DNA from: Paenibacillus sp. JNUCC-31
Lineage (GTDB): Bacteria; Bacillota; Bacilli; Paenibacillales; Paenibacillaceae
Length of the DNA stretch: 64,000 bases
Assembly (NCBI RefSeq): GCF_014844075.1
Contig: NZ_CP062165.1
Location: forward strand, 4,712,001 to 4,776,000
Reading direction: 5' to 3'
Part shown: piece by piece, positions 1 to 64,000 of the stretch
Layout: every line of letters begins with the position of its first letter
How positions within the stretch are numbered: position 1 is the stretch's first letter
Notes under the pieces: generated by a model
What the model saw: the letters and a program-made list of their open reading frames with translations, nothing else
What the model was told of the DNA's origin: nothing
Database searches by the model: none
Program-made: the position numbers and the translations under genes

Positions 1-513
1 GTATACCGCGGACACTTCAATACCGTCAATAACGGTGTAATCTCCAATCTGCCGGATGATGCAATCATTGAAGCACCAGGATATGTGGACCGCAACGGCA
101 TTTCGATGCCGCTTGTAGGCGATTTGCCGCTCGGTCCGGCTGCCGTGTGTAACGTAAGCATTTCTGTACAACGGCTTGCGGTTGAAGCTGCTGTACATGG
201 TGATGACAAACTATTGCGTCAGGCATTCATGATGGACCCACTTGTGGGTGCAGTATGTAATCCAAAAGAGATCTGGCAAATGGTCGATGAAATGCTGGTC
301 GCCCAAGCTCAGTGGTTGCCGCAATATGGGGATGCCATTGCCGCGGCAGAAGCAAGACTCGCTGCGGGCAACCTGATTCCTACGAAGGATTACGAAGGTG
401 CTGCACGTCTCAAAGTGAAAACCGTTGAGGAGATGCAGCAGGATCGTGATGCCGCCAACAAAAATGCGGGTGAATCGGATAAAGGGAAAGATCGCGAGAA
501 AGTGCAGCAATAG
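1..513 (+). CDS. melA: GH4 family glycosidase, alpha-galactosidase (MelA)-like, 3' part only
   Basis: This is the C-terminal 170 residues of a gene that begins before the window; the frame is open from base 1. The visible part has the conserved GH4 run FNTVNNGVISNLPD, then VDRNGI, VGDLPLGPAA, an SVQRLAVEAA helix and DPLVGAVCNPKEIWQM, which I recognise from NAD- and Mn-dependent alpha-galactosidases of the MelA group. Such enzymes act in the cytoplasm and hydrolyse alpha-galactosides by an oxidation-elimination mechanism. The NAD-binding N-terminus and metal ligands lie outside the window, so substrate specificity (galactoside, glucoside or galacturonide) cannot be settled. The tail after about residue 140 is Lys/Glu/Asp-rich and low in complexity. 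The gene ends just before a strong convergent terminator. Confidence 0.8.
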   Translation, partial: VYRGHFNTVNNGVISNLPDDAIIEAPGYVDRNGISMPLVGDLPLGPAAVCNVSISVQRLAVEAAVHGDDKLLRQAFMMDPLVGAVCNPKEIWQMVDEMLVAQAQWLPQYGDAIAAAEARLAAGNLIPTKDYEGAARLKVKTVEEMQQDRDAANKNAGESDKGKDREKVQQ

Positions 514-599
514 ATAGAGGCAGGATGTACAACAACGAAATAGGAATAAGAATATGATCGCAAGAAATAACCAAATGAATATGAATATAAACAGTAAAC

Positions 600-633
600 A
601 GGGCCCTCTCATTATTGAGGGCCCTTATTTGTT
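600..633. terminator. Convergent rho-independent terminator
   Basis: An inverted repeat (AGGGCCCTC ... GAGGGCCCTT) with a short AT loop is followed by T-rich sequence. It lies between two convergent genes and can serve both strands. Confidence 0.85.
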
Positions 634-634
634 T

Positions 635-1195
635 CTATTTTTTCTCCACAACACGAACCGCAAAAGCAAAAGAAGTACTTCCCAAGCTGACCTGTGAATC
701 TTGACTTGAAGTCCAACGGACAGATGCTCCGTAATAATGTGTTCCTGGTTCCTTAGGAAGTTGGAAGGTCCCATCCGTGGAAGCGATAGGCTCGACTTGC
801 TCCTCTATATATTCAAACAGATCCCATTCATCAGGCGGAATATCAGTGCCCATATGTATGGATACTTCTTCGCCAACAAGGACAGGCACAAATGTATGCC
901 CTTTTAGCAAGTCCATACCTCCCACATAATCAGCGCAGGTGCCACTCCAACAATAACTGCCCTGTACAGCTGGAATAGAGATGCCGCTTTCGCTCTGGAT
1001 AGTTGGCGTAGGCAGTTCCTGGGGTAAGTTGGAATCCGGTTCCTGAGCTTTGTCCTGTTGAGATCCCATATCTGCTTCCTTTGGATTGGTCGTTGGGGGT
1101 GAGCCGGATTCGTTTGTACCGTTACTTGGAGCAGGACTACAGCCGGATAATATCAGCAAAGTTGTAAGGAACACGACTGAAGACAATGTTCTCAT
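635..1195 (-). CDS. Secreted lipoprotein, unknown function
   Basis: A 186-residue protein starting at MRTLSSVVFL with a lipoprotein signal ending in the lipobox LILSGC, so it should be anchored outside the membrane. Residues about 25-75 are a Pro/Gln/Ser-rich linker. The C-terminal part carries YCWSGTCADYVGG, a Cys-containing motif typical of small Paenibacillus/Bacillus lipoproteins, followed by a beta-rich region. I do not recognise a named function. The reading frame continues upstream to 1441 without a credible signal, so I placed the start at 1195. A GGGAGGTGG ribosome site lies about 20 bases before this ATG; a GTG inside it (about 1225) is an alternative, so the exact start is uncertain. 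Confidence 0.65.
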   Translation of the reverse strand: MRTLSSVVFLTTLLILSGCSPAPSNGTNESGSPPTTNPKEADMGSQQDKAQEPDSNLPQELPTPTIQSESGISIPAVQGSYCWSGTCADYVGGMDLLKGHTFVPVLVGEEVSIHMGTDIPPDEWDLFEYIEEQVEPIASTDGTFQLPKEPGTHYYGASVRWTSSQDSQVSLGSTSFAFAVRVVEKK

Positions 1196-1230
1196 TGTTT
1201 TGATGAATTTTATTTTATCCACCTCCCTAA

Positions 1231-1392
1231 TATCTTCCAGACGAAAAGCAAGAGAAGAATGTTGCTCAGCAGTGGGCTGGAACGGAACTGAAGAAGTTTC
1301 AGGAGACGGGGAAATGGGATTCGCTTGTGCATGAGAAGCTGGTGGAACCGGCGCAAGTGAAAGAAGCTTTTTCACAAATTGTTGACAATTAA
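1231..1392 (+). pseudogene. Possible orphan C-terminal gene fragment
   Basis: This 53-codon frame has no start codon or ribosome site but reads like a genuine protein tail, ending ...EKLVEPAQVKEAFSQIVDN and then a stop. It contains Trp, many Lys/Glu and helical periodicity. It sits upstream of the amino-acid transporter and antiparallel to the 5' side of the lipoprotein gene. I read it as the residue of a gene removed by deletion. The family is not recognised and chance cannot be excluded. Confidence 0.3.
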
Positions 1393-1524
1393 GTGGATTC
1401 AAATAGATGGAAAAGGACAAGAGGCTCGACTCTTCTTTCATGCTATGTTATTATAAGACTCTGATAACGTGGTAACGAACTAAAGCGTTTGGGTTTTGGT
1501 TATAGACATGGAGGGGTTAGAGAG

Positions 1525-2295
1525 ATGAGAAAACAAGCGATATTTCTATTACTGATCAGCATATGCATGATTGTTGTTGCGGGTTGTTCCAGCTCGGGAA
1601 GCAAGGATGAACATGCCATTATTGTGGGAATAGATGATAAGTTTGCTCCAATGGGCTTCCGGGATGACAAGAATGAAATTGTTGGTTTTGATATTGATTA
1701 TGCCAGAGCGGCAGCGGAGAAAATGGGGAAAAAGATTACGTTTCAGCCCATTGACTGGTCTTCCAAAGAATCGGAGCTGAACAGCGGCCGCATCGACCTG
1801 ATCTGGAACGGTTACACAATTACGGATGAGCGGAAAGATAAAGTGCTGTTCACGAAGCCGTATCTGGAGAACAGTCAGGTTGCAGTCACACTCGCGGACT
1901 CACCGATCACGAAACTGGATGAACTGGATGGCAAAAATGTAGGGTTGCAGGCTCTGTCCTCTGCGGCTGATGCACTTGCCGCAAGTCCTCTGAACGATAA
2001 AGTGAAAGCTTCCGAATTCCCGGACAACGTACTGGCGCTAACTGATCTCAAGACTAAACGTTTGGATGCTGTCATCATCGACGAAGTGGTCGCGAGATAT
2101 TACATGTCCAAGGAAGAGGGAACGTTCAAATTGCTGGATGAATCCCTTGCTCCGGAACAATACGGTATTGGTGTGAAAAAAGGTAATGAGGAACTGCTGA
2201 ATCAGCTGCAAAAAGCACTGGATGAGCTGAATGCCGATGGCAAAGCAGCCGAGATATCCACCAAATGGTTTGGTGAAGATAAAGTTTTGAAATAG
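1525..2295 (+). CDS. Polar amino-acid ABC transporter, substrate-binding lipoprotein
   Basis: A 256-residue SBP_bac_3 family protein. Start is the ATG at 1525, eight bases after GGAGGGG; a longer frame from 1489 lacks this support. Residues 1-20 form a lipoprotein signal with lipobox VVAGC. The mature part has the family features IIVGIDDKFAPMGF, GFDIDYARAAAEKMG, a SGRIDLIWNGYTIT segment and KPYLENSQVAV. It should capture a polar amino acid (cystine, glutamine or arginine types are similar) on the outer membrane face and deliver it to the permease encoded next. First gene of a three-gene unit with 2401-3060 and 3123-3878. Confidence 0.9.
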   Translation: MRKQAIFLLLISICMIVVAGCSSSGSKDEHAIIVGIDDKFAPMGFRDDKNEIVGFDIDYARAAAEKMGKKITFQPIDWSSKESELNSGRIDLIWNGYTITDERKDKVLFTKPYLENSQVAVTLADSPITKLDELDGKNVGLQALSSAADALAASPLNDKVKASEFPDNVLALTDLKTKRLDAVIIDEVVARYYMSKEEGTFKLLDESLAPEQYGIGVKKGNEELLNQLQKALDELNADGKAAEISTKWFGEDKVLK

Positions 2296-2400
2296 GTCCA
2301 GGCACTTGCCTGACATATGTAAACAACATGACCCCGGATTCCAAAATGGAGCAAGTCTCCTGAGGAATGCGGGGTTAACAGATTAGAGGAGCCGATTGCG

Positions 2401-3060
2401 ATGAGTTGGGAATATCTCTCGGGCATTATGAAGCCCATGCTTGAAGGGGCACAGACCACAATCTTTTTATTTTTGCTGGCGATTGTGTTGTCTGTACCGC
2501 TTGGATTTGGAGTAACCTTGTTGATGAAAAGCCGATTCAAGCCACTGGCATGGATCGCTCATACGTACGTATATGTGATGCGGGGAACGCCTCTGATGCT
2601 TCAGCTGTTGTTCTTCTGCTTTGGTCTTCCGCTGCTTCCAGGCGTGGGGGAGTATCTTGTATTTGACCGCTTCACAGCAGCGGCACTGGCCTTTATTTTG
2701 AATTATGGTGCGTACTTTGCCGAGATTTTCAGAGGCGGATTGCTCTCGATTGATAAAGGACAACATGAAGCTGCACAGGTACTGGGCCTAAGCAAATGGC
2801 AGACGATGACGAAGGTCATCATTCCACAGATGATCCGGGTTGTTTTGCCTGCGACGGCGAACGAATCCATTACCTTGATCAAAGATACGGCGTTGCTGTA
2901 TGCAGTTGCTGTACCTGAGTTACTCCACTATGCACAGGCTGCGGTAAACCGGGATTTCCGTCTGACCCCATTCCTGATTGCCGGTATTATTTATTTGTTG
3001 CTGACCATGGTACTCACCTTGTTCTTCAAGGCACTGGAGAAACGTTATACATTTGAGTAA
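2401..3060 (+). CDS. Polar amino-acid ABC transporter permease
   Basis: A 219-residue integral membrane protein of the HisM/GlnP type with about five membrane segments. The motif [15 protein letters not shown] (roughly residues 130-145) is the EAA-type loop that contacts the ATPase. A GAGGAG site lies nine bases before the ATG. It lies 105 bases after the binding-protein gene and 62 before the ATPase gene, so the three form one import system. A single permease suggests a homodimer. Confidence 0.92.
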
Positions 3061-3122
3061 ACACGCACGGACCAGAAATTTATGAAGTTATCCAATCTGA
3101 TCAATTAAAGGACTGTCTGCAT

Positions 3123-3878
3123 ATGACCCATATTATAGAAGTGAATCAGTTGAGAAAATCATTCGGTACACTCGATGTGCTGAAGCAGGTATCGTTTAAC
3201 GTGGAGCCGGGCGAGGTCATTGCCGTGATCGGACCTTCAGGTTCCGGTAAAAGTACAATGCTGCGCAGCCTGATTCATCTTGAAGAGATTTCGGGTGGAT
3301 CGATTCGCATTCAAGGACAGACGCTGGCTGAGAACGGATCGTACGCGGGTGGCGCGGATATTCGGAAGATTACGGATCGCATGGGCATGGTTTTTCAGCA
3401 TTTCAATCTGTTTCCGCATCTGACCGTACAGGCGAATCTGGAACTGGCACCGAAGACGTTGAAAAAAGAAAGTTCGGCGATCATTCGGCAGCGCAGTCTG
3501 GAATTGCTCGGTAAAGTAGGGCTGTCCGACAAGGCGGATGCCTATCCCGCCAACCTGTCGGGTGGACAGAAACAGCGCGTAGCCATTGCTCGCGCACTGA
3601 TGATGCAGCCGGATATTCTGCTGTTCGACGAACCGACCTCGGCACTCGATCCTGAGCTGACGGGAGAAGTGCTGCGTGTCATCAAGCAGCTCGCACAGGA
3701 GAATATGACGATGATGATCGTCACGCATGAGATGAGCTTTGCCCGCGATGTCGCGGATCGCGTCTTCTTCATGGACAACGGCGAAATCGCCGAGGCGGGT
3801 CCGCCGGAGCAGATTTTCGGCAATCCCAAGCTGGAGCGCACACGTACGTTTTTGCAGCGGGTGGAAGTGGAAGGGTAA
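3123..3878 (+). CDS. Polar amino-acid ABC transporter ATPase
   Basis: A 251-residue cytoplasmic nucleotide-binding subunit. Visible motifs are Walker [10 protein letters not shown] (about residue 37), Q-loop [14 protein letters not shown] signature [15 protein letters not shown], Walker [13 protein letters not shown] and the H-loop VTHEMSFA. It powers the importer encoded by the two upstream genes, probably as a dimer on the permease pair. Length is normal for the GlnQ/HisP group. The 3' end is more GC-rich than the start, which I note without interpretation. A terminator follows 17 bases after the stop. Confidence 0.95.
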
Positions 3879-3895
3879 CTAGAAATATTTAAAAT

Positions 3896-3940
3896 GAGGA
3901 TGTCCCATAAGTCATGAATATGACGGGGCATCCTCTTTTA
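3896..3940 (+). terminator. Rho-independent terminator of the amino-acid transporter operon
   Basis: GAGGATGTCCC pairs with GGGGCATCCTC and is followed by TTTTA. It lies directly downstream of the ATPase gene. Confidence 0.85.
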
Positions 3941-4004
3941 GCGTTATTTTGTTTTAATGAACCTGACACACGCTATTCGCTCCCATTTGCCCAGATCTGA
4001 GATC

Positions 4005-4097
4005 TAACGAATCACAGAGACGTTATTTCGTCGATTCACTTGATTTTTTAGGTTTTGAAGCCCTTTGATGACGAAATAGCGTTACTGAGGTTCGTTA
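4005..4097. repeat. Imperfect long inverted repeat, MITE-like intergenic element
   Basis: Arms 4005-4032 and 4070-4097 are reverse complements at 23 of 28 positions (TAACGAA ... TTATTTCGTC against GACGAAATAG ... TTCGTTA), with a 37-base AT-rich middle. It fills the gap between two convergent genes. No coding potential. It looks like a dispersed non-autonomous element or structured intergenic repeat; copies elsewhere in the genome cannot be seen from here. Confidence 0.6.
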
Positions 4098-4207
4098 AAT
4101 CTTGCAACCGTTGATGATCTGCCTTTTAAGGTGCGGTAGGTTCGTTAGCGCTTGGAGCGAGGCAGAATTCCTTTTGAGAAAGACCTATTTTTTTGGAAAA
4201 GTTCCAT

Positions 4208-4759
4208 TCAAGAGATGTAGCCGTCAAACAGCCAAATGCCTTCTGGGGAACGGACAAAAGAGAACTCATACGCGATATATCCTTCCAAACCTTTTGTCGT
4301 GATGTATTGTGCTATGAATAGCATGAAATGGTCCGTATCTTTTTGATTGTAACCTCTGAATTCGAATTCACCCCACTGTATACCCTGAAGGAAATTGACT
4401 TCATAGGAGTGGCCTGCATTATGAATAGTCATGGTATTGTTGTTTGTGGATATATCCACATTAGGGGAGGATACGGATTCAATATACGCCGTATCTCCAG
4501 ACTCCATGGCAGAGATCAGCTTAAACGTCATGTTCAGAGTTTCTCTTAAATTGTTTCTGAGCTCCTCGCTATGTACGTTCTCTTGAATTTGAGCGATCTG
4601 TTCCTGAAGGCGAGCGTTATCTTCCCGTAATTCCTTGATGGTTTGCATATTTTCCTGGTTAAGTTCCATCGACTTCAAAGCTTCGACAGACGTATCCGAT
4701 CCACTGCAGCCTGTCATCAAAAAAGTAACCGACAATAGTAAAGGTGCAAATTTATACAT
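4208..4759 (-). CDS. Small lipoprotein with coiled-coil segment
   Basis: 183 residues. A lipoprotein signal (LLLSVTFLMTGC) predicts an acylated Cys and surface anchoring. Residues about 30-75 (QENMQTIKELREDNARLQEQIAQIQ...) form a heptad-like coiled coil. The C-terminal half contains a beta-rich fold with VEALKS, ISAMESGDTAYIESVSSPNV and WLFDGYIS, resembling NTF2/DUF4878-like surface domains, but I do not assign a family. A GGAGG ribosome site is well placed before the ATG. Divergent from 4939. Confidence 0.75.
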   Translation of the reverse strand: MYKFAPLLLSVTFLMTGCSGSDTSVEALKSMELNQENMQTIKELREDNARLQEQIAQIQENVHSEELRNNLRETLNMTFKLISAMESGDTAYIESVSSPNVDISTNNNTMTIHNAGHSYEVNFLQGIQWGEFEFRGYNQKDTDHFMLFIAQYITTKGLEGYIAYEFSFVRSPEGIWLFDGYIS

Positions 4760-4938
4760 AATAAACCTCCTTATCCTTAAATTAGAATATCATAATTTCT
4801 GTGTTCTTAGGTGCTCTTAGTTTGCGGTCGATAAAGTAAATATATTTAATAAAATCGGAATATTTACAAATAATGGAGCATATTTTCCAAGCTAATCAAG
4901 TATAATGAGAATACTTAATAAACAGGGAGGATTTACCT

Positions 4939-5277
4939 TTGGACCAACGTCAGCATGATGCAGATCGTTATTATAGCGATCCGCTTCCGCCACCACCTTA
5001 TGTAATACCCAAAACCAATGGCAAGTCTATCGCAGCGCTTGTCATGGGAATTTTGTCAATCATGATTCCATACTTGGGGTTTCTGATTGGAATTGTTGCT
5101 ATCATATTTGCATCTATTTCTCTTAAAGAAATCAAGCTTCGCATGGAACAAGGAAGAGGACTCGCGATTGCTGGTCTCGTCTGTGGCATCATTGGCACGG
5201 CAATTTATGCGATTATCTTTTTGTTCCTGCTGGTTGCATTTCTCGCATTCTCCAGCGGCGAGATTTCTTCATATTAG
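4939..5277 (+). CDS. DUF4190 small membrane protein
   Basis: 112 residues, TTG start supported by GGGAGG at 4924. A Pro-rich cytoplasmic N-terminus (PLPPPPYVIP) is followed by two hydrophobic segments, NGKSIAALVMGILSIMIPYLG and LAIAGLVCGIIGTAIYAIIF, the arrangement of DUF4190 proteins (the KSIAALVLGILS start is characteristic). Function is unknown. A TATAAT box at 4901-4906 may be its -10 element, but no good -35 is visible. Confidence 0.8.
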   Translation: MDQRQHDADRYYSDPLPPPPYVIPKTNGKSIAALVMGILSIMIPYLGFLIGIVAIIFASISLKEIKLRMEQGRGLAIAGLVCGIIGTAIYAIIFLFLLVAFLAFSSGEISSY

Positions 5278-5324
5278 GATATGTGGAATGAGAAAGGGCG
5301 ATCTGCATTTGTCTCCTCACTAAA

Positions 5325-5400
5325 AAAGCAAGGCCGTGTATAAGCAAACACCCGCTGTGTTCCAGACGTGGGCCTTGCTTATACACATGCCTTGCTTTTT
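5325..5400. terminator. Long bidirectional terminator hairpin
   Basis: AAAAAGCAAGGC plus GTGTATAAGCAA pair with TTGCTTATACAC plus GCCTTGCTTTTT, giving a stem of about 24 bp with one bulge. It lies between convergent genes, with A-tract and T-tract on opposite sides. Confidence 0.9.
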
Positions 5401-5411
5401 ATTTTCCCATT

Positions 5412-7601
5412 TTATACGTGAAGTGCTGCCTCACCGCTTACTTCTTCGATCTCACTCGTACGATGCACCATGAAATAGGTGAAGGTAGCCGCCAGCCCAA
5501 TCACCGCAAAGATGCACAAAATTCCGATCTGATCCCAAGCCACATCAAACTGTCCACTCGAAATAACAGCTTTATACCCGGTTACCGAATAGGTCATCGG
5601 CAGCCATGGGTTGAAACCTTTCAGCCAATTCGGAATAAGTTCCAACGGGAACGTACCTGCGCTGGTTGTCAGTTGGAAGATTAACATCAGGATCGCCAGG
5701 AAGCGTCCGGGATTCTCCAACCAAGTAACCAGGGCTTGAATGATGTACATGAAGCTTAGACTCGTAACAAAGCTGAATAAAAGGAACAAAGGTATGCTTT
5801 GAACTTCAAGGCCCAGGCCAGACAAGACAAGCCAGGAAGCGAGCAGGGACTGCACAGCACTCATGATCGTGAAGGCCAATGTTCTGCTCACAAAACGATT
5901 CCAGCTGCCCGCATCGGCAACCGAGCTGCCGCGTGTGGGTACAACCAGCGTTGCAATCAATGCCCCGACAAACAGCCCCAATGACAGGAAGTATGGTGAG
6001 AATCCTGTACCATAGTTGGGCACTTCGTTATGTTTATGTTCATCCACCTGAACGGGCTCGGCATACATCGTTACAAGTTCATCCGTTTTTTTCACACTGC
6101 CCGTTTGATCGGCGGCTTCATTCAGTTTGGTGGCAAGTTCACCAGAGCCGTCGGTTAACTTGGCGGTACCTTCTTTTAAATCTCCTGCGCCATTATCCAG
6201 CTTGCGAGAACCGTCGGCAATGGTCGTAATTCCATCTGAAAGTTGGTTCAACCCATCAACCAGTTTCCCTGCACCTGCGTTTAATTGACTCGAACCCTCT
6301 GCAAGTTTGGCTCCGCCAGTAGCAGCCTCAGATAATTTGGAGTTGAACTGTTGGAGACCTGTCGCAAGCTGTTCCTGTCCAGCAGACAACTGCGTTGCTC
6401 CTACTACAAGCTGCTGTTGTCCTTGTACTAACTGGCTGCTGCCTTGATGCAGTTGTTGCTGCGCAGCTTGCAGGCGTTTGCTGCCTTCGACCAATTGCTG
6501 TCCGCCTTGATACACCTGTTCGCTACCAGCAGCAACAGCCTGACTTGCTGCCAGCAACTGTTGTACAGCCGGGTTAGCAGCTAACTCTGGACTGGCCTCA
6601 GCTAATTGGGCAAGACCTTGCGCAACGCCCTTGGCGCCTTCACTTACTTTGCCGCTGCCTTCGACTGAAGTCTGCAATCCTGTGGTCAGCTTGGCGCTGC
6701 CTTCCTCGGATGCCGCCAGTCCTGCATCCAATTGGGCTGCTCCTTTCTGAGCAGATTGAATCCCGGCCTGCAACTGTTTACCGCCAGCTTCAGTTTGGGC
6801 TGCTCCATCACCGAGCTTCGTGCCTGCCGCCGCCAATTGGGACAAACCATTGGAAAGGGAGCTGGCTCCCGTATGAAGCTCGCCAATACCTTGAGCCAAG
6901 GTGCTCGTGCCTTCTTTTAACGGGGTCATACCTGTTTCGAGTTGGTCGGTTCCATCCGCCAGTTTGGACAGGTTCTCTTTCAATTTGGAGGCACCTTCGT
7001 CCAGCTTGACCGCACCCTCGTTAATCTGACCTGCGCCATCTCCGGCATCCGCCAAACCGCTAGAGATTTTCTCCACCTGATCCAGCAACGTTTCAGTATA
7101 CGATTCCGTCACTTTGGCGGAGACTTTGGATTTGATCTGTTTGACCGCCGTCCCGCCAATCTGACCCGCGAGGAAGTTGTATCCTTCATTGGGTTCATAG
7201 ATCAGCTCTGCCGGCTGGGGATGGTCATCCATCAGCGTGGTTGCTTTTGCTGAAAAATCCTCCGGAATAACGATCGTCATATAGTACGTGTTGTCTTCCA
7301 TGCCTCGCTCCGCTTGTTCCCGTGTTACGAATTGCCAGTTGAAGTCGTCACTCTTTTTCAATTCATCGACCAGATTCTGTCCGACTTCCAGCAATTTATC
7401 GTTGTAGGTTGCCCCCTGATCCGTGTTGACCACGGCGACAGGCAATTCATTCATTTTGCCGTAAGGGTCCCAGAATGCATTAAGGAACAGACCGCTATAT
7501 AGCACAGGAATGAACAGCACCACGAGAATCGGAATAAAAACTTTTGGTTTCTTGAAGGCGGACTTGAAGTCCTGCCCAAATACAGTGAATGATTTCATCA
7601 T
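5412..7601 (-). CDS. YhgE/Pip family membrane protein
   Basis: 729 residues. One N-terminal membrane helix (PKVFIPILVVLFIPVLYSGL) is followed by an extracellular domain with AVVNTDQGATYND, typical of the YhgE/Pip N-terminus. From about residue 190 to 500 there is a long run of degenerate 7-14 residue repeats (xLxxGxxQLxxG, as in KLADGTDQLETG, QLSAGQEQLATG) predicting an extended helical rod. The C-terminal 200 residues hold about five membrane helices of the ABC-2 type. The family includes phage-infection proteins and type VII secretion-linked proteins; the substrate is unknown. ATG at 7601 or 7598 follows GGGGAGAG. Probably co-transcribed with the upstream TetR gene. Confidence 0.9.
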   Translation of the reverse strand: MMKSFTVFGQDFKSAFKKPKVFIPILVVLFIPVLYSGLFLNAFWDPYGKMNELPVAVVNTDQGATYNDKLLEVGQNLVDELKKSDDFNWQFVTREQAERGMEDNTYYMTIVIPEDFSAKATTLMDDHPQPAELIYEPNEGYNFLAGQIGGTAVKQIKSKVSAKVTESYTETLLDQVEKISSGLADAGDGAGQINEGAVKLDEGASKLKENLSKLADGTDQLETGMTPLKEGTSTLAQGIGELHTGASSLSNGLSQLAAAGTKLGDGAAQTEAGGKQLQAGIQSAQKGAAQLDAGLAASEEGSAKLTTGLQTSVEGSGKVSEGAKGVAQGLAQLAEASPELAANPAVQQLLAASQAVAAGSEQVYQGGQQLVEGSKRLQAAQQQLHQGSSQLVQGQQQLVVGATQLSAGQEQLATGLQQFNSKLSEAATGGAKLAEGSSQLNAGAGKLVDGLNQLSDGITTIADGSRKLDNGAGDLKEGTAKLTDGSGELATKLNEAADQTGSVKKTDELVTMYAEPVQVDEHKHNEVPNYGTGFSPYFLSLGLFVGALIATLVVPTRGSSVADAGSWNRFVSRTLAFTIMSAVQSLLASWLVLSGLGLEVQSIPLFLLFSFVTSLSFMYIIQALVTWLENPGRFLAILMLIFQLTTSAGTFPLELIPNWLKGFNPWLPMTYSVTGYKAVISSGQFDVAWDQIGILCIFAVIGLAATFTYFMVHRTSEIEEVSGEAALHV

Positions 7602-7679
7602 GTTCTCTCCCCATCATTACGCTACTCTGTTACTATCTCTTTCTCTAATCTATTAAAGGATTCAGCCGCACATCTTTCT

Positions 7680-8258
7680 TTATGTAGGAGATAATCCACT
7701 TTTGAGAAAGAGGCCCACAAAATCCTTGATCTGATCCTTGTTCAGCGAAGGATGCGCTTTGTTCCAATCGGATGTTAAGGTGACATACAGCTTCAACAGG
7801 ACAAAAGAGACCAGTCTGGGATCGTCCTCGCGAATCTGCTGTAGTTCCATGGCACGTCTTACTTGCCGCTCCAAATATTCAAGAATCGCAGTCTCTACTT
7901 TCTGCAGACCTTCCTTCGCTTGAGGCGTACCGAACTCGTTCACTTCCTGAAACAGTTTGATCAACAGTTCATGTTCTTCCCTGTATTCCAACAAAGAGTC
8001 CATGCTAAGGTGTACGTTATCCAGAAATGAATTCTCTTCCTTTACCGTTTGTTCTGTAATCTGCTTCATATCGGTAATGATCGAGTGGAGAATCTCGTCG
8101 AACAGTTCTTCCTTGTTTTCGAAAAAAGTATAGATGGTTCCCTTGCCTACATTGGCAAGTTTTGCAACCTGCTCCATGGTTGTTGCTTTGTAACCAAACA
8201 ACGCGAACGATTTTTCAGCCGAGTCAATGACTTGCTGCCTTCGATCGATTGTTCTCAT
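7680..8258 (-). CDS. TetR family transcriptional regulator
   Basis: 192 residues. The N-terminal HTH is clear: QQVIDSAEKSFALFGYKATTMEQVAKLANVGKGTIYTFFENKEELFDEIL. The C-terminal part is a helical ligand/dimer domain. GGAGGTGG precedes the ATG. It is the first gene of a minus-strand pair with the YhgE/Pip gene (78 bases apart) and most likely represses that unit. Upstream (8300-8345) the sequence is rich in ACCAATTGACC/AATTAAG half-sites that could hold its operator and a -35 box, but I cannot define a single palindrome. Confidence 0.92.
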   Translation of the reverse strand: MRTIDRRQQVIDSAEKSFALFGYKATTMEQVAKLANVGKGTIYTFFENKEELFDEILHSIITDMKQITEQTVKEENSFLDNVHLSMDSLLEYREEHELLIKLFQEVNEFGTPQAKEGLQKVETAILEYLERQVRRAMELQQIREDDPRLVSFVLLKLYVTLTSDWNKAHPSLNKDQIKDFVGLFLKSGLSPT

Positions 8259-8443
8259 GGCATATCCACCTCCTAGTCGTATGGAATGTTAAAGGTAAAC
8301 CCGGAATTGACTGAATTACTTAATTGGTCAATTGGTCGTTTATAACTGTAGCACTCGAACGGGCAGAGTGGATGTGATCTTTGTCATAATGTACATGGGG
8401 GGAGTGAGGAGGTTATTCAGTGGAATCAGGATGTGACTTAGGC

Positions 8444-8636
8444 AGGTGCGAATGTGAAGCTCACATGAAAACCCTGGGGGATTCGCACCTCAGATTTTGT
8501 CGAAAAGGGGGCAATTATTGCCTTTTGGCATAACGTAGACAGGAATAGATTGAATTATGATATGGAAAGCCATAGAATAATAGTGAAAAAACGTGTTTTT
8601 GATGGATCGGATCGTTAAGATACGTGTTTTTTCGCT
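8444..8636 (+). promoter_or_regulatory. CRISPR leader of array 1 with inverted-repeat block and promoter
   Basis: The leader begins with a perfect 10-bp inverted repeat, AGGTGCGAAT (8444-8453) and ATTCGCACCT (8481-8490), enclosing AAGCTCACAT. This block is conserved at 12197-12242 and 23335-23381. A conserved TTGTCGA and TTTTGGCA follow. A plausible sigma-A promoter lies at TTGAAT (8550-8555), 17 bases, TAGAAT (8573-8578), directed into the array. The last bases before repeat 1 (TTTTTTCGCT) match those before array 2. Bases 8259-8443, between the TetR gene and this leader, show nothing else. Confidence 0.85.
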
Positions 8637-10703
8637 GTCGCACTCCGTATGGAGTGCGTGGATTGAAATCAACCAGGAATGAAGCCTCCTGCACAGTGGT
8701 TCAAGTCGCACTCCGTATGGAGTGCGTGGATTGAAATTGGAAACATATTTGAAGCATGGAAAGCTGTATCTGGTCGCACTCCGTATGGAGTGCGTGGATT
8801 GAAATTGAAGCTTATGCTTGGGAGATGCTTGACGAGACAGTCGCACTCCGTATGGAGTGCGTGGATTGAAATAATCAATCTTGCGCGATTATTATCATTG
8901 TCTAATAATGTCGCACTCCGTATGGAGTGCGTGGATTGAAATATCGGAACTGGAAAGAAGAAAGCCCAAGCTGCTATGTCGCACTCCGTATGGAGTGCGT
9001 GGATTGAAATCTGTCTGTTACCAATGTTCTGCTGCGCTGTATTGGTCGCACTCCGTATGGAGTGCGTGGATTGAAATATCCAGTGGGGAGTAGTTGGCAG
9101 TAATATTTAAGTCGCACTCCGTATGGAGTGCGTGGATTGAAATCATAAGGGCCTGTAGTAAATCATCAACCTCTTGGTGTCGCACTCCGTATGGAGTGCG
9201 TGGATTGAAATCATAACAACACACACTCCTATTTTTTAGATGATGAGTCGCACTCCGTATGGAGTGCGTGGATTGAAATGGTAACTGATAACATAATGTA
9301 ACAACTCCTATTTTGTCGCACTCCGTATGGAGTGCGTGGATTGAAATGTTCAACTTTTCGGCCGCTTCGTAGTTCTCTTTTGTCGCACTCCGTATGGAGT
9401 GCGTGGATTGAAATACTTAGACTTATGGTCCTGGCTATGAAGTTAATGCAGTCGCACTCCGTATGGAGTGCGTGGATTGAAATAGGAGTTGATGTCCGGC
9501 CGTAAGGAACCAATCTCGCGTCGCACTCCGTATGGAGTGCGTGGATTGAAATTTCAACTCAGCTAGGCTTACCTGATCCTCGTTCCAGTCGCACTCCGTA
9601 TGGAGTGCGTGGATTGAAATCTTTTAGGCGAAGCGGATAATAGTCGCTGGTACAGGTCGCACTCCGTATGGAGTGCGTGGATTGAAATATAGCTTGACCG
9701 ATACACTTTCGCGGATTAAAATGGTCGCACTCCGTATGGAGTGCGTGGATTGAAATTATACGGACTACGCGCTTAAGACTCGCGATAAGAGTCGCACTCC
9801 GTATGGAGTGCGTGGATTGAAATAGCTAGCATTCTTGCCTGCCCTACAACCACTGTTGGTCGCACTCCGTATGGAGTGCGTGGATTGAAATTTTCACCCT
9901 CGCTCCCGATGTTTGTTGTTGCAGAGTCGCACTCCGTATGGAGTGCGTGGATTGAAATTTTAACGTCGATTACCGCAAGGCCGGGAGATAGCGTCGCACT
10001 CCGTATGGAGTGCGTGGATTGAAATATCACTACCATACAAACGCGCCTCCTAGTTAGTCGGGTCGCACTCCGTATGGAGTGCGTGGATTGAAATGTTTGG
10101 ATTAAGAACATTCACCAGCGCAATCGGGCGTCGCACTCCGTATGGAGTGCGTGGATTGAAATTCTATATTTGCCCTCACTGATCGGCGGATCAAATTGTC
10201 GCACTCCGTATGGAGTGCGTGGATTGAAATATTGTTACCAAAGGGGTATTTGCGTATTGATTTCTGTCGCACTCCGTATGGAGTGCGTGGATTGAAATAA
10301 CATTGGATGGAAAGCAGACAGAAGAAACATCCAGTCGCACTCCGTATGGAGTGCGTGGATTGAAATCTAAATGGGGGTTGCATCATTTTCCCAATCGTGT
10401 TGTCGCACTCCGTATGGAGTGCGTGGATTGAAATAGGAAGCGAGAGAGAATTATAAAATCTGGCTAGAGTCGCACTCCGTATGGAGTACGTGGATTGAAA
10501 TTGTCCAAGCGGATGAAAGTTCCGTCTTCGTTAATGTCGCACTCCGTATGGAGTAAGTGGATTGAAATCAAGGAACACCGCCAAATTCAGCAGTGACAAT
10601 GGTGTCGCACTCCGTATGGAGTGCGTGAATTGAAATTGGTTACGATCAAAGTGGACACCCATCCATTGGAGCTACAATCCGAATGGAATGCGTAGATAAG
10701 GAG
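8637..10703 (+). CRISPR. Type I-C CRISPR array 1 (30 repeats plus one decayed repeat)
   Basis: Thirty 33-base repeats begin at 8637 and recur every 66-70 bases to 10636. Each begins GTCGCACTCC, has a GCACTCC/GGAGTGC stem with a GTAT loop, and ends GTGGATTGAAAT. There are 29 spacers of 33-37 bases, none identical to another that I could see. The three last repeats carry substitutions (10469, 10536 and 10604), and a 31st, heavily decayed copy lies at 10671-10703 after a 34-base spacer. Decay at the right end fits a leader on the left. The array is 4.5 kb from the cas operon but has the same repeat type, so the I-C machinery should use it. Confidence 0.98.
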
Positions 10704-11136
10704 GAAGATAAATAAAAAAAGGAAATTAAAATGCTGGAACGTGTTACCGTTCTTATATACAGCGCTGTAGGTTTAGAATTCCAATTATATTCCTTAAAAA
10801 AATTTGTGGGTTCAAAAATAGATGCGCCATCTATAGAGTGCGAAGTGAATAGATGCGAGCTTGTCTTTTTCGATTACTGAACGTTCGATTGTGGGGATGA
10901 TATTAGAGGAGATTGAACCTTAATAGGCTCTTTTATTCAAAAGTTGATGATATATGTGCTAAATCAGGATAATATGATTACCTTTTTTCAAAAAGTAATT
11001 ATCGGAACTTGTGTTGCATGAACATCAAATTTTCTTGTTGGAAAGGAGTATCGGTTGGTAGTTGTCGTAAATTAATGTGAAATGCAGACAAGTTTACCTA
11101 TATAAAGTAAATCCGCTGTTTCAAATCCACTTAAAT
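10704..11136. other. AT-rich gap with no recognised gene
   Basis: No credible coding frame, RNA or strong terminator is seen. Around 10821-10853 there is weak similarity to the CRISPR repeat (TATAGAGTGCG), too poor to call. Confidence 0.5.
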
Positions 11137-11346
11137 TTACTCCTCTATAAATTCAACAACTTCTTCAATACGACATTGTAGTTCTTCACAAATACGTGCA
11201 ATCACACTTAACGCAACAAACTCTCCATTGGACATTTTGGCTAGAGTAGAAGGTGAAATACCTAGTTGAGTACGCAGGTAAGTTTTAGTCTTGTCCTTTT
11301 TAATTAGAGTAATCTCCATTGGTTTATAGCTAGGTTTTAATGCCAT
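11137..11346 (-). CDS. Small XRE/Cro-type DNA-binding protein
   Basis: 69 residues. The segment KTYLRTQLGISPSTLAKMSNGEFVALSVIARICEELQCRIEEVVEF is a Cro/CI-like helix-turn-helix of the YozG type (minimal HTH followed by a C-terminal helix). I chose the second of two tandem ATG codons because GGAGG lies six bases before it. Such proteins act as cytoplasmic regulators of nearby mobile or defence genes, and its position inside the CRISPR island is consistent with that. Target unknown. It has its own promoter at 11383-11411. Confidence 0.85.
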   Translation of the reverse strand: MALKPSYKPMEITLIKKDKTKTYLRTQLGISPSTLAKMSNGEFVALSVIARICEELQCRIEEVVEFIEE

Positions 11347-11382
11347 CATTAACCTCCAAGAAAAAAGTGTGTATATACATGT

Positions 11383-11411
11383 ATTTTATTGAATATGGAC
11401 TAAAAATACAA
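11383..11411 (-). promoter_or_regulatory. Sigma-A-like promoter of the XRE gene
   Basis: On the minus strand, TTGTAT (11411-11406), a 17-base spacer and TAAAAT (11388-11383) lie about 40 bases before the start codon. The rest of the gap to 11717 is AT-rich and shows nothing else clear. Confidence 0.55.
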
Positions 11412-11717
11412 GAAGTCGTACTTTTTGTATAAATTAGTATTGAATAAAAATCTAATTTGTTATACTATATGTATAACAAATCGAACTTTTAGTTCATAAA
11501 AGATTTTATTTATTTTTGTATATGGGGGCGATATCTCAGAACGAAGGATTACTATGCATGAAAAATGATTTTTGATTCAAGTAGATATATTAAGAAAATT
11601 GTTAGACTTTGCTGAGGCTGAGGCGGTACAGAACAAAAATATAATTATACTAATCTATTAAGTTACAGAAATATGAGATTTTGATAGCGATCTAATGAAA
11701 AAGAGGTGTCCCTAAGT

Positions 11718-12055
11718 ATGTCAGATCGTATTGAATTAGCTTCTGTAGTGATGACGTTCGGGATTTTTATATTTACCAAGGCTATGTCTTGAATGAAAGT
11801 TATATTTTTTTCCTTGACGAAGGTACGCTATGGCTGCGGCATGTACACAAAGTTGCTCACGTAGATCACTTATATATTAATGGAGATACCGGAGGAATAA
11901 TTCTCGCTGAGCACCCCCAAGGAAATGTCAAAGAACTGATAGAGTCAATCATGGATAGATTGTGTGGCATGGATGCTTTGACATTTCTCACGGATGTCTT
12001 ATTGTGGACTCCAGAACGTGTTGATATGAATTTGAAGCTTGATCGTCTTCAATAA
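11718..12055 (+). pseudogene. Frameshifted small gene, unknown function
   Basis: GAGGTG followed by ATG at 11718 opens a frame MSDRIELAS that runs out after 24 codons. The next frame, open from 11735, continues as SDDVRDFYIYQGYVLNESY and runs coherently to a stop at 12055 (...LIESIMDRLCGMDALTFLTDVLLWTPERVD). A single frameshift near 11740-11750 would join the two into about 112 residues. The downstream part has a plausible alpha/beta composition. Family not recognised. It could also be translated from a TTG at 11789 as an 88-residue product, but that start has no ribosome site. A sequencing error is an alternative to true decay. Confidence 0.5.
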
Positions 12056-12196
12056 AAATATGATGCGATGGTCATAGCAGCATATAGAATAAGATCAAAT
12101 ACATTGGATATTTTTTGGTTCTTTAGATGTTGATATTATCAAAATAGTATTTTTAAAGTAACAAAGATTAGACCTGTAAAAAAGCGCTGCTTTACT

Positions 12197-12380
12197 GGTG
12201 CGAATGTTAAGCTCACATAAAATCTCTAGGAGATTCGCACCTCGAAAATTGTCGATTAAGCTATTATTGTCCCCTTTTGGCACTCGATTATTTGTATTAA
12301 GATGAATTTATCATCTTTACTAAACGATAGAATAACGTTAAAAACATCTTTTTTTAAACGACTATACGTTATTTTCTGTT
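12197..12380 (+). promoter_or_regulatory. Second, orphaned copy of the CRISPR leader
   Basis: GGTGCGAAT (12197-12205) and ATTCGCACC (12233-12241) enclose AAGCTCACAT exactly as in the leaders of arrays 1 and 2. It is followed by TCGAAAATTGTCGA, CCCCTTTTGGCA and a TAGAATAACG segment resembling leader 1. It directly precedes a single divergent repeat, so this is the leader of an array that has been almost entirely lost. Confidence 0.8.
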
Positions 12381-12480
12381 GTCGCACTCTAAACATGAGT
12401 GTGTGGATTGAAATTCTTATGCTTCGAATATAAAGTTGATGCTGGACGTCGCCCTCCTTATGGAATGCAAATCGAATCCC
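12381..12480 (+). CRISPR. Vestigial CRISPR array: two decayed repeats and one spacer
   Basis: 12381-12414 begins GTCGCACTC and ends GTGTGGATTGAAAT, with an altered loop (TAAACAT) but a still-pairing ACTC/GAGT stem. After a 33-base spacer, 12448-12480 is a strongly decayed copy (GTCGCCCTCC ... ATGGAATGC). The first repeat abuts the orphan leader. Confidence 0.75.
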
Positions 12481-12617
12481 TAAAAAAGTTTTACCTTTCT
12501 CATGCTAAACATGGGTAAGAGGGTAGGATTTTTTTATTTTAGAGAAATAAAAAATATTGAGTATAGAAATGTTCTATTAATGCAGCATATTTTAAGGTTT
12601 TTTGCTAAACAATAGAT

Positions 12618-12646
12618 TTGACCTATGGTAGAAAAATCAATATAAT
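12618..12646 (+). promoter_or_regulatory. Strong sigma-A promoter of the TPR receptor gene
   Basis: TTGACC (12618-12623), a 17-base spacer and a perfect TATAAT (12641-12646) lie 31 bases before the start codon. It is one of the best consensus matches in the window and shows that the receptor gene is transcribed as a unit in its present short form. Confidence 0.8.
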
Positions 12647-12676
12647 GTTATTAATTGTAAAATGAGGAGGAAGGGT

Positions 12677-13468
12677 ATGTCGAGGTATTATGATGGATAC
12701 GGATTAGACTCGACTGTGACACTTCTCAGAATAGCTTATGGTCTTGACAACTGGAGAGAGGTCGTTAAGTTAGGTGAAACACTTTATGAAGAATCACTTC
12801 GTATATATAATTTACAAATGTTGACTAAGGAACAGGACATCGTTGAAATACATACACAGCGGGCAATAGTATATTACATTGGATACAGTCGTTTGATGCA
12901 AGGAATAGCGTATCAAAAACTACTAGAGTTTGATAAAGCAAGGGAATGCATATTGCAATATAGTGATTTTCAGTGGATTAAATTGACTAATCAAGAGACA
13001 CTTAATGAAATTGAATTTTACAGCGATATAGCCACAATCAATTTAATTGTTTTGGATTTACTTGAGGGTAATGCTACAAAGCTTGATGAATACGTGGCTT
13101 ACATTCAAAAGTCAAAAGGTGAGATTATATCTGGATTATTGACTTTGCTTGAAGCCAATCGTTTAAATAATTTACCTATTAAGAAGTTAGAGTATCTATT
13201 TGAAGAACATCGTTCGATTGGTGATACTACCGTAATGTCGGATATTGATATCTCATATTATCTTAAATTTAGTTTTGAGTTGGCGCTGTATTATACCCGA
13301 AGTAATAATGATCCCGATGCAATCGATATCTTACTCAATTGTTTGGCAATATCTCCTAAGATTAATCATAATAAGATAAAATATGTAGCGCTTTTTGAAA
13401 AAACCAGAGATCAGGCTACACATGCACAGATTAGCTTTTACAAATCTATCTTAGAGGGGATGTTATGA
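12677..13468 (+). CDS. TPR-type, RRNPP-like peptide receptor without an HTH domain
   Basis: 263 residues, start at the ATG six bases after AGGAGG (12665). The protein is all-helical, with TPR-like pairs such as YYIGYSRLMQGIAYQKLLEFDKARECILQYSDF (about residues 75-107) and YYLKFSFELALYYTRSNNDPDAIDILLNCLAIS (about 200-232), ending in KYVALFEKTRDQATHAQISFYKSILEG. This matches, from memory, the C-terminal receptor half of AimR/AloR-type quorum-sensing regulators of bacilli and paenibacilli, which usually carry an N-terminal HTH and are about 380-430 residues. The HTH is absent here, which resembles Rap proteins in principle. The stop overlaps the start of a secreted peptide gene. Gene family is inferred, function unproven. 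Confidence 0.65.
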   Translation: MSRYYDGYGLDSTVTLLRIAYGLDNWREVVKLGETLYEESLRIYNLQMLTKEQDIVEIHTQRAIVYYIGYSRLMQGIAYQKLLEFDKARECILQYSDFQWIKLTNQETLNEIEFYSDIATINLIVLDLLEGNATKLDEYVAYIQKSKGEIISGLLTLLEANRLNNLPIKKLEYLFEEHRSIGDTTVMSDIDISYYLKFSFELALYYTRSNNDPDAIDILLNCLAISPKINHNKIKYVALFEKTRDQATHAQISFYKSILEGML

Positions 13469-13578
13469 TGAAGAAAAGAAATGCTCTAAATATGTTGTAT
13501 TCAATTGTTTTGGCAACGTTAGTAGCACTCCCGATTGAGAGTATAATGCAGTTATTTAATCATGGCGTTGGCCATTAA
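13465..13578 (+). CDS. Putative secreted signalling peptide precursor (Phr/AimP/AloP-like)
   Basis: 37 residues. ATG at 13465 overlaps the TGA of the receptor gene (ATGA), with a second ATG at 13468; AGAGGGGA just upstream gives the ribosome site. The peptide begins MMKKRN, has a hydrophobic core LYSIVLATLVALPI, and ends in a short polar tail QLFNHGVGH, i.e. the organisation of exported pro-peptides whose last 5-7 residues become the mature signal. Tight coupling to a TPR receptor is the hallmark of RRNPP pairs. The gene is followed at 13629 by a strong terminator. The mature peptide and its export and cleavage are inferred. Confidence 0.6.
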   Translation: MMKKRNALNMLYSIVLATLVALPIESIMQLFNHGVGH

Positions 13579-13628
13579 TTTTCAAATAATCGACTGAATA
13601 AAGAAAATCTATCCAAAGTATAGACTGT

Positions 13629-13677
13629 ACCCTATAGAGGAGACACTTTAAAAAAGTCTCTCTATGGGGTATTTTTG
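13629..13677 (+). terminator. Rho-independent terminator of the receptor-peptide operon
   Basis: ACCCTATAGAGGAGAC pairs with GTCTCTCTATGGGGT (one bulge, about 15 bp) and is followed by ATTTTTGTTG. Confidence 0.85.
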
Positions 13678-13718
13678 TTGTATGCAACGATTTGAGACAA
13701 GGGGATGAAGATCAACCC

Positions 13719-13826
13719 ATGTGTAAAAAAAAAATTACAGAAAAGATTCACCTGCTCCAAGTAGAGAATGAACTCTTAAAAAAGATTTGCATGGCCGAAC
13801 GGAGGTGGAACCACGAGTTAAACTAG
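13719..13826 (+). pseudogene. Short fragment resembling an IS3-type OrfA coiled-coil end
   Basis: A 35-codon frame encodes MCKKKITEKIHLLQVENELLKKI followed by CMAERRWNHELN and a stop. The LLQVENELLKK leucine-zipper stretch is like the C-terminal helix of IS3-family OrfA proteins. No transposase catalytic frame or terminal inverted repeats remain around it, so this is at most a relic. Identification is tentative. Confidence 0.35.
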
Positions 13827-13931
13827 CGCCTAGTCTTCGATTCAGGTTTGATCCGAACCGTGATTGAGAAATAGGCGAATGGTGAGTTATTTGTGTGGAT
13901 GGGTTTGATATTATTTAAATCTTCTGCTATT

Positions 13932-13947
13932 TGCGTGGATTGAAAAT
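13932..13947 (+). repeat. Orphan 3' end of a CRISPR repeat
   Basis: TGCGTGGATTGAAAAT matches the last 16 bases of the array repeats apart from one extra A. No leader or intact repeat is adjacent. It marks a further lost array segment between the vestigial array and the cas operon. Confidence 0.5.
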
Positions 13948-13981
13948 GCTAAATTGTCATTGTGGAGTTTTGTTGCAAAAG

Positions 13982-14004
13982 GCGCATCCTTTAAGAGGAT
14001 GCGC
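13982..14004. terminator. Perfect 9-bp hairpin, possible terminator
   Basis: GCGCATCCT, loop TTAAG, AGGATGCGC. It lacks a clear T-run on either side. It lies between the IS-like relic and the DUF3800 gene. Confidence 0.4.
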
Positions 14005-14097
14005 AAGTTATTATTAAAATTGTGAAGTACATAAATAGCACAAAATTAAGAGAATATATGGTTTCACTAACCTATAAGAAATCAAGGAGGGGAATAT

Positions 14098-14856
14098 GTG
14101 ATAAATGGATTTTATTTAGACGAGTCTGGAAATAATGGATTTGGAGATATGCAACAACAACCTGTAGTTTGTTATGGTGGGATTTTAGTTCCTAACACCA
14201 GTGTTATAGGTCTTGAACGTGATTTTGAAGCACTGTCCTTTAAAGCAGCTTTGCAAATTAAAGGTGAGATAAAAGGATTGACAAGTAAACAGGTTAATAC
14301 GTTACCGTTCTTTCAAAAGTATGAAATTCACAGTAAGTCTTTCTTTGATGGGGACGATCTGTATTCCAAAATTCCGATCAATGATCGGTTTAAGCTCGCT
14401 GAAGAAATGTTAGAGCTTATTGATCAACATGGAGGTAAAGTGCTTGCCTCTGTAATTAATAAAAATACATATAAACAAAATACAGGTGATACAGGTCATA
14501 CTAACATGCACCAGCTTGGAATGAGTAATTTAATTCAATTAATAGAAAAAGAACTCATTCAAAGGAATGAAACAGGAGTTGTTATTCCTGACAACGGACG
14601 CGACGAAGAGAGAGAACTCTTAATTCAAGTTATCCGACAGGAGACGACCAGCGATCGTATATATAATAGCTCTTTCCTTCAGAATTCACACCATTGCCAG
14701 TTAGTACAGTTAGCCGACATCATTGTATTTCTTACAACTGTCTTTTTTCGATTCCAATATGGATATGCGCCTCGTAAAGCAAATAATAAAGAATTAATAG
14801 AACTATATCAAAAAAGGATAGCTCCTTTGTCCCCAACAGTATGGGAGTACAGGTGA
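14098..14856 (+). CDS. DUF3800 domain protein
   Basis: 252 residues, GTG start five bases after AAGGAGGGG. It begins INGFYLDESGNNGFGD, the YLDESG signature of DUF3800, with later conserved acidic positions VVIPDNGRDEE (about 160-170) and the C-terminal SSFLQNSHHCQLVQLADIIV (about 195-215). This arrangement suggests an RNase H-like fold with a metal site formed by the Asp/Glu residues. The family is uncharacterised but is common beside mobile and defence genes. It lies between the quorum-like operon and the cas operon, and a cluster of hairpins with constant loops starts six bases after its stop codon. Its role, including any link to CRISPR, is unknown. Confidence 0.85.
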   Translation: MINGFYLDESGNNGFGDMQQQPVVCYGGILVPNTSVIGLERDFEALSFKAALQIKGEIKGLTSKQVNTLPFFQKYEIHSKSFFDGDDLYSKIPINDRFKLAEEMLELIDQHGGKVLASVINKNTYKQNTGDTGHTNMHQLGMSNLIQLIEKELIQRNETGVVIPDNGRDEERELLIQVIRQETTSDRIYNSSFLQNSHHCQLVQLADIIVFLTTVFFRFQYGYAPRKANNKELIELYQKRIAPLSPTVWEYR

Positions 14857-14861
14857 TTACA

Positions 14862-15067
14862 ATTAAGGGAGCATACCATTGTACGCTCCCTTAATGTGGT
14901 CGAACCAATGTGCGGCCACATATATAGTATACCCAATATTGGACTTCAATATGCACAATACAAAAAGGGAAACTTCATGTTAGGTCGGACCAATGTACGA
15001 GTTAACATGAAGTTTCCCTTATAGGAAAGTTAATTAGGTCGAACCAATGTGCGAGTCAATTAACTTT
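14862..15067. repeat. Cluster of four hairpins with unrelated stems and a constant loop
   Basis: H1: stem ATTAAGGGAGC/GCTCCCTTAAT (14862-14895), loop with ACCATTGTAC. H2: stem ATGTGGTCG/CGGCCACAT (14894-14921), overlapping the H1 end. H3: perfect 18-bp stem 14965-14982/15003-15020 around a 20-base loop 14983-15002. H4: 10-bp stem AAAGTTAATT/AATTAACTTT (15026-15067). H3 and H4 share the loop GGTCGRACCAATGTRCGAGT; H2 carries the same bases with GGCC at its end; H1 shares only the ACCAATGTxCG core. The stems are perfectly or almost perfectly paired but unlike each other. It lies between the DUF3800 gene and cas3. The rest of the gap to cas3 (15068-15275) shows no clear promoter. Confidence 0.85.
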
Positions 15068-15275
15068 ATCTAACAATATTATACTCTGTAACTGAATCCG
15101 AGTCAATGATATAACAAGTTTAACACTACTTGATAGGGGTAGAAACTAAGGATTTTTTTGGGTAATAAAAAAGGAGTTTGTCGTCTGAAGTCGAAAGGTT
15201 AATATAAGTAATTTTCCCAATTAATGAGTATGGGAAACGGATTTGAATCCCTTTTCTGAAAGGAATCGAGGCTTA

Positions 15276-17732
15276 ATGACCTTTATTGCACATATCCGTC
15301 AAAAGGATGGAAAAATACAAACCGTTCAGGATCACTTAGTAGAGGTTAAGCAAGGGGCGGAGCAGGCTGGAGAGAAGATCGGCGTTAAATATTTGGCAGG
15401 CATTGCTGGTCTTCTGCATGATATGGGCAAAAATACAGATCTTTTTCGAAACTACATTCAGGAAGCTGTCGCAAACCCGGATGCCCCTCCTCGCAAAGGT
15501 TCAGTTGATCATTCGACTGCTGGGGGCAAGCTACTGCACAGCCTTTACCATGGAAGTGGCACAACGCTTGAGTCAAAGTACACCGCGGAGTGGATTGCCA
15601 ATTGTATTATCTCCCATCATCAGGGTCTAAGAGACTACGTATCACCTGATAAAGCCTCACCTTATATGGAGCGAGTCATTTCCAGGGAACTAGATCAATA
15701 TGAGCAGGCAAAAGTAGAATTTCTCAAGCACAATCCCCCAGACCAACTCGACCATATGTTTGAGCAAGCGACCCAAGAGCTTCAACAATACATACAGATC
15801 ATCAATAAAAATAAACTTCCACGAATTGCGGGAGCGCTGCTTATTAAATATATCTTTAGCTGCCTGATTGACGCGGATCGAACCAATACAAGACGATTTG
15901 AAGAAAACGAAACATCGACAGAAGAAATCGATTACAAGTTGTTTTTTCAACAAAGCTATGAATTACTATCTCAACATTTAAGCGAGCTTGAGCACGGCAG
16001 TATAGTAGACACACCCATTAATCAATTGCGACGTGAAATGTCCCGGCAATGCGAACAATTTGCGTATCGTCCATCAGGAGTGTACACCCTTTCCATACCA
16101 ACAGGCGGGGGAAAAACGCTTGCTAGTATGCGCTACGCGCTAAGACATGCCATTGAACATAACAAACAACGGATTATATATATCGTTCCCTACACCACCA
16201 TCATTGAACAAAATGCGGCTGAGATCCGCAGTATTTTGAAAAACGATGACATGATTTTGGAACATCACTCCAACGTGGTGGATGACAAGGATGACGAACG
16301 CCATGAGGGCGACGAAGGGGAAACTCTGGATTTACGCAAAAAGAATCTCAAGCTTGCCCGTGATCATTGGGATCGGCCGATTATTTTTACGACGATGGTT
16401 CAGTTTTTGAACACCTTTTATGCCAAAGGAACCCGAAACGTCCGCAGATTACACCAGCTTTCCAATGCAGTCATTGTATTTGATGAAGTGCAGTCGGTTC
16501 CGGTTCATTGTATCTCCCTCTTTAATGCTGCACTGAATTTCCTGAATGTGATTGGGAGATCCAGCCTGTTGCTCTGTACAGCGACTCAGCCTGCATTGGA
16601 TTTTGTAAAGTACAAGCTGCATTTCTCGGAGCAGCCGGAGATTATTGAGAATTTAGATGAGGTGGGGCGAAGCTTCAAACGAGTTGATTTACAGGACCTT
16701 ACGAGGGATTCACCTTCGGGTTGGGACGCAGAGGAAGTATCTTCCTTTATCCAGGAACAGATGAGGGAAGTGGACAGTGTGCTGGTCATTTTGAACACGA
16801 AAACAGCCGTCCGTAAACTGTTTGAACAGTTGATTGAGGTGGAATGGCTGAGAGAGAGTGGCGTTCAGTTGGTTCATCTGAGCACCAATATGTGTGCAGC
16901 ACATCGCAAAGAGGTTTTATCCGGGGAGTATGGCGTTATTCCGAGATTGGCAAAGGGTGAACGGATCATCTGTGTGAGTACACAGCTTATTGAGGCGGGT
17001 GTGAATATCAGCTTTGATTGTGTAGTTCGTTCCTTGGCTGGTTTGGATTCGATTGCTCAGGCGGCAGGGCGATGTAATCGGCACGGGAAAGATAAGGTTC
17101 GCAATGTGTACATCATTCGCTCATCGGATGAGGTGTTAACGAATCTGCCTGAGATTCAAATTGGCGCCGAGAAGACGGAACGTGTGCTTCAGGAATTCAA
17201 GGATGACCCGAGTTCGCTCGGCGATGACTTGTTATCTTCAAAGGCAATGTCCCGTTATTTCGAATATTATTTTAACGATATTGGAGACAAAATGCATTAC
17301 CCCATTCCTAAGCTTGAACAGAACTTGTTTGATCTGATGGACCGTAATCGTTATTACGTGGATGCCTATAAGAAGAAGCATGATTGTAAGCCGGAGGTTG
17401 TGAATCACTATGCTATAGCTACGGCAGAGAAGTATTTCGAAGCCATTTCCACAAACGCCACGCCCGTAATTGTGCCTTATGGGGAAGAAGGAAAAGAATT
17501 GATTTTGGACTTGAATGGAGAAATTGAACCTGGTGAAATGAGTGAGTTATTACGCAAGGCTCAGCAGTATACGGTGAATATTTACGATCAAGAACTTCGG
17601 GCCTTGGAGAGAAATGGAGATGTATATCCCCTTTTGCATGGGCATGCCCTGGCATTGAGGGAACCAGCATATTCCGATGATTTTGGCGTGGAATCCAAGG
17701 GTGAGGGTGCTTGGGAACCGATGATGATTTGA
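15276..17732 (+). CDS. cas3: Cas3 helicase-nuclease, type I-C
   Basis: 818 residues from ATG 15276 (GAAAGGAA 11 bases upstream; an in-frame TTG at 15243 is less likely). The N-terminal HD nuclease domain shows GLLHDMGK (about residue 45), VDHSTAGG and ISHHQG. The SF2 helicase has Walker A SIPTGGGKT (about 280), DEVQ in VIVFDEVQS (about 405), CTATQPA, and motif VI QAAGRCNRHGK (about 605). Cas3 is recruited by Cascade to unwind and degrade the target strand. HD and helicase are in one chain, as usual for I-C. All catalytic motifs look intact. First gene of the cas operon. Confidence 0.97.
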   Translation: MTFIAHIRQKDGKIQTVQDHLVEVKQGAEQAGEKIGVKYLAGIAGLLHDMGKNTDLFRNYIQEAVANPDAPPRKGSVDHSTAGGKLLHSLYHGSGTTLESKYTAEWIANCIISHHQGLRDYVSPDKASPYMERVISRELDQYEQAKVEFLKHNPPDQLDHMFEQATQELQQYIQIINKNKLPRIAGALLIKYIFSCLIDADRTNTRRFEENETSTEEIDYKLFFQQSYELLSQHLSELEHGSIVDTPINQLRREMSRQCEQFAYRPSGVYTLSIPTGGGKTLASMRYALRHAIEHNKQRIIYIVPYTTIIEQNAAEIRSILKNDDMILEHHSNVVDDKDDERHEGDEGETLDLRKKNLKLARDHWDRPIIFTTMVQFLNTFYAKGTRNVRRLHQLSNAVIVFDEVQSVPVHCISLFNAALNFLNVIGRSSLLLCTATQPALDFVKYKLHFSEQPEIIENLDEVGRSFKRVDLQDLTRDSPSGWDAEEVSSFIQEQMREVDSVLVILNTKTAVRKLFEQLIEVEWLRESGVQLVHLSTNMCAAHRKEVLSGEYGVIPRLAKGERIICVSTQLIEAGVNISFDCVVRSLAGLDSIAQAAGRCNRHGKDKVRNVYIIRSSDEVLTNLPEIQIGAEKTERVLQEFKDDPSSLGDDLLSSKAMSRYFEYYFNDIGDKMHYPIPKLEQNLFDLMDRNRYYVDAYKKKHDCKPEVVNHYAIATAEKYFEAISTNATPVIVPYGEEGKELILDLNGEIEPGEMSELLRKAQQYTVNIYDQELRALERNGDVYPLLHGHALALREPAYSDDFGVESKGEGAWEPMMI

Positions 17733-17747
17733 TCATAGGATTCATAC

Positions 17748-17782
17748 AGGAGGGAGATTCATGATACATGTTTCTCCCTCCT
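17748..17782 (+). terminator. Hairpin between cas3 and cas5c
   Basis: AGGAGGGAGA pairs with TCTCCCTCCT (10 bp) around a loop holding CATGATACATG. No T-run follows, so it may be an attenuator, RNA processing site or mRNA stabiliser rather than a terminator. It lies 15 bases after the cas3 stop. Confidence 0.5.
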
Positions 17783-17805
17783 ATACCCCATAGAAAGGAG
17801 CTGAA

Positions 17806-18531
17806 ATGTTGAGAAATCAAATCGAATTTGAGGTTTCGGGAAAATATGCGCTATTCACCGATCCACTCACGAAACTTGGCGGAGAAAAATTCTCTTATCA
17901 GATTCCTACATATCAAGCCCTCAAAGGGATCGTGGAATCAATTTACTGGAAGCCAACGCTGATCTGGATTATAGACGAAGTCCGCATCATGAATCCAATT
18001 CAAACGGAATCGAAGGGCATGCGTCCGATTGAATACAGCGGGGGCAACACACTGGCCTATTACACCTATTTAAGAGATGTTCGATATCAGGTGAAGGCCC
18101 ATTTTATATTTAATCCTCATCGTGAAGATCTGATACATGATCAGAATGAACACAAGCACCACAATATCGCCAAACGAGCTGTCCAGGTCGGTGGACGAAG
18201 AGATATCTTTCTGGGAACCCGTGAATGTCAGGGCTATGTTGAACATTGCCAGTTCGGTGAAGACGAGAGCTTCTATGATCGTATAGGTGAGCTTGATTTT
18301 GGTACGATGCTGCATGGGATCAGTTACCCGGATGAAACAGGAAGCAATGAGCGAGAGGTTCGTCTGTGGAAAGCGAAAATGCAGCATGGTGTGATTCGTT
18401 TTATCCGTCCAGATGAATGCACATTGATTCGTAAAGCTGGAGAAGGTACAGCTAAAATATTTGGTTCAGAGAATATGCAGTCTGTTGATGATTTACACTC
18501 GGAGTGGTTCGATAATGAGGTGAATAAATGA
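17806..18531 (+). CDS. cas5c: Cas5c (Cas5d) pre-crRNA endoribonuclease
   Basis: 241 residues, start preceded by AAAGGAG. It begins with the RAMP beta strand [18 protein letters not shown] and contains [22 protein letters not shown], the Cas5d-typical segment; the glycine-rich [17 protein letters not shown] region follows (about residues 128-145). In type I-C there is no Cas6, and Cas5c cuts each repeat near its stem base and stays bound to the 5' handle in Cascade. The stop overlaps the next start by ATGA, so it is translationally coupled to cas8c. Confidence 0.96.
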
Positions 18532-20486
18532 GCTGGCTGGCCAATTTAAGTAAAACGTATGATGATCACGCTAACGTTGTCGGACAATTTGAAATGAAGA
18601 AAAATGGCAAGGAATACGCTCTGATTCCAATCTCGCACACCACACAGACCGCGCATATTGAAGTGCATCTGAATGGAAGAGGGGATATCGTTAACGCCTA
18701 TGTGGTTGATAAAAATGATGGCAGCACGATTATTCCTTGCACCGAAGCTTCCGCAAGCCGAACGAGTGCGCCTGTACCGTATCCTCTTTTTGACAAATTA
18801 TCTTATGTTGCAGGAGATTACACTCAGTTTTGCGGAGAAGCCAAGGGAACACCGTATCAAGATTATTTGAACCAACTGAAAGCTTGGTGTGAATCTCCAT
18901 TTAGCCATCCTAAAGTACAGAGCGTACTTCACTATGTTAGCAAAGGTACGCTGATTACTGATCTGGTCGAGAGAGGGATACTTCATGTGGATAGTCGAGG
19001 AAAGCTATTGGAGAAGTGGGTAGCTGCGCCTGGCGACCAAGAAGGGAAAAAGCCTGACATTTTCAATGTGATAGCTTCGGATCAGAGTGGGGCATTTGTT
19101 CGATTTGCTGTAGATATCCCAGGAGAACCCGAATCCAGATTGTGGCGTGATGCTTCGGTACAACAATCTTTTATCCAGTTTTACGAGATGAGTTTGCAGG
19201 ACAAGGACATCTGTTTCGTGACAGGTGATTACCTACCAGTTGCGGATAAACACGCTTCTCGCATACGTCACTCAGGAGACAAGTCCAAGTTGATCTCCGC
19301 CAACGACTCCAGTGGATTTACGTATCGGGGGCGTTTTCGTACCAGTCGTGACGCAGCAACAGTCAGCTATGAAGCATCGCAGAAAGGGCATAACGCTCTC
19401 AAGTGGCTGATTGATAAGCAGGGAACTACGATGGATGGCAAGGTTTTTCTAGTGTGGGGAAGTAGTCGTCTGGATATGCCGGAGCCCCAGGAGGACTCGT
19501 TTATTTTTTGGGACGATGCGGATGATGAGGCAGCGCTTGCTGGTGGAGACCGAACGCATAAGGAATTTGCTTTGCAGATCCGGAAGGCGATTAATGGTTA
19601 TCGTTATGATGGAGATTATCAATCCAGTCATGAAGTCACGATTATGACGCTGGATGCGGCTACACCAGGTCGTATGTCAATTATGTATTACCGGACGTTG
19701 GATCAGAACATCTATTTGGACCGGATACAAGCCTGGCATGAGAGCTGTTATTGGTTGCATCGTTATCGGAAAAATAAATACGACAAACTTGTCTCTTTTA
19801 TCGGAGCCCCCGCAACCAAAGATATCGCTTTTGCCGCCTATGGCCCACGGGCCAGTGACAAGGTGGTCAAAGGATTAATGGAGCGTATGCTTCCATGCAT
19901 CATTGATGAACGACCGATTCCACTGGATATCATTCGCAGTTCGATTCATCGTGCATCCAACCCGGTAGGCATGGACAATTGGGAATGGGAGAAAACACTT
20001 AGCATTACTTGCGCACTGGTTAGGAAGGATCATCAGCAGGATCATAAGAAGGAGGGGTACGGGGTGAGTCTGGATACAGAAGCAACGGACCGCAGTTATT
20101 TATTTGGGAGAATGCTTGCTATTGCGGATGTTTTAGAGCGAAGCGCGCTGAGTAAGGATGAAAAACGAGCTACCAATGCCATTCGATATATGAATGCTTT
20201 TGCACAACGACCGGGTCGGACCTGGACCATCATTCAATCGAATCTCCAGCCTTATCAGGCGAAGATGGGCACTGGAGCAAGATATTATAATTCACTGCTG
20301 GATGAGGTCGGGGCCAAACTTCGATTGGAGGATTATACGGACAAACCTCTGACGGGCTTGTATTTGTTAGGCTTTTACAGTCAGCGTAACGATCTGTACA
20401 CCAGCAAAAAAGACAAGGAAGCCGCAGCTGCACTGAATCACAACGATGAGAATGAAAACCAAATGAACGAACAAGGGGATAACTAA
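18528..20486 (+). CDS. cas8c: Cas8c (Csd1) large subunit of type I-C Cascade
   Basis: 652 residues beginning [19 protein letters not shown], the usual Csd1 start. Further recognisable segments are [57 protein letters not shown] and [26 protein letters not shown]. Cas8c recognises the PAM and initiates R-loop formation; in type I-C an internal translation product of this gene can act as the small subunit (Cas11c), which is known for the family but not visible as a separate gene here. An internal GAAGGAGGGGTACGGGGTG at about 20047 is a possible internal start. The Lys/Asp/Asn-rich C-terminus is ordinary for the family. Confidence 0.96.
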
Positions 20487-21359
20487 ATGAGTACACTTGA
20501 TCACAAAATCGATTTTGCTGTTGTGCTGTCTGTTCGTAATGCCAATCCGAATGGAGATCCACTGAATGGAAACCGTCCTCGTCAGAACTACGATGGCTTT
20601 GGAGAAATCTCGGATGTATGTATCAAACGTAAAATTCGTAACCGTCTGCAGGATATGGGAGAGTCCATTCTCGTACAATCCGATGAAAAACGTAATGATA
20701 ATCACCGTTCCATTAAAGATCGTGTCGATGCCAATGAGAATGTGCAAGAACATGCCAAAGGCAAGAAGGCAAATAAAGATCTGTATGCCGAGGCTGCTTG
20801 TCAGTCCTGGATTGATGTTCGTAGCTTTGGACAGGTGTTTGCTTTTGGTGGAGGGGAAAGTGTATCTGTGGGTATTCGGGGTCCGGTATCCATCCATACC
20901 GCTGTAAGCTTGGATCGGATTGATATTTCCAGCATGCAGATTACGAAGAGTGTAAACTCAGTCACAACGGCTAAAGATCCGGACAAAAAAGGATCGGATA
21001 CGATGGGCATGAAGCATCGAGTAGATTTTGGAGTATATGTATTCTATGGCAGTATCAACACGCAACTGGCTGAGAAGACCGGCTTTACATATGAAGACGC
21101 GGAGAAGATTCGTGAATCGCTTAGAACTTTATTTGAAAATGATACATCCTCGGCCCGTCCTGATGGAAGTATGGAGGTTCACCAGTTATATTGGTGGGAG
21201 CATAGTTCCAAAATGGGGCAATATTCATCTGCAAAGGTACACCGCTCTCTGCAAATTGAATTGAAGCCAGACGTAGCCGAAGCGAAGTCTTACGATGATT
21301 ATAATTATAGTGTTCAGCCACTGGAAGGCTTGGCAGTTCAAGAATATGAAGGACTATAA
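20487..21359 (+). CDS. cas7c: Cas7c (Csd2) backbone subunit
   Basis: 290 residues, starting directly after the cas8c stop, with AACAAGGGG upstream. The N-terminus IDFAVVLSVRNANPNGDPLNGNRPR is the classic Cas7/Csd2 signature. Later FGQVFAFGG, GPVSIH, SSMQITKSVN and HRVDFGVYVFYGSIN are also family-like. Multiple copies form the crRNA-binding backbone of Cascade. Overlaps the start of cas4. Confidence 0.97.
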   Translation: MSTLDHKIDFAVVLSVRNANPNGDPLNGNRPRQNYDGFGEISDVCIKRKIRNRLQDMGESILVQSDEKRNDNHRSIKDRVDANENVQEHAKGKKANKDLYAEAACQSWIDVRSFGQVFAFGGGESVSVGIRGPVSIHTAVSLDRIDISSMQITKSVNSVTTAKDPDKKGSDTMGMKHRVDFGVYVFYGSINTQLAEKTGFTYEDAEKIRESLRTLFENDTSSARPDGSMEVHQLYWWEHSSKMGQYSSAKVHRSLQIELKPDVAEAKSYDDYNYSVQPLEGLAVQEYEGL

Positions 21360-22005
21360 CGAAGGGGATTATCTGCTGCTTTCGGGTATTCAACATTTTA
21401 ACTTTTGCAGAAGGCAGTGGGCATTAATTCATATCGAACAGCAGTGGGAAGACAACGTGCGTACTATTGAGGGAGATCATTTGCATCGAAAGGCAGATCA
21501 ACCAGCGCTTCGTGAAAAACGAGGCGATAAACTGGTAGTTCGTGCACTTCCGGTGCAATCGAGGGAACTCGGAATCACAGGCATCTGTGACGTGGTTGAA
21601 TTCATTCGTGATCCGGCTGGAGTTCCGCTTGCGGGAGAGGAAGGGTTATACCTTCCTTTTCCTGTTGAATACAAACGCGGAAAACCGAAACGTAATGATT
21701 CGGATCATTCCCAATTGGTAGCACAAGTCATATGTCTCGAAGAAATGCTCGTATGTGATATTCACAAGGCTTACCTTTATTATGACGAGATCAAGCATCG
21801 GGTAGAAGTGATCATTACTGCGGCGGATCGGGAACGAGTAAGAGTGAATATACAGGAAATGAGACACTATTTTGAACGAAACCATACACCGAAAGCCAAA
21901 GCAGGGCCACACTGTCAAAGTTGTTCGTTGAACAATATATGTGTACCGGACATTTTAAATAAACGATCCGTTTCAAGCTACATCGAAAGCAGGTTGAATG
22001 AATGA
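21346..22005 (+). CDS. cas4: Cas4 exonuclease, spacer acquisition
   Basis: 219 residues from the ATG at 21346, overlapping the end of cas7c by 14 bases; a longer frame from 21295 adds non-conserved sequence. FNFCRRQWALIHIE near the N-terminus supplies the first cluster Cys, and CQSCSLNNICVP near the C-terminus supplies the other three, for a 4Fe-4S cluster. The RecB-like nuclease core has GICDVVEF, FPVEYKRGKPK and QLVAQVICLEEML. Cas4 trims prespacers and fixes PAM and orientation with Cas1-Cas2. Ends in an ATGA overlap with cas1. Confidence 0.95.
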   Translation: MKDYNEGDYLLLSGIQHFNFCRRQWALIHIEQQWEDNVRTIEGDHLHRKADQPALREKRGDKLVVRALPVQSRELGITGICDVVEFIRDPAGVPLAGEEGLYLPFPVEYKRGKPKRNDSDHSQLVAQVICLEEMLVCDIHKAYLYYDEIKHRVEVIITAADRERVRVNIQEMRHYFERNHTPKAKAGPHCQSCSLNNICVPDILNKRSVSSYIESRLNE

Positions 22006-23033
22006 AAAAGCTGCTGAACACCTTATTTGTGACATTACCCGATACATACCTTGCACTGGATGGGGAAAACATTGTGGTGAAGCAGGAGGAAGAAATTCTT
22101 GCTCGCTATCCACTGCATAATTTGGAGGCCGTATGCACCTTTGGCTATGCTGGAGTAAGTCCAGCACTGATGGGGGCTTGTGCGGCACGCAATGTGAATC
22201 TGACTTTTATGACACGAACAGGGCGATTCCTCGCACGGGTCATTGGTGAGGATCGAGGAAATGTTGTATTGCGGAAGGAGCAGTACCGTATCTCGGACGA
22301 TGAGGTGCGCAGTGCGCGGGTTGCTCGTAATATGATTACAGGGAAGTTATACAACAACAAGTGGATTCTGGAACGTGCCACACGAGATTATGCACTACGT
22401 ATCGACACAGAACGAATCAAGAAGGTCACGGAGTCGCTAGGAGAAACGATGAAGCTGTTACGCGATGTAGAGCAATTGGACGTATTGCGTGGCTTGGAAG
22501 GCTCTGCCGCTGTTCAATATAATTCCGTTTTCGATGATCTGATCCTACAGCAAAAGGAGTCATTTTACTTTTACGGACGCAGTCGCCGTCCTCCCTTAGA
22601 TAAAGTGAATGCGTTATTATCCTTTGCCTATACCTTGCTCGCTAATGATATGAAGTCTGCACTTGAATCTGTCGGACTTGATGCATACGTCGGCTTTTTG
22701 CACCGGGATCGTCCTGGCAGAGCTTCTCTTGCACTGGATATGATGGAGGAACTTCGGGGAGTGTACGCAGACCGTTTTGTGCTCTCTCTTATTAACAAAA
22801 AAGTGATTAACGATAAAGGCTTTTATGTAAAAGAAAATCTTGCAGTCATTATGGATGATGAAACACGAAAGAAAGTGTTGAAAGCATGGCAAGATCGTAA
22901 ACAGGACAAGATTATGCATCCGTATTTGAATGAAAAAATACCTTGGGGTCTTGTACCGTACACTCAAGCGTTACTACTGGCAAGATATATACGTGGGGAT
23001 CTGGATGAATATCCTCCGTTTCTGTGGAAGTAG
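22002..23033 (+). CDS. cas1: Cas1 integrase, type I-C
   Basis: 343 residues. N-terminal beta domain KLLNTLFVTLPDTYLALDGENIVV; the catalytic helical domain holds GLEGSAAVQYNSVF (Glu), SLLNKKV-like SLINKKVINDKGF, LHRDRPGRASLALDMMEELR (His and Asp), and RRPPLDKVNALLSFAYTLL. These are the usual metal-binding Glu/His/Asp positions of Cas1. With Cas2 it inserts new spacers at the leader end of the arrays. Nothing appears damaged. Confidence 0.97.
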   Translation: MKKLLNTLFVTLPDTYLALDGENIVVKQEEEILARYPLHNLEAVCTFGYAGVSPALMGACAARNVNLTFMTRTGRFLARVIGEDRGNVVLRKEQYRISDDEVRSARVARNMITGKLYNNKWILERATRDYALRIDTERIKKVTESLGETMKLLRDVEQLDVLRGLEGSAAVQYNSVFDDLILQQKESFYFYGRSRRPPLDKVNALLSFAYTLLANDMKSALESVGLDAYVGFLHRDRPGRASLALDMMEELRGVYADRFVLSLINKKVINDKGFYVKENLAVIMDDETRKKVLKAWQDRKQDKIMHPYLNEKIPWGLVPYTQALLLARYIRGDLDEYPPFLWK

Positions 23034-23042
23034 GTGTGATGA

Positions 23043-23333
23043 TTGCTTATTTTGATTACGTATGATGTGAGCACAATAGGTAGTGAAGGTCGAAGAAGGC
23101 TATCTAAAGTGGCTAAAAAGTGTGTGGATCACGGTCAGCGAGTGCAGAACTCGGTGTTTGAATGTATACTGGATGCTGCCCAGTTTAGACGTTTAAAATT
23201 TGAACTGGAAGAGTTAATTGATAAGGAGACCGATAGTCTTCGATTCTATAACTTAGGCGATAATTACAAAAGTAAAGTTCAACATGTGGGAGCCAAGGAT
23301 TCCTATGATATGGGTGATCCGTTAATACTTTAA
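23043..23333 (+). CDS. cas2: Cas2, type I-C
   Basis: 96 residues. The TTG at 23043 is the only start in frame, since a stop immediately precedes it; TAGGTGTGATGA upstream gives an AGGTG ribosome site. MLILITYDVSTIGSEGRRRLSKVAKKCVDHGQRVQNSVFE is the ferredoxin-like Cas2 core. It forms the Cas1-Cas2 integration complex. The leader inverted repeat begins two bases after its stop, so operon and array 2 are contiguous. Confidence 0.97.
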   Translation: MLILITYDVSTIGSEGRRRLSKVAKKCVDHGQRVQNSVFECILDAAQFRRLKFELEELIDKETDSLRFYNLGDNYKSKVQHVGAKDSYDMGDPLIL

Positions 23334-23334
23334 C

Positions 23335-23526
23335 AGGTGCGAATGCCAAGCTCACATGATTTTCCCGGGGGATTCGCACCTCGAAACTTGTCGAAAAGGC
23401 CTTTTTCGTGACCTTTTGGCAATGAATTTAGGCAAAGTTGACTGAGTAAAGGTTCTTAATAAGCCGAAATAACGAAAAGACGTTAATATCTATTCGAGAA
23501 ATATTGCTATTACGTGCTTTTTCGCT
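23335..23526 (+). promoter_or_regulatory. CRISPR leader of array 2
   Basis: AGGTGCGAAT (23335-23344) and ATTCGCACCT (23372-23381) repeat the block seen in the other two leaders, again enclosing AAGCTCACAT. TTGTCGAAAAGG, CCTTTTGGCAAT and the end TACGTGCTTTTTCGCT also match leader 1; the middle differs. TTGACT at about 23438 could be a -35 element but its -10 is poor. Confidence 0.88.
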
Positions 23527-25521
23527 GTCGCACTCTGTATGGAGTGCGTGGATTGAAATAGCATTTGTAAACTTTGGATATGCATCAATCGCATGTCGCA
23601 CTCTGTATGGAGTGCGTGGATTGAAATCAACAGCTGCCGTAGAAGTAGACTTTTCCGGAGCAGTCGCACTCTGTATGGAGTGCGTGGATTGAAATCGTTA
23701 TCGTCAATCCCAACCCAGATGTCACGGCAGGTCGCACTCTGTATGGAGTGCGTGGATTGAAATTCATGGGAACAGGGAGAGGGTAGGGAGTCTATACCCG
23801 TCGCACTCTGTATGGAGTGCGTGGATTGAAATGAATACACAACGCGTGAACAACCCGATCCTATAGGCGTCGCACTCTGTATGGAGTGCGTGGATTGAAA
23901 TAGTGCGGCTCTTAACGTAACTGTAAGCGTTGGTCGCACTCTGTATGGAGTGCGTGGATTGAAATAATGGTTGTATTAAAACCATATTGGGGTTCACGAC
24001 GTCGCACTCTGTATGGAGTGCGTGGATTGAAATCATCGTTGATGATGGTACACGCGAAACAAAGAACAGTCGCACTCTGTATGGAGTGCGTGGATTGAAA
24101 TTCTGACTTCAATGTGGCGACTCAGTGGATAGCGATGTCGCACTCTGTATGGAGTGCGTGGATTGAAATTCGATGAGACTTACGCTAATCTTACCGACGC
24201 CGCGGTCGCACTCTGTATAGAGTGCGTGGATTGAAATGAAGAATAAAGGCTGGAATAGGGTGTATGTGTTAGTCGCACTCTGTATGGAGTGCGTGGATTG
24301 AAATGTAGGAGAGGAAATAACGCAGATTATGAAGAATTGTCGCACTCTGTATGGAGTGCGTGGATTGAAATCATTATGAGTGCCATTGGATAGGGAGATA
24401 GGGGTCGCACTCTGTATGGAGTGCGTGGATTGAAATTTGTCAGTGAAGAAAACTTTTGGTGGTAAATATCGTCGCACTCTGTATGGAGTGCGTGGATTGA
24501 AATTCAATTACAATACCGAATAACAACCGCTTCGGCCGTCGCACTCTGTATGGAGTGCGTGGATTGAAATTATAGCAGACAGCTTGCCGAAAGGGACTCC
24601 TGGAGGTCGCACTCTGTATGGAGTGCGTGGATTGAAATAGAAGATAGCGGCGCGCGTGCCCGGGCATTTCTGGTGTCGCACTCTGTATGGAGTGCGTGGA
24701 TTGAAATCATTTCAGCAAACCGGGATACGTAAGTTGCTGTGTCGCACTCTGTATGGAGTGCGTGGATTGAAATTATCTTGCTAATCTAGCAGAGACGGAT
24801 GAAGAGAGTCGCACTCTGTATGGAGTGCGTGGATTGAAATCGGACGGACACAGAAAGCACAGGAGGTGGATATCGTCGCACTCTGTATGGAGTGCGTGGA
24901 TTGAAATAAGAACCAACCGCTTAATAGCGAACCCGATAGACATCGTCGCACTCTGTATGGAGTGCGTGGATTGAAATAAGAACCAACCGCTTAATAGCGA
25001 ACCCGATAGACATCGTCGCACTCTGTATGGAGTGCGTGGATTGAAATTTTTTGAAGCGCTACTTGTTGTTCATTCACATAGCGTCGCACTCTGTATGGAG
25101 TGCGTGGATTGAAATAATCATCGTCTTCCGTATCGATTCAAACTGGATCAGTCGCACTCTGTATGGAGTGCGTGGATTGAAATTAATCATCCCGGCTGTG
25201 GCGGCTTTTGCGGCCATGGTCGCACTCTGTATGGAGTGCGTGGATTGAAATCAGTCACGCTCCTGGCGGATATCCTATTGATTTGCGTCGCACTCTGTAT
25301 GGAGTGCGTGGATTGAAATTTCCCGGTGCCGATAAAGGAACGGGCCGGAATATTGTCGCACTCTGTATGGAGTGTGTGGATTGAAATCTTTTAAATGGGG
25401 TGATTTGAGGTGGCAGGAGGGTCGCACTCTGTATGGAGTGCGTGGATTGAAATTTGCTTTGGGTAACGTTGGGGTAACACTAGGGTAAGTCGCACTCCGT
25501 ATGGAGTGCGTGGATTGAAAT
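23527..25521 (+). CRISPR. Type I-C CRISPR array 2 (30 repeats, 29 spacers)
   Basis: Thirty 33-base repeats spaced 64-70 bases apart. They are like array 1 except that position 10 is T (GTCGCACTCT), changing a stem C-G pair to a wobble. The last repeat (25489) has the array-1 base C. The repeat at 24205 also changes the opposite stem base (GTATAG), restoring a T-A pair. The repeat at 25355 has one stem-flank change. The spacers after 24875 and after 24945 are identical 37-mers. The array directly follows cas2 and its leader, so it is probably the most active one. Confidence 0.98.
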
Positions 25522-25591
25522 TGGTTTGCGTTTATGAACGATCAGCAAAATACTTATGGAAAGCGAAACGTATTCTTTCAAAGTAACCAGA

Positions 25592-25640
25592 TACAAATAA
25601 GCCGGAGGCGCATGTTGGGCCGCACTCCGGCTTGTTTGTA
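25592..25640. terminator. Terminator downstream of array 2
   Basis: TACAAATAAGCCGGAG pairs with CTCCGGCTTGTTTGTA (16 bp, one wobble). Confidence 0.8.
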
Positions 25641-25683
25641 TTTGTAGAGATTCATCCTGCTTGGAAGTAAGCTAAATTTGGTC

Positions 25684-25712
25684 TTGCAATCATCCATCAT
25701 TAAAGATATATT
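25684..25712 (+). promoter_or_regulatory. Sigma-A-like promoter of the TetR-hydrolase operon
   Basis: TTGCAA (25684-25689), 17 bases, TATATT (25707-25712). The operator begins five bases downstream. Confidence 0.65.
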
Positions 25713-25717
25713 ATTAA

Positions 25718-25741
25718 TTAATTAACTGATCACTTAATTAA
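25718..25741. promoter_or_regulatory. 24-bp palindromic TetR operator
   Basis: TTAATTAA, C, TGATCA, C, TTAATTAA: symmetrical at all positions except the paired C residues. It lies just after the -10 box of the TetR gene, a position suited to autorepression. Confidence 0.65.
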
Positions 25742-25769
25742 AGTTTAACTTAAAGAGAGGGGAATACCT

Positions 25770-26399
25770 TTGGCAAGACCCATCAATGAAGAAAAAAGGC
25801 TGGAGCGTCGTAAACGGATTCTAAAAGAAGCTGTTGTTCTGTTCGCAGAAAGTGGATATTCCAATACCACAACGGCGATCATTGCGAAAAGTGCGGGAGT
25901 GACTTCTGGAACCATTTTTCAATATTTCCCTAGCAAAGAAGCTTTATTCTATGCCGCTGTTCTTGAGCCGCTTGCTGATATACAGATGAGATCACTTGCT
26001 TGTCTACAACAAGAGGGAACGCCAGGCGCATTGATTAAGAACATGGTGGCAGAACAATTCAACCATATCTACTCCTATACCAATGAATTACGGCTTGCCC
26101 AATCTGTCTTAGGGCAACGAATCAGGTTCCCTGAACTTACACAGAAGGTCCTTGAGAGTATAAAGGTAATGACCGATGAGATCGAAAGTGTCTATGCCAA
26201 GGGACAATTAATGGGAGAGTTCAACAAAAGCTTTTCTCCCGCAATGATCTCCCGTGCCTATATCTCTTTCTTAAATGGAGTGGCTTTAACTCTTGGAGAA
26301 AGTATTCTTCAACATCCCGAGTGGGAAGATCTGAAGGGGCATGCCTTTTATTTGTTCGGACCCATATCACCTATAGAAAAACTGGAGGAGTTTGAATGA
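25770..26399 (+). CDS. TetR/AcrR family regulator
   Basis: 209 residues, TTG start after GAGAGGGG. HTH region: KRLERRKRILKEAVVLFAESGYSNTTTAIIAKSAGVTSGTIFQYFPSKEALFYAAV. The remainder is the helical effector domain. It overlaps the hydrolase gene by ATGA and should control both through the palindrome at 25718-25741. Inducer unknown. Confidence 0.93.
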   Translation: MARPINEEKRLERRKRILKEAVVLFAESGYSNTTTAIIAKSAGVTSGTIFQYFPSKEALFYAAVLEPLADIQMRSLACLQQEGTPGALIKNMVAEQFNHIYSYTNELRLAQSVLGQRIRFPELTQKVLESIKVMTDEIESVYAKGQLMGEFNKSFSPAMISRAYISFLNGVALTLGESILQHPEWEDLKGHAFYLFGPISPIEKLEEFE

Positions 26400-27361
26400 G
26401 TCAAACATCATTAGAGCCCAATCATAACGTTCGTGTGAAAAAACGGAACAACATTTTATGGAGCCTGGGAATCGTGCTTTTGCTTGTGGTGGCTCTTGTG
26501 TTTTTTATATCGTATAAAGTAGTAGACACCTTGTTGCATCATCCTAGAGACACGAATGTCAGCTACGAATTGAATATCGATAAAACGCCCTACGAAGAGG
26601 TCGAGTTCAAGAGTTTGAAAAATGATAATACGATCAGAGGTACCTTCTTTCCTGCAAATGCTGGTGTTAAATCAAGCGATAAGACAATTATTGTCGTCCA
26701 TGGATATACGAGCAATCGTTTAGTCAAAGGGCGGACCCCAAAGTTAGTAGAGCATTTCGTTCCCAAAGGCTACAATGTATTGGCATTTGACCTCAGCTCG
26801 CAAGGTAAATCCGATGGTGATCTGATTACACTGGGCCTCAATGAAAAATACGATTTGCTTGGAGCCGTAGACTATTTGAAATCCAGGAACCATGCTGGGG
26901 ATAACATTGGAGTGATCGGCTTTTCAATGGGTGCAGCTACTTCTTTGTTAGCCACAAGTGAAAGTGATGATATCCAAGCTGTAATCGCGGATAGTCCGTT
27001 TCGCAATGCTGGGCTATTTCTGAGAGAGGGTCTGCCTTTCTTTTCAGGTTTACCTGCGTTCCCATTCAGTTATACATCGACCTGGATGGCCAATTGGGTC
27101 TTTGATGTTGATCTTGATTCCGTATCTCCCATGGATGCGGTGAAAAAAATGAAAGACAAGCCCGTAATGCTCATTCATGGTACTGGAGATCAGCAAATTA
27201 GTTATAAAAATACAGAAAGGATTTATGAGTCCTTAAAAGATAACCCAAGCGCAGAAGTGTGGTATCCGAAAAACACGGAGCACATCGATGCGATCAACCA
27301 CTACCCCACTGAATATTTCCAAAGAGTAGATCGTTTTTTGGATGAGTATGTAGGAAAATAA
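26396..27361 (+). CDS. Membrane-anchored alpha/beta hydrolase
   Basis: 321 residues. An N-terminal membrane anchor (ILWSLGIVLLLVVALVFFI, residues about 20-38) is followed by an alpha/beta-hydrolase domain with TIIVVHGYTSNR (oxyanion loop), GVIGFSMGAATSLL (nucleophile Ser in GFSMG), VMLIHGTGDQQI (acid) and NTEHIDAINHYP (His). It resembles the YfhR/BAAT-like hydrolases of bacilli. The catalytic domain should lie outside the membrane. Substrate unknown. Co-expressed with the TetR gene. Confidence 0.88.
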   Translation: MSQTSLEPNHNVRVKKRNNILWSLGIVLLLVVALVFFISYKVVDTLLHHPRDTNVSYELNIDKTPYEEVEFKSLKNDNTIRGTFFPANAGVKSSDKTIIVVHGYTSNRLVKGRTPKLVEHFVPKGYNVLAFDLSSQGKSDGDLITLGLNEKYDLLGAVDYLKSRNHAGDNIGVIGFSMGAATSLLATSESDDIQAVIADSPFRNAGLFLREGLPFFSGLPAFPFSYTSTWMANWVFDVDLDSVSPMDAVKKMKDKPVMLIHGTGDQQISYKNTERIYESLKDNPSAEVWYPKNTEHIDAINHYPTEYFQRVDRFLDEYVGK

Positions 27362-27433
27362 ATGTAGTACTTGAGAGATGACTAGTAGAAGGGTTTTCTG
27401 ACGAGGTAAAAAAACCATAATATCAAGCATTTT

Positions 27434-27465
27434 CAGCCTATAGCGTGCAAAACCGCTATAGGCTG
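27434..27465. terminator. Hairpin downstream of the hydrolase operon
   Basis: CAGCCTATAGCG pairs perfectly with CGCTATAGGCTG over an 8-base loop; AATTTAC follows, so the T-run is weak. Confidence 0.65.
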
Positions 27466-27598
27466 AATTTACATAAAAGAACAGTTATTTTAAAGCCGGA
27501 AACGGTGGACGCAAGGGTTGCTCCAACCTAAAGAAAACACAAGTGAACGAAAAGACAGTCCATTGTTGCTCTCTCTCAGGAACGCTAAGATGAAGTTG

Positions 27599-27612
27599 TT
27601 AAAGCGTTTACA
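27599..27612. promoter_or_regulatory. Catabolite-responsive (cre)-like site
   Basis: TTAAAGCGTTTACA differs from the cre consensus TGNAANCGNTNNCA at one fixed position. It lies 29 bases before the first gene of the polysaccharide locus, where CcpA repression would be sensible. From 27466 to 27598 nothing else is seen. Confidence 0.55.
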
Positions 27613-27640
27613 TTACTTGGTGAAAGGGAGATGAACTCGG

Positions 27641-27850
27641 ATGCCGGAAATATCAATCAGGCTGTATGAAGGCAGGACGGATGAGCAGAAGCAGGAGATC
27701 GTGGAGGTGTTCACGCGCGAGCTATCGCGTATTATCGATCGTGAGCCGGAGTACATTTCCGTTGAATTCAATGAAATCCCATGGGACGAGAATGTTCCTG
27801 ATAATTTGAAAAGCATGCAATCACAGAAGCAGGGAGGGGAAAAGACGTGA
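27641..27850 (+). CDS. 4-oxalocrotonate tautomerase family protein
   Basis: 69 residues starting Met-Pro; Pro-1 after Met removal is the catalytic base of the tautomerase superfamily. PEISIRLYEGRTDEQKQEIVEVFTREL matches the short beta-alpha-beta fold of the 4-OT group, and ISVEFNEIPWDE the second strand. A GTGA overlap joins it to the permease gene, which is unusual for this family. It may isomerise unsaturated or keto-uronate products of the locus, by inference only. Confidence 0.8.
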   Translation: MPEISIRLYEGRTDEQKQEIVEVFTRELSRIIDREPEYISVEFNEIPWDENVPDNLKSMQSQKQGGEKT

Positions 27851-28824
27851 AGCCGGCGGATATCGCGCCGCCAAGCCGGGGAACAGCCAGACTTCACTCG
27901 TCTGGTCTGGGCACTCGGCTCGGGGATGCGGGACGTTATCTGTGGCGATACCGGATATTGTATCTGCTTTCGGTGCCGGGCATCCTGTATTTTTTTCTTT
28001 TCAAATATGTGCCTCTGTTCGGCTCGGTCATTGCTTTTCAGAACTACAACATTTTCAAAGGCATCACCGGAAGTGATTGGGTCGGTCTGGAGCATTTTCA
28101 GAAGATGTTTAGTCATTATGACTTTTTGCGAATTCTCAATAATACACTTCTGCTCGGGTTGTATGATCTGGTAATTGCATTCCCGGTACCGATCTTACTG
28201 GCCATTCTGCTGAATGAAGTACGAATGATTGTGTTCAAGCGGTTGCTGCAAACGATTGTATACATGCCTCACTTTCTGTCCTGGGTCGTCATTAGCGGTA
28301 TTTTCATGGGGATTTTCTCGATGGATGCCGGGGTGGTGAACAAGGCACTTGGATTTCTGGGCATGCAGCCAATCTACTTTCTTGGAGAAGACTCATACAT
28401 TCGTTCCATTCTGATCGGTTCCGGGATCTGGCGCGACTCCGGGTACGGCACGATTATTTTCCTGGCTGCCATTGCGGGAATCAATCCCGACCTGTATGAA
28501 GCGGCAGAGGTGGATGGAGCCGGACGTTTGAAGCAAATATGGTCGATTACCCTGCCATCCTTGCTGCCGACAATTATGATTTTGCTGCTGCTGCACATCG
28601 GAAAGTTCCTGGATCTGGGCTTTGAGCGTGTGTTTGTATTCCTGAATCCGCTCAATCTGGAATCTGGTGAAATTCTGGATACGTATATCTACAAAGCCGG
28701 GCTTCTCTCACAGCAATATAGCTATACAACAGCCATCGGGTTGTTCAAATCGGTCGTGGGCTTGATGCTTATTCTACTCGGTAATTTCTTCAGCAAAAAA
28801 ACAACCGGCGAAAGCCTGTATTAG
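27847..28824 (+). CDS. Sugar ABC transporter permease, LplB type
   Basis: 325 residues, GTG start overlapping the previous stop. Six membrane helices are expected, beginning YRILYLLSVPGILYFFLFKYVPLFG, with DWVGLEHF, VYMPHFLSWVVI and the EAA loop EAAEVDGAGRLKQIWSITLPSL. It pairs with the next permease and with the lipoprotein at 36197 for oligosaccharide uptake. No ATPase gene is present; a shared MsmX-type ATPase would be needed. Confidence 0.93.
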   Translation: MKPADIAPPSRGTARLHSSGLGTRLGDAGRYLWRYRILYLLSVPGILYFFLFKYVPLFGSVIAFQNYNIFKGITGSDWVGLEHFQKMFSHYDFLRILNNTLLLGLYDLVIAFPVPILLAILLNEVRMIVFKRLLQTIVYMPHFLSWVVISGIFMGIFSMDAGVVNKALGFLGMQPIYFLGEDSYIRSILIGSGIWRDSGYGTIIFLAAIAGINPDLYEAAEVDGAGRLKQIWSITLPSLLPTIMILLLLHIGKFLDLGFERVFVFLNPLNLESGEILDTYIYKAGLLSQQYSYTTAIGLFKSVVGLMLILLGNFFSKKTTGESLY

Positions 28825-28836
28825 GAGGCGAGTTCT

Positions 28837-29715
28837 ATGCGTACCCCCAGTGTCCGTTACCGTATATTTCGCATTGGAAATCTCGTTTTTCTAACGCTGC
28901 TCTCGTTGACGATGATTCTGCCTTTCATTAATGTGCTGGCCCAATCACTCAGCAGCTCGGAAGCGATCATGGGCGGAAAGGTCAGCTTCTGGCCTGTTGC
29001 TTTTACCTGGATCAATTATGAATATGTATTCGGAGATGCTTCGTTCTGGCGGGCATTTGCGGTATCGGTTGGGGTCACACTGTTCGGGACGCTGGTCAAT
29101 CTCGCTGCAACGGCATCGCTGGCATATCCCGTGTCCCGTCCAGAGTACAAGGGGCGTTCTCTGGTCGTCATGTTTGTCCTGGTGACCGTTGTATTCTCGG
29201 CGCCGCTCATACCGAACTTTATCCTGATGAAAGAACTGCATCTGGTCAACAATCCACTGGTTCTGATTGTGCCGGGAGCGATTAATGCCTTTAATTTCTT
29301 CGTTATGCGCTCGTTCTTCTCACAACTGCCGGGTGAACTGATCGACGCTGCCCGCATCGATGGCTGTGGTGAATTCGGTATCATCTGGCGTATCGTCATC
29401 CCATTGTCCAAACCGGCCATGGCATCACTCGGCATTTTCTATGCAGTAGGCCACTGGAATGCCTATTCCACCGCCCTGTATTATCTGAATGATCCAGCCT
29501 GGTGGCCGATCCAGGTAACACTCAAGAAGCTGTTTGAAAGTGACGACATCTCGGTCGATCCGGGGTCTGCCGTCTATAGCACTCTTGCACATACATCGCC
29601 GGAAGGCATCAAAATGGCAACCATTATCATCGCCACCTTACCGATTATTATCATTTACCCTTTCCTGCAAAAGCATTTTGTAAAAGGAATCATGGTCGGC
29701 TCCGTCAAATCTTAA
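28837..29715 (+). CDS. Sugar ABC transporter permease, LplC/YtcP type
   Basis: 292 residues, AGGAGG nine bases before ATG. Typical CUT1 permease: LPFINVLAQSLSSSEAI at the start, NFFVMRSFFSQLPGELIDAARIDGCGEFGIIWRIVIPLSKPA as the EAA loop, and the end PFLQKHFVKGIMVGSVKS. Partner of the preceding permease. Confidence 0.94.
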   Translation: MRTPSVRYRIFRIGNLVFLTLLSLTMILPFINVLAQSLSSSEAIMGGKVSFWPVAFTWINYEYVFGDASFWRAFAVSVGVTLFGTLVNLAATASLAYPVSRPEYKGRSLVVMFVLVTVVFSAPLIPNFILMKELHLVNNPLVLIVPGAINAFNFFVMRSFFSQLPGELIDAARIDGCGEFGIIWRIVIPLSKPAMASLGIFYAVGHWNAYSTALYYLNDPAWWPIQVTLKKLFESDDISVDPGSAVYSTLAHTSPEGIKMATIIIATLPIIIIYPFLQKHFVKGIMVGSVKS

Positions 29716-29757
29716 GTACAAGAAGCATACAGATCTGACGGAAACGGGGGAATGGCG

Positions 29758-30795
29758 ATGTTCAGAATCTTGATTGCGGACGATGAACCAATGATTCGCA
29801 TGGGTCTGGCCAAAATGATCAAGCAAGCGGGGCTGTTTGACTGCGAGATTCGGCAGGCAGCACATGGGGAAGAAGCTCTCCAGGTGGTGGAGGACTTTCG
29901 GCCTCACATCCTGTTTACGGATATCCGCATGCCAACGATGGATGGTATTGAGCTGTGTCGACGTTTATCCGAGCAAGGCAGTACGATACGAATTATTGTG
30001 GTCTCCGGTTATTCGGACTTTGAATATGCAAGAGCCTGTATGGATTATGGGGTAAAGCGATATCTGCTAAAACCTGTGGGGCGACAGGAGCTTCATGAGC
30101 TGCTGCTCAAATTGATGGCGTCTGAAGAGGAAAAACCTACGGTTTCCCTTGTACCTGTGAGGGAGCTGAATGACTGGGCCATGCGTCTGGAAGAGGCCAT
30201 ATGGGAGCTACGGCAGACCGATGTGACGGAACTGCTCGCAGCATGGTCAGGTCGGTATCCGGCATATTCCCTGATGCCTGAGCAGACAGCGGAGCTTTTT
30301 CAGGAATTGCTCGAATTGATTGTGGCCCGAATGAATGCACGAGGCAACGGAACGATGAGTACGTCTTGCGAGATAAATGTAAGCGCTTCCTCAAAAGAGT
30401 GCTACGACGCTCTGGGCAACGAGATTCACAGGTTGATGAAGACGATCAAGGAAAAGCGCAGCGGCAAGCGCAAGCATCCGGTGGAAGAAGCAAAAGCCTA
30501 TCTGGAGCAGCATTTGCGCCGCGAGGTGTCACTGGAAGAGATTGCCGCCAAGCTGGGACTTAACCCGTCCTACTTCAGCCAACTATTTAAGCAAACGACA
30601 GGCCAGACCTTTATCCAATACCGGATACGCAGCAAAATGGAACTGGCCAAACGCATGCTGGAACAGCCGGGCAACCGGATTACGGATATTTCCTACGAAG
30701 TGGGATATGCGGATCATCCCCATTTTACGAAGACGTTCAAGAAGATTACCGGACTGACACCGTCCGAGTACCGCAGCAAGTTGGGCATTGAATGA
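29758..30795 (+). CDS. YesN-type response regulator with AraC output domain
   Basis: 345 residues from ATG 29758 (GGGGG upstream; ATG 29752 would be too close). Receiver: ILIADDEP acidic pocket, phosphoacceptor Asp in LFTDIRMPTMDG, Lys in YLLKPVG. The C-terminus has two AraC HTH motifs, VSLEEIAAKLGLNPSYFSQLFK and ITDISYEVGYADHPHFTKTFKKITGLTPSEYR. It should activate the transport and degradation genes around it on phosphorylation by the kinase encoded next, whose start overlaps its stop (ATGA). Confidence 0.94.
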   Translation: MFRILIADDEPMIRMGLAKMIKQAGLFDCEIRQAAHGEEALQVVEDFRPHILFTDIRMPTMDGIELCRRLSEQGSTIRIIVVSGYSDFEYARACMDYGVKRYLLKPVGRQELHELLLKLMASEEEKPTVSLVPVRELNDWAMRLEEAIWELRQTDVTELLAAWSGRYPAYSLMPEQTAELFQELLELIVARMNARGNGTMSTSCEINVSASSKECYDALGNEIHRLMKTIKEKRSGKRKHPVEEAKAYLEQHLRREVSLEEIAAKLGLNPSYFSQLFKQTTGQTFIQYRIRSKMELAKRMLEQPGNRITDISYEVGYADHPHFTKTFKKITGLTPSEYRSKLGIE

Positions 30796-32630
30796 TGAAG
30801 CGCAGCCTGTCGATCCGCCTGTTCTTTCATTTTGCCATCGTGATTACGTTGTCCCTGTCCGCCATCGGCTTGTTTACCTACACCTATGCTTCGACTGAAA
30901 TGAACGACCAGCTCGCGGACAACATCGCCCAAACGATGCGTAATACGGCGTACCAGACCGATCTGTATTTGCAAAATTATGATCGTGCAACCTACTCCAT
31001 CCTCTCGAATGGAAGTGTGAAGCACTTCCTCGATATGAATTCGGAGGACAGTTATGCCTATTACGAGTATAGCCGTCAGATTAAAACGAACGTGTTTCCG
31101 CCTGTTTTTATGTTATACCCACAGATCAAGTTTCTGTATGTTATCGGGGAAAACGGGCGTGTTGTCATTGACGACAATCAGAACTCAGCTGGCATACCGG
31201 ATATCAACGCGGCAGAGCAGTATAAGGAGTTGCTGGCTGCAACCCCTGCAAATGGGGAATCGATTTTGCTTACCCGGAGTATTCGCAGCGGACAGAGTGC
31301 AAACGTGATTACGATTGCGCGTCGGATCAGAGGGGTGTCCTCCTATATGCCAAACGGCGTGTTGGCGATGGAAGTGAATGTGCTGGAGCTTGACAAAATA
31401 TGGGGAGAACTCGACCTCGGTCAAGGTGGGTATCAGTATGTGATGGATCAGAATGGAACGGTCATCTACACACCCGGGGACGAAGAGGCGCAGACGGCGA
31501 TGCCGGCCAGCACTGTAAACAGGCTTATGCACATGGAGGAAGGGTCGCTGGAACAGAATGCGGATGGCATCAAACGACTGTTCATATCGGAGCTTTCTGA
31601 GTATTCGGGCTGGCGTTTTGTCGCTTCCGTGCCGCTGTCGGAGCTCCAAAGACCGATTGCAACGATCCGTTCGGCCACCTTGTGGGTTGGCGCAGGAACG
31701 CTGCTGGCTGCACTGGTCGTGGCCTATCGGATCGGCGCTTCTCAGGTAGAACCCATTCGTGTGCTGATGAATGGAATGAGACAGACCGAGAAGGGAATCT
31801 GGAACAAGGTGGAGATGAAGGAAAGGCGCGATGAAATCGGCGTGTTGATCCGCAGTTATAATCTGATGGTCAGCCGCTTGTCGGACATGATTGAGAGTGT
31901 GTATGAATCGGAACTGCGCCGTCAGAAATCGGAGATCGAGCTTCAGCAGGAGGCGCTGGAACGGCATCGTGCTGAATTTCAGGCGCTTCAGTTGCAGATC
32001 AATCCGCACTTTCTCTACAACACCCTGGAGACGATCAAATGTTATGCCGTTGTACAGGACTCCGAAGAAATTGCACAGATGGTGGAATCGATGGCCCATA
32101 TGCTCCGTTATTCCATTCAGACGAATCTGGAGGAAATCACGGTTGCGAATGAACTGAAACATGTGCTGGCCTACCTGTCCATCATGAAACATCGCATGGA
32201 TCGGGAGCTTGAAGTGGAGGTCATCATTGCACCGGATCTGTTACTGGAAAAAATGGTTCGACTCACCCTTCAGCCGCTGGTGGAAAATGTGTTACAACAC
32301 GCGTTTCCGCGGGGCATGGAGCCCGGTCATTATATCCGCATCGATGCTCGGCGCCTGGAAGATCGCTTCCTTGTCATCGTCCAGGATAACGGCATGGGCA
32401 TGAGCGAGGAACGCCTGAAGAAGCTGCGTGACCGTCTGGAATTGAATCGTCTGGCAGGTGAAGATTCCGATGATGTCTATCATCGCGGGGGCATCGGGCT
32501 CATGAATGTTCATCGCCGGATACAGCTGGTATTTGGAGAAACGTACGGCTTGATGATGGAGAGTGAGCAGGGCTTGGGAACGACCATTACGATGGCGCTT
32601 CCGGCGGATCAGCATAGCAAGCGGATTTAA
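30792..32630 (+). CDS. YesM-type sensor histidine kinase
   Basis: 612 residues. TM1 at 10-32 and TM2 at about 298-315 (LWVGAGTLLAALVVAYRIG) flank an extracellular Cache-like sensor domain. HAMP follows (GIWNKVEMKERRDEIGVLIRSYN). His_kinase domain LQLQINPHFLYNTLETIKC gives the phosphorylated His; HATPase_c has LQPLVENVLQHAF and VQDNGMGMS, and GGIGLMNVHRRI. It senses an extracellular sugar, directly or via the binding protein, and phosphorylates the YesN-type partner. Confidence 0.94.
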   Translation: MMKRSLSIRLFFHFAIVITLSLSAIGLFTYTYASTEMNDQLADNIAQTMRNTAYQTDLYLQNYDRATYSILSNGSVKHFLDMNSEDSYAYYEYSRQIKTNVFPPVFMLYPQIKFLYVIGENGRVVIDDNQNSAGIPDINAAEQYKELLAATPANGESILLTRSIRSGQSANVITIARRIRGVSSYMPNGVLAMEVNVLELDKIWGELDLGQGGYQYVMDQNGTVIYTPGDEEAQTAMPASTVNRLMHMEEGSLEQNADGIKRLFISELSEYSGWRFVASVPLSELQRPIATIRSATLWVGAGTLLAALVVAYRIGASQVEPIRVLMNGMRQTEKGIWNKVEMKERRDEIGVLIRSYNLMVSRLSDMIESVYESELRRQKSEIELQQEALERHRAEFQALQLQINPHFLYNTLETIKCYAVVQDSEEIAQMVESMAHMLRYSIQTNLEEITVANELKHVLAYLSIMKHRMDRELEVEVIIAPDLLLEKMVRLTLQPLVENVLQHAFPRGMEPGHYIRIDARRLEDRFLVIVQDNGMGMSEERLKKLRDRLELNRLAGEDSDDVYHRGGIGLMNVHRRIQLVFGETYGLMMESEQGLGTTITMALPADQHSKRI

Positions 32631-32666
32631 TTTAATGGATACCAATAACAGGGAGGAAGATTAAAT

Positions 32667-33434
32667 ATGAATATCAATTTACAGAACAAAATTGCACTTG
32701 TAACAGGTTCTAGCGGAGGGATCGGCGCTGCCATTGCCGGGGCATTGGCTTGCTGCGGGGCAAAGGTGGCTGTGAATGGTCTGCACAATATGGAGCGGGC
32801 TGAAGAGGTTGTAGCTGCGATCCGGGATGCTGGTGGTGAAGCAGCGGCATTTCAGGCCGATGTGACAGATACGGATGCCATTGCATCAATGGTTGGAGAT
32901 ATTACGCTTCGCTTCGGCGGACCGATTGACCTGTTGATCAATAATGCGGGACATTTGGTGGAGCGGAGCCCTATTGAAACGATGAGTGAGGAGCTTTACA
33001 GCCGAATTATGGATGTAAATCTGAAGAGTGCCGTATTTGTCTCCAAAGCGGTCATTCCTGGCATGAAGGCGGCTGGAGGCGGCCGAATAATCAATTTGAC
33101 TTCGGTAGCGGCTCATAATGGTGGCGGTCCGGGAGCAGCTATTTACGCAGCCTCCAAGGCAGCAGTCATTGCGTTAACCAAAGGGCTTGCCAAAGAGCTG
33201 GCTCCTGGAGGGATTACGGTTAATGCCCTCTCACCAGGCTTCATCGGGCAGACAGCGTTCCATGCTACGTTCACCTCGGAGGAAGGGCGATCTTCTGCGG
33301 TAAGCAGCATTCCGCTTGGACGGGAAGGCAATCCCGATGATGTCGCAGGTGCGGCGCTGTACCTGTGTTCGGAGCTGGGTTCTTTTATAACCGGAGAAAC
33401 GCTTGAAATCAATGGCGGAATGTATATGCGTTGA
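32667..33434 (+). CDS. SDR family oxidoreductase
   Basis: 255 residues. NAD(P)-binding motif VTGSSGGIGAAIA near the N-terminus, NNAG at about 92, catalytic Ser in LTSVAAHN and YxxxK in YAASKAAV (about 160-164), then NALSPGFIG. Classical FabG-like SDR. In this lyase locus a reduction of a deoxy-keto-uronate, as by KduD or DEH reductases, is the most attractive role, but this is inference from context. Confidence 0.9.
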   Translation: MNINLQNKIALVTGSSGGIGAAIAGALACCGAKVAVNGLHNMERAEEVVAAIRDAGGEAAAFQADVTDTDAIASMVGDITLRFGGPIDLLINNAGHLVERSPIETMSEELYSRIMDVNLKSAVFVSKAVIPGMKAAGGGRIINLTSVAAHNGGGPGAAIYAASKAAVIALTKGLAKELAPGGITVNALSPGFIGQTAFHATFTSEEGRSSAVSSIPLGREGNPDDVAGAALYLCSELGSFITGETLEINGGMYMR

Positions 33435-33467
33435 TGCTACATCATTGCGATAAGGAGGGGATTAACG

Positions 33468-35837
33468 ATGGAAGTGAAGCGGAAGCCTGCAGAAAGACCG
33501 TTGTACCAACCCGTTAGCGGGCCGTTCCATGTGGACTATGCACCTGAAAAACATACCGTTCTGACAGAGAACCCGCCGAGATTTACCTGGATGGCAGCAC
33601 AGCAGGAGGATGAGAATGCCTATGTGCTGCAGGTGTCGGTGGGGCCTTCTTTTCAGGAAGAAGGGACGATGACGTTTGCACCGCTCCCCTATAACTTTTT
33701 CACGCCGGACCGGGTGTTTGAACCTGGTGAATATTACTGGCGTTATGCACTGCTTGTGAACCATCCCGTGCAGCAAGGAAGCGAAGCTGAAGCGGATGCC
33801 GTTCAGGAGAAACAGCAGGAAATGTCGGCATGGAGTGAGGTACGGAGGTTCACCATGCCAGAGGGGTTACCCGAGACACCGATACCGTCTCGGGCACAGC
33901 GATATGTTGCCACGGACACGTCCCACCCCCGGTTGTGGCTCGGAGAAAGTGGGCTAAAGGCACTTGCGGATGGCATTGCGTCCGATCCCACATATTGCGG
34001 CTGGGATATATTTATGGCAAATTCCGTTGAGCCGTGGGCAAACCGCGAGCCGATCAATGAACCGCTGCCTTACCCGGAGAACAAACGCGTCGCTCCGTTA
34101 TGGCGTCAAATGTACATTGACTGTCAGGAAGTGTTATATGCGATTCGTCATCTGAGCATCGCTGGTCGGGTGCTTCGTGACGAACGGTTGCTTGAAGCGG
34201 CGAAAACCTGGTTGCTGCATGTGGCGGCCTGGGATACGGAGGGAACGACCTCCCGCGATTATAACGATGAGGCTGCCTTTCGGGTTGCGGCCGCGCTCGC
34301 TTGGGGTTATGACTGGCTGCATGATGAGTTGAACAGTGAAGAGCAGGATGCGGTAAGGCGGAGTTTGCTGCGGCGGACAGAGCAGGTGGCCCAGCATGTG
34401 ATGATTCGCTCTAAGATCCATCATGTGCCTTACGACAGCCATGCGGTGCGTTCATTATCTTCTGTACTTGTGCCCTGCTGTATGGCTTTGTTGCATGAGG
34501 AGCAGCAAGCTGCAGCGTGGCTGGATTATGCGATCGATTATTATGCCTGTCTGTATTCCCCTTGGGGAGGCAGCGATGGGGGTTGGGCCGAAGGTCCAAT
34601 GTACTGGACAACAGGCATGGCCTATGTGACCGAGGCCATGAATTTGTTGCGAAACTACGCAGGCATCGACTTCTTCCGTCGGCCGTTCTTCCAGCGTACC
34701 GGGGATTTTCCACTCTACGTGTACCCTCCTGATGCTCGGCGCGCCAGCTTCGGAGATCAGTCTACGCTGGGTGACCCGGTAAACTTGAAAACAGGCTATC
34801 TTGTCCGCCAGCTGGCGGGTGTTACAGGTAACCGTTGGTACCAGTGGTACTTTGAGCGTGTACGCCAGTCCGATCCGGGGACAGAGAGAGCCTTTTATAA
34901 CTACGGTTGGTGGGACTTTAACTTTGACGACTTGGTATACCGCCACGATTATCCGCAGGTAGAGGAAGAGTCGCCTGTGAACATCGAGCCGCTCAAATGG
35001 TTCCGGGATGTGGGATGGGTAGCTATGCATCACCGGATGGATGATCCGGATGAGCATGTTATGCTGCTGCTCAAGTCAAGCCGTTACGGCTCTATCAGTC
35101 ACAGTCATGCGGATCAGAACAGCTTCACTCTGCATGCATTCGGTGAGCCGCTTGCGGCGGATACGGGCTACTATATCGCGCACGGCAGTTCCTTTCATCG
35201 GGAATGGCGCAGGCAGACGCTCTCCAAAAATAACCTGCTGATTGGCGGAGCAGGACAGTACGCCGAGAACAACAAGGTGCTGAACATGGCCGCAACCGGA
35301 CAGATTGAAGAAGCCTATTGGCGAGACGGCGATGGTTATGTGCGCGCGGTAGCGACCGATGCCTACGCCAGCACCGTACCGCATGTGAAGCGTGTTGTAC
35401 GGGAAATTCATTTTTTACAGTCATCGTACTTCGTTATTGTGGACCACATTGATCTGGAGAAGCCGGACAGCGTTCAATGGCTGTTCCATGCCCTACACCC
35501 GTTACAGCTGAAAGGGCAGAGTTTCCGTTTGAACGGGAATAAGGCAGGGTTAGAAGGGACGTTTGTCTACGCTTCCTCCGGTGAGCTGTCCCTCAGCCAG
35601 ACGGATCAATTCGCAGAGGTGGACCCGGCAGAGTACGAAGGGCTGGACAGACATTATCATCTAAGCGCGGAAACGCGGCCTGCTTCAAGCCATAGAATTG
35701 TAACGCTGCTTGTGCCGTATAAGATCGATGAGCCGAAGTATGTTCCTTATTTCATCGATGACCAGGATCACGGTATCCATCTCTATTTTACCGACAACGG
35801 TATAACGAAGAAGATCGAGGTATCCAAAGCGTACTAG
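33468..35837 (+). CDS. Heparinase II/III-like polysaccharide lyase with DUF4962 N-terminus
   Basis: 789 residues, AAGGAGGGG before the ATG. The N-terminal part (NPPRFTWMAAQ, SHPRLWLGESGLKALADGI) has an FN3-like strand region and the DUF4962 start; the middle is an alpha/alpha-toroid (NDEAAFRVAAALAWGYDWLHDEL, HAVRSLSSVLVPCCMALL). The C-terminal beta domain carries SISHSHADQNSFTLHAFGEPLAADTGYY, the heparinase II/III hallmark with conserved His and Asp, and a Tyr-rich catalytic side. No signal peptide, so it probably acts in the cytoplasm on imported oligosaccharides by beta-elimination. Substrate (alginate, ulvan, glycosaminoglycan or similar) cannot be fixed. Confidence 0.85.
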   Translation: MEVKRKPAERPLYQPVSGPFHVDYAPEKHTVLTENPPRFTWMAAQQEDENAYVLQVSVGPSFQEEGTMTFAPLPYNFFTPDRVFEPGEYYWRYALLVNHPVQQGSEAEADAVQEKQQEMSAWSEVRRFTMPEGLPETPIPSRAQRYVATDTSHPRLWLGESGLKALADGIASDPTYCGWDIFMANSVEPWANREPINEPLPYPENKRVAPLWRQMYIDCQEVLYAIRHLSIAGRVLRDERLLEAAKTWLLHVAAWDTEGTTSRDYNDEAAFRVAAALAWGYDWLHDELNSEEQDAVRRSLLRRTEQVAQHVMIRSKIHHVPYDSHAVRSLSSVLVPCCMALLHEEQQAAAWLDYAIDYYACLYSPWGGSDGGWAEGPMYWTTGMAYVTEAMNLLRNYAGIDFFRRPFFQRTGDFPLYVYPPDARRASFGDQSTLGDPVNLKTGYLVRQLAGVTGNRWYQWYFERVRQSDPGTERAFYNYGWWDFNFDDLVYRHDYPQVEEESPVNIEPLKWFRDVGWVAMHHRMDDPDEHVMLLLKSSRYGSISHSHADQNSFTLHAFGEPLAADTGYYIAHGSSFHREWRRQTLSKNNLLIGGAGQYAENNKVLNMAATGQIEEAYWRDGDGYVRAVATDAYASTVPHVKRVVREIHFLQSSYFVIVDHIDLEKPDSVQWLFHALHPLQLKGQSFRLNGNKAGLEGTFVYASSGELSLSQTDQFAEVDPAEYEGLDRHYHLSAETRPASSHRIVTLLVPYKIDEPKYVPYFIDDQDHGIHLYFTDNGITKKIEVSKAY

Positions 35838-35894
35838 ATAAGATGAACTGAATATTTACACAAGAACGAAGAGTGCAGAACCCATCTGAAGAAG

Positions 35895-36000
35895 CGAAGC
35901 GTTCGCCTTTATCACCGGATTTTCCCCTTTGGAAAGGGAATCAAAAAAATCTGGGGATAACAGCGATCGGAAGAGGGTACTGCAATCGGAGTGGCTGAGT
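35895..36000. repeat. Structured intergenic element with long hairpin
   Basis: TTATCACCGGATTTT (35909-35923) pairs imperfectly with AAAATCTGGGGATAA (35946-35960), and CCCTTTGGAAAGGG is nested at its tip. GAAGCGAAGCGTTCGCC precedes and CAGCGATCGGAAGAGGGTAC follows. The block has no coding frame and resembles dispersed intergenic elements I associate with Paenibacillus genomes, from memory only. Confidence 0.5.
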
Positions 36001-36089
36001 GTAAAGTTTGTACGTTTAATTTATATAGTGCTATATGACTGGATGCTGTGGAACTTTAAGTATGACCTAAAGAAAACGCAATCTCATCT

Positions 36090-36126
36090 AAAACATCCCC
36101 ATTGTTGCAGGCGGTGGGGATGTTTT
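36090..36126 (+). terminator. Rho-independent terminator
   Basis: AAAACATCCCC pairs with GGGGATGTTTT (11 bp perfect) followed by TTTTAAC. It ends the upstream operon before the binding-protein gene. Confidence 0.85.
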
Positions 36127-36136
36127 AACATCTATA

Positions 36137-36150
36137 TGAAAGCGCTTCAC
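36137..36150. promoter_or_regulatory. cre-like catabolite site upstream of the binding-protein gene
   Basis: TGAAAGCGCTTCAC holds the TGAAAGCGCTT core of cre sites. It lies 46 bases before the ATG. Confidence 0.55.
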
Positions 36151-36196
36151 CAATGATTGGTACCTAAATCTAAATCAGGATGAAAAGAGGGGTAGC

Positions 36197-37747
36197 ATGA
36201 AAAAGTGGATGGTCTCAGGCATCGCGCTATTGCTGGCGGCATCGGTCATCGCGGGATGCAGCAAGGGAAGCGGGGCAGAATCCGGTGAAAATGGTGGAGA
36301 CGGCAAGACGAGGTTCTCCATGTCACTTCGTACACTGGCGTATACGTATGTGGAGAAGTCGCCGGACATTAATCAGGATAAATGGGTGAAAAAGCTGGAG
36401 GATCTGACCAATACCGATCTGAAAATTGTCCTGGTGCCCCATAAGGAATATGAGCAGAAAATGGTCCAGATGTTTGCCACCAACGATATTCCTGATGTGG
36501 TGCAGGGTGATGGCGGCGTCAACGGCAAAGAGATGGCCGGCTCGGTCGAAGCCGGGGTATTTCAGCCGCTGGATGAACTGTTGCAGGAGTATGGGCAAGA
36601 CTTGCTCAAGGCCGTGCCGAAGGAAGCCTGGGACCAGGTAACCCATGACGGCCAGATCTATGCCATCCCTGAATATTTATCCAATCCATCCCGTCGGGCA
36701 ACCTGGATTCGCAAGGATTTGCTGGATCAAACGGGCCTGCCGGTACCAACTACGGTTGAGGAAACGATGGAGGTTCTGCGCGCCTTTAAAAAGCTGGGTG
36801 TCGAGAATCCATATATGGGGCGGGAGGATTTCAAATATGCAGATACCTTTTTCGGTGCCTATGACGTGCAGCAATTCCTGTCCATGATGGAGCAGCAGGG
36901 CGACCAGGTTGTACCGAAATTTATGGATAATGAGAATATGCAGAAAGCGCTGACTGTGTACAAAACGATGTATGACGAAGGGCTGATTAATAAAGAGTTC
37001 GCGACCATCAATTCGACGGTATTCAAAAATACGATTCTCTCTGGCAAGGCGGGCATGTGGTCCATGAACGCCAACGAGCTGATTCAATGGGAGAAGCAGA
37101 TTAAAGCATCGGTTCCTGATGCCAAAATCGAGATTATCCCTTCGCCTGTCGGCCCGGACGGAAAGGGCGGTTATTATCTGTACGGTCCGGTGACACGTGC
37201 CTACTTTATTAATAAGGATGCAGCTGATCCGGCTTCCATTATCCGTTTCTTTAACTGGATGGTGTCCGATGAAGCGGAGAAGTTTTTCACGTACGGCACG
37301 GAGGGAGAGACCTACACAGAGGATAATGGCGTGATTTCCTACACAGCTCCAACAGATTCCGCTGGCGTGGACGAAGAGCGTTATCGTCAGTCGTTCTTAT
37401 GGTTTGTACAGGACACGACATACAACAAAGGCTCGTTGTCACTGACAAAAGAAGGCAAAAAACTGATGAATATTTACGATACCATTTTAGCCAAAGAAGG
37501 TCGGGATGGCATCAACTTTGATCCGCGTTTGGAGGCCTTTGTACAGAATCCCGACATTGCTCCCAATTCGGATACACCTCCTCAGGTATTGCTCACACAC
37601 ATGATCAAGATGGTTTATGGGAAGGAGCCGATCTCCGATTGGCCGAAAGTGGTTGAGGAATGGAAATCCAAAGGCGGGGATCAGGCCATCAAGGAAGCCA
37701 CGGAGAAGTTCAAGAACGGTGAAGGCGTGTCGGCACCGCGTCGCTAA
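36197..37747 (+). CDS. Oligosaccharide-binding lipoprotein (LplA-like)
   Basis: 516 residues. Lipoprotein signal with lipobox VIAGC; mature chain is a large SBP_bac_1-type binding protein (VVQGDGGVNGKEMAGSVEAGVFQPLDELLQEYG, TYTEDNGVISYTAPTD). Terminator and cre-like site separate it from the upstream genes, so it has its own transcription start. It should feed the permease pair at 27847-29715. Confidence 0.9.
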   Translation: MKKWMVSGIALLLAASVIAGCSKGSGAESGENGGDGKTRFSMSLRTLAYTYVEKSPDINQDKWVKKLEDLTNTDLKIVLVPHKEYEQKMVQMFATNDIPDVVQGDGGVNGKEMAGSVEAGVFQPLDELLQEYGQDLLKAVPKEAWDQVTHDGQIYAIPEYLSNPSRRATWIRKDLLDQTGLPVPTTVEETMEVLRAFKKLGVENPYMGREDFKYADTFFGAYDVQQFLSMMEQQGDQVVPKFMDNENMQKALTVYKTMYDEGLINKEFATINSTVFKNTILSGKAGMWSMNANELIQWEKQIKASVPDAKIEIIPSPVGPDGKGGYYLYGPVTRAYFINKDAADPASIIRFFNWMVSDEAEKFFTYGTEGETYTEDNGVISYTAPTDSAGVDEERYRQSFLWFVQDTTYNKGSLSLTKEGKKLMNIYDTILAKEGRDGINFDPRLEAFVQNPDIAPNSDTPPQVLLTHMIKMVYGKEPISDWPKVVEEWKSKGGDQAIKEATEKFKNGEGVSAPRR

Positions 37748-37814
37748 CTATATAAGTTGAACTATACATTTACACGATAACGGAGAGGCAAGTGTGAATA
37801 CGGAGGGGATACAA

Positions 37815-40800
37815 GTGAATGACGTGTTCAAAACGTGGAAAAAGCGGGTTGTACTTGTTGCCATGTCTGTCATACTTATTAGCGGTTTTGCCGTTCCCGT
37901 GCATGAAGTCCGGGCGATGGAAGACACTGTTCCTCATTCTATTTTAAATGCTACGCAGGAAGGGAATATCCCGGATCCGGAGGGCCCGGAGCTGGAGATT
38001 TACGCGGAAAACTTTGATGACCCGGACAATTTTGGCTCTACGGGTGGAATTGCATTGAGATCTCCCTGGTCGCAGGAAGGGGCAGGTGGAAGCAAGGCCA
38101 AAACGTCATCTTCCACCACCGCACCCTCGCTGCCCAACATGATCAAGATGGACGGAACCGATGCTCTCGCGCTGCCACTTAATCTGACCGGATACGGAAA
38201 TATCCGGCTAAGCTACTACACTCGTGCCTCATCCTATATAAGTGGAAGCGTGATTATCGAGTGGTCGAAGGACGACGGCGCATCATGGACAACGCTGGAG
38301 ACGTTCGAACTTCCCCCAGGCACTCCAGACATGAAGAACAAGGAAGGTAATACGCTAAAAAGCTGGACGCTGGGTTCGGAAGCGAACAATAACAGCACGG
38401 TGAAAATTCGTTTTCGGACAGGAGATGCCATGCAGGCCAACATGTATATCGACAATGTTGCCATTTACGGTCAGGCTATTCCCGGAATAACGCCTGCCCC
38501 CTCCCCAGTGCCACCTGGAGAGGGGAATACTGAATTTACGCCACCACAAGGAGTGACTTTGTACGAAGATGTGGAGATAGGTACGGCTGGTGGGCGGGCG
38601 ATGTATTCATCCATTGCTGTTCCCGAGACAGCGGCAGCTGAACCGATGCCGGTCATAGTCTACATTCACGGAGGTGGATGGAACCATGGGGACCGGAAGC
38701 AGGCATTGAACTCCATATGCAATTATGTACTCAAACGCGGTTACATCGGTGTATCTCTGGACTACCGACTGACGCCTGAGGCGCCTTTCCCTGCCCAGAT
38801 TCAGGATGTGAAGCTCGCTATCCGATACTTGCGTGCCCATGCAGCCCAGTACAATCTGGACCCGAGTCGGATTGGTGTCTGGGGATCGTCTGCTGGCGGC
38901 CATCTGGCTGCATTGCTTGGCACAACAGGGGACATGGTTGCTGGTGATACCGTAGTGCTGGATACAGGAGCGACGGTAGAAATACCTGATCTCGAAGGTT
39001 CTGGCGGATGGCCTGAGTATTCCGACAAAGTTCAGGCGGTCGCCGACTGGTACGGACCTGCTGATTTTACGACGACATTTGCCAATAACTATAGCTCGGT
39101 CACGGCCCTGCTTGGCGGGCATCGTGCGTTCGATGTACCGGAACAGGCCAGACTTGCCATGCCGGGCACGTATGCTTCATCGGATGATCCACCGTTCTGG
39201 ATTCGGCACGGCGATGCTGATGCCACCATTCCCTACACGGACAGTGTTACTTTTGCGGGACAGCTTCAATCCGCGGGTGTTCCGATTGTGGATCTGAAGA
39301 TCGTACCCGGTCAGGGCCATGGATTTACAGGGACGGCTTCCGAGATTGCGAATGCGGAGGCATGGGCCTTCCTTGATGAACATGTGAAGAACCGGGTTGT
39401 TACGGAGCCCATTATATTCAAAAGCAATCACGAAGACACTTCGCCTGGAGATGAAGAAGTGGGTGAAGAAAAACCGTTGATTGAAAAGGTTATATCCAGC
39501 AAGCTGCCCAGCGACGATGCGGCGATAGACAGCGGCAAGCCTGACGTTAATTTCAATCAGACTACGGGCTCCAGCACCGGATTACTTAGTATTTCTTCCA
39601 CTTTGTCAACGAAGAAATATGTGTATTTTAAGTTTGACATGACCGGAAATGAGTCTGAGGGAGACCGGTATCGATTACGGATTGCTGCAAAGAAAGGCAC
39701 GTCGAATACGGATACGGAATTGTCTGTGTACGGTTTGGATGCAACAGACTGGAGCGAATCATCACTTACCTGGTCGAATGCTCCTGTCCAAAGTCTCAAC
39801 GAAAGTTCGCTGCTTGGCACATTCCAGGTCACGGCAGATCGGAATGGAAGCCCGGCAGTTTATGAAGTCGATGTGACCGATTATGTGAAGAGCCGATCAG
39901 AGGAGGGGCAGGTGGCATTTCTGCTCGGGGATGCCGGATCAACAGGCGTTTCTGTGAACGTGTACACCAAGGAAGCCAATGGAACGAGCAATCCGCGTCC
40001 ACAGTTATTTGTTATCTCATTAATCGAAGATGGAAGCGACACACACGCGCCAGAATGGGAGCAGGGAGCTGAGCTGGAGATCCGCAACTGGGGAACGGAG
40101 TTTGCAGAACTGAGATGGCCTGTTGCCAGCGATGATACGGCTGTATTTGCCTACCGAATCTATCGGGATGGAGTTCTGCTGGCCGAACAAGGCAAGCAGT
40201 CATTCCGGGACAGCGGACTTGCAGCCGGAACACCGTATACGTTTCAAGTGAAAGCGATTGACGAGGCGGGCAACGTCAGCAGTGCTTTATCAACCGACAT
40301 GACCACCCTTGACGTTCCGGTATCGTCCCTGCTTGTTGCTTCCGTTTCGGCAAGCGGCAGCGACGGCAACTTGGCGACCAATACCATCGACAATAACAGC
40401 TATACTCGCTGGTCTGTTGCGGGAGAGGGGCAATGGATAACATTTGATCTGGGGCAGGCACAGCAAGTCGGCTATGTCGGGATTGGTTTTTACAAAGGGG
40501 ATGTAAGGAAGACCTTCTTTGAGATGGAAATTTCTGTTGACGGTAATCATTGGACCCAGGTATTCAACGGCGAAAGCAGTGGGGATACCACAGAAATGCA
40601 GGCATTTGATATCCCGGACACGTCTGCACGTTATGTACGAATCACCGGGCATGGCAATTCCGATGCAAGTATTTATACGAGTCTCACCGATGTTCATCTG
40701 TATGCCCCATTTACAGGGGGAGGGACACCTGTTGCCCTGATTCCATATATGGAGCCGCAACCACCTGAGGGGACGGTGCCATTTGTCGCTCCAGGTCTAA

Positions 40801-42140
40801 CGGAGACAGATGGAACACCGCATGCGGTTCATTCTCCGCATGCCGTGACCGGACGTACCATTGATGTACGGGATTACGGAATAAATCTGGCTGACAATAC
40901 TAATGATGACCGACCTGCTATACAGGCTGCCATTGATGACGCCAATGTCGGCGATGAAGTTTTTTTGCCTGATGGCGTATACAATTTGTTATCCGGGCCG
41001 GATGCAACCACCAACCTAATGCTCAAATCCGGGGTGAACCTGAGAGGAGATAGCCGTGAAGGAACTGTGCTCAAGACATCGCTGGATCAGGTGACAGGAA
41101 GTACCGTCCTGAAAGCATCGGCTCAGCATAGCATTCTTGTATCCAACATGACCCTAACTTCATCCTGGTCCGGCAGCTACACAACCGATCACAAATCCAA
41201 TAACCCCTCCGCAGGGGGACCGGATAGCCTGATTCACATCGCTAACTATGGCGAAGCTCCATCGTATGACATCACGATCGACGGCGTGATTGTGGAGAAA
41301 TTCAAACGAATGGCGATCCGCATTGAACACAGCCGCGATGTCGTTGTTAAGCATGCAACGTTCCGCAATGCGACCGATCTGGGCCCTGGCGGTTCAGGCT
41401 ACGGCATTTCCATTCAGGGAACGGCTAAGACAGATCGACTCGGTTTTGACAATGATACGTTATGGAATCTGGTGGAGGACAGCACATTTGAGGGTCCTTA
41501 TCTCAGACATGGAGCGTTGATCCAGTTTGTCGCCCACAACAACGTGCTGCGTGGCAATACGTTTAACGGAACCAAGCTCGATGCCATCGATCTTCATGGT
41601 GAACTTGAGTATTTCAATGAAATCTCCGGGAATGTGATTACGGATGTGCTGACAGGCGCAGGAATTGGACTCGGCAATACAGGGGGTTCAGCACCCAGCA
41701 ACCACAGCAAGTCGGGCAAAGGAAACTACATTCATGACAACACGATCACGAACAGCCAAATCGGCATTTCGGTGACCATGGGCACCCCTGATACCCTAAT
41801 CGAGGATAATCTCATCGAGAATACAACCACAATTGCAGATGCGGCAGGAATCAAAGTGCTGAACGGACCGGGTACGGTGATTCGTGGCAATGTGATCCGA
41901 AGCAATACCGCCAGCGGTTACTGGGGCGTGCGGCTTGAACGTGATAAAGGCGATGCCGGAGCAGGCAATATTGGCGAAGGGGACCCCGAGAATGTGTTGA
42001 TTGAAAATAACCGAATTGAAGGTAACACGAACGGAATCGGTCTCTTTGCCGGAGTCGGCATTTTGCTGAAGGCCAATATACTGAGCAACTTGAACGAGGA
42101 CTACTACAAAGCAGCAGGTGTGACAGTTACCGAGTTATAA
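37815..42140 (+). CDS. Secreted multidomain esterase / DNRLRE / FN3 / F5-8C / beta-helix protein
   Basis: About 1441 residues; GTG 37815 follows GAGGGG by six bases (GTG 37794 after GGAGAGG is an alternative). Signal peptide with VVLVAMSVILISGFAVPVHEVRA. Then: carbohydrate-binding-like jelly roll (FGSTGG ... about 60-190); alpha/beta-hydrolase esterase with VIVYIHGGGWNHGD, GVWGSSAGGHLAALLG (Ser), HGDADATIPY (Asp), PGQGHGF (His) at about 240-535; DNRLRE/CBM96-like segment with VYFKFDMTG and SSLTWSNAPVQ (about 560-740); FN3 (FAELRWPVASDD); F5/8 type C domain (ATNTIDNNSYTRWSVAGEGQ, about 850-970); and a right-handed beta-helix beginning DVRDYGINLADNTNDDRPAIQAAIDDA, as in Pectate_lyase_3. Probably deacylates and cleaves the same extracellular polysaccharide. 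No surface-anchor motif. Confidence 0.85.
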   Translation: MNDVFKTWKKRVVLVAMSVILISGFAVPVHEVRAMEDTVPHSILNATQEGNIPDPEGPELEIYAENFDDPDNFGSTGGIALRSPWSQEGAGGSKAKTSSSTTAPSLPNMIKMDGTDALALPLNLTGYGNIRLSYYTRASSYISGSVIIEWSKDDGASWTTLETFELPPGTPDMKNKEGNTLKSWTLGSEANNNSTVKIRFRTGDAMQANMYIDNVAIYGQAIPGITPAPSPVPPGEGNTEFTPPQGVTLYEDVEIGTAGGRAMYSSIAVPETAAAEPMPVIVYIHGGGWNHGDRKQALNSICNYVLKRGYIGVSLDYRLTPEAPFPAQIQDVKLAIRYLRAHAAQYNLDPSRIGVWGSSAGGHLAALLGTTGDMVAGDTVVLDTGATVEIPDLEGSGGWPEYSDKVQAVADWYGPADFTTTFANNYSSVTALLGGHRAFDVPEQARLAMPGTYASSDDPPFWIRHGDADATIPYTDSVTFAGQLQSAGVPIVDLKIVPGQGHGFTGTASEIANAEAWAFLDEHVKNRVVTEPIIFKSNHEDTSPGDEEVGEEKPLIEKVISSKLPSDDAAIDSGKPDVNFNQTTGSSTGLLSISSTLSTKKYVYFKFDMTGNESEGDRYRLRIAAKKGTSNTDTELSVYGLDATDWSESSLTWSNAPVQSLNESSLLGTFQVTADRNGSPAVYEVDVTDYVKSRSEEGQVAFLLGDAGSTGVSVNVYTKEANGTSNPRPQLFVISLIEDGSDTHAPEWEQGAELEIRNWGTEFAELRWPVASDDTAVFAYRIYRDGVLLAEQGKQSFRDSGLAAGTPYTFQVKAIDEAGNVSSALSTDMTTLDVPVSSLLVASVSASGSDGNLATNTIDNNSYTRWSVAGEGQWITFDLGQAQQVGYVGIGFYKGDVRKTFFEMEISVDGNHWTQVFNGESSGDTTEMQAFDIPDTSARYVRITGHGNSDASIYTSLTDVHLYAPFTGGGTPVALIPYMEPQPPEGTVPFVAPGLTETDGTPHAVHSPHAVTGRTIDVRDYGINLADNTNDDRPAIQAAIDDANVGDEVFLPDGVYNLLSGPDATTNLMLKSGVNLRGDSREGTVLKTSLDQVTGSTVLKASAQHSILVSNMTLTSSWSGSYTTDHKSNNPSAGGPDSLIHIANYGEAPSYDITIDGVIVEKFKRMAIRIEHSRDVVVKHATFRNATDLGPGGSGYGISIQGTAKTDRLGFDNDTLWNLVEDSTFEGPYLRHGALIQFVAHNNVLRGNTFNGTKLDAIDLHGELEYFNEISGNVITDVLTGAGIGLGNTGGSAPSNHSKSGKGNYIHDNTITNSQIGISVTMGTPDTLIEDNLIENTTTIADAAGIKVLNGPGTVIRGNVIRSNTASGYWGVRLERDKGDAGAGNIGEGDPENVLIENNRIEGNTNGIGLFAGVGILLKANILSNLNEDYYKAAGVTVTEL

Positions 42141-42155
42141 AGGATCAGAACAACT

Positions 42156-42195
42156 AGTAGCCTAACAGGAGTTCGGACCTGATGGGCTACTTTTT
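42156..42195 (+). terminator. Rho-independent terminator
   Basis: AGTAGCC pairs with GGGCTACT, followed by TTTTTG. Confidence 0.75.
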
Positions 42196-42295
42196 GTTGT
42201 GAATCATTGATTTAAGATTCATTAAAGGTTTGTCCTCTACGATGGTTTCATAAGCCTAAGTGGCTTTACAGAAATCAAGAAGGAGGATTCATCAT

Positions 42296-44269
42296 TTGAA
42301 TAGCTTATTACGTAAAGTTGCGATAACGGCCTTGTCCGTGACCATGGTAACGTCATCTTTTGCCCTGCTCGGAAGTCCGAACGCTGCGTACGCCGCAGAG
42401 GATACAACTACCAGCACAGGAGTTGCGAAAGCCTATGAATCGTTGTTCCAGACGGACAATGTGATTGATGTGAATGTTACGATTGATGATGCAGACTGGA
42501 AGAGCATGCTCGAAAGCCCGCTGGATAAGGATTATAAGAAGGTAAGTGTGGAGGTGGACGGGAACAAGCTGGATAACGTTGGTTTCTCCACCAAGGGTAA
42601 TCTGACTTTGAAAGCTGTAGCCTCGATGGAAGATTCGGACCGCTACAGCTTCAGACTAAAGTTCGATAAATACGACAAAACACAAACCCTGCTCGGTCTG
42701 GATAAAATGGTCCTGAACAACAACTACGCCGATCCATCGTACATGCGTGAAGTTCTTCACTATGAGGCGCTGCGCAGTATTGGCATGGATGTACCGATGA
42801 CAAACTACGTTAATTTGTATGTAAACGGCGAACTGGTTGGTTTCTATACCGGGGTCGAAGCAGTAGATGACAGCTACCTGGAACGTAATTACGGGGAAGA
42901 TTATGAGGACGGTGTCCTCTATGATACAGATGAGAAGAGTTACCTGCAATATGCAGAAGGCAGCGACTATACTACGATCACCGAAGATTTGGGTACGGAC
43001 GAGAACAAAACCAAGCTCAAAAACTTCATTAAAACGCTGAACGACATGCCTAAAGGTGAAAAAGGTGATATCGAAAGTGTGCTGGACGTGGATTCCGCGC
43101 TTCAATATATCGCGGGTAACATGGTCTTTGGCAACTATGACAGCTATAACGGAGACAAAGGGCACAACTATATGCTCTACAGTGATGCCAATGGCAAGTT
43201 CACGGTTGTACCTTGGGACTTTAACATGTCCTTCAATGGATACTCGGGTGGAGGCGGACGTGGAACAACGACGAACGGATCAACCACGGCCAACACCAAC
43301 GCAACGAACGTATCCGTGGACGAGCCAGTACTGGGCATCAGCATGGAAAACGTACCGATGATCAACAACCTGCTTGCCGTGCCGGAGTATAAGGAAAAAT
43401 ACTTGAGCTATGTCAACGAGTTGACGGATTATCTGGAAGGCATCCAGGACCGCATCACAGGTCTGGCTGATATTATTCGTCCATATGTCGAAGCAGATCC
43501 AACGAAATTCTACACAACAGAACAGTTTGAATCCAACATCGTCTATTCTGCCAACGCTGATGCAGCAGGCGGTATGGGTGGTACACCACCGGAAGGATTC
43601 GAAGGCATGACGCCACCAGAGGGCATGGAGGGGATGACCCCACCGGATGGAACAACCCCACCGACACCGCCGGATGGCACCACGGGAACAGGAACAACAG
43701 ACACAACAACGAACACTGGGAATACCCCCCAGACACGTCCTGGCGGTAACTTTGGCGGTGGTATGGGCTCCATGGCAGCAGGATCGCTGACGACATTTGC
43801 TCTGAACCGACTTGCCAATTTGCAAGAGCAACTCGGACGTGAAGTCACACCTTTGCCTGAGTCTTCGGAAGATACAGGCACGACAGGCATGGATAACGGA
43901 ACAGGAACGACGGGCAATATGATTACCGTAACCCTGGATGGCAAAACAATTACGTTCCCGGATCAGGACCCGCTAGAGCAAAGTGGCCGAGTGATGGTAC
44001 CTGTGAACGCCATTCTTGAAGCTTTGGGTGCGAAAGTGACATGGGACAAAACAGCGAAAACCGTAACCGCCGTTCTCAATGACCAGACGCTGGTGCTCCA
44101 GATCGGAAGCAGCACAGCAACCGTTAATGGGGAGACGCTCGAAATGGATACACCCGCCATGATTAAGAACAGTCGCACGCTTGTGCCGGTACGCTTCATT
44201 TCGGAAGGACTCGGATTAACAGTGAATTGGGATCAATCGGCTGCAAAAGTAAGTCTTACATCCAAATAA
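42296..44269 (+). CDS. Secreted CotH kinase-fold protein with copper-amine-oxidase-like stalk domain
   Basis: 657 residues. TTG at 42296 is nine bases after AGGAGG, giving a signal peptide ending PNAAYAAED; a frame from 42260 has no ribosome site. CotH kinase fold: VGFSTKGN, LLGLDKMVLNNNYADPSYMREVLHYEALRS, GNYDSYNGDKGHNYMLYSD, FTVVPWDFNMSF (Asp in DFN). Residues about 440-530 are Gly/Pro/Thr-rich with repeated TPPEGMEGM/TPPDG. The C-terminal about 110 residues form a Cu_amine_oxidN1 domain (GRVMVPVNAILEALGAKVTWD, RTLVPVRFISEGLGLTVNWD). CotH proteins phosphorylate secreted proteins; the partner here is unknown. Confidence 0.9.
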   Translation: MNSLLRKVAITALSVTMVTSSFALLGSPNAAYAAEDTTTSTGVAKAYESLFQTDNVIDVNVTIDDADWKSMLESPLDKDYKKVSVEVDGNKLDNVGFSTKGNLTLKAVASMEDSDRYSFRLKFDKYDKTQTLLGLDKMVLNNNYADPSYMREVLHYEALRSIGMDVPMTNYVNLYVNGELVGFYTGVEAVDDSYLERNYGEDYEDGVLYDTDEKSYLQYAEGSDYTTITEDLGTDENKTKLKNFIKTLNDMPKGEKGDIESVLDVDSALQYIAGNMVFGNYDSYNGDKGHNYMLYSDANGKFTVVPWDFNMSFNGYSGGGGRGTTTNGSTTANTNATNVSVDEPVLGISMENVPMINNLLAVPEYKEKYLSYVNELTDYLEGIQDRITGLADIIRPYVEADPTKFYTTEQFESNIVYSANADAAGGMGGTPPEGFEGMTPPEGMEGMTPPDGTTPPTPPDGTTGTGTTDTTTNTGNTPQTRPGGNFGGGMGSMAAGSLTTFALNRLANLQEQLGREVTPLPESSEDTGTTGMDNGTGTTGNMITVTLDGKTITFPDQDPLEQSGRVMVPVNAILEALGAKVTWDKTAKTVTAVLNDQTLVLQIGSSTATVNGETLEMDTPAMIKNSRTLVPVRFISEGLGLTVNWDQSAAKVSLTSK

Positions 44270-44278
44270 TCAGGATTG

Positions 44279-44316
44279 AAAAAAGGGACTCGATGACCAC
44301 ATCGAGTCCTTTTTTG
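44279..44316 (+). terminator. Rho-independent terminator after the CotH gene
   Basis: AAAAAAGGGACTCGATG pairs with CATCGAGTCCTTTTTT over a 4-base loop. Confidence 0.92.
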
Positions 44317-44611
44317 TTCGCATCATTCCATAGATCTCCCACGCTGCCAGCAAAGCAAGACGGAGAAATTATTGATGTATAGGTGTAAACAAAATCTGTG
44401 TAAAACTGTGGCAAATATCATAAAAGTATTACCCGACTATCGTAATTTGGAATTGGCGGCTACGGCATAAACAGCGGAGAGCAGAGTCCTCTTTTTTGCG
44501 AGGGTTGAACTGCAGCCACTCATATCGAATTATGAATATGATTATTGATCAAATATACTTTAGAATATGTCATTGTATCAAACAGTCTTTCCATTCGTAT
44601 GAAAGGATTCC
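44317..44611. other. Intergenic region without recognised feature
   Basis: Between the CotH terminator and the minus-strand AraC gene I see no coding frame, RNA or clear terminator. Confidence 0.5.
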
Positions 44612-45526
44612 TCAATCATCAGGATGATCGGCTGCCGAAGCCTGCTGGGAATGACTGCGAAATTCGCTTGGTGCTATACCTGTCCACCGCTTGAACTGAC
44701 GGCTGAAATGCGCAAGGGTCTTATACCCCAGCATCATCGCAATATGGTCAATGTTCAGGTCTGTTTGCTTTAACAGCCGCTGGGCTTCGTTCAGTAGGGT
44801 TTCGGATAAAAACTTGCGCGGTGCTGTGCCGTATACGTGCTGAAAGATCCGATTGACCTGCGACGGACTGATGTTCAGCGACTTGGCGATGTCCTGGATC
44901 CAGGTTCGCTCGTTCTCCCGGGTTTCACCATGAAGGTGGATATATCTTACGGAATCCTCAATATGTTCAGCAATTTGATGGGCGATGGCTTCTTTTCTGG
45001 ATAGAGTAACAGATGCATTCTGAGATAACTGGCCGACCAGGGAGCCGAGCAGTTCGAATACGGCGGCATGAACCTTCATTTGTTTGGAAGAAGACAGCGA
45101 GATGGACAAGTGCTCTGTGGCCAAATCATATAGTGTAGACAGTGAGGAGGACAGTCCCAGAGCTAAATCCGAATCTGCCGGATAATAAATGTCCTTGTAG
45201 CGATTGAGTTCTCTGCAAAAGGACGTATCGTGTATGCTGAAATGAACGGAAAAGTAAGTGAAACCCTGCGGTCCGGCACCGGTGCAGGAATGGGTCATGC
45301 CAGGGCGGATGAACAGTAGATCTCCAACAGACTGACTGTATAACTGCCCGTTGACCACCATGTTCATCTGACCGTCCATCATCCAGTGGATTTCATACAT
45401 CGAATGCTCGTGGGACGGATACGTCCAGCTGGAATCTACTTTTCTTGCATGCAGCCCCATTAATTGAAACGACATGCGAACATCGGGCAGACGGCCTAAA
45501 TACACGGCTTCTGAAAGCTTGGTCAC
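44612..45526 (-). CDS. AraC family regulator with cupin sensor domain
   Basis: 304 residues from the GTG ten bases after GAGGGGG; an ATG at 45562 adds 12 residues. N-terminal cupin: YPSHEHSMYEIHWMMDGQMNMVVNGQLYSQSVGDLLFIRPG. The C-terminus has both AraC HTH motifs: WIQDIAKSLNISPSQVNRIFQHVYG and LNIDHIAMMLGYKTLAHFSRQFKRWTGIAPSEFR. It is divergent from the pentose-oxidation operon at 45712 and is the obvious candidate regulator. Confidence 0.92.
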   Translation of the reverse strand: MTKLSEAVYLGRLPDVRMSFQLMGLHARKVDSSWTYPSHEHSMYEIHWMMDGQMNMVVNGQLYSQSVGDLLFIRPGMTHSCTGAGPQGFTYFSVHFSIHDTSFCRELNRYKDIYYPADSDLALGLSSSLSTLYDLATEHLSISLSSSKQMKVHAAVFELLGSLVGQLSQNASVTLSRKEAIAHQIAEHIEDSVRYIHLHGETRENERTWIQDIAKSLNISPSQVNRIFQHVYGTAPRKFLSETLLNEAQRLLKQTDLNIDHIAMMLGYKTLAHFSRQFKRWTGIAPSEFRSHSQQASAADHPDD

Positions 45527-45711
45527 AGCAACCCAACCCCCTCGTAATGTTCTACATTCCAAATACGGATCGATTCGTATAGATTCATCTTAACAGAAAA
45601 ACAATGCGTGAAAAGGGTAAATCGTCGGAGAGATTAGAACATCGTCATGAAGCATGGCTGGTGCTAAGGTAGAATTATCAACCCGATGGGGAAAATAGGG
45701 GGCAAGCTTGA

Positions 45712-46587
45712 ATGAGAATTATTCGATTTCTGGACGGACAACAAAAGTGGCTGGCAGCCGTTACGGACGATGAAAAAGCCTATCGTTTGCCACAGGCAGA
45801 TTTTATGACTTTGATCTATCAAGCGAGGGAGCAGGGAATTCATCCGGTTCAATTGGTTGAAAGCGCTTTTAAGCCGTTGAACGAGCTGACAGACGATTGG
45901 ACTTCCCTGCACCTGATCACTCCATTGGAAGCTCCGGAAGTATGGGCGGCAGGTGTTACGTATCAACGGAGCCGGGAAGCGCGGAATTATGAAGCTACGG
46001 ATGGCAAGCTGGATGTGAAGACTTTTTACGATAAGGTTTATGATGCAGAAAGACCGGAGATCTTTTTTAAATCCACAGCGGCCCGCACCGTTGGACCGAA
46101 TGAGGCTGTCACGCTGCGCAGCGACTCCGCTTGGCAGATCCCGGAGCCTGAACTTGGATTGGTGCTTGCTGCTGATGGCAGCATTGTAGGATACATCGCC
46201 GGTAATGACATGAGCTGCCGCGATATCGAAGGAGAAAACCCGCTGTACCTGCCACAAGCAAAAATGTGGCGTAACTCCTGCTCGATAGGTCCGGCTATTC
46301 GACTGGCAGAAACGGTGCAGAATCCCTATGCATTCAGCATCGTCTGCGAAATATATCGCGAAGGCGAGATGGTTGTCAAAAGTGAGGCGAGCACGAGCGA
46401 ATTAAACCGAAAGCTGGATGAACTGGTCTCCTTTCTGGCAAGGGACAATGATTTGTTTGACGGTACGGTACTTTTGACAGGCACAAGCATCGTGCCACCC
46501 AATGAATTTACGCTTGAACCCGGGGACCGCATTGAGATATCCATTAGCGATATCGGGACACTCGTTAATCCTGTCATTTCAAACTAG
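45712..46587 (+). CDS. FAH family dehydratase, 2-keto-3-deoxy-pentonate dehydratase-like
   Basis: 291 residues. C-terminal FAH domain has APEVWAAGVTYQRSREAR, RPEIFFKST, WQIPEPELGLVLAADGSIVGYIAGNDMSCRDIEGENPLYLPQAK with the metal-binding Glu and Asp residues, and LLTGTSIVPPNEFTLEPGD. In Weimberg-type pathways such enzymes convert 2-keto-3-deoxy-D-xylonate or L-arabinonate to 2-oxoglutarate semialdehyde. The following dehydrogenase and YjhG-type dehydratase support that role. First gene of a four-gene unit. Confidence 0.88.
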   Translation: MRIIRFLDGQQKWLAAVTDDEKAYRLPQADFMTLIYQAREQGIHPVQLVESAFKPLNELTDDWTSLHLITPLEAPEVWAAGVTYQRSREARNYEATDGKLDVKTFYDKVYDAERPEIFFKSTAARTVGPNEAVTLRSDSAWQIPEPELGLVLAADGSIVGYIAGNDMSCRDIEGENPLYLPQAKMWRNSCSIGPAIRLAETVQNPYAFSIVCEIYREGEMVVKSEASTSELNRKLDELVSFLARDNDLFDGTVLLTGTSIVPPNEFTLEPGDRIEISISDIGTLVNPVISN

Positions 46588-46608
46588 TATATAAGGAGGA
46601 TGAATGCT

Positions 46609-48075
46609 ATGACCGCATTTCAGGTAGAGCAGACATACAGAAATTATATTAACGGAGAATGGGTGCAGGCTGCGTCCGGAGAAACCGAACCCAGCATAAA
46701 TCCGGCGAATCGGAATGAGGTCGTGGGGTATGTACCAAACTCCGACGTAGGGGATCTGAACCGGGCAGTTGCAGCGGCGAAGGCAGCAGCCAGGGATTGG
46801 CGGAGGTTAACCGGTGCGGAGCGTGGTAACTATCTATTTCAGGCCGCGAACGTGCTGGAACGCCGGGCCGATGAGGTTGCAGAGGCGATGACCAGGGAAA
46901 TGGGCAAAACACTCCCTGAAGCCAAAGGAGAGACGATGCGCGGAGTCGCGATCTTAAGGTATTACGCTGGTGAAGGCATGCGGAAAACGGGTGATGTCAT
47001 TCCTTCGACGGATAGCGAAGCGCTGATGTTTACAACACGCGTACCGCTTGGTGTAGTAGGCGTTATTGCTCCATGGAACTTCCCAGTAGCTATTCCCATC
47101 TGGAAGACGGCTCCGGCTTTGATTTACGGCAATACAGTCGTATTAAAGCCGGCACAGGAAACGGCGGTCACTGCGGCCCTAATGGTGGAATGCTTTGAGG
47201 AGGTGGGCATTCCGGGTGGCGTTCTCAATCTTATATGCGGCAGAGGTTCGGTGATTGGATCTGCACTTGCTGAGCATCCGGATGTGGGCGGGATCACGTT
47301 CACAGGTTCCAATGAAGTTGGAAAGCGGGTCGGCGCCGCAGCGCTGGGACGAGGGGCCAAGTATCAACTTGAAATGGGCGGGAAAAACCCGATTATCATC
47401 GCGGCAGACGCTGACCTGGATTTGGCTGTTGAGGCCACGATCAGTGGTGGCTTGAAATCTACGGGCCAAAAATGTACGGCCACCAGCAAGGTCATTATTG
47501 AACGAAACGTATATGATGCCTTTAAAGAAAAACTCCTCTCGCAAATCCAGGAAATCCGGCTGGGTGACGGCATGTCTTCCGGAAGCTGGATGGGGCCATG
47601 TGCAAACGAAGGACAGCTCAACACCGTGCTGAGCTATATTCAAAAAGGACAGGATGAAGGTGCCGTTCTGCTGGCAGGTGGAAAAAGACCGGACGACCCA
47701 GGGCTTGCAGAGGGATTTTATGTCCAGCCGACCGTATTTGAAGGTGTCGAATCACACATGTCCATCGCCCGGGAAGAAATTTTCGGCCCAGTGCTTGCAT
47801 TAATGCCTGTGGATTCCATGGAAGAAGCGATCGAAGTGGCTAATGATAGCGATTACGGTTTAAGTGCTTCCATTTATACTCAAAATGTTGGAGCGATGCT
47901 GTCTTTCATCCGGGATATGGATGCAGGATTGGTCAGAATCAATGCGGAAACGGCCGGCGTAGAGCTGCAGGCTCCGTTCGGTGGAATGAAGATGTCTAGC
48001 TCACATTCCAGGGAGCAGGGGCAAGCGGCCATCGAGTTTTTCACAGCTATCAAAACCGTCTTCGTGAAGTCATAA
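46609..48075 (+). CDS. Aldehyde dehydrogenase, 2-oxoglutarate semialdehyde dehydrogenase-like
   Basis: 488 residues; ATG 46609 is nine bases after AGGAGG (ATG 46600 abuts it). ALDH motifs: [25 protein letters not shown] (cofactor loop), LEMGGKNP (catalytic Glu), [15 protein letters not shown] (catalytic Cys in GQKCT), EEIFGPVL and [16 protein letters not shown]. It most resembles KGSADH/YcbD-type enzymes that oxidise 2-oxoglutarate semialdehyde to 2-oxoglutarate, the last step of the Weimberg pathway. Follows the FAH gene by 21 bases. Confidence 0.9.
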
Positions 48076-48091
48076 AATGTGGGAGGGTATC

Positions 48092-50068
48092 ATGTACGAA
48101 CAGATTATGTCGATTATGGGGGAGAAGGAGTCCAACTGCTTCGATATCATAGCACATGCTCCAGGGGCAGCAGGACGTCTGCCTTTAACGGATGATTTGC
48201 TGCGGAATGCTCCAAGCGGCGACTTGTTCGGCATGTCCCAGAATGTTGGAATGGGCTGGAAGCCCGGGGAATTGAATGGTAAACAGTATCTGATCCTAAG
48301 TACTCAAGGGGGTATCCGCAATGAGGACGGCAGTCCCGCAGCTCTCGGTTATCATACGGGCCACTGGGAAGTCGGTCTGCTGATGAAAGCTGCCGCGGAA
48401 GAACTATCGAGCCGTGGAGGAATCCCGTTTGCCGGATATGTCAGCGACCCTTGTGATGGCAGATCACAAGGAACGACCGGCATGTTCGACTCGCTCCCCT
48501 ACCGGAACGATGCAGCTATGGTGTTTCGGAGACTGATTCGCTCACTGCCGACGCGTAAAGGCGTGATCGGCGTCGCAACTTGTGACAAAGGTCTGCCGGC
48601 GATGATGCTCGCGCTTGCGGGCATGCCGCAGCTGCCGGGAGTGATCGTTCCCGGTGGCGTCACGCTTCCGCCTATCGATGGAGAGGACGCTGGTAAAATT
48701 CAGACCATTGGCGCACGATACGTCAACGGAGAAATCTCTCTGGAAATGGCATCGGAGTTAGGATGCCGGGCTTGCGCAACACCGGGGGGAGGTTGTCAGT
48801 TTCTGGGGACCGCGGCAACAGCCCAGGTGGTAGCTGAGGCATTGGGCATGACGGTGCCGCATGCCGCCCTTGCACCTTCCGGGCAGCCCATTTGGATTGA
48901 AATGGCGCGCCAATCCGCACGTGCACTGATCAGCATGGAGTCTCAGGGGATGAGGATGGCGGACATTGTCACAGATGCGTCGATTCGCAATGCCATGACC
49001 GTTCATGCCGCGTTTGGCGGATCTACCAATCTGCTTCTTCACATACCCGCTATTGCCCATGCAGCCGGTTTAACCGTGCCTTCGGTACAGGACTGGATAC
49101 AGGTCAACAAGAATGTTCCGAGACTGGTGAGTGCCCTGCCGAACGGACCGATCTTCTATCCGACCATTCGGGTATTTCAGGCCGGAGGTGTACCCGAGGT
49201 CATGCTTCACCTCAGACAGCTTGGTCTGCTGGATGAGTCTGTCCCTACAGTAACAGGTACGTCATTAGGCCAGGTGCTGGATTGGTGGGAATCGTCGGAA
49301 CGCCGGCATCTCATGCGCAAACAATTGAAAGAGAAGGACGGCATTGATCCGGACAGTGTCATCATGAGCATGGAACACTCGCAGCGTCTTGGGATTTCTT
49401 CGACCGTGACATTTCCAACCGGGAATATCGCTCCGGAAGGTTCTGTCATCAAATCCACATCCATCGACCCTGCTGTGCTGGATGAGCATGGCGTGTATCG
49501 TCATCGTGGCCGGGCAAAGGTGTTTACAACCGAACGTGCGGCGATCCATGCGATTAAAACCGGCGGTGTTCTGGCAGGCGACGTTGTTGTACTGCTTGGG
49601 CGTGGACCCTCAGGAACGGGGATGGAGGAAACGTATCAGCTTACGTCTGCGCTCAAGCATTTACCTTTTGGCAAATATGTGTCGCTCATCACGGATGCCC
49701 GGTTCTCCGGTGTTTCCACCGGAGCGTGTATTGGCCATGTTGGCCCCGAAGCACTTGCAGGCGGGCCCATCGGCAAGCTGCGGAACGGAGACTTGATTGA
49801 CATTGTTGTGGATCGGGGCACGCTGGAAGGCAGTGTTAATTTTGTCGGAGAAGGCGGGATGGAGGTTTCGCCGGAAGAAGGAGCACTCATTCTGGCCCAA
49901 AGGCCTTTTCATCCCGATATGCGACCTGATGAAGATTTGCCGGATGATACCCGGCTGTGGGCAGCGCTGCAATCCGTCAGCGGTGGCACATGGAGAGGAA
50001 ATGTGTACGATGTTGAGCGGATTCTAACCGCCCTGGAAGCCGGCAAAAAAGCGCTAGGCTGGCAATGA
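48092..50068 (+). CDS. YjhG/YagF-type sugar-acid (xylonate) dehydratase
   Basis: 658 residues, ATG 48092 after GGGAGGG. IlvD/Edd family, with the length and start ([40 protein letters not shown]) of the YjhG xylonate dehydratase group. Fe-S cluster Cys residues are visible in [27 protein letters not shown] and [15 protein letters not shown]. It should dehydrate D-xylonate to 2-keto-3-deoxy-xylonate, feeding the two preceding enzymes. No xylose dehydrogenase or lactonase gene is nearby, so xylonate must be formed elsewhere or imported. Confidence 0.92.
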
Positions 50069-50130
50069 GATCACCTTTTTTGTACCTCTTTTGAGTACAG
50101 ATCATTACTTTCTTACCGGAGGTTTCTTCA

Positions 50131-51732
50131 ATGAATATGATCAAGCAAATGATCACGAATCCCATCCTTCCCGGTTTTCATCCTGATCCGTCCATATGCC
50201 GAGCGGGGGAAGATTATTATATCACCACATCCACCTTCGAATGGTTCCCGGGTGTACGGATTCACCATTCCCGGGATCTGGTTCATTGGCGGCCGATCGC
50301 TTCTCCGCTGACCCGCATTACACAGTTGAACATGGAAGGAAACATAAACTCTGGAGGCGTATGGGCTCCCTGCCTTAGTTATGACAACGGCGTGTTTTAC
50401 CTGATTTACACCGATGTGAAAAGCCGGGTAGGCGCTTTTAAAGATACCCACAATTACCTTGTGACAGCAACAGATATTGAAGGACCCTGGTCTGAACCGG
50501 TGTATCTGAACAGCAGCGGCTTTGATCCTTCCTTGTTTCATGATGAAGATGGACGCAAGTGGCTGGTCAATATGATTTGGGATCACCGTAAGGGCAAAAA
50601 CCGGTTTGCAGGCATTGTTCTTCAGGAATATTCGGTCCGGGATCAAAAGCTGGTCGGGCCAGCAGATAACATATTTAAGGGAACTGAACTAGGACTAACC
50701 GAAGCACCACATCTGTATAAGCGCAAGGACTATTATTATCTAGTAACGGCTGAAGGGGGAACCGGTTATGAGCATGCGGTTACGGTAGCACGTTCCCGGA
50801 CGTTACAAGGTCCTTATGAGGTCGACCCTGCCAATCCGATCCTGACTTCCTACGGCAGGTCGGATTTAGTCCTGCAAAAGGCTGGTCACGGCAGTCTTGT
50901 CGAGACCCACACCGGCGAATGGTACATGGCCCATCTCGTCGGCAGGCCTGTTAATGAGAAATTTTGCATCCTTGGTCGTGAGACTGCTCTTCAACAGTGT
51001 ACCTGGAGCGAGGAAGGCTGGCTGAGGCTTGCGAGCGGTGAGCGGTATCCCGAGGTCCAGGTGATTGCACCGAAGATTACGGCACATTCATTTGAACCGG
51101 CAGCGGACATGGACCACTTTGATCATTTCGAGCTTCAGAACGATTGGAATACACTTCGTATCCCACCGGATTCGACTTGGCTCAGCCTGACGGAACGTCC
51201 AGGTTACTTGCGCTTGCGCGGAATGGAATCCATGAGCTCAACGCACAGGCAAAGCATGGTCGCCCGGAGACTGCAGGCTTTTGAGTGCGAAGCTGAAACT
51301 TGTCTGGAATTTGCGCCGGACCATCCACAGCAAATGGCAGGATTGATTCTGTACTACGATACCCAAGACTATCTCTATTTGCGGGTAACTTATCATGAAG
51401 AGAAGGGGCTGTGCTTAGGAATTATACAGTCCAAGTACGGGATATACGACGAACTGTTGGAGGATATACCGTTACAATCGGTGTACAGAATCCGGTTAAA
51501 GGTTGTGGTGGATCACAATCGTGCCTGCTTTTACTACGCGTTAGTTGATGATCCATCCTGGTATCCGGCAGGCGAGTGGTTTGATATCACACATTTGTCC
51601 GATGAATCACCGGAATATATCCGGTTTACGGGAACCTATATCGGTCTTTGTGCGCAGGATCTGGGTGGGACCCGGAAGCATGCTGATTTTGATTATTTTG
51701 TATATAAAGAAACAACCAAACGGCTTCATTAA
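50131..51732 (+). CDS. GH43 beta-xylosidase (subfamily 11 type)
   Basis: 533 residues, GGAGG before the ATG. Five-bladed propeller start NPILPGFHPDPSICRAGEDYYITTSTFEWFPGV holds the catalytic base Asp (HPDPS); SSGFDPSLFHDEDG holds the pKa-modulating Asp; GLTEAPHLYKR has the acid Glu. The C-terminal about 200 residues form the GH43_C2-type beta-sandwich. No signal peptide, so it acts on imported xylo-oligosaccharides, releasing xylose. Supports assignment of the upstream genes to xylose/xylonate use. Confidence 0.93.
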   Translation: MNMIKQMITNPILPGFHPDPSICRAGEDYYITTSTFEWFPGVRIHHSRDLVHWRPIASPLTRITQLNMEGNINSGGVWAPCLSYDNGVFYLIYTDVKSRVGAFKDTHNYLVTATDIEGPWSEPVYLNSSGFDPSLFHDEDGRKWLVNMIWDHRKGKNRFAGIVLQEYSVRDQKLVGPADNIFKGTELGLTEAPHLYKRKDYYYLVTAEGGTGYEHAVTVARSRTLQGPYEVDPANPILTSYGRSDLVLQKAGHGSLVETHTGEWYMAHLVGRPVNEKFCILGRETALQQCTWSEEGWLRLASGERYPEVQVIAPKITAHSFEPAADMDHFDHFELQNDWNTLRIPPDSTWLSLTERPGYLRLRGMESMSSTHRQSMVARRLQAFECEAETCLEFAPDHPQQMAGLILYYDTQDYLYLRVTYHEEKGLCLGIIQSKYGIYDELLEDIPLQSVYRIRLKVVVDHNRACFYYALVDDPSWYPAGEWFDITHLSDESPEYIRFTGTYIGLCAQDLGGTRKHADFDYFVYKETTKRLH

Positions 51733-51814
51733 TTTCTATCAGCAGCATTCTTCTTGATATCTATAAGGACGTTTTATTATTTCTGGTACAATGAGGGAAA
51801 AGGAGGGAATATAT

Positions 51815-52459
51815 ATGGCTCCCGATAAAACCAAACTTTTCCCAAACGAGAATATCCGAACCGTCTGTTATATTCAAAATTTGCCGCCGCGTCCTAATGT
51901 GGACATCGGTGACTATACGTATTATAGCGACAACAGTCATCCACCCGAGCAATTTTATGACCGCATTCAGCATCACTATGATTTCCTGGGTGATCGTCTG
52001 GTGATCGGCAAGTTTTGTGCAATTGCCGAGGGCGTGACATTTATTATGAATGGTGCCAATCATCGGATGGAAGGTATGACGACCTATCCTTTCAATATTT
52101 TCGGTGGTGGTTGGGAGAGAGTGACCCCTACGCTGGATCAGCTGCCCTTTAAGGGAGACACTGTATTAGGGAACGACGTCTGGATTGGGCAAAATGTAAC
52201 CATCATGCCTGGTGTAACCATCGGAGACGGTGCCATCGTCGCTTCCAATGCGACAGTCACCAAGAACATCGAGCCCTACACCATTGTAGGGGGTAACCCG
52301 GCCAAGCCAATCAAACAGCGCTTCGATGATGAGATCATTACTTTGCTGCTTGAACTAAAATGGTGGGATCAGAATGAGGCGTGGCTGGACGCACATTTGG
52401 AACAACTGGTCTCTACATATGATCCGCAGACATTGCGCGAGCTTCTGAAGAGCAAGTAG
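51815..52459 (+). CDS. Vat-type xenobiotic acetyltransferase
   Basis: 214 residues from the ATG eight bases after AAGGAGGG (51800); a frame from 51791 is too long. Left-handed beta-helix acetyltransferase with VIGKFCAIAEGVTFIMNGANHRMEGMTTYPF, the strongly conserved Vat motif with its catalytic His, then GNDVWIGQNVTIMPGVTIGDGAIVASNATVTKNIEPYTIVGGNPAK. Members acetylate streptogramin A antibiotics; chloramphenicol-type members also exist. Whether this copy confers resistance is unknown. It has its own terminator. Confidence 0.92.
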   Translation: MAPDKTKLFPNENIRTVCYIQNLPPRPNVDIGDYTYYSDNSHPPEQFYDRIQHHYDFLGDRLVIGKFCAIAEGVTFIMNGANHRMEGMTTYPFNIFGGGWERVTPTLDQLPFKGDTVLGNDVWIGQNVTIMPGVTIGDGAIVASNATVTKNIEPYTIVGGNPAKPIKQRFDDEIITLLLELKWWDQNEAWLDAHLEQLVSTYDPQTLRELLKSK

Positions 52460-52500
52460 AGAACGCGTACGTAAATTGATTTGCAAAAAAATGAGGCTAT

Positions 52501-52534
52501 AGCTGGTTCCTGATGGAGCCAGCTTGTTTTATTT
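52501..52534 (+). terminator. Rho-independent terminator of the acetyltransferase gene
   Basis: AGCTGGTTCC, loop TGAT, GGAGCCAGCT, followed by TGTTTTATTTT. Confidence 0.85.
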
Positions 52535-52711
52535 TGGACTCCATATGCTCATCATTACCATCATAATTCAGGGAACCTTGCATACCCACGCTAAGCCCCT
52601 GGATGGAAGAGGTCAAGAGAGCCGATCCATCTGTAGGTGGACTTACCTCCCGCTGAATTCGGCTACACTGAATGTAGTCGAAGAGCATATGGAGAAAGTG
52701 AGGAAAAGCAT

Positions 52712-53020
52712 ATGATCAATATTGTGATTATAGCCGTCATTGTTCTACTGTTCTCTTTAAGAGAGAAGGAAGTGAAGATATCCCGTTTATGGATCTTTCC
52801 AGCGATCGTTGCGTATGGGGTACTTTCGAGTGTGATAAAGACGCCACTAACAGCAGACAACATCTTGTTATATCTTGTTTTTCTCACCATAGGTTGTGGG
52901 ATTGGCGCGTGGCGTGTACATCTGGACAGCTTCGAACCATCCAACCACAGGCAAATGGATGTCCAAGGGATCGTTAGCCAGTATCTACATAGAAGTGTAC
53001 ATAAAGAAATATGTACATAA
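52712..53020 (+). pseudogene. CcdC/DUF1453-like membrane protein, probably frameshifted
   Basis: 102 residues with a plausible AGGA-like site. It begins MINIVIIAVIVLLFSLREKEVKISRLWIFPAIVAYGVLSS and has about three membrane segments, ending GCGIGAWRVHLDSFEPSNHR. The family (CcdC/YneJ-like) normally continues after this point with a KGS-containing loop and one or two more helices. Here the tail MDVQGIVSQYLHRSVHK is not family-like, whereas the +1 frame gives KWMSKGSLASIYI, so a frameshift near 52955 is likely. It lies in a region with other decayed genes. Confidence 0.55.
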
Positions 53021-53098
53021 TTCTCAGTTATACCAGTGATTCCTTATACCTCTGGAATACCCATCATGAAATGTTCATTATGGAGAAGTGTAACAAAT

Positions 53099-53826
53099 AT
53101 GTTGAATCAATCAATTAAACCTATGTTGCTGTATCCGTTGCAGCCTAATCAAATAAAAAGCTGGAAAAATAATAGTTTGAAATGGGATGGCTTTAGAATA
53201 CTGATCCACTATGATGATGGAAAAGTTCGTGCATTTTCAAAGCACGGTACGGAAATTACATCAAGATTTCCGGAATTGTTAAACTTCCCGTAAAATCAGC
53301 GATCCTGGATGGAGAGTGCATAGTATTTGGTTTAACCCAGCCCAAGGATCAGCCACCGAAATACTGGTGGGATGATTCTATGGCAAGATTTAATACCAAA
53401 ATTGAGTCAGAGGTTAAACGAATTGTGACCACGTTAAGGGCTCGTTTTCCTTTGTGGGATATTTTATATCTGAATGGTGAACCGATAATACAGAAGACAA
53501 GGCTAAAGAATTCGGTCTTGAGGGTACGTGTCAGTATAATGAGGATGCTCCAATGATTTTAGATGGGCGTTCAGAACGTCACGTCGTTATGGTAAAAGCG
53601 TATCAATACATTACCTGCCAGATAGAATCTATGCGGATCAAGGGGAGCTTTGGGGTGGGGTCTATCAGTAAACGGTAAGTATGTTGGTATGCTGGAATTT
53701 CCGCCTAGCCATGAAGAAATACGCGAGTTTAATCATATATCGAAGCAGCTCATTTGTGGCGAAGGTAAAGGCTGGCGTTATCTTGATCCGTTAATAAGTT
53801 GCAAAATCAAGTTTCAAGTTGTTTGA
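53099..53826 (+). pseudogene. ATP-dependent DNA ligase pseudogene
   Basis: The first frame (from ATG 53099) has MLNQSIKPMLLYPLQPN and the nucleotidyltransferase motif I KWDGFR with its AMP-accepting Lys, then FSKHGTEITSRFPEL and a stop at 53291. The next frame continues KLPVKSAILDGECIVFG, and PLWDILYLNGEPI; a further frame has RIKGSFGVGS, and another VGMLEFPPSHEEIREFN and GWRYLDPLISCKIKFQV. Together these are the ordered motifs of a small Bacillus/Paenibacillus ATP-dependent ligase, about 240 codons, broken by at least three frameshifts. Not functional as read. Confidence 0.8.
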
Positions 53827-53979
53827 GTATTTTTGTATGGGTGACTTTATGTAGATACTTTTAAAGGCAAAAAGCAGTTTGTACTACACCAATAGACGAC
53901 CCAAGGATTTGTGGCAGCGTGAGGTTAACTATAGGACCTTTTTTGTCTAATGCTACCGGCTTGTAAGATAATATTTATT

Positions 53980-54009
53980 AGCAGTTGTCCAAATGATAGC
54001 TGCTTTTTT
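53980..54009 (+). terminator. Short terminator hairpin
   Basis: AGCAGTT pairs with AGCTGCT (one wobble) followed by TTTTTTG. It lies downstream of the ligase pseudogene. Confidence 0.6.
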
Positions 54010-54044
54010 GTATTGAATCGATTATGAAAACTCACGTTACAAAG

Positions 54045-54125
54045 GACCTGCGAGCTGCCCGGGTCCACACTGCGCTAGGTGTGGGATCGGCAGCGTGCGA
54101 GGCGACACTGCCGCGGCTCTGCATC
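54045..54125. other. GC-rich structured element in an AT-rich gap
   Basis: GCTGCC (54054-54059) pairs with GGCAGC (54089-54094), with nested CCACAC/GTGTGG, inside a block far more GC-rich than its flanks. No coding frame or T-run. Could be an RNA, a relic of transferred DNA or an attachment-like site; nothing decides. No other feature is seen between 54010 and 54255. Confidence 0.35.
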
Positions 54126-54255
54126 TTGCATACGGGGAGTAGATAAATAAAGCATAGAAAGAAAATATATTAGTCGATTATTTATCTTGGTAACTATTTG
54201 ATGTTCAGGACCGTTTAAATAATAAGTGGAAAACTTATTTTATTGGGGGGGACGG

Positions 54256-54624
54256 ATGAAGAAAAAATGGAAGATTATTTTATTTAGCTTTATTGGAGTA
54301 ATTATTCTTTTAGTCATATTAGGAGCAACATACATCAACAACGTTGGTTATAACAATGTAAAGCTTATGTATAAGTTAAATACAACGGATGTATCAATTG
54401 TTCAGATGGATGAAGAGGGGCAGTACCTTGGACTAAAAATGAACAGTAATCAAATTCTTAAAGATCGAATGGAGAGGGAAGGCTGGCAGTTCAAGCAGCA
54501 GGAAGGGGCTGCATTTTTCTTTAAGAAAGACAATAAAGAAGCTGTTATTTCTACGGAAATATGGAATAGTAATTATGTCCTTTATCGTGTAGATGATAAT
54601 GTCGTCAATCTTGCCGACAAATAA
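54256..54624 (+). CDS. Small membrane-anchored hypothetical protein
   Basis: 122 residues from the ATG after GGGGGGG; a longer frame from 54226 lacks support. One N-terminal membrane helix (WKIILFSFIGVIILLVILGATYI) then a soluble domain NVKLMYKLNTTDVSIVQMDEEGQYLGLKMNSNQILKDRMEREGWQFKQQEGAAFFFKKD. Probably exposed outside the cell. I do not recognise the family. It has its own terminator. Confidence 0.7.
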   Translation: MKKKWKIILFSFIGVIILLVILGATYINNVGYNNVKLMYKLNTTDVSIVQMDEEGQYLGLKMNSNQILKDRMEREGWQFKQQEGAAFFFKKDNKEAVISTEIWNSNYVLYRVDDNVVNLADK

Positions 54625-54627
54625 GGC

Positions 54628-54668
54628 AAAAAACCAGCCTGTCCACTTATATGTGGAGGCTGGTTTTT
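54628..54668 (+). terminator. Rho-independent terminator
   Basis: AAAAACCAGCCT pairs with AGGCTGGTTTTT around a second small stem CCAC/GTGG. Confidence 0.9.
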
Positions 54669-54670
54669 AA

Positions 54671-54732
54671 TTAATTAGTGGCTCTATCTATTTCATAGCC
54701 ATACACGCCATAACCTTCGCTGAACATATCGA
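54671..54732 (-). pseudogene. Possible C-terminal gene fragment
   Basis: Read on the minus strand, a short frame gives FDMFSEGYGVYGYEIDRATN and a stop at 54671. It has protein-like composition but no upstream part, because it meets the copied CotH-domain fragment at 54733. Family unknown; may be chance. Confidence 0.25.
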
Positions 54733-54733
54733 A

Positions 54734-54843
54734 CGTAACCTTGGATGGCAAAACAATTTCGTTCCCGGATCAGGACCCGCTAGAGCAAAGAGGCCGAGTG
54801 ATAGTACCTGTGAACTCCATTCCTGAAGCTTTGGGTGCGAAAG
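54734..54843 (+). pseudogene. Duplicated fragment of the CotH protein's stalk-domain coding sequence
   Basis: About 110 bases match 43927-44037 inside the CotH gene with about six mismatches, covering the coding segment LDGKTI, FPDQDPLEQ, GRV and ALGAK. There is no start, ribosome site or downstream continuation; after the match the frame runs into unrelated sequence. A relic of a duplication or recombination 10.7 kb away. Confidence 0.8.
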
Positions 54844-54888
54844 TATGTGAGGTATAAAATTGTTGATTTAATGTTTTCAAAAAAATAT

Positions 54889-54903
54889 TGAAACGTTTCC
54901 AAT
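54889..54903. promoter_or_regulatory. LacI-type operator upstream of the LacI gene
   Basis: TTGAAACGTTTCCAA, the same palindromic core (GAAACGTTTC) as the operators at 56034-56088. Position 46 bases before the LacI start suggests autoregulation. A cre-like role for CcpA is an alternative. Confidence 0.7.
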
Positions 54904-54949
54904 TAGGTGTTATTATGAATTCCATCAGAGAGATAGGCGGGGGGGTTAG

Positions 54950-55918
54950 ATGTCAAGTATTAAAGATGTAGCCAGCTTAGCTGGTGTAGCTGTGGGAACC
55001 GTGTCCCGTGTTATTAACAATTCGGGCGCCGTTAAACCCGCAACACGCAGAAAAGTCGAGAAGGCCATACAAGAGTTGAAATATATCCCTAATGAGATTG
55101 CCCGAAACTTCAAAATGCGGAAGTCCAAGATGGTAGCCCTGCTGCTCCCGAGTATCTGGCATCCTTTTTTTTCCGAACTGGCTTATTACATTGAAGATGA
55201 GCTGGATCAGGAAGGTTTCAAGCTCATGCTGTGCAATAGCGGTGGCAAACCTGAAAAGGAATTATATTATCTGGATATGCTCCAGCAAAACAAAGTGGCG
55301 GGTATTGTCGGCATTACGTACAACGATATCGAAAATTACGTCAGTAATGACATTCCGATTGTCAGTATCGACAGACACTTCAACAAGAAAATCACATGTG
55401 TTACGTCGGACAATTATGAAGGAGGGCGTCTGGCGTTAAGGGAACTTGTCAAAGCAGGAGCCAAAAAACCGGCTTTTATGGGGAGTGTCACTTCTGTTTT
55501 CAGTGAAACCATGAATCGGAGAGAAGGTTTCATTCAGGAAGCCAGAACCATGGGGGTTGACTACGTTGTATACGAGAAGCCAGACCCGGTTTTGGACGAT
55601 GATGCCTATTATGATGAGTTTCTAAAAGAGCATGGGGATGTGGATGGTATTTTTGCCATTACGGATATGTTCGCCGCCAAATATATAGAAAGAGCCGGCA
55701 GGCAGGGCATTAGGGTTCCTGAGGATGTAAAGGTCATCGGATATGATGGCATTCAGGATCATCCTTATTTCCATCCAATATTGTCAACAATCAGACAACC
55801 TGTGGAGGAGATGGCACGTACGGCGATCAGGCTGCTCTACCAAAAGATCGATGGGGAAACATTGGACCGGGAAGTTTATCGTCTTCCAGTCATATTTAGA
55901 CAAGGTGAAACGACTTGA
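54950..55918 (+). CDS. LacI family regulator of the fructan locus
   Basis: 322 residues, start after GGGGGGG. N-terminal HTH and hinge: IKDVASLAGVAVGTVSRVINNSGAVKPATRRKVEKAIQELKYIPNEIARNFK. Effector domain is PBP-like: VALLLPSIWHPFFSELAYYIEDEL, GIVGITYNDIENY, IVSIDRHFNKKITCVTSDNYEGGRLALREL, VIGYDGIQDHPYFHPILSTIRQP. It lies next to fructan transport and GH32 genes whose promoter region carries three operators, so it probably represses them and responds to fructose or a fructo-oligosaccharide. Confidence 0.93.
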   Translation: MSSIKDVASLAGVAVGTVSRVINNSGAVKPATRRKVEKAIQELKYIPNEIARNFKMRKSKMVALLLPSIWHPFFSELAYYIEDELDQEGFKLMLCNSGGKPEKELYYLDMLQQNKVAGIVGITYNDIENYVSNDIPIVSIDRHFNKKITCVTSDNYEGGRLALRELVKAGAKKPAFMGSVTSVFSETMNRREGFIQEARTMGVDYVVYEKPDPVLDDDAYYDEFLKEHGDVDGIFAITDMFAAKYIERAGRQGIRVPEDVKVIGYDGIQDHPYFHPILSTIRQPVEEMARTAIRLLYQKIDGETLDREVYRLPVIFRQGETT

Positions 55919-55991
55919 TCGTTCCTGAGAACAAAAAGCTTCACTTCACCCTTTTAATTAGTTTAGAAAAACATCAGCAGCCACGGCCGCT

Positions 55992-56022
55992 TCACCGGGT
56001 GGATTAGCCGGGTGACGTTTTT
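55992..56022 (+). terminator. Terminator-like hairpin after the LacI gene
   Basis: TCACC(G)GG and CC(G)GGTGA arms around GTGGATTAG, with a following CGTTTTTCTC. The stem has one mismatch. Confidence 0.5.
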
Positions 56023-56033
56023 CTCATGTTGAA

Positions 56034-56088
56034 TTGGAAACGTTTCAATTAATATGGAAGCGCTTCATATAAATTGGAAACGTTTCAA
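56034..56088. promoter_or_regulatory. Three LacI operators spaced exactly 20 bases apart
   Basis: TTGGAAACGTTTCAA (56034-56048), TATGGAAGCGCTTCATA (56053-56069), TTGGAAACGTTTCAA (56074-56088). The symmetry centres lie at 41.5, 61.5 and 81.5 (add 56000), on the same helix face. They precede the permease gene at 56121. Confidence 0.85.
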
Positions 56089-56120
56089 TAACAAATATTA
56101 ATTTTACGAAGAAAGGGAGT

Positions 56121-57077
56121 ATGACGGTGATTTCACGAGATTCCGGAGGAGAACAAACCCTGATCAAAGAAAATCGTAAAACTTGGAGTCGAATTAAACG
56201 CAACTATGAACTGTACCTGTTCCTGCTGCCGATCATTCTGGTTTACCTCCTGTTCAAGTACTACCCGATGTACGGAGTACAAATTGCATTTAAGGATTTT
56301 TCACCAAGCCAGGGCATTTGGGGCAGTGAATGGGTGGGGTTCCGGCATTTTATTGATTTTTTCAATTCTTATAACTTCTGGACGATCATGAAAAATACGC
56401 TAACACTCAGTTTTCTATCGCTTGTGTTCAGCTTCCCGGCTCCTATTATTATCGCGATCATGCTGAATCAGATGCTGGGCAAGGGATACAAGAAATTTAT
56501 CCAGACCGTCATTTATGCGCCACACTTTATTTCTACCGTTGTACTCGTCGGTATGCTCCATGTTTTTTTATCGCCAAACAGCGGAATCGTGAACCTCATC
56601 ATTTCCTGGTTCGGTGGAGAACCGATTCTTTTCATGGCTGACGAAGGCTGGTTTCGTCCTTTATACATTTTGTCAGGGGTATGGCAAGAGACCGGTTTCG
56701 CCACCATTATTTACCTGGCTGCGCTTGCCGGAGTTAATCCCGAATTGCATGAAGCCGCGATTATGGATGGAGCAAGCAAATGGAAGCGTGTATGGTATGT
56801 GGACATTCCGTCCATCTTGCCGACCATTGTCATCCTGCTCATTCTCGCACTCGGGAACGTCATGAGCATCGGGTTCGAGAAAGCATTTCTAATGCAAAGT
56901 GACCTGAATTATGCCACCTCCAATATTATTCCGACCTATGTATATGAATTGGGGATTCAGAAGGCGCAGTACAGCTTTTCTACAGCGGTCGGACTGTTTA
57001 ACTCCGTCATCAATATCATCCTGATTGTCACTGTTAACCGAATTGCCAAAAAATTAACCGAAACCAGTTTGTGGTAG
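56121..57077 (+). CDS. Sugar ABC transporter permease, LplB type (fructan locus)
   Basis: 318 residues; ATG 56121 or GTG 56127 (GAAAGGGAGT just upstream; the spacing fits GTG better). Membrane segments start at YELYLFLLPIILVYLLFKYYPMYG; WVGFRHFIDFF, VIYAPHFISTVVLVGM and the EAA loop LHEAAIMDGASKWKRVWYVDIPSI are typical. It works with the next permease and the lipoprotein at 58112; ATPase absent. Confidence 0.93.
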   Translation: MTVISRDSGGEQTLIKENRKTWSRIKRNYELYLFLLPIILVYLLFKYYPMYGVQIAFKDFSPSQGIWGSEWVGFRHFIDFFNSYNFWTIMKNTLTLSFLSLVFSFPAPIIIAIMLNQMLGKGYKKFIQTVIYAPHFISTVVLVGMLHVFLSPNSGIVNLIISWFGGEPILFMADEGWFRPLYILSGVWQETGFATIIYLAALAGVNPELHEAAIMDGASKWKRVWYVDIPSILPTIVILLILALGNVMSIGFEKAFLMQSDLNYATSNIIPTYVYELGIQKAQYSFSTAVGLFNSVINIILIVTVNRIAKKLTETSLW

Positions 57078-57089
57078 GGGGGATTAACT

Positions 57090-57986
57090 TTGAACCAATT
57101 TTTGAAGAGAAAAAGCAGAGGAGACGCATGGTTTGACGCTATCAACTATTTCTTCTTGACCGTCGTTATGCTGCTTGTATTATTTCCGCTGTATTTTGTG
57201 CTGATTGCTTCATTCAGTGATCCCGATCTAATTTATTCAGGGGAAGTATGGTTATTACCAAAGGGATTCACGCTCGACGGCTATGAACGAATATTCAATG
57301 ACTCCTCCATATGGATCGGGTACGCCAACTCCATATTGTACGCTGGCGTAGGAACCTTGATCGGAGTAGCGGTTACCGTATTTGCAGCTTATCCGTTAGC
57401 ACGGAAGGATCTGGTTGGAAGGTCGGTCATCATGTGGTTTTTGCTGATCACCATGTTTTTTAGCGGCGGGTTGATTCCGACGTATTTGTTAATCAAGGAT
57501 CTTCACATGCTGAATACGATCTGGGCGCTTGTAATCCCGGGTGCCGGTGGCATAATGAACGTCATTATCGTAAGGACCTTCTTTCAGTCCTCCATCCCGG
57601 ATGAAATGAGGGAAGCAGCGTCGATCGACGGATGTTCCAACACCAGATTTTTCTGGAGTATTGTGTTGCCTTTATCCAAGTCCATTTTAGCTGTCATGGT
57701 GCTGTATCACGTCGTCGGCTTTTGGAATGGTTTCTTTGACGCTTTGATCTATTTGAACGACGAAAACAAATATCCGCTTCAACTGGTGCTTCGCAATATT
57801 CTCGTCCAGAACCAAGTAAACTCCGGCATGATGGTGGATGTCGAATCCTACGCAGCGAAGATGCGCGTAACGGAACTGATTAAATATGGAGTCATCATGG
57901 TATCCAGTCTGCCGCTGCTGATTTTGTATCCTTTCCTGCAAAAGTACTTTGTCAAAGGCGTAATGATCGGCTCGATCAAGGGATGA
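57090..57986 (+). CDS. Sugar ABC transporter permease, LplC/YtcP type (fructan locus)
   Basis: 298 residues, TTG start after GGGGGG. CUT1 permease with LFPLYFVLIASFSDPDLIYSG, NVIIVRTFFQSSIPDEMREAASIDGCSNTRFFWSIVLPLSKS and the C-terminal PFLQKYFVKGVMIGSIKG. Confidence 0.94.
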   Translation: MNQFLKRKSRGDAWFDAINYFFLTVVMLLVLFPLYFVLIASFSDPDLIYSGEVWLLPKGFTLDGYERIFNDSSIWIGYANSILYAGVGTLIGVAVTVFAAYPLARKDLVGRSVIMWFLLITMFFSGGLIPTYLLIKDLHMLNTIWALVIPGAGGIMNVIIVRTFFQSSIPDEMREAASIDGCSNTRFFWSIVLPLSKSILAVMVLYHVVGFWNGFFDALIYLNDENKYPLQLVLRNILVQNQVNSGMMVDVESYAAKMRVTELIKYGVIMVSSLPLLILYPFLQKYFVKGVMIGSIKG

Positions 57987-58111
57987 TGTTGTCATGGTAC
58001 TTGAAAGGGGGGATGTGCAGCAGAATCGATATATCTGCATCCAGACCACTATAGAGTAAGTCAAGGTAAGATATTCAACTTGTGGAATGATCTTGAGGGA
58101 GGTTATGCACG

Positions 58112-59722
58112 ATGAAATCTGTATTCAAAAGAGCGGGAATTCTTATGTTGGCCGGAGCTTTTGCGCTGAGTGGATGTTCAGGAGATTCCAAGAATCAGTC
58201 GGAAAATTCCGCTGCGACTTTTAACAAGACGGGTCTTCCGATTGTGAATGAACCAGTATCGTTAAAGATGGTATCCCCGAAAGCTGCTTTGGCACCGGAG
58301 TACTCGCAAATGGAAATTTTCAAGAAGCTGGAAGAGCAAACCAACGTCAAGATCGAGTGGGAGAACATTCCTGATACCGACTTTACCGAGAAGAAAAATT
58401 TGTTGCTGGCCAGCGGAGATTTGCCTGACGCTTTTTACGGAGCAGGATTCTCGGATTACGAACTGGTCAAATACGGTGAAGACGGGACCATTCTTCCATT
58501 GGAGGATTTAATCGATCAATATGCGCCTAACCTGAAAGCGCTTTTAGAACGCAGGCCTGACATCAAGTCCTCGATCACGGCACCGGATGGGCATATTTAC
58601 GGACTGCCTTCTTGGGAAGAGAACAATCTTGGAACGAACCCCTTCTTTCACGTTATCAATAAAAAATGGCTCGACAAGCTGGGGCTGAAAATGCCGCAGA
58701 CACTGGATGAATATACGGAAGCATTAGTTGCCTTTAAAACACAGGATCCAAACGGTAACGGCAAGGCCGACGAAATTCCGCTGAGCTTTATGCATATGCA
58801 GTGGTGTATGGACATTGCTGGGATATTCGGAGCATTCGGACTTCCGGATAACATGGAACATCGGGTCGTCCGGGACGGAAAAGTAATCTTTACTGCTACG
58901 CAGCCTGAATATAAGGAAGCGTTGAAATATTTTAATGAAAAATGGTATAAGCAGGGCTTGATTGATCCTGAATCGTTCACCCAGGACGCTGCTCAGTATC
59001 TGGCCAAAGGGAAAACAACAGTAGAAACGCTCGGCTCCTATATCTGGTGGGAAGTCGATGAGGTGGTCGGAACGGAGCGAAGCGAAGATTATGCTTTGCT
59101 GTCCCCGCTCAAAGGACCGGACGGGGATCAATCGATCGGTCGCGGCAACGGTGGCGGCCCAGGACGCGGTGCTTTCGTGATTACTAAAGAGAACCAGAAT
59201 CCGGAAATCACAATGCGTTGGATCGACCAGCAGTATGAACCGTATATGGCTGCTCAAATCCACTGGGGTCCGCTGGATGTCGTATTCAAGAAGGACGAGA
59301 ATGGGAAATTGGTGAACCTGCCGATTCCTGAGGGCACTTCCGCGGGCGAATTCCGTCAAAAAGTGGCTCCAGGCGCAGGCGGCCCTGGCGTCATTACCAT
59401 CGAAGATTTGGGAAAAGTAGTGGATCTGGAGCCTAGAGCCCAGCAGCGCGTTAAAGACTTGGAGAAATATTACGATCCCTATATGGAAGAGGAAAACTAC
59501 CCGAGTATCTTCTTTGAGCCGGAGGAGCTGGACAAAATCAATCGAATTGAGCCCGAATTGATTAAATATGTAAATACCCAGCGAGGAAAATTCATTGTTG
59601 ATGGCGGCGTGGATGAGCAGTGGGACAGCTATGTGAAGAACCTGGATAAGATGGGATTAAACGAATTGATGGAGATCTATCAAAAAGGGCTGGATCGTTA
59701 TAACGCAAGTTTAAACAAATAA
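58112..59722 (+). CDS. Extracellular solute-binding lipoprotein, fructan locus
   Basis: 536 residues. Signal with lipobox FALSGC, GGGAGG before ATG. Large LplA-like SBP: IPDTDFTEKKNLLLASGDLPDAFYGAGFSDYELVKYGEDGTILPLEDLIDQYAPN, and FYEPEEL-like end. Probably binds fructo-oligosaccharides or levan fragments and delivers them to the two preceding permeases. Confidence 0.93.
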   Translation: MKSVFKRAGILMLAGAFALSGCSGDSKNQSENSAATFNKTGLPIVNEPVSLKMVSPKAALAPEYSQMEIFKKLEEQTNVKIEWENIPDTDFTEKKNLLLASGDLPDAFYGAGFSDYELVKYGEDGTILPLEDLIDQYAPNLKALLERRPDIKSSITAPDGHIYGLPSWEENNLGTNPFFHVINKKWLDKLGLKMPQTLDEYTEALVAFKTQDPNGNGKADEIPLSFMHMQWCMDIAGIFGAFGLPDNMEHRVVRDGKVIFTATQPEYKEALKYFNEKWYKQGLIDPESFTQDAAQYLAKGKTTVETLGSYIWWEVDEVVGTERSEDYALLSPLKGPDGDQSIGRGNGGGPGRGAFVITKENQNPEITMRWIDQQYEPYMAAQIHWGPLDVVFKKDENGKLVNLPIPEGTSAGEFRQKVAPGAGGPGVITIEDLGKVVDLEPRAQQRVKDLEKYYDPYMEEENYPSIFFEPEELDKINRIEPELIKYVNTQRGKFIVDGGVDEQWDSYVKNLDKMGLNELMEIYQKGLDRYNASLNK

Positions 59723-59776
59723 TTAATTAAATCGATGATCATGGAATTAACAAGACGGGAAGGGGCTCTTCAATCT

Positions 59777-61330
59777 ATGCCGAAGACTGAGGAAATGAAT
59801 AAGATAATGGGGTCAAATAAACAGCTTATGGATGAGAGATTTAGACCGGGATATCATTTTTCGCCTCCATCCCACTGGATGAACGATCCGAACGGATTAG
59901 TCTATTACGAGGGAGAATATCATCTGTTTTATCAACATCATCCCTATAGTAATAAATGGGGGCCGATGCACTGGGGCCATGCCGTAAGCCAAGATCTGAT
60001 TCATTGGCAGCATGAACCTATCGCTCTGTTCCCAGACGAGCATGGAGCCATTTTTTCTGGTTGCTGTGTGGTTGACTTTAATAACAGCAGCGGACTGTTC
60101 GCGGGTACCCATGGATTGATTGCGATTTTTACCCATGCGGATACTTGTCCAGAGACCGGGCAGCCGCGTCAGCGGCAAAGCTTGGCTTACAGCAGCGATA
60201 AAGGCAGAACCTGGCATAAATATGAGGGGAATCCGGTTCTTGCCGAACCTGATCTGGCAGACTTCCGGGACCCGAAAGTGTTCTGGCATGCACAAAGTGA
60301 GCGGTGGGTCATGACCATTGTAGCGGGAGATCATGCTCGGTTTTATGGATCGGAAAATTTGCGTGAATGGACATTAACAGGGGAATTCGGGCAGGAAGAA
60401 GGCTCGCATGACGGCGTTTGGGAATGCCCGGATCTCTTTGAATTGCCAATCGATGACAGTGGACGTTCCAAATGGGTACTTATCATTAGCATTGGGGATA
60501 ACCCTGCCTTTCCGGAAGGATCACGCACGCAATATTTTATCGGAGAGTTCGACGGAAATACATTCATCAACGACAATTCGGCGGATCATATCATGTGGTT
60601 GGATCATGGTCGGGACAACTATGCAGGGGTCACCTGGTCGGATATGCATGAACAAGACGGACGACGCGTGATCATCGGTTGGATGAGCAACTGGAAATAT
60701 GCCAACGAGACGCCAACCGGAGACTGGAGAGGCGCAATGACTCTGCCTCGCGCCCTGTCACTGACCAGTCGGGACGAGGGCATCATGCTAACCCAAATGC
60801 CTGTCCGGGAAATAGAACAGCTGCGGAAAGAGTCGATAAGCTGGTCTGATGTCACGGTTACGCAGGAGGTCCCGTTTATGATAAAGACAAAGGATGATCT
60901 GCTGGAGATTGAAGTGGACATCGATATTCGAACTGCGGGTGAGGTTCATATCAAACTGCAAACGTCCGGGCAGAGTGAGACAATCATCGGCTATGACCCT
61001 GTGCGCCAATGGCTATTCATCGACCGTTTCCAATCGGGCATGACTGATTTTCATCCATCATTTGCTTGCCAGCATGGGGTCATGCTGGTTCCGGAAAATA
61101 AGAAAATCAGGCTGCATATCTGGCTGGATCGCAATGCGGTTGAAGTGTATGCGAATCAGGGCCTGGTAGTTCTGACAGATCAAATTTTCCCGGATGCAAC
61201 ACTGGATCGTATTTCAATAGGAACGAATTCAGGGCAGGTTGTATTGAGCTCACTTCATATCCATGCTCTTCAGTCCATTCATATTCCCGATGGCATCACA
61301 GAGCAGACCTTAGGGAGGGCGGAAGCGTGA
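59777..61330 (+). CDS. GH32 beta-fructosidase (levanase/sucrase type)
   Basis: 517 residues from ATG 59777; the frame extends to ATG 59735 but neither start has a strong ribosome site (AAGGGG precedes 59777 by 11 bases). The three GH32 catalytic motifs are intact: WMNDPNG with nucleophile Asp near residue 36, FRDPKVFW (transition-state Asp), and WECPDLF (acid/base Glu). C-terminal beta-sandwich ends DATLDRISIGTNSG. No signal peptide, so it hydrolyses imported fructo-oligosaccharides or sucrose in the cytoplasm. The stop overlaps the next start. Confidence 0.9.
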   Translation: MPKTEEMNKIMGSNKQLMDERFRPGYHFSPPSHWMNDPNGLVYYEGEYHLFYQHHPYSNKWGPMHWGHAVSQDLIHWQHEPIALFPDEHGAIFSGCCVVDFNNSSGLFAGTHGLIAIFTHADTCPETGQPRQRQSLAYSSDKGRTWHKYEGNPVLAEPDLADFRDPKVFWHAQSERWVMTIVAGDHARFYGSENLREWTLTGEFGQEEGSHDGVWECPDLFELPIDDSGRSKWVLIISIGDNPAFPEGSRTQYFIGEFDGNTFINDNSADHIMWLDHGRDNYAGVTWSDMHEQDGRRVIIGWMSNWKYANETPTGDWRGAMTLPRALSLTSRDEGIMLTQMPVREIEQLRKESISWSDVTVTQEVPFMIKTKDDLLEIEVDIDIRTAGEVHIKLQTSGQSETIIGYDPVRQWLFIDRFQSGMTDFHPSFACQHGVMLVPENKKIRLHIWLDRNAVEVYANQGLVVLTDQIFPDATLDRISIGTNSGQVVLSSLHIHALQSIHIPDGITEQTLGRAEA

Positions 61331-63606
61331 GTCAAACATATGACAGTCAGCGGCTGATGATGTATTGGGCCTTTGATGAGGGAACCGGAGCCAGCGCTGT
61401 GGAGAGCATATCTCAAGTACAGGATGATATTCAGTACGTATTTAATCAAGCCGAGTTTACGGAATCCTGTGATCCACAGTGGAGACAGGGAGTTATGGGG
61501 GACGGGCTCCTCTTCGATGGTTACTCGACTTATATTGCCCATTCGGTCAATGAGGGAGAACCGAACGGCAAGCAAAAGTATCGATCAGCGCTAAGTATTG
61601 GAGTATGGGTAGCACCGCGCTCTTATGAATGGGGCTCTGAGGGCAAGTTGTCTGCCATTGTGAACCACCACAACATGGATCGCAAGCAGGGGTATCTGCT
61701 TGGGATGTACCGTCATGGCTCCTGGTCCTTTCAAGTCGGGCTGGAAGGAGGGGACTGGAAGGAAGTTTGGTCGCCGGAGGGTCATGAACTGCCCAAGAAT
61801 GAATGGTCTTACGTGAATGCAGTATTCGACGGGACCCAAGGAGAAATGAAGCTGTATTTAAACGGCAGGGAAATCGCTTCGGCTGATCTGCCCCCCGGTT
61901 CTCGCCTGGCCGAGGCGGTGGACACGGAGCTGCTCATCGGCAAAAACAATCACAGCAGCCTGCTGGCGAAAGTATTTAGCCTTCACATGTTTAGCGGTAT
62001 CCTCGATGAACTCAAGGTTTATAATCAGGCCCTGAGCGAGGAAGAGGTGGTCGCTTCCTATCGGCACGTGTTGGATACCGCCTATGGAGGAGCCCATCCG
62101 CCATTAACGTATGATGAGATCAAGCTGGATCGGACGCCACTGCTGCCGGATCGGCACAGACCGCAGTATCATGTCAGCCCGCCGGCTCATTGGATGAACG
62201 AGCCCCATGCGCCGATCTATTTTGACGGGCATTATCATTTATTCTATCAGCATAACCCCCTTGGGCCATTTTTCCATCAGATCCATTGGGGACATTGGGT
62301 AAGTAAGGATCTGGTGCATTGGCGTGATCTTCCTGTAGCATTAGCCCCTGAAAATGATCAGCTCGCACCAGACGGGATCTGGTCGGGAAGCGCGACATAT
62401 GATGCAGACGGCCTGCCTGTCTTATTCTTTACGGCGGGCAATGACAGTGCTTGGCCCAATCAGAGCGTGGCGCTTGCCCGAAGCACCTATTCCCGGGATG
62501 GAGATCCGGATTTGGTTCACTGGGTCAAACACGCGGAGCCGTTGATTGTGCAGAAGAAGGGCATGGGTGTATTCGGAGATTTCCGGGATCCGTTCGTGTG
62601 GAAGGACGATGACGAATGGTTTGCCTTGGTAGGGTCCGGGATCGAAGGCGAAGGTGGAGCAGCGCTCGCATTTGCATCACAGGATATGCTGAATTGGACG
62701 TACAAAGGGTCATTATTTAAAGCGGATATTCAGAAATTCCCTTATCTTGGACCCATCTGGGAGCTTCCTGTGCTTCTTCCCCTTGGCAGCGACAAGCAGG
62801 GAGTGAACAAGCATCTTCTATTGGTGAGTCCAGTGGGACAGGGAGCGGATGTCGAGGTATTCTATTGGATAGGGAAGCTTGACAAACAAAATCTATCATT
62901 CATTCCCGATCAAGAGGAGCCGCAATTGATTGATGTCGGTGATTTCCATTTTACCGGTCCGAGCGGAATGGTTGATCCGAAGACCGGCCGAAAGATTGTG
63001 TTTACGATAGCGCAAGGTGACCGGACGTCTGAGCTGGAATATCAATCGGGCTGGGCTCATAATGGCGGCTTGCCGTTAAGCGTGTATTTGAGGGATGACG
63101 GACGTTTGGGAATTGAGCCGATTGAAGAGCTCCAATCCTTGCGTGGTGCCAAGCGGTTATCGCTCCAGGACAAATCATTGGCTGAGGCTAATATGCTGCT
63201 GGGGGATGTACAAGGAGACATGCTTGAGATTCAACTGGAGATGGAGCCTGGCAGTGCCAAACAACTCGGCATCAAGGTCCGGTGTACGCCGGATAACGAA
63301 GAAGAGACCCTGCTGTATTATGATTGGAATCAATCGATGCTCTTGGTCGATCGAACGAAAACGACGCTTCATCCGGGAGAAAAGTGCCGAGGGATCCAAG
63401 GCGGTAAGCTGGAACTGCTAGAGGAGAATTTAAAGCTTCATATTTATTTGGATCGCTCCATGGTCGAAGCCTATGCAAACGGATTGAAAAGTCTGACGAC
63501 CCGGGTGTATCCAAGCCGTAAAGATGCTTTGGGGCTTGAGATCTGGGGAGATGGGGAATTGTTGGTTAAATCGATCGATATATGGGAGATGAAATCCATT
63601 TGGTAA
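61327..63606 (+). CDS. LamG-like plus GH32 protein with Asp-to-Glu change at the nucleophile motif
   Basis: 759 residues, GTG start overlapping the previous stop (GTGA), GGGAGG upstream. Residues 1-250 are a concanavalin/LamG-like domain (MYWAFDEGTGASAVE, ALSIGVWVAPRSY, WSYVNAVFDGTQGEMKLYLNGREI, FSGILDELKVYNQALSEEEV). The GH32 part begins YHVSPPAHWMNEPHAPIYF, where the usual NDPNG is NEPHA, so the nucleophile Asp is Glu and the following Asn is His. FRDPFVW is intact and WELPVLLPL keeps the acid/base Glu but not the Cys. No signal peptide. The variant motif may define a different subfamily with another linkage or transferase activity, or a weak enzyme. Confidence 0.88.
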   Translation: MSQTYDSQRLMMYWAFDEGTGASAVESISQVQDDIQYVFNQAEFTESCDPQWRQGVMGDGLLFDGYSTYIAHSVNEGEPNGKQKYRSALSIGVWVAPRSYEWGSEGKLSAIVNHHNMDRKQGYLLGMYRHGSWSFQVGLEGGDWKEVWSPEGHELPKNEWSYVNAVFDGTQGEMKLYLNGREIASADLPPGSRLAEAVDTELLIGKNNHSSLLAKVFSLHMFSGILDELKVYNQALSEEEVVASYRHVLDTAYGGAHPPLTYDEIKLDRTPLLPDRHRPQYHVSPPAHWMNEPHAPIYFDGHYHLFYQHNPLGPFFHQIHWGHWVSKDLVHWRDLPVALAPENDQLAPDGIWSGSATYDADGLPVLFFTAGNDSAWPNQSVALARSTYSRDGDPDLVHWVKHAEPLIVQKKGMGVFGDFRDPFVWKDDDEWFALVGSGIEGEGGAALAFASQDMLNWTYKGSLFKADIQKFPYLGPIWELPVLLPLGSDKQGVNKHLLLVSPVGQGADVEVFYWIGKLDKQNLSFIPDQEEPQLIDVGDFHFTGPSGMVDPKTGRKIVFTIAQGDRTSELEYQSGWAHNGGLPLSVYLRDDGRLGIEPIEELQSLRGAKRLSLQDKSLAEANMLLGDVQGDMLEIQLEMEPGSAKQLGIKVRCTPDNEEETLLYYDWNQSMLLVDRTKTTLHPGEKCRGIQGGKLELLEENLKLHIYLDRSMVEAYANGLKSLTTRVYPSRKDALGLEIWGDGELLVKSIDIWEMKSIW

Positions 63607-63609
63607 AAA

Positions 63610-63625
63610 GAGCGCTTAGGCGCTC
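63610..63625 (+). terminator. Short hairpin after the GH32 gene
   Basis: GAGCGC, loop TTAG, GCGCTC; no T-run follows. Possibly a weak terminator. Confidence 0.4.
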
Positions 63626-63677
63626 CTTACACCCTTTGGATAAAGGGACCAAAGCTCGAAAATTTGTACTCTGTAGT

Positions 63678-63692
63678 TTGGAAACGCTTCAT
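63678..63692. promoter_or_regulatory. LacI-type operator upstream of the last gene
   Basis: TTGGAAACGCTTCAT combines half-sites of the operators at 56034 and 56053. It lies 118 bases before the next start and suggests the downstream secreted protein belongs to the same regulon. Confidence 0.65.
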
Positions 63693-63809
63693 ATATACGT
63701 TTATCTTTTCTCTCCTTCCTTCATGACTATTCATCCTTGTTACAGGGAGAGCATGTCGAAATGCGGTATCGATGTTTTCTGAATATGAAATCATGGAGGA
63801 GGATCTTGA

Positions 63810-64000
63810 ATGAGGAAAGTAATAACAAGGGAAACCTGGATCTCAAGAATGGTCATATGGGTAATGGTTCTCCAGCTTGTTGCTCCAGGAATATCGGTTG
63901 CAGCCGAAGTTGGAGTGGATGCTCGGGAGGCGTTAACCCCTAAGGCTAACGAGGGGTTGTCAGTTACGGATACAGTCTATCAAATCCAGAATCCAAGCTT
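63810..64000 (+). CDS. Secreted protein, N-terminus only
   Basis: GGAGGAGG precedes ATG 63810. The visible 63 residues begin MRKVITRETWISRM, continue with a hydrophobic core VIWVMVLQLVAPGISVAAEV and a likely cleavage after VAA, then DAREALTPKANEGLSVTD. It runs out of the window. From its position and operator, an extracellular fructan hydrolase is likely, but no catalytic motif is visible. Confidence 0.8.
   Translation, partial: MRKVITRETWISRMVIWVMVLQLVAPGISVAAEVGVDAREALTPKANEGLSVTDTVYQIQNPS

Follow-up and report, generated by a model that had tools for sequence, protein, structure and literature searches.

The survey of Weinberg et al. from 2017 reportedly described both the DUF3800 RNA motifs and the abiF motif. 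The DUF3800 RNA motifs are numbered I to XI, and the Rfam families I, VII, VIII and IX were encountered in the present analysis. DUF3800 occurs as an accessory in CRISPR loci (described in parts of PMC10910872 and PMC12669027), and a 'catalytic rearrangement' is reported for it in a passage of PMC10910872. In C. difficile, RCd22 is described as a ~100-nt small RNA with a SigA promoter, two motif copies and a terminator, which binds and neutralises AbiF encoded next door (sections of PMC12373285). Type III toxin-antitoxin systems such as ToxIN, CptIN and TenpIN have tandem RNA repeats beside a nuclease, as set out in parts of PMC8860590 and PMC4627078. A palindromic candidate located ~300 bases upstream of type I-C cas3, CRISPRCas_18, is listed in a portion of PMC9067536 for Proteobacteria and Firmicutes of wastewater and bioreactor origin. 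It is known to us by description alone and may overlap the array, and therefore no claim of first prediction is made here.

Here, we describe four hairpins that lie between a DUF3800 gene and the cas3 gene of a type I-C CRISPR locus in the window, that is, in the whole stretch of 64,000 nucleotides of Paenibacillus sp. JNUCC-31 DNA that was analysed. They probably constitute two tandem two-hairpin small RNA genes on the minus strand, whose tip is recognised by the RNase HII-like DUF3800 protein and whose RNA is its bound partner. The features of the locus are as follows:

14098..14856, plus strand: gene for a DUF3800 protein of 252 aa, modelled with an RNase HII-like fold; acidic residues D8, E9, D165 and D207
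14862-14895, minus strand: H1, hairpin with a diverged tip; four pairs changed on both sides
14896-14919, minus strand: H2, hairpin with the same tip core as H4
14965-15020, minus strand: H3, hairpin with an 18-bp perfect stem; one compensated C-G / A-U difference
15026-15067, minus strand: H4, hairpin with a 10-bp stem and a conserved tip; variation in 2 of 42 alignment columns (5 orthologues)
15276..17732, plus strand: cas3 (type I-C), a neighbour outside the module

The placement between the two genes, given in the first-pass annotation, holds: only 5 bases separate the DUF3800 stop codon (14854-14856) from H1, and ~208 bases separate H4 from the cas3 start, for which the ATG at 15276 was our choice. 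Rightwards from cas3 runs the type I-C cas operon, with open frames of repeated motifs on either side that, judged by their sequence, may be read as CRISPR arrays. PADLOC yielded nothing more than a weak match to the candidate defence model PDC-M04A (E 4e-6). Upstream of DUF3800 there is a 268-aa open frame (12662-13468), without a match in Pfam, NCBIfam or PADLOC; its region is also present in two loci that lack DUF3800 (L096 and L097), and thus it does not belong to the module. Immediately 5′ of DUF3800, a degenerate CRISPR-repeat end (GCGTGGATTGAAAAT) occupies 13915-13945, and in relatives without DUF3800 a CRISPR repeat precedes the cas3 leader. The DUF3800 protein itself matched PF12686 only. 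The nearest solved folds to its model are RNases HII, not transposases, with similarity extending over the global fold; a search of solved structures with the sequence of the protein gave nothing credible.

The four hairpins in 14862-15067 have stems unrelated in sequence, as had been noted from the letters alone. The 18 perfect pairs of H3 (14965-14982 with 15003-15020) and the 10 pairs of H4 (15026-15035 with 15058-15067) were found again, and so were the presence of the common tip in H2 and its divergence in H1. What had been called a nearly constant 20-base loop is not an open single-stranded loop: in the predicted fold it comprises CG/CG pairs, an R.R mismatch, AC/GT pairs and a CAAT tetraloop, so that the constant part is a structured tip. 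The outer tip pairs of H3 and H4 are TCG/CGA with a short irregular step beneath, and the purine mismatch is A.G in H2 and H4 and G.A in H3. H1 is laid out alike, its pairs being standard or A.C, and it has a CATT tetraloop in the window versus CAAT in the orthologues. All four hairpins are symmetric around the core ACCAWTGT; the tip core is identical in H2 and H4 (TCGAACCAATGTGCG), and on the RNA strand the tip of H2-H4 reads CGYACAUUGGUYCG. As plus-strand RNA, the 222-base region folds with -83.8 kcal/mol against a shuffle mean of -44.07 (z -9.09), as minus-strand RNA with -80.3 (z -8.35) and as DNA with z -11.49; none of 200 shuffles folded as well in any of the three cases. In the genome of the window (7.55 Mb, one contig) the string ACCAATGTRCG occurs seven times, three of them inside the array, and the only hits of the hairpin model at E <= 0.01 are three of the four array hairpins. 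A dispersed REP-like element is discarded on this single locus.

Selection on the tip plus pairing itself, the main proposal of the first-pass annotation, is supported by stem pairs that have changed on both sides. In an alignment of 14 hairpins (A1; 12 distinct, from four loci, paralogues and orthologues together), both partners have changed in 10 of 14 stem pairs; the set was aligned about the core, and much of this signal compares paralogues. Paired cells amount to 83.9% in A1 versus 65.4% in shuffles, and its covariation score was reached by none of 500 shuffles, while the weaker measures, pairs and further types, were reached by 17 and 169 of 500, respectively. The comparison of H1 with H1 is a cleaner test of covariation than the paralogue alignment: between the distant H1 of G031 and its orthologues four pairs differ, all fully compensated, and for H1 alone the count of 4 changed pairs out of 15 was reached by 1 and the score by 0 of 500 shuffles. 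H3 alone shows one compensated change in five close relatives, which is not significant (200 of 500 shuffles). Stems decaying freely beneath a persisting motif were looked for and not found among the H1 and H3 orthologues, in which 92% of cells are paired, nor is the motif confined to the window, since five other genomes have it with paired flanks next to a DUF3800 gene or remnant. Across the five loci linked to type I-C systems, the variable columns number 5 of 34 in H1, 1 of 24 in H2, 12 of 56 in H3 and 2 of 42 in H4; 22 of 45 vary in the spacer between H2 and H3, a count to which a deletion of 17 bases at one locus contributes, and 10 of the 43 bases beyond H4 vary. An array extended by copying new stems, as had also been suggested, is contradicted by stems that are inherited and conserved (for H4, the 2 of 42 columns just given, in 5 genomes). 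For a CRISPR-like array with acquired spacers, likewise considered and dropped, the stems are too well conserved between species; no repeat-spacer pattern was among the repeats detected. The hairpins are real and evolutionarily maintained.

Do the hairpins belong to DUF3800 or to the CRISPR system? The DUF3800 subfamily is present in 5 of 75 genomes of the genus, and within the genus the hairpin model hits exactly these five; in the family it is positive in 13 of 394 genomes, and P. pini is a sixth bearer of both DUF3800 and hairpins. Hairpins thus stand beside DUF3800 in all six array genomes (G000, G003, G031, G040, G041 and G293), the gene being broken or truncated in two of the six. In one of these, G031 (locus L014), only H1 and H2 are present, 3′ of a truncated DUF3800. 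No cas3 is among the frames listed within 6 kb of these hairpins, and the sole cas3 match of that genome is on another contig, which indicates that the partner is DUF3800 and not CRISPR. Conversely, relatives of cas3 occur in 27 of the 75 genus genomes and are found also without DUF3800 or hairpins: in G037, G068 and G033 (L095-L097), a CRISPR repeat and leader stand where the window has DUF3800 and the hairpins, and the cas3 of these three is 93% identical to that of the window in a comparison of 408 residues. The module therefore consists of DUF3800 and hairpins, and it may be present or absent beside cas3. Plasmid pART37 of Paenibacillus sp. 37 (G003, locus L013), the only plasmid match of the DUF3800 protein, carries a decayed copy. 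Its DUF3800 is a pseudogene with two TAG codons, lacks a PF12686 match and was detected only by the protein query; the -35 box is altered to TAGACT, the -10 box of the second predicted RNA unit is deleted and the H3 tip is broken, with the pairing of H1, H2 and H4 still intact. Joint decay of protein and RNA is what a partnership would lead one to expect, here at a single locus. The same plasmid has a cas6-annotated gene (L154:5770-6657) beside its type I-C locus and DUF3800 pseudogene. An exact 16-mer scanned through the phylum was found in 1 of 398 genomes, the window's own.

Sequence signals at the locus point to transcription of the minus strand, running toward DUF3800:

15078..15106, minus strand: sigma-70-type promoter-like site TTGACT-17-TATAAT, 11 of 12 matches
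14957..15071, minus strand: unit A, a predicted small RNA of minus-strand sequence with H4, H3 and the U tract
14957..14966, minus strand: U tract after H3 (CCCTTTTTGTATT), terminator-like, T5-T6 in 5 of 5 orthologues
14926..14931, minus strand: candidate -10 box TATACT of unit B, with a weak -35, below the scan threshold
14855..14919, minus strand: unit B, predicted, with H2 and H1; the G031 locus (L014) has only these two hairpins

The minus-strand TTGACT-17-TATAAT is the best of eight promoter-like sites in the 2 kb of 13500-15500, a number not enriched over the 6.7 expected from shuffles. Ten bases separate its -10 box from the H4 stem, and unit A would start 7 bases past that box. The site is kept in three close relatives with intact DUF3800 (L001, L002 with TATTAT, and L012), has a -35 of TAGACT in L013 with its pseudogene and was not found in L014; the orthologues at type I-C loci are close to one another, so that conservation among them is weak evidence. 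Unit A (14954-15071) folds with -41.2 kcal/mol (z -7.49) and unit B (14855-14924) with -30.9 kcal/mol (z -6.08). In four of the five I-C-linked loci a TATACT precedes H2 by 5 or 6 bases, without a good -35, and it is deleted in L013; it may serve as the promoter of unit B. The U tract after H3 went unflagged by a standard terminator scan, which probably misses this tail because of the irregular tip, and H1 has only a weak U tail. We infer two convergent units, H4-H3 and probably H2-H1, and favour RNA over DNA because of the minus-strand promoter-like site and the U tract after H3. The shared tip core of H4 and H2, together with the single H2-H1 unit of G031, fits duplication of a two-hairpin gene. 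The choice of strand was also attempted from G.U versus A.C pairs, and the pairing gave no verdict (212 Watson-Crick cells, 13 G.U on the plus strand, 12 A.C on the plus strand, which are G.U on the minus strand, and 43 others).

DUF3800 is present in 52 of 398 Bacillota genomes at E <= 1e-6, and a survey of flanking sequence took in 45 DUF3800 loci, several closely related, of Paenibacillaceae and further Bacillota. The pool comprised 55 loci (24 less L019, omitted as a duplicate of L001; 29 new ones; and L001, L014 and L121), from which ten were omitted, namely L001 and L140, for which the frame chosen was not the right one, and eight with a frame of < 190 aa; the 45 include the window's own (L018) and that of P. 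pini (L121). Promoter-like sites were scanned in flanks of 220 bases, and the site of the window lies beyond these and is uncounted. With <=1 mismatch, they number six in antisense 3′ flanks (0.2 expected), three in sense 3′ flanks (0.13 expected) and zero in 5′ flanks on either strand; with <=2 mismatches, antisense and sense 3′ flanks have 11 and 9 (2.45 and 2.4 expected) and 5′ flanks 6 and 3 (2.87 and 2.48 expected). That sense 3′ flanks are enriched as well counts against the minus-strand reading. An internal loop YGAA...GUAG, arranged as a variable stem, YGAA, an intervening stretch that is often a hairpin, GUAG and a closing stem, occurs in 8 of the 45 antisense 3′ flanks (L029, L125, L126, L127, L128, L132, L149 and L151) against 0.11 expected and is absent from the other three flank sets; some of these loci are where it was originally noticed, and several of the eight are related, so that the count is partly circular and optimistic. 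The element is reminiscent of what we take to be a bulged-G (loop E) module, and it is not contained in the tips of the window. It joins DUF3800-VIII (L029) with loci that Rfam leaves uncalled, L149 and L151 being outside the Rfam run; that run, on 40 DUF3800 loci, called DUF3800-VIII twice, -VII once and -IX once. Two loci, L017 and L025, have 3′ of DUF3800 two units that keep GUAARCCC as their core but differ in their outer stems; a promoter-like site with 2 mismatches precedes the first of them on the strand of the gene, and L021 and L023 have one such unit each; none of the four has an Rfam gathering match. The design of a fixed core on free stems is thus not unique to the window locus. 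Downstream of DUF3800 in L026 and L027 there are two near-identical ~48-base hairpins (GACTGGTGTTGTGG...CTCGTGCTGGTC), ~100 bases apart and differing in their lowest pairs, and L130 too has repeated 3′-flank elements. An internal loop GAA...UGU shared between the tips, read on the plus strand, and other DUF3800 RNAs was considered and rejected: the resemblance is tempting in H2 and H4, but H3 has CGGA and would need an extra base.

Seven of the 13 genomes positive for the hairpin model are non-array genomes without a PF12686 match (G095, G116, G133, G220, G284, G294 and G343). Their hits include simple palindromes, some perhaps terminators (L046, L048, L049 and L052), and two that fall inside open frames (L050 and L051). 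A search of the class (4 of 398 genomes at E <= 1e-4) gave L155, a palindrome resembling H1 that has the CAAT loop too, together with a T run, and by its sequence looks like a terminator in an unrelated place. The irregular tip is confined among non-array hits to G343, and thus the H1-type core alone is not specific. The G343 hairpin (GTCGAACCAATGTGCGAGT; C4:86674-86707, L088:9875-9908) is an orphan tip hairpin in a large Paenibacillaceae phage contig of 141,141 bases, with 19 bases identical to H4 on a different 11-pair stem, and G343 has no DUF3800 match. It lies just 5′ of a gene in the neighbourhood of portal and virion genes; the Brevibacillus phage Sundance homologue of that gene is annotated as a "putative structural protein". 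Sundance, 84.9% identical in that protein, lacks the hairpin at the site. The coding strand of the phage would give RNA of the same sense as the predicted small RNA. How often tip and stem coincide by chance was gauged on viral contigs: the exact core TCGRACCAATGTRCGA stands at 24 loci there, several near-identical, and of these L071 alone has a long outer stem (11 pairs), the next best being L067 with 4 outer pairs; the IMG/VR contig behind L071, like G343 contig C4, has 141,141 bases. P0003, P0004, P0006 and P0007, encoded on metagenome contigs, are 39-55% identical. A scan of viral contigs with the query P0003 gave 12 stretches and no relative, and against phages the DUF3800 protein had one match (27%) and the hairpin region one 21-base match (E 0.7). 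The phage hairpin is possibly a decoy, a single case that proves nothing.

How might such a locus work? H1-H4 would be a two-hairpin small RNA gene present twice in tandem, belonging to DUF3800 and transcribed from the minus strand: unit A from just outside H4 to the U tract after H3, unit B consisting of H2 plus H1. Every hairpin would present a similar short irregular tip on a stem of free sequence in which pairing alone is required, the stems being rigid handles only. Constant tips on free stems suggest that a nuclease recognises the tip, most likely the DUF3800 protein, RNase HII-like by its model, and by analogy tips most likely bind DUF3800 as RCd22 binds AbiF. The RNA would be its bound partner, either an antitoxin-like inhibitor of a putatively toxic protein or a cofactor, though it may also guide the protein or be its substrate. 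The slightly better fold of the plus strand (-83.8 versus -80.3) stands against the minus strand and fits a different arrangement, in which the hairpins form a plus-strand 3′ UTR of the DUF3800 mRNA that stabilises or autoregulates it, DUF3800 cutting its own message. Their position on the strand of the gene, 5 bases past its stop codon, and the RNA motifs of L017 and L025 with gene-strand promoter-like sites also suit such a UTR. It is nevertheless rather unlikely, as the best plus-strand site in 14701-15270 is inside DUF3800 and has 3 mismatches, whereas the minus-strand site matches at 11 of 12 positions, and the U tract follows H3 on the minus strand only.

Two further explanations were considered. 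Ordinary transcription terminators between DUF3800 and cas3 would account for the intergenic position, for the U tract of H3 on the minus strand and for the terminator-like look of L155 elsewhere, but no terminator-like site was called in 14862-15067, and terminators have no need of a shared irregular tip, four copies or covariation; we regard this reading as very improbable. The same promoter-like site and U tract that point to RNA also weigh against DNA hairpins, taken as the ends or relics of a mobile unit that an RNase H-fold, recombinase-like DUF3800 binds or cuts in the manner of IS200/IS605 TnpA or RAYT. Such a unit is quite unlikely: there are no dispersed copies in the own genome, no defined insertion ends were seen, and the solved folds nearest to DUF3800 are RNases HII, not transposases.

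With the paired minus-strand RNA and DUF3800 as the preferred reading, the locus offers a testable pair, a candidate nuclease of 252 aa and short hairpins, in which evolution has already separated the probable recognised part, the tip, from the free part, the stem. The decayed sister locus (G003) and the orphan phage copy (G343) are natural controls. AbiF proved to be a toxin neutralised by RNA, and hence the same experiments are applicable to the DUF3800 pair; the question of DUF3800 becomes directly testable at the window locus. A far wider generalisation, to which we give little credence, is that DUF3800s are widespread RNA-controlled, RNase HII-like immune nucleases, each held by its own fixed-tip, free-stem hairpin RNAs encoded convergently or adjacently, and that the large Paenibacillaceae phage would carry in its structural gene region a tip hairpin made late as a decoy.

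Several known systems can be set against the locus. RNase HII and RNase H2 belong to a family other than DUF3800; intrinsic terminators differ in that the U tract here follows only H3 on the minus strand and not every stem; and unlike REP/RAYT or dispersed palindromes, only the window locus is present in its own genome at E <= 0.01. The repeats of type III systems, which form pseudoknots, are placed upstream of a toxin with another fold. Tandem repetition beside the gene is shared, with four hairpins having a common tip here, but the window hairpins lie downstream with a promoter-like site on the minus strand, not upstream on the same strand, and are irregular, next to a protein with an RNase HII-like model. 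As to AbiF and RCd22 (abiF motif RF03085), unit A has by sequence a promoter-like site, two motif copies and a U tract, which may correspond to the promoter, motif copies and terminator of that small RNA. The protein there is Abi_2 and here DUF3800, which matched PF12686 only; RCd22 sits upstream of its gene, on that gene's strand and with read-through, whereas the RNA of the window is predicted to be downstream and convergent. The closest relatives are the DUF3800 motifs of Rfam (e.g., RF02969, RF02968, RF02967 and RF03075), likewise compact structured RNAs beside a DUF3800 gene. Covariation of a compact structure, as in DUF3800-associated RNAs, is found here as well, H3 alone not being significant. 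The window differs in that its four hairpins make up two units and adjoin a type I-C CRISPR locus. Rfam 15 gave no gathering match over the 64 kb, and the 17 matches obtained in 13400-15500 with E up to 10 include no DUF3800 family. The hairpins are thus a DUF3800-associated RNA family without an Rfam match, of a kind already known.
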